Assembly (NCBI GenBank): GCA_003697085.1
Contig: RFFU01000101.1
Location: forward strand, 1-33,408
Reading direction: 5' to 3'
Source: Candidatus Hydrogenedentota bacterium
GTDB taxonomy: Bacteria; UBA8481; J006
Length of the DNA stretch: 33,408 nucleotides
The notes beneath the pieces were generated by a model, which did not search any database, was not told the DNA's origin, and saw only the letters and a list, made by a program, of their open reading frames with translations. A program made the position numbers and the translations under genes. This document shows, in pieces, positions 1-33,408 of this stretch. Each line of letters opens with the position of its first letter. The first letter of the stretch is position 1.

Positions 1-74
1 AATACGCCCCCCTCACCCCAACCCTCTCCCCCGAGGGGCGAGGGAGAACGAGGCGGTTGTCAACAATCTTGGGA
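1..74. repeat. Dispersed GC-rich repeat, copy 1 (second copy at 33324-33397)
   Basis: This 74-bp segment recurs in the same orientation at 33324-33397 with one mismatch that I can see (caacaa versus cagcaa near the right end). Its core (CCCTCACCCCAACC followed by a C-run and then GAGGGGCGAGGGAG) can fold on itself. It resembles REP-like sequences common between genes in many bacterial genomes. It encodes nothing recognisable. It is immediately followed by the 106-bp inverted-repeat module at 75-180. Confidence 0.85.
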
Positions 75-180
75 GTGGCCGATCGTGATGCGCAGACTGG
101 AGAGTCTACGCTCCACGGTGGAACGGAGATACCGCGCGTGGGAGATTCCTCGTCGGGCTGCGCCCTCCTCGGAATGACAC
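75..180. repeat. 106-bp module, inverted copy at 5730-5835
   Basis: Read on the opposite strand, 5730-5835 reproduces this segment almost base for base. The shared parts are the GTGGCCGATCG start, the hairpin at 90-111 (arms 90-98 and 103-111, loop GGAG, one mismatch), the CACGGTGGAACGGAGATACC block and the GGAATGACAC end. The central part around 150-170 differs most. The two copies bracket the DUF2203-glpX-membrane protein block. The open reading frames across both copies are by-products of the repeat and I do not call them genes. Confidence 0.85.
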
Positions 181-345
181 CAGGGTCGAGCGAAGCGAGC
201 CACTGGTGTCATCCCGAGTCTGCCGTAAGGCGGACGAGGGATCCCCCCTACGCGGTATCCCGCTTGTTATCATTCCCCCATCGCCCCAAAGCGAACGAGG
301 GATCCCCCCATGCGGTATCCCGTGTCGGGATGGTTCCGCAAGCAG
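174..345. repeat. Mosaic of GTCATTCC/GGATCCC-type repeat cassettes
   Basis: A 10-bp perfect stem (174-183 with 203-212, ATGACACCAG/CTGGTGTCAT) opens this block. It is followed by two imperfect copies of a cassette containing GACGAGGGATCCCCC and GCGGTATCCC (about 227-275 and 290-335). The same words recur at 5670-5780, 19480-19515 and 33245-33315. The whole 1-449 stretch contains no credible gene. Confidence 0.75.
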
Positions 346-406
346 GATGGCCGTCCTCCCGGTGAGAAATCCCGGGTCCCGGTCTTTCCGCTTCTTCTGA
401 TTCCTT

Positions 407-435
407 TTGACTCGAGCGGGATCAAGGGATAGAAA
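407..435 (+). promoter_or_regulatory. Putative sigma70-type promoter for DUF2203-glpX
   Basis: TTGACT (407-412), a 17-bp spacer and TAGAAA (430-435) match the consensus reasonably. The predicted start of transcription would fall around 442, only about 8 nt before the ATG at 450, giving a very short leader. This is inferred from sequence only. Confidence 0.5.
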
Positions 436-449
436 AACCATCAGAGACG

Positions 450-833
450 ATGGAACCGGAGAAGGAAGAAGAAGAGGAGAGTCGAACGGAATTTTCCCGT
501 CGGCTCTTCACATTGGATGAAGCGCGGGAATTGCTCCCGAGAATCAAGAAGATCACGCGGCGGTATCAAGAGGAGGTCGATTATCTTCGGTCTTCCGCGA
601 CGGGGAGAAGTGGACGGGAAGCCGCGCACCGGCAGAGACTGATCGAAGATCGAATTCGGAAATGGTGTCGTGACATCCTTGCTCTGGGCGCCGAACCGAA
701 GGGATTGTGGCTCGTCGATTTCGACAGCGGAGACGGCTTTTATTTTTGTTGGCGGTTGGGGGAAGAGGACATCGAGCACATTCACGAATACGACGCCGGG
801 TTCGCCGGCCGCCGAAGAATCTCCTGGAGGTGA
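450..833 (+). CDS. DUF2203 family protein
   Basis: A 127-residue protein with an acidic N-terminus (MEPEKEEEEESR) and then the pattern of DUF2203: RLFTLDEARELLPRIKKITRRYQ near residues 18-40, a charged helical middle, and the C-terminal block GLWLVDFDSGDGFYFCWRLGEEDIEHIHE-type with the FxxCWRLGE and HEYDAGFAGRR elements. Family members are small cytosolic proteins of unknown function, so no reaction can be assigned. It precedes glpX by 6 bases and very probably shares its transcript. A promoter-like sequence lies just upstream. The ATG at 450 starts right at the acidic tail, which may be longer or shorter in relatives. Confidence 0.85.
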   Translation: MEPEKEEEEESRTEFSRRLFTLDEARELLPRIKKITRRYQEEVDYLRSSATGRSGREAAHRQRLIEDRIRKWCRDILALGAEPKGLWLVDFDSGDGFYFCWRLGEEDIEHIHEYDAGFAGRRRISWR

Positions 834-839
834 TGAGCG

Positions 840-2159
840 ATGCCCGACATTGATATGAACCGGCCGTTGGAACGGAGCGATACGTTTCTGCCGTTCCAGA
901 TGATGCACGAAGCGGGTCCGATCGAGAATGTCCGGGTCGTCGATGTGACGCGCGCGGCGGCGGTTGCCGTCAAACCCTGGGTGGGACGCGGGCTCAAGAA
1001 CGAGGCGGACCAGGCGGCGGTCGCGGCGATGCGCCGCATGCTCAATCGCGAAATCCCCGTCCGCGGAACCGTGGTGATCGGCGAAGGCGAGCGGGACAAG
1101 GCGCCGATGCTCTATATCGGCGAGGAAGTCGGAATATACCGGCGCCTCACACCCTACGAACTCACCAAACTCGAACTCCTCGATTCCGTTCCGGAAGGAA
1201 TGGATCCGTTCCTGAAACTCTCGCGCGAGGACCTGCTGGACCTCGGCGTCTTCCGCGACGTGCGAAAACGCAAGATTCCGGAGGAGCGCTGGATGACGGA
1301 CGAGGAGCTGCGGGAACTGGGGATTCCGGTCGTGGACATCGCGACCGATCCGTTGGAGGGAACGACCCCGGCCGCCTATAACCTCGAAGGGGCCACGACC
1401 GTGATGGCGATGGCGGAGCGCGGAACGGTGTTGCACGCGCCCGACATCTATATGGAGAAACTGGTCGTGGGACCCAGCGCCGCGGGGCAGGTCGACCTTC
1501 GGGCGCCGGTCAAGGAGAACCTGGAAGTGATCCGCCGCTCGCTCAGGCGCGATTCCGTGCATGATCTCAATATCGTCGTGATGAACCGCGGGAGAAACAA
1601 GGCCCTGATCGACGAGATTCGATCGTGTGGAGCGACGGTGAAGTTGATCGAGGACTGCGATATGATGCGGGGGATCGCCGCGGCGATCCGCGGATCCCAG
1701 ATCCACGCGCTCTTCGGTATCGGGGCCGCGCCGGAGGGCGTATTGACCGCGATCGCGATCAAGGCCTTGGGAGGGGAAATCCAGGCGCGCCTCGTCTCGC
1801 GCAACGTCAACCATCGCGACATTGCCGCCAAGGACGATGCCGCGGAGGACACAACCAATGCCTTCGCCTTTTCCCAGGAGGAGATTGCGCGGATGAAGAG
1901 AATGAAGGTTCCCGAGATCGAGAAGGTCCTCGAAGGCGAAAAGATCTTCCATACCGAGGACCTCTGTTCTTCCAAGGATTTCGTCTTCGGGGCTACGGGG
2001 GTCACGACGGGAGACCTGCTCAAGGGAGTGATCGTCTTCCAAGCCGGGGGAGCCATCACGGATTCGCTCAAGATCGGCGGTTCCGGAATCTTTCACACGA
2101 TCAAGACGATCTACATCAAGGACAAGAAACGCAATCCCGTACGCATGCCCGGATCTTGA
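840..2159 (+). CDS. glpX: Class II fructose-1,6-bisphosphatase (GlpX), with internal insertion
   Basis: A 439-residue GlpX-type phosphatase that hydrolyses fructose 1,6-bisphosphate to fructose 6-phosphate in gluconeogenesis. Visible hallmarks are VIGEGERDKAPMLYIGEEVG (residues 79-98), DIATDPLEGT (166-175), HAPDIYMEKLVVGP (199-212) and GIGAAPEG (293-300). By comparison with E. coli GlpX, the metal ligands Asp33, Glu57, Asp85, Glu88 and Glu213 have counterparts here (Asp57, a Glu of the GEGE motif, Asp170, Glu173, Glu299), so the enzyme looks active. Known GlpX proteins have only about 5-10 residues between GEEVG and the DPLEGT motif. Here about 65 extra residues (roughly 99-164) sit there, rich in charged helices. 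That makes the protein some 100 residues longer than E. coli GlpX. It is cotranscribed with the upstream DUF2203 gene (6-bp gap); GGAGG is located 5 bases before the ATG. Confidence 0.95.
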   Translation: MPDIDMNRPLERSDTFLPFQMMHEAGPIENVRVVDVTRAAAVAVKPWVGRGLKNEADQAAVAAMRRMLNREIPVRGTVVIGEGERDKAPMLYIGEEVGIYRRLTPYELTKLELLDSVPEGMDPFLKLSREDLLDLGVFRDVRKRKIPEERWMTDEELRELGIPVVDIATDPLEGTTPAAYNLEGATTVMAMAERGTVLHAPDIYMEKLVVGPSAAGQVDLRAPVKENLEVIRRSLRRDSVHDLNIVVMNRGRNKALIDEIRSCGATVKLIEDCDMMRGIAAAIRGSQIHALFGIGAAPEGVLTAIAIKALGGEIQARLVSRNVNHRDIAAKDDAAEDTTNAFAFSQEEIARMKRMKVPEIEKVLEGEKIFHTEDLCSSKDFVFGATGVTTGDLLKGVIVFQAGGAITDSLKIGGSGIFHTIKTIYIKDKKRNPVRMPGS

Positions 2160-2280
2160 TTTCGGAGGCGGATCGCGCACCAGCGGGTTCAAGCCGAATG
2201 ATGGAGAGTGAGAAGCGGGGGCGAGACGCGTTTGCCCTGAGAGGAGTAGGAGAAGCCTCGGAGAAGACGCGGGGAGTGCG

Positions 2281-3888
2281 ATGGTAGAGGAAGCGACGGC
2301 GGCGGGTGAGCGGAAACCCGGAAAGTACATCGTTGGCATGACGAGGGTCGTTTTGTTTCTCCTTCTTCTCAACCTGCCTCTCCTGTTTCTCCTGCGCCAC
2401 CTCGGAGGATTTCAACTCGGTTACGATGAAGCCTGGAGGATCCTGGCCGCAACGGCGGACGGAACCTGGCGCGCCTTCTTTGCGAGGTGGTTCGTCGACG
2501 GCCTGCCCGTCCCCGTGTCGATTCCCTACGAAGTCTTCGTTCGTGTCGCGGCGGGAGCCCTTTCCCGCGGCTCGCTGGTCTTGTTTCTCCGCCTCCTGAA
2601 TCTCGGCGTCTTCCTCCTGATCGTTTTCCAAACCAGAATCCTGGCGCGACGGTTGGGCCTTTCCGCGCCCGCCGCCGTCCTTTCCGCGCTCGCCGTCGCC
2701 ATCCACCCGTACCTGGCCCCCTCCGCGCTCGTCATCAAGGAGCATACGATTCTCGTCGCCCTTTTTCTCGCCTGGTGGATTCGACTTGCGGGACGAATCT
2801 CGCGGGGAAGAGAACCCGGAGTGGGGGAACTCTTCGCAGCCGGAGCCGTGATGGTGTGGAGCCCTCTGGCGGCGCTTCCCGCCTTCCTCACGATCGTCGT
2901 GGCGGCGCTGTTCCTCCGCCGCAGAGGCCGAGCCGTTCCGCCGATTCTCCTTCTTTCGGGCGTTCTCGTCTTGCTCCTTGCGGGATGGTATTACGCCGGT
3001 TCGAGGAGCCTCTTCGAGAAGATACTCCATTGGTTCGACCGGCACGCGGTCGCGTTGCCGCGGCGAAAGGGGCTCTTCTTCAACGAGGATGAGCAGACGT
3101 TCCGGGCGTATCTTCTCGGAACCGCCTCCCTGATCGGGTTCCGGCGGACGATCTTTCCGGCGAACCTCATTCTTGGATGCTGCTGGGGTTTCGCCGTCGG
3201 TTCGGCCTGTTGCGGACTTCTCCGCGGGAAGCGTCGTCCGGAGCCCCTTTTCTCTTTCGGGGCGTTGCTTCTTCCGCCGCTGGCGCTGGGAGCGACCTTT
3301 CTCGGAACCGGCGTTGCGGCGGCGCGGATGGTGACCTGGACGATTCCGCTCTTCGTGATCGCAATGATCGGTTTCGGGTTCGAGGCGCCCCGACGGACGC
3401 CCGGCCGGGCCGCCGCGACACTGCTCTTTTTCCTGGCGCTTCCCGTCGGCTGGCACTCGCTGCCGACGACCGGACGGCCGATTACGGCGTTTCTCGATCA
3501 GGCGCCGGTTCCGTTCGACCGCACCCGCGATGTCGTGCTCCATTCTTCCGTGCTGACCTATTTCCCCCACCAGGTTCTCGACCCCGAGGCTCCGAAGGGA
3601 GTGCTTACCGATCCGAACGTCTGGTTCACCGAATACCTTGATCCGAGTTTTCCGATGCGGCGGCATTTCATTCCGAAAAACGCGTCCTGGAATGACGATC
3701 GGTTGCGGCGTTTCTCCGGAGGCGCGATCTGGAACGTGCACTGCTACGAGCGTTACGAGCCGATCGTGAAACGGCTCGAGACTGTGCCGTTCGGCGGGCG
3801 GGCGCGGGTGGAGGCGTTCGACCGATGGCCGCTGTTCTGGTTTCGCGTGACGCGGGCGGATTCGCCTCCCGCGGGGACGGATTCGTGA
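2281..3888 (+). CDS. Polytopic membrane protein, probable GT-C-type glycosyltransferase
   Basis: A 535-residue protein with roughly ten or more hydrophobic segments, starting with a clear one at residues 23-38. A short loop follows with the acidic GYDEAW motif (Asp49-Glu50), where GT-C enzymes (lipid-phosphosugar-dependent, ArnT/PMT-like) carry their catalytic acid. The last 130 residues or so form a soluble tail. The likely role is sugar transfer on the outer side of the cytoplasmic membrane, but acceptor and donor are unknown. It begins 121 bp after glpX, and an internal ATG at 2338 is an alternative start. A second large membrane protein follows 24 bp later, so the two are probably coexpressed. 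The fold assignment rests on topology and the acidic loop motif only. Confidence 0.6.
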   Translation: MVEEATAAGERKPGKYIVGMTRVVLFLLLLNLPLLFLLRHLGGFQLGYDEAWRILAATADGTWRAFFARWFVDGLPVPVSIPYEVFVRVAAGALSRGSLVLFLRLLNLGVFLLIVFQTRILARRLGLSAPAAVLSALAVAIHPYLAPSALVIKEHTILVALFLAWWIRLAGRISRGREPGVGELFAAGAVMVWSPLAALPAFLTIVVAALFLRRRGRAVPPILLLSGVLVLLLAGWYYAGSRSLFEKILHWFDRHAVALPRRKGLFFNEDEQTFRAYLLGTASLIGFRRTIFPANLILGCCWGFAVGSACCGLLRGKRRPEPLFSFGALLLPPLALGATFLGTGVAAARMVTWTIPLFVIAMIGFGFEAPRRTPGRAAATLLFFLALPVGWHSLPTTGRPITAFLDQAPVPFDRTRDVVLHSSVLTYFPHQVLDPEAPKGVLTDPNVWFTEYLDPSFPMRRHFIPKNASWNDDRLRRFSGGAIWNVHCYERYEPIVKRLETVPFGGRARVEAFDRWPLFWFRVTRADSPPAGTDS

Positions 3889-3912
3889 CGGCGCGGAACG
3901 GCGCGGAATGAG

Positions 3913-5631
3913 ATGGGGTTCGGAATGAGGTCGAATTCCGAGCGAGCGAAACGGGCGAATCCCGCGCGGGAACACGGGTTTATCTTCCTCGGCTTTCTGG
4001 TTCTGGCGATCGTGGCCACGTGGCCCCTGGCGTTGCATTTTACCTCGAGCCTTCCCTTCGAACCCTCGTTACCCACGATGAAGGGAGGAGATATCTGGAT
4101 TCACTACTGGAATCTCTGGTGGGTGAAAAAAGCGTTGTGCGAACTGCACGCCAATCCCTTCTTTTGCCGCTGGGCGTTCTATCCGAACGGCGTTTCGTTG
4201 GCGCACCATCCGCTCAATCTCGCCGGAGCGCTTCTTTCGATGCCGGTTCATCTTCTTTTCGGAGCGCCGGCGGCCTACAACTTCCTCCTGACGGCGTCGT
4301 TCGTTCTGGCGGGGTTCTTTATGTACATACTCGCTTACGAGATCACCGGTTCGCGTGTCGGAGCCGTCGTCGCGGGATTCATCTACACGCTCGCGCCGTA
4401 CCACTTTCAACAGTGGAACCACCTCGAGCACGTCTCGATCGAATGGGCGCCGTTCTTCCTCTTCTTCTTCCACCGCCTCATAAGAGCGGGAAGAGACTGT
4501 GATCTCTTCGGCGCGATCCTCGGTTTCCTTCTCGTTTTCTATACCGATCTCTACGTGGCCGTGAACGTCGCGGTCGCCGGGTCGATTCTGTTTCTCGCGT
4601 TCCCGCCGCGCCGTGCTCCGTCGCTTCGCGCGTTAGTGATCTTTCTCGCCGTCGTCGGAATCGCGACGCTCCCCGTCACGGTTCCGATGATCCACGCGGC
4701 CTTGACAGCCGCCTTTCTCGCGCCGCCGCGGTGGGTCGTCGAGGCGAACGGGGCCGACCTCGTCGCGTTCTTCGTACCGCCGTTCTACCACCCGCTTTGG
4801 GGCCAAGCCGCGGCGGCGATCTACGACCGGATCGCCGGTTTCGAGAAGATCGCGTATCTCGGGTTCGTGCCGCTGGTACTGTCGGCAATTGCTTTGCGTT
4901 CTTCGGGACAGAGGCGGCGCAAGTGGGCTTGGGGCATTATTGCGGCCGCCGGAGTGTTCTTCTCGCTCGGCCCCGTCCTCCAGGTGGGAGGCGTTTTCCT
5001 CCGGGGGCTCCCGATGCCGTACGGTCTGCTCGAGAAGATTCCGGGGTTGGGGGCGGGTCGCGCGCCGCTGAGGTGGCTTCTGCTCTTCCATCTCGGAACG
5101 GCGGTGCTGGCGGCCGAGGCGTTTCGCGCCGGAGTGAAAAGCAGCGGGAGGGGTGTTCTCCTCGTTGCGCTCGTTCTTCTCGAGTTCTTCCCGAAGGTCC
5201 CCGTGCGGCTCGAACCGCTCGGCGCGGATCCCTTCTACGAACGTTTGAGAACGGAGCCGGGGGAATTCGCCGTGATCGAGGTTCCGGTGACGGAATGGCC
5301 GGAGAAGATCACGTACTACCAGACGATTCACGAGCGGCCGCTGCCGATCGGGATACCGACCTTCGTCCCGCGCACGGCCTATCGTTTCATCGCGGAGACG
5401 CCGTTTCTGAGGGAACTGTACAATCCGAGCCTGGCGACGCCGGAGAAGGGGCGGGATTATTACCGCGCGGGTCTTCGACGGTTGAAGGAAAACGGGTTTC
5501 GGTACGTGATCGTGCACGAGGGAATGTTGCGGGAGGTGACGCGCGCGCGCGTCCGGAGGCTTCTGGAGGAAGTGGCCGATTTGCGATGCGAATACCGTTC
5601 GCGTGCGTTACGTGTCTATCGAATCGAATAG
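3913..5631 (+). CDS. Polytopic membrane protein, GT-C/YfhO-like, with C-terminal soluble domain
   Basis: A 572-residue protein with a first membrane helix at about 23-42, a loop with the motif MKGGDIWIHYWNLWW (Asp60), and a run of hydrophobic segments to about residue 430. A soluble domain of about 140 residues follows (FAVIEVPVTEWPEK ... FRYVIVHEGML ... ALRVYRIE). This layout is typical of large bacterial membrane proteins of GT-C or YfhO-like type whose substrates are mostly unknown; the acidic residue after the first helix is in the usual place for a GT-C catalytic base. A further ATG lies at 3925. It follows the previous membrane protein closely and is probably part of the same transcript. 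No specific sugar can be assigned. Confidence 0.6.
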   Translation: MGFGMRSNSERAKRANPAREHGFIFLGFLVLAIVATWPLALHFTSSLPFEPSLPTMKGGDIWIHYWNLWWVKKALCELHANPFFCRWAFYPNGVSLAHHPLNLAGALLSMPVHLLFGAPAAYNFLLTASFVLAGFFMYILAYEITGSRVGAVVAGFIYTLAPYHFQQWNHLEHVSIEWAPFFLFFFHRLIRAGRDCDLFGAILGFLLVFYTDLYVAVNVAVAGSILFLAFPPRRAPSLRALVIFLAVVGIATLPVTVPMIHAALTAAFLAPPRWVVEANGADLVAFFVPPFYHPLWGQAAAAIYDRIAGFEKIAYLGFVPLVLSAIALRSSGQRRRKWAWGIIAAAGVFFSLGPVLQVGGVFLRGLPMPYGLLEKIPGLGAGRAPLRWLLLFHLGTAVLAAEAFRAGVKSSGRGVLLVALVLLEFFPKVPVRLEPLGADPFYERLRTEPGEFAVIEVPVTEWPEKITYYQTIHERPLPIGIPTFVPRTAYRFIAETPFLRELYNPSLATPEKGRDYYRAGLRRLKENGFRYVIVHEGMLREVTRARVRRLLEEVADLRCEYRSRALRVYRIE

Positions 5632-5640
5632 GACGGCCGC

Positions 5641-5658
5641 GGCGGGTGGCGACCCGCC
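5641..5658. repeat. Intergenic hairpin, GGCGGGT/ACCCGCC
   Basis: A 7-bp stem (5641-5647 with 5652-5658) with a 4-nt loop lies 9 bases after the stop codon of the membrane protein. No T-run follows, so it is not a classical rho-independent terminator, though it could protect the 3' end. It is the first of several hairpins in this 523-bp gene-free stretch. Confidence 0.6.
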
Positions 5659-5712
5659 CCCAGCGCGGGATACCGCGCGGAGGGGATCCCTCGTTCTCCT
5701 TACGGCGACTTT

Positions 5713-5740
5713 CGGAATGACAAAAGACGGTGTCATTCCG
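5713..5740. repeat. GTCATTCCG inverted repeat
   Basis: CGGAATGAC (5713-5721) pairs with GTCATTCCG (5732-5740) around a 10-nt loop. This is the same repeat word as at 174-212 and 19484-19511, and it joins directly to the long inverted copy at 5730-5835. Confidence 0.7.
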
Positions 5741-5835
5741 AGGAGGCCAAAGGCCGACGAGGAATCCCCCACGCGCGGTATCTCCGTTCCACCGTGGAGC
5801 GTAGACTCTCCAGTCTGCGCACCACGATCGGCCAC
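5730..5835. repeat. Inverted copy of the 75-180 module
   Basis: This is the reverse complement of 75-180 with a few differences. It includes the hairpin 5799-5807/5812-5820 with loop CTCC. Together the two copies form a pair of long inverted repeats about 5.5 kb apart, around four genes. Confidence 0.85.
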
Positions 5836-5837
5836 CC

Positions 5838-5906
5838 GCAGGTTGAGAACCTTCGCTCCGTGCCGTGCCTACATCCCGCTCCCCTTCCTGCAGGCAAGAT
5901 GCCTGC
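5838..5906. repeat. Two further intergenic hairpins
   Basis: The first is CGCAGGTT with AACCTTCG at about 5838-5855 (a degenerate GCAGGTT-type hairpin). The second is GCAGGCA (5890-5896), loop AGA, TGCCTGC (5900-5906), a perfect 7-bp stem. Both belong to families seen again at 13415-13500, 19440-19602 and 33206-33225. Confidence 0.75.
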
Positions 5907-5981
5907 GCTCCCAGGAATGCCTGTTTACCTGGATTTGACCTTGCCCACAATTTGCCATGACCCCCCAGCGGCGGGCGGAAC

Positions 5982-6010
5982 TTGACCGGAGCAGGGGTCC
6001 TTGATAGGGT
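5982..6010 (+). promoter_or_regulatory. Putative promoter for pyruvate carboxylase
   Basis: TTGACC (5982-5987), a 17-bp spacer and TAGGGT (6005-6010). The -35 box is good and the -10 box is weak. Transcription from here would give a leader of about 140 nt before the ATG at 6155. I see no known riboswitch in that leader. Confidence 0.4.
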
Positions 6011-6154
6011 GTGTTCCTGTTGCGAGTATTAGAGAGGGTTCTGTTCCTTGGAAGAGAAAGACCGCCTGCCGTCGCGGCTTGTTCATTCAACATCCTGGTA
6101 TTTGGTTTTCGGGAAGCGGAGTGAGGGGGGCAACGCGTTTTCCAGGATGGGGGA

Positions 6155-9100
6155 ATGGAAAAGGAGATGAGTGTGACAATAAGGAAAATCGAGCGGGTTC
6201 TGGTGGCGAATCGCGGGGAGATCGCAATTCGGGTTCTTCGCGCGGCGACGGAGTTGGGTTTTCGTACTATCGCGATCTATTCGGAAGAGGATCGACTTTC
6301 ACTCCACCGGTATAAGGCGGATGAATCCTACCTCGTCGGCAAGGGCAAAGGGCCGTTAAGGGCGTATCTCGGTATTGAGGAGATCATCGCGCTGGCGAAA
6401 GAGAAGAACGTGGACGCGATCCATCCCGGGTACGGGTTTCTTTCGGAGAACGCCGATTTCGCGCGCGCGTGCGAGCGGGCCGGGATTCTTTTCATCGGGC
6501 CGCCGGCGCGGCAGATCGCGCGGATGGGAGACAAGGTTGAAGGGCGGAAACTGGCTCGCCGACACGGCCTTCATTTGATTCCGGGGAGTCGCGGGGCCGT
6601 TTCCTTGAAGGGAGCGCTCGATTTTGCTTCGCGGGAGGGATATCCGGTCATCTTGAAGGCGGCTTTCGGTGGCGGGGGGAGGGGAATGCGGGTGGCTCAT
6701 TCGGCGAGAGAACTGAAGAAGTATTACGAGGAAGCGCGGCGGGAATCGGAGACGGCGTTCGGGCGGAGTGAGATTTTCGTCGAGAGGTATATCGAGAGGC
6801 CGAAGCATATCGAAGTGCAACTGATGGGGGATCATTACGGAAACGTCGTCCACTGTTGGGATCGAGACTGTTCGATCCAGCGGCGTCATCAGAAGGTGAT
6901 TGAGATCGCCCCCACTCCGCTTTTTCTGGACGGTGAGGCGGGGATACGAATGCGGGAAAAGATTTGCGAGGCGGCAGCCTCGTTCGGGCGGGCTCTGGGG
7001 TATCGCAACGCGGGGACGGTCGAGTTTCTGTATGACGTCGAGGCGGAACGATATTACTTCATGGAGATGAACACGCGGATTCAGGTGGAGCACACGGTGA
7101 CGGAGATGGTGACCGGGCTGGATCTCGTCAAGACGCAGTTTCTCGTCGCGCAGGGCTACCCGCTTCATGATTCTTGCGTTGGAATTCCTTACCAAGCGGC
7201 CGTGCGCTCGAGCGGAGTGGCGATCCAATGCCGCATCACCACCGAAGATCCGGGAAACGACTTTATGCCGGACTACGGGCGTCTCTCGGTCTATCGTTCT
7301 CCGGCGGGGCACGGCATCCGACTGGATGCGGGAAGCGCTCATACCGGAGCCGTAATCACGCCATACTACGATTCCTTGTTGGTGAAGGTGACGTCCTTCG
7401 GACGGGACCTTCGAGAGGCGGCGCGACGGATGGATCGCGCCTTGGCGGAGTTCCGTGTTCGCGGAGTGAAGACGAACATCCTTTTCCTTCGGCGCGTGAT
7501 GCAGGACGGCGATTTTCTCGCGAAGGATTTTCGAACCGATTATCTGGAGACGCATCCTCACTTGGTGGAGGCTCCTCCGGCCAAGGATCGCGCCTCGAAA
7601 CTTCTTCAGTATATCGGTGAGATCACGGTCAACGGGAATCCGATTCTGGCCCGGCGGGAGAAGAAGCGGCCGGAGGTGATCGTCGAACCGGCGGGTCTGG
7701 ATCCGAAGGATGGTAATCGTGTTCCGGAGGGAACGCGGGACAAGTTCCGGCGTCTCGGGCCCGAAAAGTTCATCGAGTGGATCAAGAGGCAGAGGCGGCT
7801 TCTCGTCACCGATACGACCTTTCGAGACGCGCATCAATCGTTGTTGGCGACCCGTGTTCGAACGAACGATATGGTGCGCGTGGCACGTTATCAGGCGGAA
7901 CGTCTTCCGGAGATCTTCTCTTACGAGATGTGGGGCGGCGCGACCTTCGACGCCGCGATGCGTTTCCTCAAGGAAGATCCCTGGGAGCGACTCGACGCCC
8001 TGCGCTGCCGGATCCCGAACACTCTATTCCAGATGCTGTTGCGCGGTTCAAATGCGGTGGGCTACACGAATTACCCGGACAATGTCATCAAGGAATTCGT
8101 TCGGCTGGCGGTGGAGGGCGGGATCGATCTCTTTCGAATTTTCGACTCGCTGAACTGGCTGCCGCCGTTGAGAATGGCGATCGAAGCGGTCCGAGAGGCC
8201 GGTGGATTGGCCGAGGCGGCGATCTGTTATACCGGAAACATCGAGGACCCTTCCCGGAAGAAGTACAACCTTGCTTACTATGTAAAATTGGCGAAGGAGT
8301 TGGAAAGAGCCGGCGCGCAGATCTTGGCGATCAAGGATATGGCGGGATTGCTCAGGCCGTTTTCGGCGCGCCTCCTCGTCAAGACACTCAAGAACGAGAT
8401 CGGGATCCCGATCCATCTCCATACTCACGACACAGCGGGGATTCAAGCCGCGACGTTGTTGGTCTCGGCGGAGGCGGGGGTGGACATCGTGGATGCGGCT
8501 CTGGCGGCGATGAGCGGCTTGACCTCCCAAGTGAACCTCAATTCGCTCGTCGCGGCCTTGGAATTCCACAGGCGGTCGACGGGCCTCGATCGAACCGCGC
8601 TCGATGAACTCGCAGCCTATTGGGAATCCGTCCGCCGGAATTACGCCCCGTTCGAACCGGATCTTCGCGCGGGTACGGCGACCGTCTATGAACATGAGAT
8701 GCCGGGGGGACAGTACACGAACCTGCGGGCTCAAGCCGAGGCGATGAACCTCGGGCACCGATGGAAGGAGGTCGTCGAGGCGTACCGAGCGGCGAATCGT
8801 CTCTTCGGCGACATCGTAAAAGTGACGCCCTCGTCAAAGGTCGTCGGGGACCTTGCGCTCTTTATGGTCACGAACGGGATCACGGAGGAGAATTTCTTCG
8901 AGAAGGCTCCGTCGCTCTCTTTTCCCGAGAGCGTCATCGGGATGTTGAGGGGGGAACTGGGGCGCCCGCCGGGAGGATTTCCCCCGCGGTTACGGAAGGT
9001 GATTCTGCGCGGAGAAGAACCGATCCGGGGCCGTCCCGGATCCGTGTTGCCCCCCGCGGATTTCGAGAAGACGCGAGCGGAATTGAACCGGAAGGAGCGC

Positions 9101-9652
9101 CGACGGGGCGGAGAACCCGTTTCAGACCGCGATGTCGTCAGCCATCTTCTTTATCCTCAGGTCGCCGAAGAATTCCGCGAGCATCGGCGCGAGTTCGGCA
9201 ATACCTCGGTCCTTCCCACCACCGTCTTTCTTTACGGATTGAAACCGGGGCAGGAGATTTCGTTCGATATCGAGGAAGGGAAGACCCTGTTCATAAAATT
9301 GATGGCGGTTTCGGAACCGGACGAGGAGGGGTATCGCACGCTCTTTTTCGAGTTGAACGGGCACCCCCGTGACGTTCGGGTCTTTGATCGAAGTCGCGGT
9401 GAACCGAAGAAGGAACGTCCGAAGGCGGATCCGGATAATCTCCACCAACTCGGTTCTCCCTTGCCCGGCCGTGTGATTCAGGTGAAGGCCGAGGCGGGGG
9501 CGAAGGTGGCGAAAGGAGAGACGCTGTTCGTGTTGGAAGCGATGAAGATGGAGACGAGTGTTGCAGCGCCCCGGGACGGCCAGATCCACGAAGTGCTCGT
9601 GGCAGTCGGCGATACGGTGGACGCGGGCGACCTGATCCTCACCTTCGAATAG
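6155..9652 (+). CDS. pyc: Pyruvate carboxylase, single-chain
   Basis: A 1165-residue biotin enzyme that makes oxaloacetate from pyruvate, bicarbonate and ATP. It contains, in order, an N-terminal biotin carboxylase with ATP-grasp (about 10-460; ANRGEIAIR at the start, GGGGRGMRV, EMNTRIQVEHTVTEM), the carboxyltransferase (about 549-830; LLVTDTTFRDAHQSL, and AIKDMAGLL whose Lys727 is the residue carboxylated in this family), the PYC/OADA conserved domain (about 850-1040), and a C-terminal biotinyl domain with EAMKMET, where Lys1131 is the biotin site. The length is normal for the one-chain alpha4 type. A biotin ligase would be encoded elsewhere. The start could also be the ATG at 6167, four codons downstream. 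It stands alone as a transcription unit, converging with the minus-strand hydrolase gene. Confidence 0.97.
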   Translation: MEKEMSVTIRKIERVLVANRGEIAIRVLRAATELGFRTIAIYSEEDRLSLHRYKADESYLVGKGKGPLRAYLGIEEIIALAKEKNVDAIHPGYGFLSENADFARACERAGILFIGPPARQIARMGDKVEGRKLARRHGLHLIPGSRGAVSLKGALDFASREGYPVILKAAFGGGGRGMRVAHSARELKKYYEEARRESETAFGRSEIFVERYIERPKHIEVQLMGDHYGNVVHCWDRDCSIQRRHQKVIEIAPTPLFLDGEAGIRMREKICEAAASFGRALGYRNAGTVEFLYDVEAERYYFMEMNTRIQVEHTVTEMVTGLDLVKTQFLVAQGYPLHDSCVGIPYQAAVRSSGVAIQCRITTEDPGNDFMPDYGRLSVYRSPAGHGIRLDAGSAHTGAVITPYYDSLLVKVTSFGRDLREAARRMDRALAEFRVRGVKTNILFLRRVMQDGDFLAKDFRTDYLETHPHLVEAPPAKDRASKLLQYIGEITVNGNPILARREKKRPEVIVEPAGLDPKDGNRVPEGTRDKFRRLGPEKFIEWIKRQRRLLVTDTTFRDAHQSLLATRVRTNDMVRVARYQAERLPEIFSYEMWGGATFDAAMRFLKEDPWERLDALRCRIPNTLFQMLLRGSNAVGYTNYPDNVIKEFVRLAVEGGIDLFRIFDSLNWLPPLRMAIEAVREAGGLAEAAICYTGNIEDPSRKKYNLAYYVKLAKELERAGAQILAIKDMAGLLRPFSARLLVKTLKNEIGIPIHLHTHDTAGIQAATLLVSAEAGVDIVDAALAAMSGLTSQVNLNSLVAALEFHRRSTGLDRTALDELAAYWESVRRNYAPFEPDLRAGTATVYEHEMPGGQYTNLRAQAEAMNLGHRWKEVVEAYRAANRLFGDIVKVTPSSKVVGDLALFMVTNGITEENFFEKAPSLSFPESVIGMLRGELGRPPGGFPPRLRKVILRGEEPIRGRPGSVLPPADFEKTRAELNRKERRRGGEPVSDRDVVSHLLYPQVAEEFREHRREFGNTSVLPTTVFLYGLKPGQEISFDIEEGKTLFIKLMAVSEPDEEGYRTLFFELNGHPRDVRVFDRSRGEPKKERPKADPDNLHQLGSPLPGRVIQVKAEAGAKVAKGETLFVLEAMKMETSVAAPRDGQIHEVLVAVGDTVDAGDLILTFE

Positions 9653-10135
9653 CGGATTGGAGGTCTCTTGCTTCGGGGAAATCAATTACACGCTTTATTC
9701 CGAGACAGGGAAGAAAAGGAAGAAATGATAGAGAAATCGGTTCAATAGCGAAAGTTATGAGCGGGAGATCGTTTCTTTTTTCTGGCAATGAATAAGTCAG
9801 GGGAAATCAAAGCACGAAATCCGAATCCCGACATTCGAAACAGATTCCAAATTCCTACATCGAAGCCGCCTTGTCGCGCCCCCCAGGCGGGAAGATCGTT
9901 CTTGTTTCCTGCGGTTCGAGGTAGGTTTCCGAAAAAAGCACGTAGACCCGTGGCGGAATTTTTTGACCGGTCTTCAGGAATCAGAAGGCATCATCATGTA
10001 TGATGACCTCAGTTTCGTGCTTCGGGCTCCGGCTTCCCACCGAATTTCGATACGTGGATTTCGAATTTTGCTCTTCTTCTTTTTTAACCCAAAATTCTGC
10101 CGAAGAGCCTTCCGTTCAAAGGCCACTCAAATACG
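9653..10135. other. Gene-free stretch between convergent genes
   Basis: No credible gene is present: the small frames here have no coding character. Degenerate pieces of an AGCACGAAA/CCGAAATTCGAAA-type repeat occur at about 9809-9853 and, on the other strand, at about 10013-10074. A short inverted repeat lies at 9991-10006 (TCATCA/TGATGA). I found no convincing rho-independent terminator for either converging gene. Confidence 0.5.
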
Positions 10136-11032
10136 TTATCGCATTGTCCGCCGCAGGAAATCCTCGAGCCGGTTTTCGTATTCCTCGGGGGCATCGGACC
10201 ACGAAAGGGTATGATCGGATTCGGTTTCGTAAAAGGTCTTCTCGCCGGAGGCGGCCTGGAAGAGTCTCTGCCCGCGCTCGATGGGAATCCTCTCATCTCG
10301 GCGGCCGTGGACAACGACGAGCGGCACCGGGCGTTGGGCGAGAAGGGAGGCTGGAGAGATCGCGGTGGGCGGTGTTCCGGTGAGAAATCGATACGCCCAG
10401 AGGGAGAGGCGGGCCGCGGCTCGCGGAAGGTGGTAGGTATGCTCGGCGATGTCTCCGAAGAGGGCGTCAAGCGAATCGAAAGGGGAGTCGAGGAAGAAGC
10501 CGCGGAGTCCGGGATGACGGATAAGGGCCGAAACGACGGTGGCGGCTCCCATCGAGAGGCCGTAACCGACGATGCGGTTCCGGTCGATCTCGTCGCGGCG
10601 CTCGGCCGCTTCCACGGCAACGGTCACATCGAGTGCCTCGTCCAGTCCAAAGGTTGTGCGCGCCGGGCCGCTTCCTCCGTGGTTTCGGAGATCGACGAGG
10701 AGCGCGTGGGCTCCGGTCCGATGAACCACGCGCGCCAGCGGGAGGAGGGAGGACTTGTCGGCGCCGAGACCGTGGACCATTACGACGAGTCCCGCTCCGG
10801 AGTCTCCCGGAATCAACCAGGCCTCGACGGGGACTCCGTCGATGGTAACGAGCTTGAGCGTTTCGAAGGACAGTTGAAAATCGCTCGGCGAAGTCGTGGC
10901 GGGAGGGGAAACGGGATGCATATTGATCCAGAGGATCCCGATCGGAAGGAGGATAGCAAGAACGAGTAGGGAAAGAAGAAGGACGATGCCGAGGCGGGGG
11001 AGAGGAGCGGAGAGAAACGAGAGGGGAGTCAT
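10136..11032 (-). CDS. Membrane-anchored alpha/beta hydrolase
   Basis: A 298-residue protein with one N-terminal hydrophobic helix (about 14-36) and then an alpha/beta-hydrolase domain. It carries the oxyanion-region motif VMVHGLGADKSS, the nucleophile elbow GYGLSMGAA (Ser160), an acid in VVHGRRDERIP (Asp246) and the catalytic His274 in SDHTLSW. The domain should face the periplasm or outside. It resembles the BAAT/dienelactone/BEM46-like serine hydrolases; the substrate is unknown. The reading frame is open for another 101 codons upstream, but that part overlaps the permease gene and has no domain character, so I take the ATG complementary to 11030-11032. It lies 4 bp after the permease stop and is probably cotranscribed. 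Confidence 0.85.
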   Translation of the reverse strand: MTPLSFLSAPLPRLGIVLLLSLLVLAILLPIGILWINMHPVSPPATTSPSDFQLSFETLKLVTIDGVPVEAWLIPGDSGAGLVVMVHGLGADKSSLLPLARVVHRTGAHALLVDLRNHGGSGPARTTFGLDEALDVTVAVEAAERRDEIDRNRIVGYGLSMGAATVVSALIRHPGLRGFFLDSPFDSLDALFGDIAEHTYHLPRAAARLSLWAYRFLTGTPPTAISPASLLAQRPVPLVVVHGRRDERIPIERGQRLFQAASGEKTFYETESDHTLSWSDAPEEYENRLEDFLRRTMR

Positions 11033-11036
11033 CGAG

Positions 11037-13286
11037 TCAGCGGAAGATCCGCGTAAAGTCGATCGCCTCGGTTGCAAGGACGAAGGCGGTCGGGGGAAAG
11101 CCGGAGGTTTTCTCCAGAAGCGAGGCGTAGTAGCGGCTGTAGGATTCGGGAGTTTCGTTTTCCATCGGCTCGCGCATTCCGAGAAAGACGATACGGGCCG
11201 GCGAGGAAGCCTCGCGGATGGTCTGGAAGACGTCACCGGAGGTATGGAGTACGGCCTCGGCGGTGCCGGGAACACGCGCGGCGGCGATGACCTCTTCGAG
11301 GTTGAGCCGCGCCTCCTCGATATCTTCGCCCTCACGGACGACGGTCTTGAGCTCCAGCGATGTCTTTCCCTCCCACTCCGGGCTGGTCATCAGAAGATAA
11401 GCGAGCGTAACCATCAAACCGGCGTTGTTCTTCTTGCGGCCCCACCAGACGTGGATCCGTCCGTGGCCGTGGACGAGCCGATCGGCCGTCGGCTCGCGCA
11501 CAATGATCAAATTCCGGCGCAACTGATGAGCGGAGCAGACGATTCGGGAAAAGGCGGTGAAGTGCTCCGGCTCCTCCGTCTCGCCGAGAATGATCGTATT
11601 GGGGACGAGCGGACCGATGCCATAGTTTCTGACGAGATTGACCGCGCCGGTCATTATGTTGTCGGCGGGGAGGACCTTGACGAGGGCGGGGACGTTGCGT
11701 TTCGAGAGAAATTCCTCGATCGATGTTTTGATGTTGGTGAGGCGGTCGGCCGAAGTATTTTCGGGGACAAGCGTCGCGAAGGTGCTGAAGCCTTTCCCAT
11801 GGGTGATTGCGTCGGCGAGCGCAATGAGGTACCAGCGGGAGGTGGGGCTGCCGCTGAGAACGAGCAAGTGGGGGCGCCAGGTCTTTTCGTCCGGAGGGCG
11901 TTGGGCGAGTTTATAGATGGAGTAACGAGCCACGAGCGAGAGGATTCCATAGCGCAGATCCCCCCAGGCCGCCCGCATCTGCCTCCGCTGGATCCAAAGA
12001 TAGATGGCGGTCGTGACGGACAGCGCGATGATTGTCGCTCCGGAATTGATCATCAACATCACGGCCAGGCATCCGGCGGCTCCCGCCGCCGAGAAATACC
12101 ACGGAACTCGGAACTGTGGTCTCCAAGCGGGCCCGGCGATCAGACCTTCGAAGGCGGCGGAGGTGTTCACGAGACCATAGGAGGTCAGGAAGAACATCGA
12201 GAGCACGGGCGCAATGAAGTTGATTCCACCGGCCAAGATTCCCCCAAGTGCGACGAGAAAGGTGACAGCTGTGGCCAATCGGGGTTCGTCCTTCGGGCCC
12301 GAGGCCTTTCCGAACACCCGCGGGACGATGCCGTCGCGAGCCAAGGCCTGGAGGGTTCGTGGCGCGCCGAGAATTGTACCGACGGCGCTCGAAAGGCTGG
12401 CCCCCCACAGCCCGAGCAGGATCAAGTCGCCCCAGCGCGCCACCCGGCGCATCACGAGCGGGTCGAAAAGAAGTGCTTTGTCGTGGACCTTGATCGAGAG
12501 CCAAACCGGAATGGCCAGGTAAACGAGGTATCCCGTCGCAACCGCCGCCAGGGTTCCGCGAGGGAGTGACCGCTCGGGCTTTTCCAGGTCTCCGGAGAGG
12601 GCAAGCCCCGCCTCGATGCCCGTCACTGCGGGGAAGAAGACGGCGAAGACCTTCCAGAAATGAGCGCGTTCCGGCACCGGGAGAGGTGTATCGGGGGGAG
12701 GCGGGGTCGAGCCGAGGAAGAAGGAGAGGAGCGAGAGCGCGATGACGCCGAGGATGAAATACTGGGTCTTGAGGGTCAGGTCGGCGGATTTGAGAGCCAG
12801 AGCGGTCAAAACGAGGAGCGTGAGGATTCCCACGAGTTGAGGGGACCAGGAAGGATTGAGGCTGACCAGCGATTCGCTGAAACCGGCGATGTAGAAGGAG
12901 ATTCCCAGCGCCTGAGCGAGGAAGAGCGGCAATCCGACGGCCGCTCCGATCTCGAGACCGAGGGAACGCGAGATGATGTAGTAGGCGCCGCCGGCTCCGA
13001 CCCGCATATTCGTCGCGACGGCGGAGATCGAAAGCGCCGTGAAGAAGGTGATGGCTGTCGAGATCGTGACGATCAGAAACGTGCGGGCAAGCCCCACGTG
13101 GCCCAGAACCCAGCCGAAGCGGAGATACATAATGACTCCGAGAATCGTCAGGATGCTCGGCGTATAGACCCCCTGAAAGGTCCCGAATCGGTTTCCTGTT
13201 CCCGAAGCGGAGATGTTTCTCCGGCGGCGCCGCCGCGGCAGGCGCGGGCGAAAGCGGAGGCGTTTTTTGGATGGCAAAAGTCGCAT
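11037..13286 (-). CDS. SLC12/cation-chloride-cotransporter-like APC permease
   Basis: A 749-residue transporter. After a very basic start (13 Arg/Lys in the first 23 residues) comes FGTFQGVYTPSILTILGVIMYLRFGW, the hallmark first helix of the SLC12 branch of the APC superfamily. About twelve membrane helices extend to around residue 430. A cytosolic C-terminal domain of about 300 residues follows with LVLSGSPTSRW, TIILGETEEPEHF and IHVWWGRKKNNAGLM, which recall the C-terminal domain of eukaryotic Na-K-Cl and K-Cl cotransporters. The expected role is coupled movement of ions or amino acids; bacterial members are little characterised. The frame runs open to 13502 through hairpin repeats, but the ATG at 13286 follows a TATCAT box and begins before the conserved region. 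The hydrolase gene follows 4 bp downstream. Confidence 0.85.
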   Translation of the reverse strand: MRLLPSKKRLRFRPRLPRRRRRRNISASGTGNRFGTFQGVYTPSILTILGVIMYLRFGWVLGHVGLARTFLIVTISTAITFFTALSISAVATNMRVGAGGAYYIISRSLGLEIGAAVGLPLFLAQALGISFYIAGFSESLVSLNPSWSPQLVGILTLLVLTALALKSADLTLKTQYFILGVIALSLLSFFLGSTPPPPDTPLPVPERAHFWKVFAVFFPAVTGIEAGLALSGDLEKPERSLPRGTLAAVATGYLVYLAIPVWLSIKVHDKALLFDPLVMRRVARWGDLILLGLWGASLSSAVGTILGAPRTLQALARDGIVPRVFGKASGPKDEPRLATAVTFLVALGGILAGGINFIAPVLSMFFLTSYGLVNTSAAFEGLIAGPAWRPQFRVPWYFSAAGAAGCLAVMLMINSGATIIALSVTTAIYLWIQRRQMRAAWGDLRYGILSLVARYSIYKLAQRPPDEKTWRPHLLVLSGSPTSRWYLIALADAITHGKGFSTFATLVPENTSADRLTNIKTSIEEFLSKRNVPALVKVLPADNIMTGAVNLVRNYGIGPLVPNTIILGETEEPEHFTAFSRIVCSAHQLRRNLIIVREPTADRLVHGHGRIHVWWGRKKNNAGLMVTLAYLLMTSPEWEGKTSLELKTVVREGEDIEEARLNLEEVIAAARVPGTAEAVLHTSGDVFQTIREASSPARIVFLGMREPMENETPESYSRYYASLLEKTSGFPPTAFVLATEAIDFTRIFR

Positions 13287-13295
13287 TGAAGAAAG

Positions 13296-13301
13296 ATGAT
13301 A
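13296..13301 (-). promoter_or_regulatory. Putative -10 box of the permease gene
   Basis: On the minus strand TATCAT lies 9 nt before the ATG at 13286, with no good -35 and no ribosome binding site in between. Transcription would begin about 3 nt before the start codon, i.e. a leaderless mRNA. Confidence 0.45.
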
Positions 13302-13414
13302 ACACGGCGTGGGAGAAAGGAAACGGAAGAGAGGGAGGAAAGTGGGAACGATCCGGTAGGTTGCAAGGGAGGGGAGAAGGAGGAGGGCGGAAAAAGGAAG
13401 GATTCCCTGGGACC

Positions 13415-13500
13415 GCAGGCATCTTGCCTGCACCGAAAAGATGGAGTGCAGACTCTCCAGTCTGCGGAGTCCTCCTGGAAGCGCGGGCATCCCTGCCCGC
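13415..13500. repeat. Cluster of three different intergenic hairpins
   Basis: Three perfect 7-bp stems sit within 86 bp: GCAGGCA-TCT-TGCCTGC (13415-13431), GCAGACT-CTCC-AGTCTGC (13448-13465) and GCGGGCA-TCCC-TGCCCGC (13483-13500). They lie in the 310-bp gap between the divergently oriented permease gene and tRNA-Val. The same stem types recur at the other repeat clusters. None is followed by a T-run. Confidence 0.8.
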
Positions 13501-13546
13501 ACAAAGACCGTCGCCGATACCCCTTTTATGGGTCCGGACAGCGAAC

Positions 13547-13575
13547 TTGACTTGAGGACCGGGGAAAATTCTAGT
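13547..13575 (+). promoter_or_regulatory. Putative promoter of tRNA-Val
   Basis: TTGACT (13547-13552), 17-bp spacer, TCTAGT (13570-13575). The predicted start near 13582 is about 15 nt before the mature tRNA 5' end at 13597. Confidence 0.55.
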
Positions 13576-13596
13576 AGATTATGTTTGAACGCAGTT

Positions 13597-13670
13597 GGGC
13601 GCGTAACTCAGATGGCTAGAGTGTCACCTTCACACGGTGGAAGTCACAGGTTCGAGTCCTGTCGCGCCCA
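13597..13670 (+). tRNA. tRNA-Val (anticodon CAC)
   Basis: A complete 74-nt cloverleaf is visible: acceptor GGGCGCG pairing with CGCGCCC, D-arm stem ACTC/GAGT, anticodon stem TCACC/GGTGG around loop TTCACAC (anticodon CAC, reading GUG), and T-arm ACAGG-TTCGAGT-CCTGT, with A as discriminator. The CCA end is not encoded. The final 18 nt recur at 13840-13857 as part of a tandem duplication. Confidence 0.95.
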
Positions 13671-13967
13671 GAAATGAGAAACCAAAAAGGAAACGTTTTC
13701 CGATCGAACCAAAGGAAAAGCCCCGTGGACTCGAAGCCCGATGAGCGTCCTGCCTGACGGCAGGCGAGGCGCAGGGATGCGCCGAGAGCGAATCGGGCGG
13801 GTCGGAGAGACGGACGCAGGAGGCGGACGTCGCGGAGACCGAGTCCTGTCGCGCCCAGACATGGGAAACCAAAAAGGAAACGTTTTCCGATCGAACCAAA
13901 GGAAAAGCCCCGTGGACTTGAAGCCCGATGAGCGTCCTGCCCGACGGCGTCCCGAGGCGCAAGGATG
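13653..13967. repeat. Tandem duplication of the tRNA-Val 3' end plus flank
   Basis: The segment 13653-13779 is repeated at 13840-13967 (offset 187 bp) with only a handful of differences and one small indel near the end. Each copy begins with the last 18 nt of the tRNA (CGAGTCCTGTCGCGCCCA). About 110 nt of non-coding sequence follows, including GGAAACGTTTTCC and, in copy 1, a CCTGCC/GGCAGG hairpin. The second copy has no tRNA 5' part. The frames translated from this stretch are not genes. The rest of 13671-14075 holds only the promoter for the next operon. Confidence 0.85.
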
Positions 13968-14040
13968 TTCGCGGCTCTGGGGACGGTCCAATTGAAAATT
14001 TTTCTACACCTTGTCTTTTCCATCGCTGCGTCATCCGCCC

Positions 14041-14069
14041 TTGTAAGGCGTGCCGGGGGAGGATAGGAT
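14041..14069 (+). promoter_or_regulatory. Putative promoter of the DUF4139-moaX operon
   Basis: TTGTAA (14041-14046), 17-bp spacer, TAGGAT (14064-14069). The start of transcription would fall at or next to the ATG at 14076, suggesting a leaderless message. A GGGGGAGG stretch lies 13-20 nt upstream of the ATG and could instead act as a distant ribosome binding site. Confidence 0.45.
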
Positions 14070-14075
14070 TGCGGC

Positions 14076-15242
14076 ATGGTGAAAGCGGTTTGGGAAGGCG
14101 GGTTTCGGAAGGCGGCGGCGGTCTCGTCCCTCGTTGCAATTCTTCTGGTCGGGATGAAAACATCGGCGCGGGTGAAACTGGCGACGTTGCCGGATCGCGC
14201 CTTTCTTTCCCTCTCGCTTGAGAATCCCTCGCGCAGTTTCGTTCAGGAGGAGCGGATTCTGACGCTCCAGGCGGGACTCAACGAGGTCGATTTTTCGTGG
14301 CAAGGCGTTCGAATCGATGCTTCCGCAGTACTGATTGAGATGCTGGATCACCCGGACTCCGTGAAGTTGGTGGCGGTTCGTTATCCTCCGGGCGAAGATG
14401 CGCTCGTTTGGGAGATCGTCTCGGCCGAGCCGGTGACGGAGCGGGTCCGCGTCAGTTATTTTCTGAATGGAATCCGTGAGAACTATTCCTACGCGGCCGT
14501 CGCCGACACGGAAGAGACACGGCTCGATTGGCGGCAATACATCCGCATCGAGAACGCCAGCGGGGAGCGTTTGGAGAACCTGATCGTGCATACAGGGATC
14601 GCGGACCCGTATCAGACGGAGCTGGAAGCCGGCGAGATGCGGAAGACGTTGGTGAACAAGGAGCGGATTCCCTTGAGGAAGCGGTTCGTGTGGGACGCTG
14701 CCAAGAAACCGCATGACCCCTCGAAGGAGAAGAAGAACGTCGGGGTCCCGATCTTCTATGTGATCGAGAACTCCTCGGCGCAAGCGTTGGGGCGTTATCC
14801 GTTGCGTGCGGGGAAGGTTCGCGTTTATCAAGAGGATGCTCACGGATCGAATGCGTTTCTTGGTGAGGATTGGGGACGCTACACGCCCGTCAACGGCGAG
14901 ATGGAGATTCAAGTGGGGGAGTCACGGGACATCGTTGTGACGCGGAAGGAGATATCGAGGGTCAGGAATTTCGAACGCCGGGATCGGGATAACCGCGTCG
15001 TCCTGTACAGCGAGCGTTCGGTTTATGAGGTTACGATCGAGAATTTCCGGAAGGAGGAGTGCGAGGTTCGCGTCCTCGACCATTTCTCAGAGTCGTGGTC
15101 GGTGATCGAATCGACGCATCCGTGGGAAAAGGTGGACAGCCGGACGTTGCGATTCGATGTTCCGGTGCCGGCCGGAGACTCGGTCCCCCTGCGGTTTACG
15201 ATCGAGCGACGAAATTTGGTTCCGGGCGGAGCGCTGGGGTGA
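14076..15242 (+). CDS. Secreted DUF4139-like protein (first of a pair)
   Basis: A 388-residue protein with an N-terminal signal peptide (basic start, then AAAVSSLVAILLVG, cleavage around residue 31). Beta-rich sequence follows: a first domain with ERILTLQAGLNEVDFSW and a C-terminal DUF4139-like domain (about 225-385; VIENSSAQALGRYPLRAGKVRVYQ-type start, then FLGEDWGRYTP and VGESRDIVV). DUF4139 proteins are sandwich-fold proteins of unknown function; in related MuiA-type proteins the domain follows a DUF4140 region. The next gene is a diverged paralogue whose GTG start overlaps this stop codon (GTGA). It is probably periplasmic or surface-exposed. The signal peptide fixes the ATG at 14076 as the start. 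Confidence 0.8.
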   Translation: MVKAVWEGGFRKAAAVSSLVAILLVGMKTSARVKLATLPDRAFLSLSLENPSRSFVQEERILTLQAGLNEVDFSWQGVRIDASAVLIEMLDHPDSVKLVAVRYPPGEDALVWEIVSAEPVTERVRVSYFLNGIRENYSYAAVADTEETRLDWRQYIRIENASGERLENLIVHTGIADPYQTELEAGEMRKTLVNKERIPLRKRFVWDAAKKPHDPSKEKKNVGVPIFYVIENSSAQALGRYPLRAGKVRVYQEDAHGSNAFLGEDWGRYTPVNGEMEIQVGESRDIVVTRKEISRVRNFERRDRDNRVVLYSERSVYEVTIENFRKEECEVRVLDHFSESWSVIESTHPWEKVDSRTLRFDVPVPAGDSVPLRFTIERRNLVPGGALG

Positions 15243-16624
15243 GTGCGGAGAGGAGCCGAAGGAGAGGGGAACCGCGCGGAGCGGCGCGAAACCGGTGGCG
15301 GTTTTCTCTTGCCGTAACGCTTGTTCTTCTCGCGACCCTCGCCGCCGATTCCCGCGTGGGGTTAGTCACGTTGCCTCGGCGAGACGAGGTTCAGTTGACG
15401 ATTTACAACTCGGCGGACATCACGTTGGTCCGCGAGCGGAGGACTTTGACGCTTTCGGAGGGAACGAACCGACTGGAATTTTCGTGGGCGGGAACCCTCA
15501 TTGATCCGACCTCGGTGCAATTTCTCCCCCTGACGCATCGAGACGACGTGTCTGTTCGGGATATCTCGTTTCCGCCGGGTGCTCCGAACTCCCTCGTGTG
15601 GATCCTTCACTCGGAGGTGAGCGGACCGGTGAAGGTTGAGATTTCCTATTTCACGTCCGGATTGAATTGGGGCTCCGATTACGAAGCGGTCTTGGATCCG
15701 AAAGCCGCGGCGATGGACCTCAACTCCTATGTTCGGGTCGAGAATCATTCGGGGGAAACCTATGAAGATGCGCAGGTCCGTCTCGTCGTCGGGACGATCC
15801 ACCTCGTGGAAAAGATCGCCGACCTGGCGCGGCGCGGAGGGCGCGCCATCCCGCCGAAGGTGCAAGCCAAATTCCGCAACGCCGTCCAGAGGACGGCGGG
15901 GATTGAGTTTCTCGCGGAGGCGGAAAAGGCGGTTCCTCCGGCGGCTCCGGAGATCATCAAGGAGGGACTGTCGGAATACTTCCTCTATACCGTTTCCGGT
16001 AAGCATAAAGTGGAGGACGGTTGGAGTGTGCGGTGGCCGAACATTTCCGTTCGTGATATTCCCGTGGAGAATTTCTATCGCGACCGCGGGGGGGGAATCG
16101 AGCGCAGAGGAATCGAGGGGCCGGCAGGTCATCCGGTCCGGCGGTATTTGAAGTTGAAGAACGACGAGGAGCACAAATTGGGCAGTGAGCCGCTGCCTGA
16201 CGGAACGGTTCACGTGTACCAGCGCCGTCAAGACGGCTCGCGACTCTTCCTGGGCTCATCGCATTCGAAGTACATTCCCGTCGATCAGGATTGGGAGATC
16301 GAGGTGGGAGAGGATCCTGACGTTCTCGTGAAGGATGTGGAGAAGGACAAACAGGTAGAGAATGTCGTCTTCAATTCGCGCGGGCGGCCGAACGGTTACG
16401 ATGTTCATCAACTGCGGGAAATCTCGATCACGAACAGCCGTCCGTTTCCGATCCAGATCGAGATCTTCCGCGATTTCTCCGGTGATTTCACGTTGGAGGG
16501 CGTCTCGCCGGCGGAGAAATATGATCTCGATACGGTGCGTTTCCGGAGAAGAATCGCGGCGTTCGGGGCGGAGAGAATTTCTTTCGGAGTGATCACGCGC
16601 AAAGGTGTGCGCGCGCGGCGATGA
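15239..16624 (+). CDS. Secreted DUF4139-like protein (second of a pair)
   Basis: A 461-residue paralogue of the preceding gene. The frame is open from 15059, but the GTG at 15239 gives a signal peptide (basic MSAERSRRRGEPRG, then WRFSLAVTLVLLATLAADS) and overlaps the upstream stop by 4 bp. Shared elements include VGLVTLPRRDEVQLTIYNS, ERRTLTLSEGTNRLEFSW, FPPGAPNSLVW, ISYFTSGLNW and the C-terminal FLGSSHSKYIPVD / VGEDPDVLV blocks. It has an extra 70 or so residues in the middle (about 180-280), partly helical. Function is unknown; the tandem pair suggests two subunits of one envelope structure. The stop overlaps the ATG of the lipoprotein gene (ATGA). Confidence 0.8.
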   Translation: MSAERSRRRGEPRGAARNRWRFSLAVTLVLLATLAADSRVGLVTLPRRDEVQLTIYNSADITLVRERRTLTLSEGTNRLEFSWAGTLIDPTSVQFLPLTHRDDVSVRDISFPPGAPNSLVWILHSEVSGPVKVEISYFTSGLNWGSDYEAVLDPKAAAMDLNSYVRVENHSGETYEDAQVRLVVGTIHLVEKIADLARRGGRAIPPKVQAKFRNAVQRTAGIEFLAEAEKAVPPAAPEIIKEGLSEYFLYTVSGKHKVEDGWSVRWPNISVRDIPVENFYRDRGGGIERRGIEGPAGHPVRRYLKLKNDEEHKLGSEPLPDGTVHVYQRRQDGSRLFLGSSHSKYIPVDQDWEIEVGEDPDVLVKDVEKDKQVENVVFNSRGRPNGYDVHQLREISITNSRPFPIQIEIFRDFSGDFTLEGVSPAEKYDLDTVRFRRRIAAFGAERISFGVITRKGVRARR

Positions 16625-17199
16625 AGAGATCCTCCACGTGCGGGACGCGTCGTATTGCGCTCTGTTTTGTCCTGATTGTGACGGCGGTAACGGCGTACGG
16701 CTGTGGGGGAACGAAGTCGGCCTCCTCGAGCCCAAGCGACGCCAAGAGTTTGTTGGGGCGGGACTGGATGAGGATCGCGTTAAAGGCGCATATGTCCCTG
16801 GCCGCGGAGAAACAGCGGGGAGGCGATGCGGATCGGATCGAGATGTTGGCGAACCAGGCCCGGCGTGCGTACGAGGAGGCGAGCCGTGACTCCGAGACGC
16901 GGGTCGACGCGCTCTTCGCTTCGGGGCAGTTGGAGCGCTTGTTGGGAGACACGGCGGCGGCGATGGAACGATGGGAACGCGTGGTCGGGGACTCGGAGGC
17001 CAGGCATTCCTTGGCTCACCTCAGCGCCTTGAAGTCGATGGGAGATGTGTCGCGGGCGGAGGGGGAAATCTCTGCGGCGAAGAAGTATTATCGTGCGATC
17101 ATCGAAGAATTCGGATCGGATTCGCCTGCGGCTCCTTTGGTCGAAACCACCGTCGGGACGGCAAGGAGGCTGCTTGGAGAGGGGGAACCGGGCTCGTGA
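16621..17199 (+). CDS. Small lipoprotein with TPR-like helices
   Basis: A 192-residue protein with a type II signal sequence: a basic start, hydrophobic IALCFVLIVTAVTAYG, then Cys28 followed by GG. The -3 residue of the lipobox is Ala rather than the usual Leu, so lipidation is likely but not certain. The rest is helical with TPR-like pairs (ARRAYEEASRD, ALFASGQLERLLGDTAAAMERWERVV, MGDVSRAEGEISAAKKYYRAIIEEFG). It probably acts as a small envelope scaffold for the DUF4139 pair encoded just upstream. It overlaps the upstream gene by 4 bp (ATGA) and the downstream MoaD-MoaE fusion by 3 bp (GTGA). Confidence 0.7.
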   Translation: MKRSSTCGTRRIALCFVLIVTAVTAYGCGGTKSASSSPSDAKSLLGRDWMRIALKAHMSLAAEKQRGGDADRIEMLANQARRAYEEASRDSETRVDALFASGQLERLLGDTAAAMERWERVVGDSEARHSLAHLSALKSMGDVSRAEGEISAAKKYYRAIIEEFGSDSPAAPLVETTVGTARRLLGEGEPGS

Positions 17200-17879
17200 A
17201 GATCATTCTTGAGGCGTACGCGGCGGCGCGGGACCGATTGGGGTTCGCGCGGCGGGAACAGGAGACGGAGGCGAAAACCATCGCCGGGTTGGTGGGCGAG
17301 TTGGAGGCGGAGTTTCCGACGGCGAGGGGGATTCTGGCGTCCAGTCGCTACGCCGTCAATTCGGAGTATGTCGAACGGGAGGCGGCGCTGCAGGAGGGAG
17401 ACGAAGTCGCGATTTTACCTCCGGTCTCCGGCGGCCTTGATTGGATCGAGAGTTCGGTGGTCGTGGACGACGGGGAGATCTCCTTGGACGAGGCCTTTCG
17501 GGCGGTGGCCGGAGCCGGGGCGGGGGCTGTCGTTCTTTTCGTCGGGACCGTTCGTGATAGGAACGAGGGGCAGGAGGTTGAGACGATCACGTACGAAGCG
17601 AAGCGGGATATGTGTCGCGTGGTGTTGCGGGAGGCTATTGCGGAGGCGCGGGAGCGGTTTGAAATCGAGGATGCCTTCATCCGCCACAGACTGGGGCGGC
17701 TTGAAGTGGCGGAGATGTCGGTCGTGATCGCCGTCGCGGCGGCGCACCGGGAGGCGGCTTATGAAGCGAACCGATTCCTTCTGGAGCGGCTCAAGGAGGC
17801 GGCGCCGATCTGGAAGAGAGAAGCGCGGCGTATCGAGGGAACGATTGAGGAGGTATGGTTGGGCGCGGGGGGCGGCTGA
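17196..17879 (+). CDS. moaX: MoaD-MoaE fusion, molybdopterin synthase (MoaX-like)
   Basis: A 227-residue fusion of both molybdopterin synthase subunits, which insert two sulfurs into cyclic pyranopterin (precursor Z). Residues 1-80 are the ubiquitin-like MoaD half, ending exactly in VSGG (Gly79-Gly80), the site of thiocarboxylate formation in free MoaD. Residues 81-222 are MoaE, with GTVRDRN (Arg120), AAHREAAYEA (His184, Arg185) and LKEAAPIWKRE, whose Lys200 and Lys207 match the catalytic Lys119 and Lys126 of E. coli MoaE. The M. tuberculosis MoaX fusion is reported to be cleaved after its Gly-Gly, and the same may be needed here. The frame is open upstream, but the GTG at 17196 overlaps the preceding stop and starts the MoaD fold. 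No other moa gene is in the window. Confidence 0.92.
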   Translation: MKIILEAYAAARDRLGFARREQETEAKTIAGLVGELEAEFPTARGILASSRYAVNSEYVEREAALQEGDEVAILPPVSGGLDWIESSVVVDDGEISLDEAFRAVAGAGAGAVVLFVGTVRDRNEGQEVETITYEAKRDMCRVVLREAIAEARERFEIEDAFIRHRLGRLEVAEMSVVIAVAAAHREAAYEANRFLLERLKEAAPIWKREARRIEGTIEEVWLGAGGG

Positions 17880-17974
17880 ACCACGGAGCATACGAAAAAC
17901 ACGGAAGAGAAAAAGGCAAAAAGAAAAAGGCAAAAGGCAAAAGTCAAAAGGCAAAAGGAAAAAGGGAAAAAGGA
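17880..17974. repeat. Purine-rich repeat, copy left of the GT4 gene
   Basis: CCACGGAGCA and ACACGGAAGAG words lead into a run of AAAAGGC/AAAAGTC/AAAAAGG units. The same order of words occurs in the same orientation at 19240-19432, on the other side of the glycosyltransferase gene. It overlaps the end of the MoaD-MoaE gene by nothing but its first base and is non-coding. Confidence 0.8.
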
Positions 17975-18013
17975 GATGGGGAGGGCGGACATTCTTGTCG
18001 GCGGGGCACGAAA

Positions 18014-19195
18014 CTACATTCGTTTCACTCTTTTTGCTTCTCCCGTGTCATTCCGGTCGTTTCTGATCTGAAGAAGTTCGGAGTAGAGTGATTCGATGTC
18101 AGAAAGCAAGCGGTCGAGATTGTAATGACTCCGAGCAAATTCAGAGGCGCGGCGGATCGTTTCGGAACGAAGGGGTTCGTCGCGAAGAAGGCGGAGGATG
18201 TTTTGGGCGAGCAGGTCGGGCTCACCGATCGGGCTGAGGAGTCCTCGACCGTCCGCCAGGAGATCGATGCAGCCGCCGGCCGCAGTGGAAGCGACAGGGA
18301 CGCCCGCCGCGAACGCCTCGATGATCGAAAGCGGCGTTCCCTCGTTTCGGGAGGAGAGAGCGAGGAGATCGATCTCGGAGAGAACCTCGGCGATTTCCGA
18401 ACGGTTCCCGAGGAAGCGCGTTCCTGGAGGGGCGATTTGTTCCAGTTCCGAGCGGAGTTCGCCGTCACCGGCAATGACGGCGACGGCATCGCGTTCGGTT
18501 TTCTGAACCCGGCGGATCGCTTCCAAAAATACATGGGGTTCTTTGATGGAGGTGAGGCGGCCGATAAAGCCGATGCGTGGTGGTTTTCGCGGATGGGATG
18601 GGCGGTTTCGGGCGACGGCTTCAAGCGGAGCGAGGTCAAGGCCGAGAGGAATGATCCGAAAGCGTTCCTGGGGCGCGACCTTGTAACGAAAACAGAGTTC
18701 TTCGAACTGCTGGCGCGAAATTGCGATGACACGATCCGTGGCGACATGGCCGAGGAATCGCTCGAGAAGGCGGAAGAGGAGGCTGACCGGAGCGGAGAAG
18801 TAGCCGTGAAGGACGTGACCGTGGAACGTGTGCACCGTACGGATTCTCCTTCCGGAAAGGTTAAGTAACAGCGCGGCGGAACGTCCGAGAAGTCCGGCCT
18901 TGGCGGTATGTGTATGGACGATATCGGGACGAAAACGGCGCATCTCGCACAGGAGGCGGAAGAAGGCGGGCAGGTCACGGAGGCCGATGGATCGGCCGAG
19001 ACCGCGGATATAGACGGGGGTGATGCCTTCCGCCCGGTAGAATGAGGTCATTTCCTCCTCGTTTGCTTCGACGAAGCCGGTCACGAGGCGGGTTTCGAAG
19101 CAGCGATCGAGGCGCGCGGAAAGCCAGACGACGTGCCGGGCTGGGCCGCCGACGTTGAGGCGCGCGATGACACGCATAACCTTCTTCTTTTCCAT
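18014..19195 (-). CDS. GT4-family glycosyltransferase
   Basis: A 393-residue GT-B-fold retaining glycosyltransferase. The N-terminal half shows MRVIARLNVGGPARHV and the acceptor-side PDIVHTHTAKAGLLGR motif. The C-terminal Rossmann half has IGFIGRLTSIKEPHVFLEA, AGDGELRSELEQIA and the nucleotide-sugar binding SSRNEGTPLSIIEAFAAGVP (the E-x7-E motif). It probably acts in the cytoplasm on a lipid-linked glycan, capsule or exopolysaccharide; donor and acceptor cannot be told. It is the only gene on this strand between the moaX and recG units, it stands alone, and it is bordered on both sides by same-orientation purine-rich repeats. A TATAGT box ends 6 nt before the ATG. Confidence 0.92.
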   Translation of the reverse strand: MEKKKVMRVIARLNVGGPARHVVWLSARLDRCFETRLVTGFVEANEEEMTSFYRAEGITPVYIRGLGRSIGLRDLPAFFRLLCEMRRFRPDIVHTHTAKAGLLGRSAALLLNLSGRRIRTVHTFHGHVLHGYFSAPVSLLFRLLERFLGHVATDRVIAISRQQFEELCFRYKVAPQERFRIIPLGLDLAPLEAVARNRPSHPRKPPRIGFIGRLTSIKEPHVFLEAIRRVQKTERDAVAVIAGDGELRSELEQIAPPGTRFLGNRSEIAEVLSEIDLLALSSRNEGTPLSIIEAFAAGVPVASTAAGGCIDLLADGRGLLSPIGEPDLLAQNILRLLRDEPLRSETIRRASEFARSHYNLDRLLSDIESLYSELLQIRNDRNDTGEAKRVKRM

Positions 19196-19201
19196 CGCAA
19201 C

Positions 19202-19207
19202 ACTATA
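19202..19207 (-). promoter_or_regulatory. Putative -10 box of the GT4 gene
   Basis: TATAGT on the minus strand, separated by 6 nt from the ATG at 19195. I see no good -35 box and no ribosome binding site, so the transcript would start at the start codon. Confidence 0.45.
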
Positions 19208-19239
19208 AACCGGAAAGGAAGTCGACGCCTATCGAAAAA

Positions 19240-19432
19240 CCACGGAGCACACGGAACACGTGGAAAGATGGGGACCACGGAACACACGGAATGACACGGA
19301 AGAGAAAAAGGCAAAAGGAAAAAGGCAAAAAGAAAAAGTCAAAAGGAAAAATGAAAAAGGCGAGGGCAGGGTTGAGGGCATGGGCAGGAGAAAGGAAAAA
19401 GGGAAAAGGCAAAAAGAAAAAGGGAAGAGAAG
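19240..19432. repeat. Purine-rich repeat, copy right of the GT4 gene
   Basis: It contains two CCACGGA(A/G)CACACGGAA words (near 19240 and 19275), then ACACGGAAGAG, then a long run of AAAAGGC, AAAAAGG and AAAAGTC units up to 19432. It is an expanded version of 17880-17974. All frames through it are low-complexity Lys/Arg or Phe/Leu runs, so no gene is called. Confidence 0.8.
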
Positions 19433-19439
19433 ATTTGGA

Positions 19440-19602
19440 GCGTAGACACTCCTGTCTGCGGATTGCCGTTCCGCCCGTGGTGTCATTCCGAGCGGGGCGG
19501 CGCTCGGAATGGCAACGCGGACGCCAATCCGCCCCGCAGGTTGGAGAACCTGCGCGCCATTCCCGCCAGCAAGAGGCTGGCGTTCCCAGGTTGGAGAACC
19601 TG
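19440..19602. repeat. Cluster of five intergenic hairpins
   Basis: In order: GCGTAGACA/TGTCTGCG-type stem with loop CTCC (19440-19460); CATTCCGAGCG/CGCTCGGAATG, an 11-bp perfect stem (19484-19494 with 19501-19511); GCAGGTT-GGAG-AACCTGC (19536-19553); CGCCAGC-AAGAG-GCTGGCG (19564-19582); CAGGTT-GGAG-AACCTG (19587-19602). They are non-coding and sit between the purine-rich block on the left and the pyrimidine-rich block on the right. Confidence 0.8.
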
Positions 19603-19610
19603 CGTTCCGT

Positions 19611-19750
19611 TTCTCATTTTCCCTCCTCCCTTTTCCCTCTCTCCTCCTCCTGCTTCCCACTTCTCACCTTTCACCTTCCTCCTGCCTCCTTCCCCCTTTC
19701 TCCTTCCTTTTTCCTTCTTCCGTTTGCCTTTTTCCTTTGGCCTTCTTTCC
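19611..19750. repeat. Pyrimidine-rich tract, inverted relative to 19300-19432
   Basis: About 140 bp of CTCC/TTTCC/TTTGCC units. Its right part (GTTTGCCTTTTTCCTTTGGCC, about 19718-19742) reads on the other strand as the GGCAAAAGG/AAAAAGG units of 19300-19432. The two tracts can be read as a loose inverted repeat around the hairpin cluster. It lies upstream of the recG promoter. Confidence 0.65.
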
Positions 19751-19772
19751 CTCGCCGTCGATCATTCCTTTT

Positions 19773-19802
19773 TTGGACGGTCGTTGTGTTCGTGGCTATA
19801 AT
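19773..19802 (+). promoter_or_regulatory. Putative promoter of recG-maf operon
   Basis: A perfect TATAAT (19797-19802) with TTGGAC (19773-19778) 18 bp upstream. Transcription should start near 19809, giving a leader of about 32 nt before the ATG at 19841. Confidence 0.65.
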
Positions 19803-19840
19803 GGCGGGAGGCGGGAAATTTTGAGAAGAAACGGGTTTGA

Positions 19841-21877
19841 ATGACGGATCTATTTGCACCGATCGACTCGCTTCCAGGGGTCGGCCGGCGTCGTGTAAAG
19901 GGATTCGCGCGGTTGGGGATCGAGCGCGTCGTGGACCTCCTTTTTCACCTTCCGCGCCGATACGAAGATCGCAGGGTCGTTGTGCCGATTGCGCGGCTGG
20001 AGCCGGGCATCCCCGCGCTCATCCGCGGCGAACTTCTCCAGATCGATTCGAAGCGGATACGAAGCCGCCTGACGCGTCACACGGCGGTTCTTCAGGACGA
20101 CACCGGCCGTATTCCGATCTGTTTCTTCAATCAGGATTACATTCTGGACCGTTCGAGGCCGGGGGCGCGCTGGGTCGTTTTCGGAGTCTGTGAATTCTTC
20201 CGCGGCCGGAAGCAATTTGTGATGAAAGACGTTGACCTGACGGGGACGGGGAGAAAATTGGGGCAGGGGAGGGTCCTTCCCTTCTATCCGGCGACCAGCG
20301 CGACGACGCAGGTGTTTCTTCGCGGTCTGATTCGGAAGATTGTCCGGGAGGTGGCGCGGCGGGATCCGGGAACCGCAACATTTGAAGGAGTACCGGCGTT
20401 TTCGGAAGCGGTTCGGATGGTGCACTTGCCGATCGACGTGGAGGAGCCGGAACGGGGCCGGCGTCGTTTGGCGTTGGAGGAACTGGTCGCGGTGCGACTG
20501 TGTGTCGAGGAGGCGCGGGCACGGAAGCCTCCTTTGGAACGCCCGCCGGACGATCGCGTCCCGGTCTCATTCACGCTTCCCTTTCAGTTGACGGAGGAGC
20601 AAGAGCGGGTGTGGGGAGAGATCGATCGGGATTTACACGAGGCGCGCGCAATGCGGAGGTTGGTGGAGGGGGATGTCGGGTCGGGGAAGACGGTTTTGGG
20701 AATCCTGGCGGCGGTACGGGCGGCGGGCCGGGGACTCAAGACGGTCTTGATGGCGCCGACGGAGATTCTGGCCGTGCAACATTACGAGACGTGGGGGGAA
20801 CGTCTTGCGCGGGCGGGAATTCGTGCGTTTCTTCTGACCGGGGCCACATCGAAACGGGAGCGGGAGGAGATCGAGGAGGCGGCGGGGAGCGAGGAGCCGG
20901 TGATCTTTTTCGGAACGCATGCGTTGTTCTACTCGACGGCGGCGATCGAACGTCTGGGTCTTGTGATCATCGACGAGCAGCAGCGATTCGGAGTCGCGCA
21001 GAGGCGGGCGATTATGGAGAAGGCGACGGAACGCGGGACGAGACCGGATCTTTTGATCTTGACCGCCACGCCGATTCCGCGGACCCTGGCCCTGACGCTC
21101 TACGGAGACCTTGAAATTTCCACTTTAAAAGGGCTTCTGCCCGGGCGGAGGCCCGTGCGGACGATTCATCTTCCGGAGAAGGAGCGGAAGCGGTTGATGC
21201 CGTTTCTGAGATCGGCTCTGGAGGAGGGCGACGGCGTCTACATTATCTATCCCGTGATTCACGAGGAGGCGGGTGCGGAACTGATGGTGAAGGATGCACA
21301 AAGCCAGTTCCGCAAGATTCAAAAGGCCTTCGGGAAATACGGCTGCGCCTTATTGACGGGCGAGACGCCGTCCGAGGAGAAACGCGCCGTGATGATGGAG
21401 TTTCGTTCCGGAAAGGTTCAGATCCTCGTGGCCACCTCGGTCGTCGAGGTCGGGCTGGACGTGCCGCGGGCGACCCTGATGATCATCGAGCACGCGGAAC
21501 GTTTCGGACTTTCGCAGATTCACCAGTTGCGCGGTCGCGTGGGGCGCGGGAAGAAGCCGGGCACCTGCATCCTCACGACCGCCGAGGAACTCTCCGAGTA
21601 TGCGCAACGGCGGATGGAGGTGTTGGTGACTTGCACGGACGGTTTCCGTATCGCGGAAGAGGACCTGGCTTTGCGCGGCCCCGGCGAGATTTTAGGGGAA
21701 CGCCAGCATGGGGGAACCGAACTGAAGGCGGTGGAATTTCGCCGTGACGGGGATCTGGTCGAGCAGGCGATCGGCTGGGCGCGGGAGCATTACCGAAAGG
21801 ACCCGCGACTGGTTACGGTTCCCTTTTTGAAGGGGCTGGTCCAAGCGGCTCCGAAGACGGGTGCCGATGTCTATTGA
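19841..21877 (+). CDS. recG: ATP-dependent DNA helicase RecG
   Basis: A 678-residue RecG, the SF2 translocase that remodels stalled replication forks and branch-migrates recombination intermediates. It has an N-terminal helix-hairpin/wedge part (SLPGVGRRRVKGFARLGI, then the OB-fold wedge to about 150). The helicase motifs are VEGDVGSGKT (Lys283), MAPTEILAVQH, motif II DEQQRFGVAQRR (378-389), LTATPIPRTLA, VATSVVEVGLDVP and QLRGRVGRG. Its C-terminal TRG-like region includes FRIAEEDLALRGPGE. Most RecG proteins that I recall have DEQH as motif II; here it is DEQQ. The length is typical for RecG. Its 3' end overlaps the first Maf gene by 11 bp. Confidence 0.95.
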   Translation: MTDLFAPIDSLPGVGRRRVKGFARLGIERVVDLLFHLPRRYEDRRVVVPIARLEPGIPALIRGELLQIDSKRIRSRLTRHTAVLQDDTGRIPICFFNQDYILDRSRPGARWVVFGVCEFFRGRKQFVMKDVDLTGTGRKLGQGRVLPFYPATSATTQVFLRGLIRKIVREVARRDPGTATFEGVPAFSEAVRMVHLPIDVEEPERGRRRLALEELVAVRLCVEEARARKPPLERPPDDRVPVSFTLPFQLTEEQERVWGEIDRDLHEARAMRRLVEGDVGSGKTVLGILAAVRAAGRGLKTVLMAPTEILAVQHYETWGERLARAGIRAFLLTGATSKREREEIEEAAGSEEPVIFFGTHALFYSTAAIERLGLVIIDEQQRFGVAQRRAIMEKATERGTRPDLLILTATPIPRTLALTLYGDLEISTLKGLLPGRRPVRTIHLPEKERKRLMPFLRSALEEGDGVYIIYPVIHEEAGAELMVKDAQSQFRKIQKAFGKYGCALLTGETPSEEKRAVMMEFRSGKVQILVATSVVEVGLDVPRATLMIIEHAERFGLSQIHQLRGRVGRGKKPGTCILTTAEELSEYAQRRMEVLVTCTDGFRIAEEDLALRGPGEILGERQHGGTELKAVEFRRDGDLVEQAIGWAREHYRKDPRLVTVPFLKGLVQAAPKTGADVY

Positions 21878-23498
21878 GAGCGGAGCCGCGGACGGGGAGG
21901 AAGTCGTGCGCAAGACGGAACCCGAATCGTTGGAGATCGAGAGGAGCCGAACGGGGAAACCGGTGCCTCGCCGAGGCGGGCGGTATCGGCATTCGCGATA
22001 CGATCCGGAAAAGGAAGCGGAACGTCTTGTGAAACGAGCCGAAGGTCGTGATCCCCGCCTCGTCGTGCTCCTTGATGTCGGCTGGGGATACGCCGTGCTG
22101 GCGGCCCGCCGCCTCTTTCCGAAGGCAAAGGTCATCGGTTTCGAAAGCGACTTGGAGTTGGCGGAACTGGCTCGCCGCAGAGGGGCCTGGAAAGAAGACG
22201 ACCGTACGGTATTTCTCGCCCGGGGGGAAGATCGGGATGAGTTCGAACTTCTTTCCCGATTCATCGATGAGGTGGGCGCGGCACGACCGGTCTTCCTTTC
22301 CGCCGGATCCGCGGATTCCGATGCCGGAGACAAATGGAAACACCGGATGATCGAACTTGTGGAGAAGATCGTGGCGATGCAGAGGGAAAGCCTTTCGACT
22401 TCGGCACGGTTCGGAAGTCTCTGGTGGGAGAACTCGGTGAGAAACCTCGAGGCTTGGACGCGCGTCCCGGATGTCTCCACGTGGTTCAATAAGGCTCAAG
22501 GGGAAATGGTCATCATCTTCGCGGCCGGCCCTTCGCTCGACGATTCCCTCGAACTCTTTCAAGGCGGAGACGGCGGAGTACGACTCGTGGTCGATACGGC
22601 CGCGAAACGGGTCTTGGAGTCCGGTATCCGCGTGGATGCGGTTCTGGCCGCTGATGCGCAGGATTGGACCCTCGAACACTTCAGCAAATTGGAGGTATCT
22701 CGCCTTCTGGCGACTCCGATCGTTCCTCCGGCGTTGTGGGATCGTGGCCGCGAGCGAATTCTGATGACGCTTGCGGGTCCGCATTTCGAATGGATGGCGT
22801 CGGCCGCGGGTATGAGACGGGTGCCGCTCAAGGCCGGAGGGTCCGTGACGACCTTTGCGTTCGACCTGGCCCGACGGATGAGCCCTCGCGCGATTCTCTT
22901 GGTCGGAAACGATTTCGCGTTTCGCGCGGGGCGACGTTACGCTTCCGGGACCACCTACGAGGGGCGTTTCGGAATGCACTCTTTGGTTCCAAACCGTTTT
23001 CTGACATTTGAGAATTATCTCCTCAGAAACGCTGTTCGGGAGGAGGACGGTCAGGTTACGGATGAAGTGCTGAGACAGTATGCCCGGTGGATGGAATGGG
23101 AGATTGCGGCGACGAAGATTCCGGTCTATCGCGCGGTTGATTTCGGACTGTTGAAAAATTCTCCCGTGATTCCGCCTGACGTTCTACGGCAATTCCTCGA
23201 ACGTCCCGCTTGGAATCCGCCGAGGCCTCTCGGTGGAACGTCGGAAACGGTGCCGATATCGGAAAAGCGACTCCGGCGGGCGCTGGGTTCCGAACGGTTG
23301 AGGTTGGCGCGGATTTTGACGAGTCCGCGGAAGAGATTGGCGGAATTGGGGCCGTTCTTCGAACCGATCGTTCGGCCGTTCGCCGTCGCCTCTCATCTCG
23401 ACGGTCTCGACGATGAGGCGATCCGCGAACTGACGCGGCGTCTCGTTCGCGCCGGCGATCTCCTCGATGAAGTACTTTCGGAAGATGCTCGACGTTAA
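21867..23498 (+). CDS. Maf/DUF115 family protein, paralogue 1
   Basis: A 543-residue protein of the MAF_flag10/DUF115 family (motility-associated factor, 6-hydroxymethylpterin pyrophosphokinase MptE-like fold; flagellin glycosyltransferases in Campylobacter, Helicobacter and Aeromonas). An N-terminal Rossmann-like part (LVVLLDVGWGYAVLAARRL, about 65-83) precedes the core: IIFAAGPSLDD (216-226), VVDTAAKRVLESGIRVDAVLAAD (241-263), GGSVTTFAFDLA (324-335) and LLVGNDFAF (344-352). It is the most diverged of the three neighbours: GAGPSL reads AAGPSL, and the VD/ID after the second strand reads AAD. The ATG at 21867 (or GTG at 21861) overlaps recG. It probably modifies a surface protein with a nonulosonic acid, which is an inference from the family. 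Confidence 0.8.
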   Translation: MSIESGAADGEEVVRKTEPESLEIERSRTGKPVPRRGGRYRHSRYDPEKEAERLVKRAEGRDPRLVVLLDVGWGYAVLAARRLFPKAKVIGFESDLELAELARRRGAWKEDDRTVFLARGEDRDEFELLSRFIDEVGAARPVFLSAGSADSDAGDKWKHRMIELVEKIVAMQRESLSTSARFGSLWWENSVRNLEAWTRVPDVSTWFNKAQGEMVIIFAAGPSLDDSLELFQGGDGGVRLVVDTAAKRVLESGIRVDAVLAADAQDWTLEHFSKLEVSRLLATPIVPPALWDRGRERILMTLAGPHFEWMASAAGMRRVPLKAGGSVTTFAFDLARRMSPRAILLVGNDFAFRAGRRYASGTTYEGRFGMHSLVPNRFLTFENYLLRNAVREEDGQVTDEVLRQYARWMEWEIAATKIPVYRAVDFGLLKNSPVIPPDVLRQFLERPAWNPPRPLGGTSETVPISEKRLRRALGSERLRLARILTSPRKRLAELGPFFEPIVRPFAVASHLDGLDDEAIRELTRRLVRAGDLLDEVLSEDARR

Positions 23499-25224
23499 CG
23501 CCCCTTGGTTTCGCGATAGGCCGGCATTGCTCGATCGACTTTCGAAAGCGAAGGAAAATTATGACGTGATCCCCTCCCGCAAGGGGATGCCGGTGGTGCG
23601 GAACCGTGCGGATGGAAGGATGTTTTTCTCGAGGTACGATCCGGAGCGGGAGGCACGGCGGTGGTGGGCGGCCCAGGAAATTCAACCCGGCGACCTTCCG
23701 GTCATCCTGGGCTTTCCGTACCCGGTGTTTTGCGCCGTCGAGGAGCGTCCGATCGTCTGCGCCACAACGGATGCGGCGTTTGTCAAGGCCGTCCTGGAAA
23801 ACGTTCCTCTCGGTAACGCGCTCCAAGGAATCACCCTTCTCGTCACGGAAGACCCGATCCTTCTCCGTTCCGTGATTCGTAACAACTACGATCCGTTTCG
23901 CCATCGGCGGGTGCGGGTCTTGAATTCGGTTCCCGAAGGCGATCCGAAATGGACGAAGGTGATGCTTGAGGCGGCGGTCGATTTTCAGCGCGAGAATGCA
24001 ATGAATCTGCTCTCTTATGCCTATCAGTTGCCGACATGGCTTCACACAATCCGCCGAAATCTCGAAGCCTGGGCGGAGTCGCCGGATCCCTCGGTTCTGG
24101 AGAACCTTTTTTCGGGAGAGACGGCCATCATCATCGGCGCGGGGCCGTCGCTGGAGAAGAATATCGGAGAGCTCCATAAGGTTCGTGGCCGCGCGGTAAT
24201 GATCGCCGTCGACACCGTTTTGCGCCGTCTTGACGCCGAAGGAATCCGGCCGGACATTGCGGTGGCGGTGGATGCCAACGAGGCGAATGCTTTGGACATC
24301 GTTGATGTCGGTGGAGATGTATTGGAGGCCGTCCTGGTGGCGGATCCGATGGCCTCGCCCGAGATCGTGCGGGCTTTCGAGAAGAGACGGCTCTTCTTCC
24401 GCTCGATCAACTACACCTTCGATGCCGAAGGCCGCCCCGCGCCGATCCTGATGCCTCTGGATCAATTGCTTATCTTCATTGCGGGACGCGAGAGGATTCC
24501 GTACTGGCAGAGTGGGGGGTCGGTTTCGACGAATGCCTTCTCGCTGGCGACGTATCTGGGATGCCGAACGGTCGTGCTGGTGGGCCACGATTTCGCTTTC
24601 ACGGGAGGGCGGACTCACTCGGCGGGGGTCGGTTACGAGGAGATCAGCGAGAATCTCGACCGGTTCAGCTCGTTCGAGCGGGAGCGTTGGGCCCGGTTGG
24701 CGCGGGGGGAGATTGCGGTACCGGCGTGGGACGGCGGCGAGGTCTTCACGACGGAGGTGATGCGCGAATTTGTACGATGGTACGAATCGACGATCGCGGA
24801 AGGATTCGCCCGGGAAATCCGGATGATCGACGCGACGGAAGGGGGGATGAGAAAAGAGGGAATGGAACGGCGGAGACTTTCGGAAGTGGTTGCTTCGTTG
24901 CGCGGTGACATCGCGGTCAAGACGCGGATCGATGAGGCGTTGGCGAAGACGGAGCCGACGGCGGCGCCGGGATGGATGGAGCGGAGCGGGGAACTGGTTC
25001 GCGGTGCGCAGGTTTTTCTCGCGGAACTTGAGGCTGGGGACCTTGCGTCCGGGGCGGAGCCCGTGTTTCCGGGGGGGATCCTGGGTGATCTTTTGCGGTG
25101 GCTGATATTGCCGGCGTATCTTGGAACCGCGGATCTGAAAGAAGAGGAGCGAAGGGGAGTGATCCGGCGATCCCTGCCCGCGGCGGCGAGGTTTGTGGTG
25201 GAAGAGTGGGGGCGCGGCGGGTGA
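23467..25224 (+). CDS. Maf/DUF115 family protein, paralogue 2
   Basis: A 585-residue protein with the full Maf core: AIIIGAGPSLEKN (220-232), AVDTVLRRLDAEGIRPDIAVAVDA (247-270), WQSGGSVSTNAFSLATYLG (347-365) and VVLVGHDFAFTGGRTHSAG (369-387). The start at 23467 gives an N-terminus (KYFRKMLDV) that lines up with the start of paralogue 3 (EIFERNLQV), so I prefer it to the ATG at 23485; it overlaps the upstream gene by 32 bp. The predicted role is transfer of a CMP-activated nonulosonic acid onto Ser/Thr of a surface or flagellar protein. No flagellar gene is visible in the window. Its stop overlaps the GTG of paralogue 3 (GTGA). Confidence 0.85.
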   Translation: MKYFRKMLDVNAPWFRDRPALLDRLSKAKENYDVIPSRKGMPVVRNRADGRMFFSRYDPEREARRWWAAQEIQPGDLPVILGFPYPVFCAVEERPIVCATTDAAFVKAVLENVPLGNALQGITLLVTEDPILLRSVIRNNYDPFRHRRVRVLNSVPEGDPKWTKVMLEAAVDFQRENAMNLLSYAYQLPTWLHTIRRNLEAWAESPDPSVLENLFSGETAIIIGAGPSLEKNIGELHKVRGRAVMIAVDTVLRRLDAEGIRPDIAVAVDANEANALDIVDVGGDVLEAVLVADPMASPEIVRAFEKRRLFFRSINYTFDAEGRPAPILMPLDQLLIFIAGRERIPYWQSGGSVSTNAFSLATYLGCRTVVLVGHDFAFTGGRTHSAGVGYEEISENLDRFSSFERERWARLARGEIAVPAWDGGEVFTTEVMREFVRWYESTIAEGFAREIRMIDATEGGMRKEGMERRRLSEVVASLRGDIAVKTRIDEALAKTEPTAAPGWMERSGELVRGAQVFLAELEAGDLASGAEPVFPGGILGDLLRWLILPAYLGTADLKEEERRGVIRRSLPAAARFVVEEWGRGG

Positions 25225-26882
25225 TCAGCAACGAAATTTTCGAGAGAAATTTACAGGTGTTAGGAGAGCGATTTCCGGACACGGCGCGACTGTTGAAGGG
25301 AAAGACGATCGAGGTGAAGGGCATTCGAATCGTTTCCTCTCGGTCGGGACGGCCGTATCTCCGTTTGACGGCGCACGGAGTCGATCAGCCGTTGGAGGAT
25401 GAAGTCGATCCGGCGCGGCAGGCGAAGGAGGAGATAGCGCGGTGCGATCCGGAAGCACGGCTTGCTATCATCAAGGGGTCCGGATCCGGATATCTTTTGC
25501 GCGCCGCTTTGGCGGGCCGACGATTTGCGAGGGTGGTGTTGGTGGAGCCCGAGCCGGCGTTTTTCGGTTTGATGTTGGCAATGGGGGATCTGCGCCGGGC
25601 TCTATCCGATCCGCGCCTTTCCCTGTATGTGGGACCGGGAGCGATCGAAGAATCGATCCGCGGGTTGCGTAACGAGTACAACTTCAGTTGTGAGCCCGAA
25701 CGGTTTTTGGTCGTGCTTCCTCCTTATGTAGTTCTGCGCCATCCGGCGATCGGAATTCGGCCGGGGAAGGAAGAAGCATGGGAGGTGCGTTTCCGAGAAC
25801 TCGCGGTGACGAGCGACCGAAATCGCGCGACGTTGGATCGTTTCGTCGATGTGTGGCGCGAGCATATCTGGCGGAATCTTCCGGCGATTCTTCGAAGCGC
25901 TCCTCTGACCGCGCTTGAGGGAGTCGCGAAGAGGGCCCGGGTTCCCGTGATCCTCGTTGGTGCCGGCCCTTCGCTCGACCGAAACGTTTCGGTTTTGAAG
26001 GAATATGCGGATCGCGTTGCGATCATTGCAGTCGATACCGCCTTGCGCTCTCTCGTTCACGCCGGGATTGAGCCGCATTTCGTCATCGCCGTCGATGCGA
26101 CGGAGGAGAACGTTTATGATTTTGATGGGCTTCCCACCCGTCGGCTCCGAACGGCTCTCGTGATGGTGCCGGTCGTGCATCCGCGGATTCCGGAATTCTT
26201 CGAGAGGCGTTTCGTCGCCAGTTACGGTCATCCGGTGCAGAACTGGATCGAGGAATCATTGGGCGAGCGATTCGGGTCGCTTCTGGTTTCGGGAAGCGTA
26301 TCGACGATCGGGTACGATTTGGCTCGCTATCTCGGAGGCTCACCGATCATATTGATGGGGATGGATCTGGCGTACGGGATGGGCACGCATGCGTCCGGAG
26401 CGAGGGAACACGTCGGCCCCATGAACCGATTTGAGAGTCGAGAGCGGAACCTTTTTGAGGAGATGAAGCGGGCCAAGATCACTCGACCGGGGTGGGGCGG
26501 CGGAACCGTCGCGACGACACTGCAGATGGTTCGATGGGCGGAATGGTTCGAGCGGGAAGTGAAGAAGACTTCGTGCCGAACGATCAACGCGACGGAGGGC
26601 GGGATGCGTATCGCCGGCGCGGTCGAGATTTCGTTGGAGCGCGCATTGAAGAGTTATGCGGGGCGGAACCGGTTTTCGATGCCGAGGGCGGAGGGATTCG
26701 GAAAAGCGGCCCTCGATCGGTTCTCGAGGGCGGTGGAACGGCTGCGCGCCGGCGGTATCGCGTCCGAGACGGTCTGGCGGAGGCTGCTTTTGTGGGAGAG
26801 TGCCGTCCGATCGGAAGAAGAGCAAGGACGAATTCGGAAGGAAATCCGTCGTCTTCTCGACGAGTATCTGGCGGAGAGGTGA
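25221..26882 (+). CDS. Maf/DUF115 family protein, paralogue 3
   Basis: A 553-residue protein. The frame is open from 25098, but the GTG at 25221 overlaps the upstream stop and is the likely start. The N-terminal domain (about 1-180) has LAIIKGSGSGYLLRAAL and VVLVEPEPAFF, a Rossmann-like pair typical of longer Maf proteins. The core shows VILVGAGPSLDRN (243-255), AVDTALRSLVHAGIEPHFVIAVDA (270-293), VSGSVSTIGYDLARYLGG (356-373) and ILMGMDLAYGMGTHASG (377-393). It looks like the most canonical of the three. The expected function is glycosylation of a surface or flagellar protein; the target is not evident. A 241-bp gap without an obvious gene follows. Confidence 0.87.
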   Translation: MISNEIFERNLQVLGERFPDTARLLKGKTIEVKGIRIVSSRSGRPYLRLTAHGVDQPLEDEVDPARQAKEEIARCDPEARLAIIKGSGSGYLLRAALAGRRFARVVLVEPEPAFFGLMLAMGDLRRALSDPRLSLYVGPGAIEESIRGLRNEYNFSCEPERFLVVLPPYVVLRHPAIGIRPGKEEAWEVRFRELAVTSDRNRATLDRFVDVWREHIWRNLPAILRSAPLTALEGVAKRARVPVILVGAGPSLDRNVSVLKEYADRVAIIAVDTALRSLVHAGIEPHFVIAVDATEENVYDFDGLPTRRLRTALVMVPVVHPRIPEFFERRFVASYGHPVQNWIEESLGERFGSLLVSGSVSTIGYDLARYLGGSPIILMGMDLAYGMGTHASGAREHVGPMNRFESRERNLFEEMKRAKITRPGWGGGTVATTLQMVRWAEWFEREVKKTSCRTINATEGGMRIAGAVEISLERALKSYAGRNRFSMPRAEGFGKAALDRFSRAVERLRAGGIASETVWRRLLLWESAVRSEEEQGRIRKEIRRLLDEYLAER

Positions 26883-27123
26883 CGAAGCGTGCCGCCGCGG
26901 CGTTTGGATTCGGCCTTGAAACGCTCGATCATATTTTTGAGTTGGGGAGAGGGGACGGGTTTTTTTGTAGGCGGATTGAAGAAACTCCGGTTAGTATTTT
27001 ATGACACGTTCTCGGAATAGATCTGGAATCTTGGCAAATCGAGACTGGTGGTGATTTTCCGGACGGTGATTCGGGAATTTCCGTCGATACGATTTCGGTT
27101 GAGAATGAAGGCGGTAGAGGGTA

Positions 27124-27843
27124 GTGGATATTTTTAAGAAGGATACTTGGCTTTCGCGGCATCTGGGGAAGGACTGCTATCACCTTCCGACGGATTATGA
27201 AGGTTCTCCCGAAGATGTCGCTTCCGTCCTCTCCTCCCTTCCTTCTCCTTTCTTTATGGATGCGAAAACTTCAACGGGAAATTTCCGATCCATCCATCTC
27301 CTGGAGGATCTCGAGTTCCGCCTGATCGACACGAACATTCGTTTTTCGGCGGAGACCTCGAGCATTCCGGCGGTTCCCTCGCCGCCGGGCTTTCTCGTCA
27401 GATGGGCGGAGCCGGACGATGAGGAGAGGGTAGGAGATTTGGCGGGGCGTTGTATCGAGCGTTCGCGTTTTCACCTGGACCCACTGATTCCAAAAGAAAC
27501 GGCCGATGAATTAAAGGCCGACTGGCTTCGGAATTTCTTTCATGGAAAACGCGGTGATCGATTGGCGCTTGCTTTTCATGGGGAAGAGCCGGTTGCCTTC
27601 CTCCAAATTATCCTTTCGGAAGAAGCCTGGATAATCGACCTTGTCGGCTGTCTGCCGCAGTTCCGCGGCCGCCGGATCGGTTCCGCCGCCATTTCCTTCG
27701 CCGCTCGGGAACTTCGTTCGTTCCCGAAGGTTCTCGTCGGAACTCAGATCGTCAACGACGGATCGGTGCGCTTTTACGAACGACTCGGATTTTATTTCCA
27801 CTCCGCACAATACGTCTTTCATCTCCATAAGGACCGGCGATAA
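27124..27843 (+). CDS. GNAT N-acetyltransferase, WecD/FdtC-like
   Basis: A 239-residue protein with an N-terminal region of about 95 residues of unclear fold and a C-terminal GNAT domain. The block SRFHLDPLIPKETADELKADWLRNF (about 117-141) matches the pattern of dTDP-amino-sugar acetyltransferases such as WecD/RffC and FdtC. The acetyl-CoA binding loop is QFRGRRIGSAA, and the final VNDGSVRFYERLGFYFHS is the usual GNAT beta5-alpha4 part. It probably acetylates a nucleotide-linked amino sugar. Start is GTG at 27124, preceded by GGTAGAGG. Because it lies just downstream of the Maf genes, an acetylation step for their sugar donor is plausible (a PseH-like role), but this is inference. Confidence 0.8.
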   Translation: MDIFKKDTWLSRHLGKDCYHLPTDYEGSPEDVASVLSSLPSPFFMDAKTSTGNFRSIHLLEDLEFRLIDTNIRFSAETSSIPAVPSPPGFLVRWAEPDDEERVGDLAGRCIERSRFHLDPLIPKETADELKADWLRNFFHGKRGDRLALAFHGEEPVAFLQIILSEEAWIIDLVGCLPQFRGRRIGSAAISFAARELRSFPKVLVGTQIVNDGSVRFYERLGFYFHSAQYVFHLHKDRR

Positions 27844-27906
27844 TCATTTGTCTCCTTCGTTTCACCATATCCGGGAGGCGAACGGAACTCAGGAGCGATG
27901 ATTTCA

Positions 27907-27931
27907 CGGGGGTGCGGCCTTTGCACCCCCG
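27907..27931 (+). terminator. Strong hairpin after the GNAT gene
   Basis: CGGGGGTGC (27907-27915) pairs perfectly with GCACCCCCG (27923-27931) around loop GGCCTTT. No T-run follows directly; a TTCTTTTTT stretch begins about 17 nt later. It may terminate the GNAT transcript or stabilise its 3' end. It is the only strong hairpin between the GNAT gene and carA. Confidence 0.5.
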
Positions 27932-28109
27932 GACAAAGAGCGGAGATTCTTTTTTCCACGCGCACAGCCGTCAATGAGAGGGGGGCACTGAAAGGCTGGA
28001 AGAAAACCGAGACTGCTGTTGTCTAACCGTTTTTACTGCTCAGTGGAAAAACCATGTTTCGTTCGAAAATTCTTGCGTGGAGCGTGAATTTCTGTACCTT
28101 TGCGCGGCA

Positions 28110-29213
28110 ATGGTCCCGGCGAAATCGGCAAAAGAACCCGCGGTTTTGGCTCTCGAGGATGGAAGCCGCTTTTTTGGTTGCGCTCTCGGAAAACGCGGTG
28201 TCACCGAGGGGGAGGTCGTGTTCAATACGTCCTTTACGGGTTATGAGGAGATTCTGACGGATCCATCGTACGCGCGGCAGATCATCTGTATGGCCTTTCC
28301 CGCCATAGGAAATTACGGATTTTCCAAACGGTTTTGTGAGTCGCGCACGGTTCGCGCCGCCGGCTTCGTCCTTTGTGACGCGGCTCGGGGGGGAGTCGAG
28401 GGCAGAAATATCGATGAATACCTGAAAGAGGCGGGTATCGTCGGAATCGAGGGAATCGATACACGGGCCGTCGTCCGAAGGGTCCGTTCGGCCGGAGCGA
28501 TGCGCGGCGTGATTCTTTCCGGAGCGGAATTCACGGAGAACACCGATCGGATTGCGGCGCGTATCGCAAGTGTTCCGCCGATGAAGGGCGCCAATCTTGT
28601 CTCGGAGTGGGAAGGAATGGCCGAGAGGGTCTGGAACCCCGACGGGAAGATGCGTATCGGGGTGTTGGATTGCGGAGCCAAGGAGGGAATCGTCCGTTCT
28701 CTTATGGAACGGGATTGCCGCGTTGAAGTTCTCTCCTGGACGCTTTCGGCTCAAGATATCCTTGGAAAAAACCTCGACGGCGTTCTTCTCTCGAATGGTC
28801 CCGGTGATCCGGAGCCCTTGGCCGAGATCATCGAGGTTGTTCGGGGGCTTTTGGGGAATCTTCCGCTTATGGGAATCTGCCTCGGGCACCAGATTCTTTC
28901 ACTGGCCGCCGGCGCTCGCACCTACAAATTGCCGTTCGGCCACAGAGGCGGCAATCATCCGGTGCTCCACCTCGATACAAAGGTGGTTTCGATTACGAGC
29001 CAGAACCATGGTTTTGCCGTGGCCGGCGATTCGCTCCCGGAAGGGGTCCGCGAGACGGAAAGAAACCTCTACGATGGGACGAATGAAGGCGTCGAGATCG
29101 TGGGGAAGCGCGCCTTCTCGGTGCAATACCATCCTGAAGCGCGGCCGGGTCCCCACGATGCCGCCGTCTGTTTCGATCGGTTTCTCGCGATGATTCGAGG
29201 GGAAGATGCCTAG
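28110..29213 (+). CDS. carA: Carbamoyl phosphate synthase, small (glutaminase) subunit
   Basis: A 367-residue CarA that hydrolyses glutamine and passes ammonia to CarB for pyrimidine and arginine synthesis. The N-terminal CPSase_sm domain has [32 protein letters not shown] and [13 protein letters not shown]. The class I glutamine amidotransferase domain carries the nucleophile Cys257 in GICLGHQ, and the triad partners His341 and Glu343 in [13 protein letters not shown] at 28077 would add 11 residues, but they do not look like part of the conserved start. The stop overlaps the carB ATG by 8 bp. I saw no pyrimidine-responsive attenuator in the short upstream region, which holds only the hairpin at 27907. 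Confidence 0.96.
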
Positions 29214-32200
29214 AAGGGAAGACATCGAGTCGATCTTGATCATCGGAGCCGGACCGATCGTGATCGGCCAGGCCTGCGAGTTTGATTACTCCGGAACGCA
29301 AGCCATCAAGGCTTTGAAACGGGAGGGGTACCGGATCGTTCTTGTCAATTCGAATCCCGCAACGGTGATGACCGATCCGAATTTGGCGGATGCAACATAC
29401 ATCGAGCCGTTGCGGGCGGAGGTGTTGGAGAAGATCATTGCGCGGGAACGACCGGACGCGCTCTTGACGACGATGGGGGGACAGACGGGCCTCAATCTCG
29501 CCGTGGAACTCGACGAGAACGGTGTCTTGGAGGCGTATGGCGTGAAAGTGATCGGTGCGGGGATCGCGGCGATCCGCCGGGGCGAGGACCGGGAGGAATT
29601 CCGGCGGGTCTGCCGGGCGGCCGGCTTGGAGGTCCCGGCCGCGGAGGTGGTTCGAACGATCGAAAAAGGGCTCAACGTGGCACGGAGATTTGGATTTCCG
29701 GTGATTCTTCGTCCGGCCTATACGTTGGGCGGAACCGGGGGCGGGGTGGCGCACAACGAGGAGGAACTCCGTTCGATGCTGACTCTCGGTTTGATGGCGT
29801 CGCCGGTGCACGAGGTTCTTGTCGAGGAATCGGTGATCGGATGGAAGGAATTCGAGTTGGAGGTGATGCGGGACAAGGACGACAATTGTGTCGTGATCTG
29901 TTCGATCGAGAATCTCGACCCGATGGGAGTTCATACCGGGGATTCCGTCACGGTCGCTCCGGCCTTGACCCTTTCCGACAGCGCGTACCAGCGGATGCGC
30001 GACGCGGCTTTTGCCGTACTGCGGGGGGTGGGGGTCGAGACCGGAGGCTCGAATGTGCAATTCGCTTTCGATCCGAAGACGGAGCGGATCCTGTTGATCG
30101 AGATGAATCCCCGCGTTTCCCGTTCCTCGGCGCTCGCTTCCAAAGCCACAGGTTTTCCGATCGCCAAGATCGCGGCGTTGTTGGCTGTCGGCTACCGGTT
30201 GGATGAGATCGAGAACGAGATTACGGGACGGACAAAGGCGGCCTTTGAACCGGTGCAGGATTACGTTGTGACGAAGATCCCCAGATTCGCCTTCGAGAAG
30301 TTCAAGGAAGCGGATCAGACACTGACCACATCGATGAAATCGGTGGGAGAGGTGATGGCGATCGGCCGGAATTTCCGCGAGAGTCTTCAAAAGGCGTTAC
30401 GGGGCCTCGAAATCAAGCGCCTCGGACTCGGGGCCGACGGCCGGGGACTGGAACCCAAGGTGAAATCACTTCTGGAAATCCCCCGGGATCATCCGGAACG
30501 CCGCGCCTTCGAGGACGAGATCCGTTACAAACTGACGACGCCGAATTGTGACCGGTTGTTTGCGATCAAATACGCCTTGATGTTGGGGATCACACCCGAA
30601 GAGATAGAGGAACTTTCTCGGATCGACCGATTCTTCATCGCACAGATTGAACGAATCGTGGATTGTGAAAAGAGGCTTTGTGAAGAGCGGGAAGGACTGA
30701 AGCCGGAACTCCTGTCCGAGGCCTTCCGGTCGGGATTCATTCCCGAGCAGATCGCGTATCTAACAGGGAGAGATTCCGAGGACGTGAGGCGGAAAATGGA
30801 AGAGGCGGGTTTGAGGCGCGTCTTCAAGTGTGTGGATACCTGCGCCGGCGAGTTTGAATCGGAGACGCCGTATTATTACGGAACCTACGGCGACGAAAAT
30901 GAACTCGAATCCAACAAAGAGGGAAGGGAACGCGTGGTTATGTTGGGCAGCGGGCCCAACCGAATCGGGCAGGGGATCGAATTTGATTGTTGTCTTTGCC
31001 ATGCAACGGCGGCTCTGCGGGAAGAGGGATTCGAGGTTGTTATGGTCAATTCGAATCCCGAGACCGTCTCGACGGACTATGACACTTCGGATCTTTTGGT
31101 CTTCGATCCCGTCGTGGCGGAAGATGTCGTGGGGGTGTGGCAAAGGGCGAAACCGAAGTGCGCGATCGTGACACTGGGAGGGCAGACGCCGCTTTCGATT
31201 GCGCGTGAGATCGAGCAACGCGGGGTTGTGTTGGCGGGGACGAGCGTCGAAGCGATCCATCGGGCGGAGGACCGGGAATCCTTCGCGGCGCTGCTCGAAC
31301 GGGTCGGACTGCGGCAGCCCCCGAACGCGACGGTCACGGGACTCGAAGCGGCGTTGGAGGCCGCCGAAAAGATCGGGTATCCGGTTCTTGTTCGTCCCTC
31401 CTATGTGCTCGGCGGTCGCGCGATGATGATTGCGTATCACGAGAAGGAGATGGAAAGGTATGCTCGCGAGGCGATCGAGGCTTCCGACGGCCATCCGCTC
31501 TTGATCGATCGGTTTCTCGCCGACGCGATCGAGGCGGACGTGGATGCGGTCTCGGACGGACGGAAGGTCGTGGTCGCGGGGACGATGGAGCATGTCGAGC
31601 CGGCCGGGGTTCATTCCGGCGATTCGGCGGCCACGTTTCCCGCCTATTCCCTTCCTCCGGCGGCGGTCGAGGAGATGGAGGAGGCGACGCGGAGATTGGC
31701 CAAGGAGATCGGCGTCGTCGGGTTGATCAATGTCCAGTTCGCGTGGAAGGACGGAGAGTTGTACGTTCTGGAGGCGAATCCCAGGGCGAGCCGAACCGTG
31801 CCGTTTCTGGAGAAAGCGACCGGCGTGATGTGGGCCGGCGTCGCCGCGCGAGTGATGCTCGGCCGTTCCCTCCAGGAACTCGGTGTCCGGGACGGATCGT
31901 CCCGCGGTCGGATCTACGTCAAGGAGGTCGTTCTTCCCTTCCATCGCTTCGGAAACGTCGATCCGATTCTGGGACCGGAAATGAAATCGACAGGCGAGGT
32001 TATGGGTGTGGGGAGAACGTTCGGGGAAGCGTATCTTAAGGCGCAGTGGGGAGCGGGGCACGGTCTTACGTCCGAGGGAGGCGTGTTGCTTTCGATCACG
32101 GATGCGGAGAAGGATCGTGCGGTGGGGGTCGCGCGGCGGCTCGAGAAACTTGGTATGAAGATCCTGGCGACCGCGGGGACGGCCCGGAGGTTTCGCGGAG

Positions 32201-32463
32201 CCGGGATCAAATGTACCGTGGTCGGGAAGATATCCGAGGGATCCCGCGAGATACTCGAGGGAGTATCCCGCGGCGAGATTCGTACGATCATCAATGTTCG
32301 GACTCCTGGACGGGACGCGGCGGATGCCCGGAGGATCGATTGCCTCGCCGTCGAGAAGAATATCCCCGTTTATACCACGATGCGGGCGGCCGAGGCGGTC
32401 TGTGAGGCCTTGGAATTTCTGGCGGAAGAGGAAGAACCCCAACCCTACCGGATCGGCGTGTGA
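29206..32463 (+). CDS. carB: Carbamoyl phosphate synthase, large subunit
   Basis: A 1085-residue CarB that forms carbamoyl phosphate from bicarbonate, ammonia and two ATP. It shows the internal duplication of the family: two pre-ATP-grasp/ATP-grasp halves (start [17 protein letters not shown] and, in the second half, [17 protein letters not shown]). The respective nucleotide-binding signatures are [13 protein letters not shown] and [12 protein letters not shown], and the metal-site motifs are [18 protein letters not shown] and [18 protein letters not shown]. The methylglyoxal-synthase-like allosteric domain is at about 940-1085. The length is near that of E. coli CarB (1073). It is translated with carA (8-bp overlap) and followed by the CxxCxxCC gene with a GTGA overlap. 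Confidence 0.97.
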
Positions 32464-33155
32464 AGAAGATTGAAAGAGGGTCCGCTGAGAAGAATCTGGA
32501 AAAGAAAAAAGGGGAGGAAGGCAGAGAGCGCGGGGAAGAAAAATCGGGCTCGCAACAGCAACGGGCGCTGGCCGTCTTGAAGGGAATCTACGAGGCTTGG
32601 GACGAGGCTTTGATCGAGGATGCGAAGGATTGGCCCGAGGAATTTCGGTGCCCCGCCGGCTGTTTCCGCTGTTGTGAAGAAACGGATGCCGTTCCCGTAA
32701 CACCTCTCGAAGTGTTGGGAGTAGTCTTTGCCTTGAGCCTGGCCGCTCCGGAGTGGAAAAGGAAAGCCTTGAAACGAATCGAGCGGTGGATGGCATACAT
32801 CGAGGACAACACAGCCTCGGAAGGAAGAGAAAACGGGGGTGGGGAAAAGAGAGAGGGCGGAGCGGCTTGGAGGGGTTGCCCGTTACTGAGGGACGGGCGC
32901 TGCAGCATCTACGAATGGCGGCCGTTATATTGTCGAGCGTTCGGTTTCGCGGGGGCGTCCGACGGGAGTTTCTTCGGCTGCGAAATTTTGGCGAAGGCGA
33001 TCCCGAAGGGGAAGCGGATCTCTTTACGAGATTACGAGGCGGTGGCGCGCGCGATGCCGCAGGTCAAGGTGAAGACGACGGGAGGAAAGTGCTTGCCCGA
33101 TGTGGGCCCATTACCCGAAATGCTCTCGATATTTTTCGATCGGAGCCGAACGTAG
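32460..33155 (+). CDS. YkgJ-type zinc/iron-cluster-binding (CxxCxxCC) protein
   Basis: A 231-residue protein whose charged N-terminal 35 residues look disordered. The family signature CPAGCFRCC (Cys64, Cys68, Cys71, Cys72) follows, and then [20 protein letters not shown] (Cys140, Cys148, Cys158), plus Cys174 and Cys211. YkgJ/UPF0153 proteins are predicted metal- or Fe-S-binding proteins of unknown role, so no reaction can be named. The middle Cys-free part (about 73-139) is longer than in compact members and includes a GGGEKREGG low-complexity stretch. It starts with GTG inside the carB stop (GTGA) and is likely cotranslated with carB. Confidence 0.85.
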
Positions 33156-33176
33156 GAAGACGGAACGATCCCGGGA

Positions 33177-33323
33177 GCGCCGGCATCCTGCCTGCAAGAA
33201 TGGGGCGCAGGTTCTCCAACCTGCGGGACGGACCGGCGTCCTCGTTGTCATTCCGAGCCCCTCGCATTCGCTCGGGACATGCTCCGCGAGGAATCCCCTT
33301 CAGGTGGTATCCCGCGTAGTGCC
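33177..33323. repeat. Intergenic repeat mosaic at the right end
   Basis: It includes a degenerate GCAGGCA-type element (around 33182-33196), a perfect CGCAGGTT-CTCC-AACCTGCG hairpin (33206-33213 with 33218-33225) and a GTCATTCCGAGC/GAGGAATCCCC cassette (about 33247-33300), ending in GGTGGTATCCCGCG. These are the same building blocks as at 75-345 and 5670-5910. There is no gene in the 253 bp after the YkgJ-type gene. Confidence 0.8.
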
Positions 33324-33397
33324 AATACGCCCCCCTCACCCCAACCCTCTCCCCCGAGGGGCGAGGGAGAACGAGGCGGTTGTCAGCAATCTTGGGG
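33324..33397. repeat. Dispersed GC-rich repeat, copy 2
   Basis: A direct copy of 1-74 with one visible mismatch. The sequence after it (GGATTCCTCGTC) differs from what follows copy 1, which shows that the 74-bp element is an independent module of the mosaic. Confidence 0.85.
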
Positions 33398-33408
33398 GAT
33401 TCCTCGTC

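Follow-up and report, generated by a model that had tools for sequence, protein, structure and literature searches.

The 3′ ends of tRNA genes are classic landing sites of mobile DNA, and integrative elements that use them as attachment (att) sites leave behind a directly repeated tRNA 3′ end whose boundary lies in the T-loop. In E. coli, the tyrT and tyrV loci carry tandem units that start with the tRNA-Tyr 3′ end (RtT RNA, RF00391; rttR, tpr). Egan and Landy reportedly described the tyrT repeat in 1978 as 178 bp long and present in 3.14 copies. The rttR unit is annotated as a small RNA, and PMC11623569 lists literature on an RNA product of tyrT. Two other kinds of element are comparable in some respects. 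REP elements, which are associated with RAYT (Y1) transposases, are short, non-coding, structured, multi-copy and non-autonomous, and a short palindromic motif in one archaeon recurs just 3′ of many tRNA genes.

We analyzed a locus behind a tRNA-Val gene of a Candidatus Hydrogenedentota bacterium and found that it belongs to a family of structured repeats occurring behind many tRNA and tmRNA genes. The window, meaning the whole stretch of DNA analyzed, is 33,408 nucleotides long (contig RFFU01000101.1). The repeat family is apparently undescribed. We found no description of the wider family in the open literature that we searched. As far as their main text goes, the Geobacter and Pelobacter genome papers list multicopy sequences and do not describe the present family.

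The tRNA-Val locus

The window has a single tRNA gene, tRNA-Val(CAC), at 13596–13671 on the plus strand (ARAGORN; Rfam RF00005, 64.2 bits). A repeat search of the window found that 13653–13761 is repeated at 13840–13948 with a spacing of 187 and 96% identity, which across 109 nt is far above chance expectation. An additional 15-nt match (13765–13779 with 13953–13967) is shifted in register by one base. A preliminary description of this DNA had reported a duplication with this approximate spacing that begins in the tRNA 3′ end. Our analysis confirms it and refines its start to C56 in the T-loop, such that the repeat includes the final 19 nt of the gene. The second copy, from 13840 onward, indeed has no tRNA 5′ part, as had been stated.

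The true unit is the tRNA 3′ end, a 55-nt spacer and a folded element, all on the plus strand. The first direct copy of the tRNA 3′ end, delimited by the repeat search, runs from C56 to the end of the gene (13653–13671, CGAGTCCTGTCGCGCCCAG). The spacer between tRNA and element (13672–13726) includes GGAAACGTTTTCC and has no terminator T-run. The element itself (13727–13846) starts with an inverted T-arm, GGACTCGAA (13727–13735), which is the reverse complement of the host T-arm TTCGAGTCC and forms the 5′ strand of the closing stem P1. In the fold, P2 (13736–13742 with 13792–13798) encloses the hairpins P3 (13748–13754/13759–13765) and P4 (13768–13772/13779–13783), and a further branch, P5, which has the hairpin CGCAGGAGGCG, occupies 13800–13840. 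The second direct copy of the tRNA 3′ end lies at 13840–13858; its CGAGTCC supplies the 3′ strand of P1, and what remains is the acceptor 3′ strand. Compensatory changes mark this stretch as a folded element, and it scores 120 bits with our first covariance model (R1). With the later model (R2) it scores 112 bits; it belonged to the training set of that model, but members in other genomes extend the family.

The second unit (13840–13968) keeps the tail copy and the spacer, which the repeat search places at 13859–13913. Its element (13914–13968) is truncated and unable to fold. The arm reads GGACTTGAA where the first unit has GGACTCGAA, and the sequence is lost past the P4 loop, so we regard this as a decaying partial unit.

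There is no plausible gene within 13672–13839; the listed open reading frames (ORFs) are short, and those on the minus strand are spurious antisense-tRNA frames. Overlapping minus-strand ORFs of 115–177 aa run antisense through tRNA and element at 13616–14163 (GRDRTRTCDFHRVKV, GATGLEPVTS). They look like the familiar false “protein” read from an antisense tRNA, and such calls may have concealed the element from annotation. In an Rfam scan of the window, the tRNA alone reaches threshold, and we judged weak matches to CRISPR-DR64, sX14 and snoRNAs to be chance. Elsewhere in the window, intergenic palindromes of 18 nt occur at 13483–13500, 19536–19553 and 33207–33224 (GCGGGCATCCCTGCCCGC; GCAGGTTGGAGAACCTGC in both orientations) and probably represent another, unrelated short repeat that is dispersed. 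At 21861–26882, three ORFs in a row (545, 585 and 594 aa) are apparent paralogues of each other.

Relatives behind other tRNA and tmRNA genes

A search of the window’s own genome (3.2 Mb, 145 contigs) with 13653–13980 gave diverged matches of 67–76% behind tRNA-Gln(CTG) and tRNA-Asn(GTT), plus one at a place without a tRNA. Reading the 3′ flanks of 44 tRNA/tmRNA genes added members behind Arg-ACG, Arg-TCG, Ser-GGA, Ser-GCT and Ser-TGA, truncated members behind Lys-CTT and Asp-GTC, and an inverted arm behind tmRNA. Relatives stand 3′ of about a dozen other tRNA/tmRNA genes in this genome, and across homologous cores, both here and in other phyla, the breakpoint is always the same T-loop position. 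Upstream of the orphan copy on contig C6 is an apparent remnant of a tRNA-Asn end, and we read the copy on C64 as running into the contig edge inside a tRNA-Ser tail. On these readings, nearly all copies are tied to tRNA/tmRNA genes. The preliminary description had offered a tRNA-linked satellite repeat as one option. The relatives found behind many other tRNA genes bear this option out, and the flank is neither confined to this locus nor invariant.

For other genomes, we scanned named genomes with a sequence pattern and then used the covariance models R1 and, later, the wider R2. The pattern scan gave 66 stretches, mostly chance matches, which were kept if they had a tRNA upstream or matched a model. 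True members occur in Geothermobacter hydrogeniphilus, where R2 gives nine matches (one of them probably false), and in another Desulfuromonadales metagenome-assembled genome (MAG), where it gives two. They are also present in two Marinamargulisbacteria, with five and two R2 matches, in an Omnitrophota MAG, with four, and on a contig assigned to Nitrospirae J017. The likely false positive (L090:95-211) is present in A3, in R2 and among the nine Geothermobacter matches, eight of which are probably real; it was omitted from the tree described below.

Within Desulfuromonadales, the order of Geothermobacter, elements are carried by 18 of 38 genomes, with one to nine matches each. One other genome of the window’s phylum gave no match with R1 or R2. 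A sample of 39 genomes, mostly of other families, yielded a single weak match supported by its context, in genome G039 (Leu, Gly and Lys genes). The G039 sequences (L060/L168), which lie behind those Leu, Gly and Lys genes, form a diverged subfamily with a shorter core; this hints that further core types of the same plan exist. Under strict filters, R1 found no element in 385 other genomes, in part owing to low sensitivity, and a strict sequence pattern applied to 386 genomes matched the window’s own genome only, plus one chance match in G161. Phage and plasmid records contained no match to one Desulfuromonadales copy (L174). Given these survey counts, the family is patchy, being common in one order and scattered elsewhere.

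Throughout the family, the unit consists of the host gene’s 3′ end, a spacer, the inverted T-arm, a G+C-rich core of ~105 nt, and CGARTCC followed by the host acceptor 3′ strand. The family repeat length is ~120 nt, and the core has two nested three-way junctions. We assembled 86 distinct elements from 25 genomes, of which 77 have a tRNA or tmRNA gene directly upstream on the same strand and 75 are comparable. In 73 of these 75, which represent ten T-arm types, the inverted arm (9 nt) reproduces the reverse complement of the local T-arm without a mismatch, while a match to genes with a different T-arm occurs in 3 of 3030 comparisons. The 12 nt past the end of the model are identical to the acceptor 3′ strand of the local gene in 55 of 75 cases (mean identity 0.88), versus none of 5028 comparisons with foreign genes (mean identity 0.45). 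Those 12 positions are absent from the model. The window copy is exact in both its arm and its 12-nt tail with respect to tRNA-Val. Unusual hosts conform as well: tmRNA, tRNA-SeC, genes with the T-loop TTCAAAT, Leu with TTCGAGTCT, Gly and Pro with TTCAAATCC, and Lys with TTCGAGACC. The tail copies are exact, often through CCA, and stand behind intact genes.

Five cores of the window’s genome share one fold, in which P1 closes the structure, P2 surrounds P3 and P4, and P5 is the second branch. P1 is formed by the inverted arm paired with CGARTCC of the tail copy. Before any model was built, these five copies alone already showed compensatory change in 17 of 40 pairs. Across 85 distinct rows, standard pairs account for 83% of pair cells, and 513 cells are double-changed, compared with 149.7 ± 9.7 in shuffles and 78–103 with slid partners. 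The 85-row alignment was fitted to the covariance model, which favors structure; nevertheless, the margin over controls is large. Pairing in P2 is poorer beyond the window’s lineage (61% over all). On this comparative evidence the fold is real, and the earlier guess of a structure in the flank is upheld by strong covariation. At well-paired positions, G-U pairs outnumber A-C pairs by 59 to 19, as expected if the tRNA-sense strand is the one that folds, either as RNA or as single-stranded DNA. A strand-specific mutation bias would be an alternative cause of the G-U excess. We also considered that P1, prolonged through the acceptor stem, might mimic a tRNA minihelix, but this fits a few copies (e.g., G416 Leu-CAG) and fails for Val and Gln.

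Spacer lengths are bimodal, with 41 cases of 17–34 nt, 31 cases of 46–63 nt and none between. A terminator-like hairpin with a T-run lies inside 19 of the 31 long spacers and in none of the short ones. In 21 of the 31 long-spacer cases a terminator also occurs 3′ of the element. At G419 Glu and G412 Ser-CGA, both terminators are retained although the sequences differ. From these counts, some elements lie past the tRNA’s own terminator, yet something is terminated after them.

Distribution of the elements among hosts and its proposed explanation

In a tree of the cores, Omnitrophota and Desulfuromonadales form clades, and grouping follows lineage rather than tRNA. The cores of the window’s genome split into a Val/Gln/Asn/Arg set and a Ser/Asp set. 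Among the 72 tips the host gene changes at least 29 times, on a tree most of whose forks are poorly supported. In G419, the core behind Pro-TGG shares 94% identity with the one behind Glu-TTC, while the two tails, TCTCGCTCCGACCA and CCCTGGGGACGCCA, are unrelated. Cores are also 90% identical between Geothermobacter Leu-GAG and G395 Ser-GGA, and 89% between Ser-GCT and Asp-GTC of the window’s genome.

Occupancy varies at one orthologous site. The tRNA-Gln/prs locus has a complete element in G419, a truncated one in G390 and none in G410, G414, G425 and G427. We rejected G414 as a close relative of G419, since their intergenic flanks do not match; the empty sites are therefore judged from the conserved tRNA-Gln/prs neighborhood. 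Tandem units number two at G419 Glu and three at G425 Ser-GGA, and the distal unit is often partial. At tRNA-Asn, the J017 contig (L120) carries an array of at least two units, and contig C37 of the window’s genome (G000:C37) carries one; the two share their downstream flank. L120 may, however, be misbinned and stem from the window’s lineage, and tandem repeats collapse in assembly, which makes this weak evidence of a change in copy number.

The best explanation, in which we have moderate confidence, is that the feature in the window is a single copy, followed by the decayed beginning of another unit, of a non-coding structured satellite that colonizes the 3′ ends of tRNA and tmRNA genes. The comparisons establish target-derived arms, a fold of the sense strand, lineage-wise spread over hosts, growth and decay of tandem arrays, and variable occupancy. 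Elements would pass from one tRNA gene to another as small, non-autonomous satellites, and arrival would in effect duplicate the target’s 3′ end, leaving the host gene intact. Arrays would then lengthen or shorten through exchange between direct repeats. The intermediate would be RNA or single-stranded DNA. The inverted arm might be copied from the target on arrival or might be adjusted later by selection for P1, whose two arms track the host gene and so keep it closed. Strong conservation of the fold and retention of second terminators weaken the satellite explanation, because they also fit a selected RNA function; the negative phage and plasmid search with L174 and the element-bearing genomes that have no Y1 transposase genes count against it as well.

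A stronger proposal, which we put forward tentatively, is that these are a class of mobile non-coding elements whose ends are rewritten from each target, so that an element moving among tRNA and tmRNA genes acquires inverted and direct copies of the new host’s 3′ end. Ends rewritten in this way would imply structure-guided copying, perhaps via an RNA or single-strand intermediate, unlike known transposition.

The main rival is a functional non-coding RNA of tRNA/tmRNA loci that is selected and mostly inherited vertically, with gene conversion between direct repeats keeping the tail identical. Since P1 must pair, both arms would then co-evolve with the host gene. The very strong covariation, the excess of G-U over A-C, and the presence of a terminator 3′ of the element in 21 of the 31 cases with a long spacer, retained although the sequence has diverged, all favor such an RNA, as does the small-RNA annotation of E. 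coli rttR, which has the same plan. However, a vertically inherited function sits poorly with the patchy occurrence (18 of 38 genomes in the order and, by pattern, none of 385 other-family genomes save one chance match), the empty orthologous sites at tRNA-Gln/prs, the clustering of cores by lineage rather than host gene, and the terminator between gene and element in 19 of the 31 long-spacer cases. We consider this rival rather unlikely, although it and the satellite explanation could hold together.

The preliminary description had also raised the scar of an integrated element. If the repeats were the footprint, or a miniature descendant, of an integrative element that has a tyrosine recombinase and uses the tRNA 3′ end as its att site, one would expect direct repeats of that end from the T-loop on, as well as tandem arrays. 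However, the unit has no ORF, integrase or other recombinase, the inverted arm is left unexplained and arrays terminate in partial units. Moreover, a tail carried along as an att site would match the donor tRNA, whereas the observed tails match the local gene even at 94% core identity, and G419 Pro-TGG and Glu-TTC show that the same core is not specific for one tRNA 3′ end. We regard a footprint as very improbable. The satellite and structure parts of the preliminary description thus stand and the integration scar is not supported; the folded core and inverted T-arm, mostly located between the two copies, had been missed.

Equally hard to sustain is the idea that the repeats are decoy att sites, i.e., spare tRNA 3′ ends selected to divert integrating phages or islands from the gene. 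Exact copies of the 3′ end behind intact genes, often through CCA, are what decoys would look like, but the conserved core, the inverted arm and the presence behind tmRNA and tRNA-SeC alike go unexplained. Simple local tandem duplication at one tRNA, likely the route by which units multiply within an array, fits the window in isolation (1.6 units, 187-nt spacing). As a full explanation it is refuted, because homologous structured cores with the same T-loop breakpoint lie behind about a dozen tRNA/tmRNA genes here and recur in other phyla, and it is the least credible of the readings.

Comparison with known systems

If the satellite explanation is true, a family of tiny structured elements that spans phyla and wears each host gene’s sequence would point to a mechanism for moving or copying short DNA that has not been described. 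The arms have to match the host gene, which makes the family a natural experiment in how an element tracks its target, and it is present in a cultured genus, Geothermobacter.

The new family shares the direct repeat of the tRNA 3′ end and the T-loop boundary with integrative elements that use tRNA genes as att sites. It differs from them in having no recombinase or cargo, in its inverted arm and in ends that follow the local host gene. The archaeal motif resembles it in position, but is a short palindrome without described copies of tRNA sequence.

REP elements are similar to the new family in their size, structure and non-autonomous character, but they are not bound to tRNA tails and lack host-gene copies. 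Y1 transposase genes occur in 40 of 44 genomes and average 6.3 in genomes of the order with elements versus 3.5 in those without (p 0.04). Three element-bearing genomes (G403, G410 and G387) have none, so the elements can occur without Y1 transposases.

The E. coli tyrT repeats are tandem units starting with a tRNA 3′ end, as in the new family. In the MG1655 sequence that we inspected, an inverted GGGGAAGGAT pairs with a direct ATCCTTCCCC / AATCCTTCCCCCACCACCA around a multi-branched core, which is the plan of the new elements, and a further unit lies between the two tRNA genes of tyrT. RF00391 has no match in the window at E-values up to 10 and none in seven other element loci at up to 0.5, whereas E. 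coli tyrT gives four matches; conversely, R2 has no significant match to tyrT (best E-value 0.096). Judged by these searches, the tyrT repeats have the same plan but are not the same sequence family. The inverted part spans the acceptor and T-stem in tyrT and the T-loop in the new family, which, unlike tyrT, occurs in several phyla and follows tRNA genes of many kinds as well as tmRNA. If the satellite explanation is true, the tyrT/RtT repeat, whose purpose is unclear, would become one case of a set that can be studied by comparison, and this little-noted E. coli oddity may belong to a far broader phenomenon.
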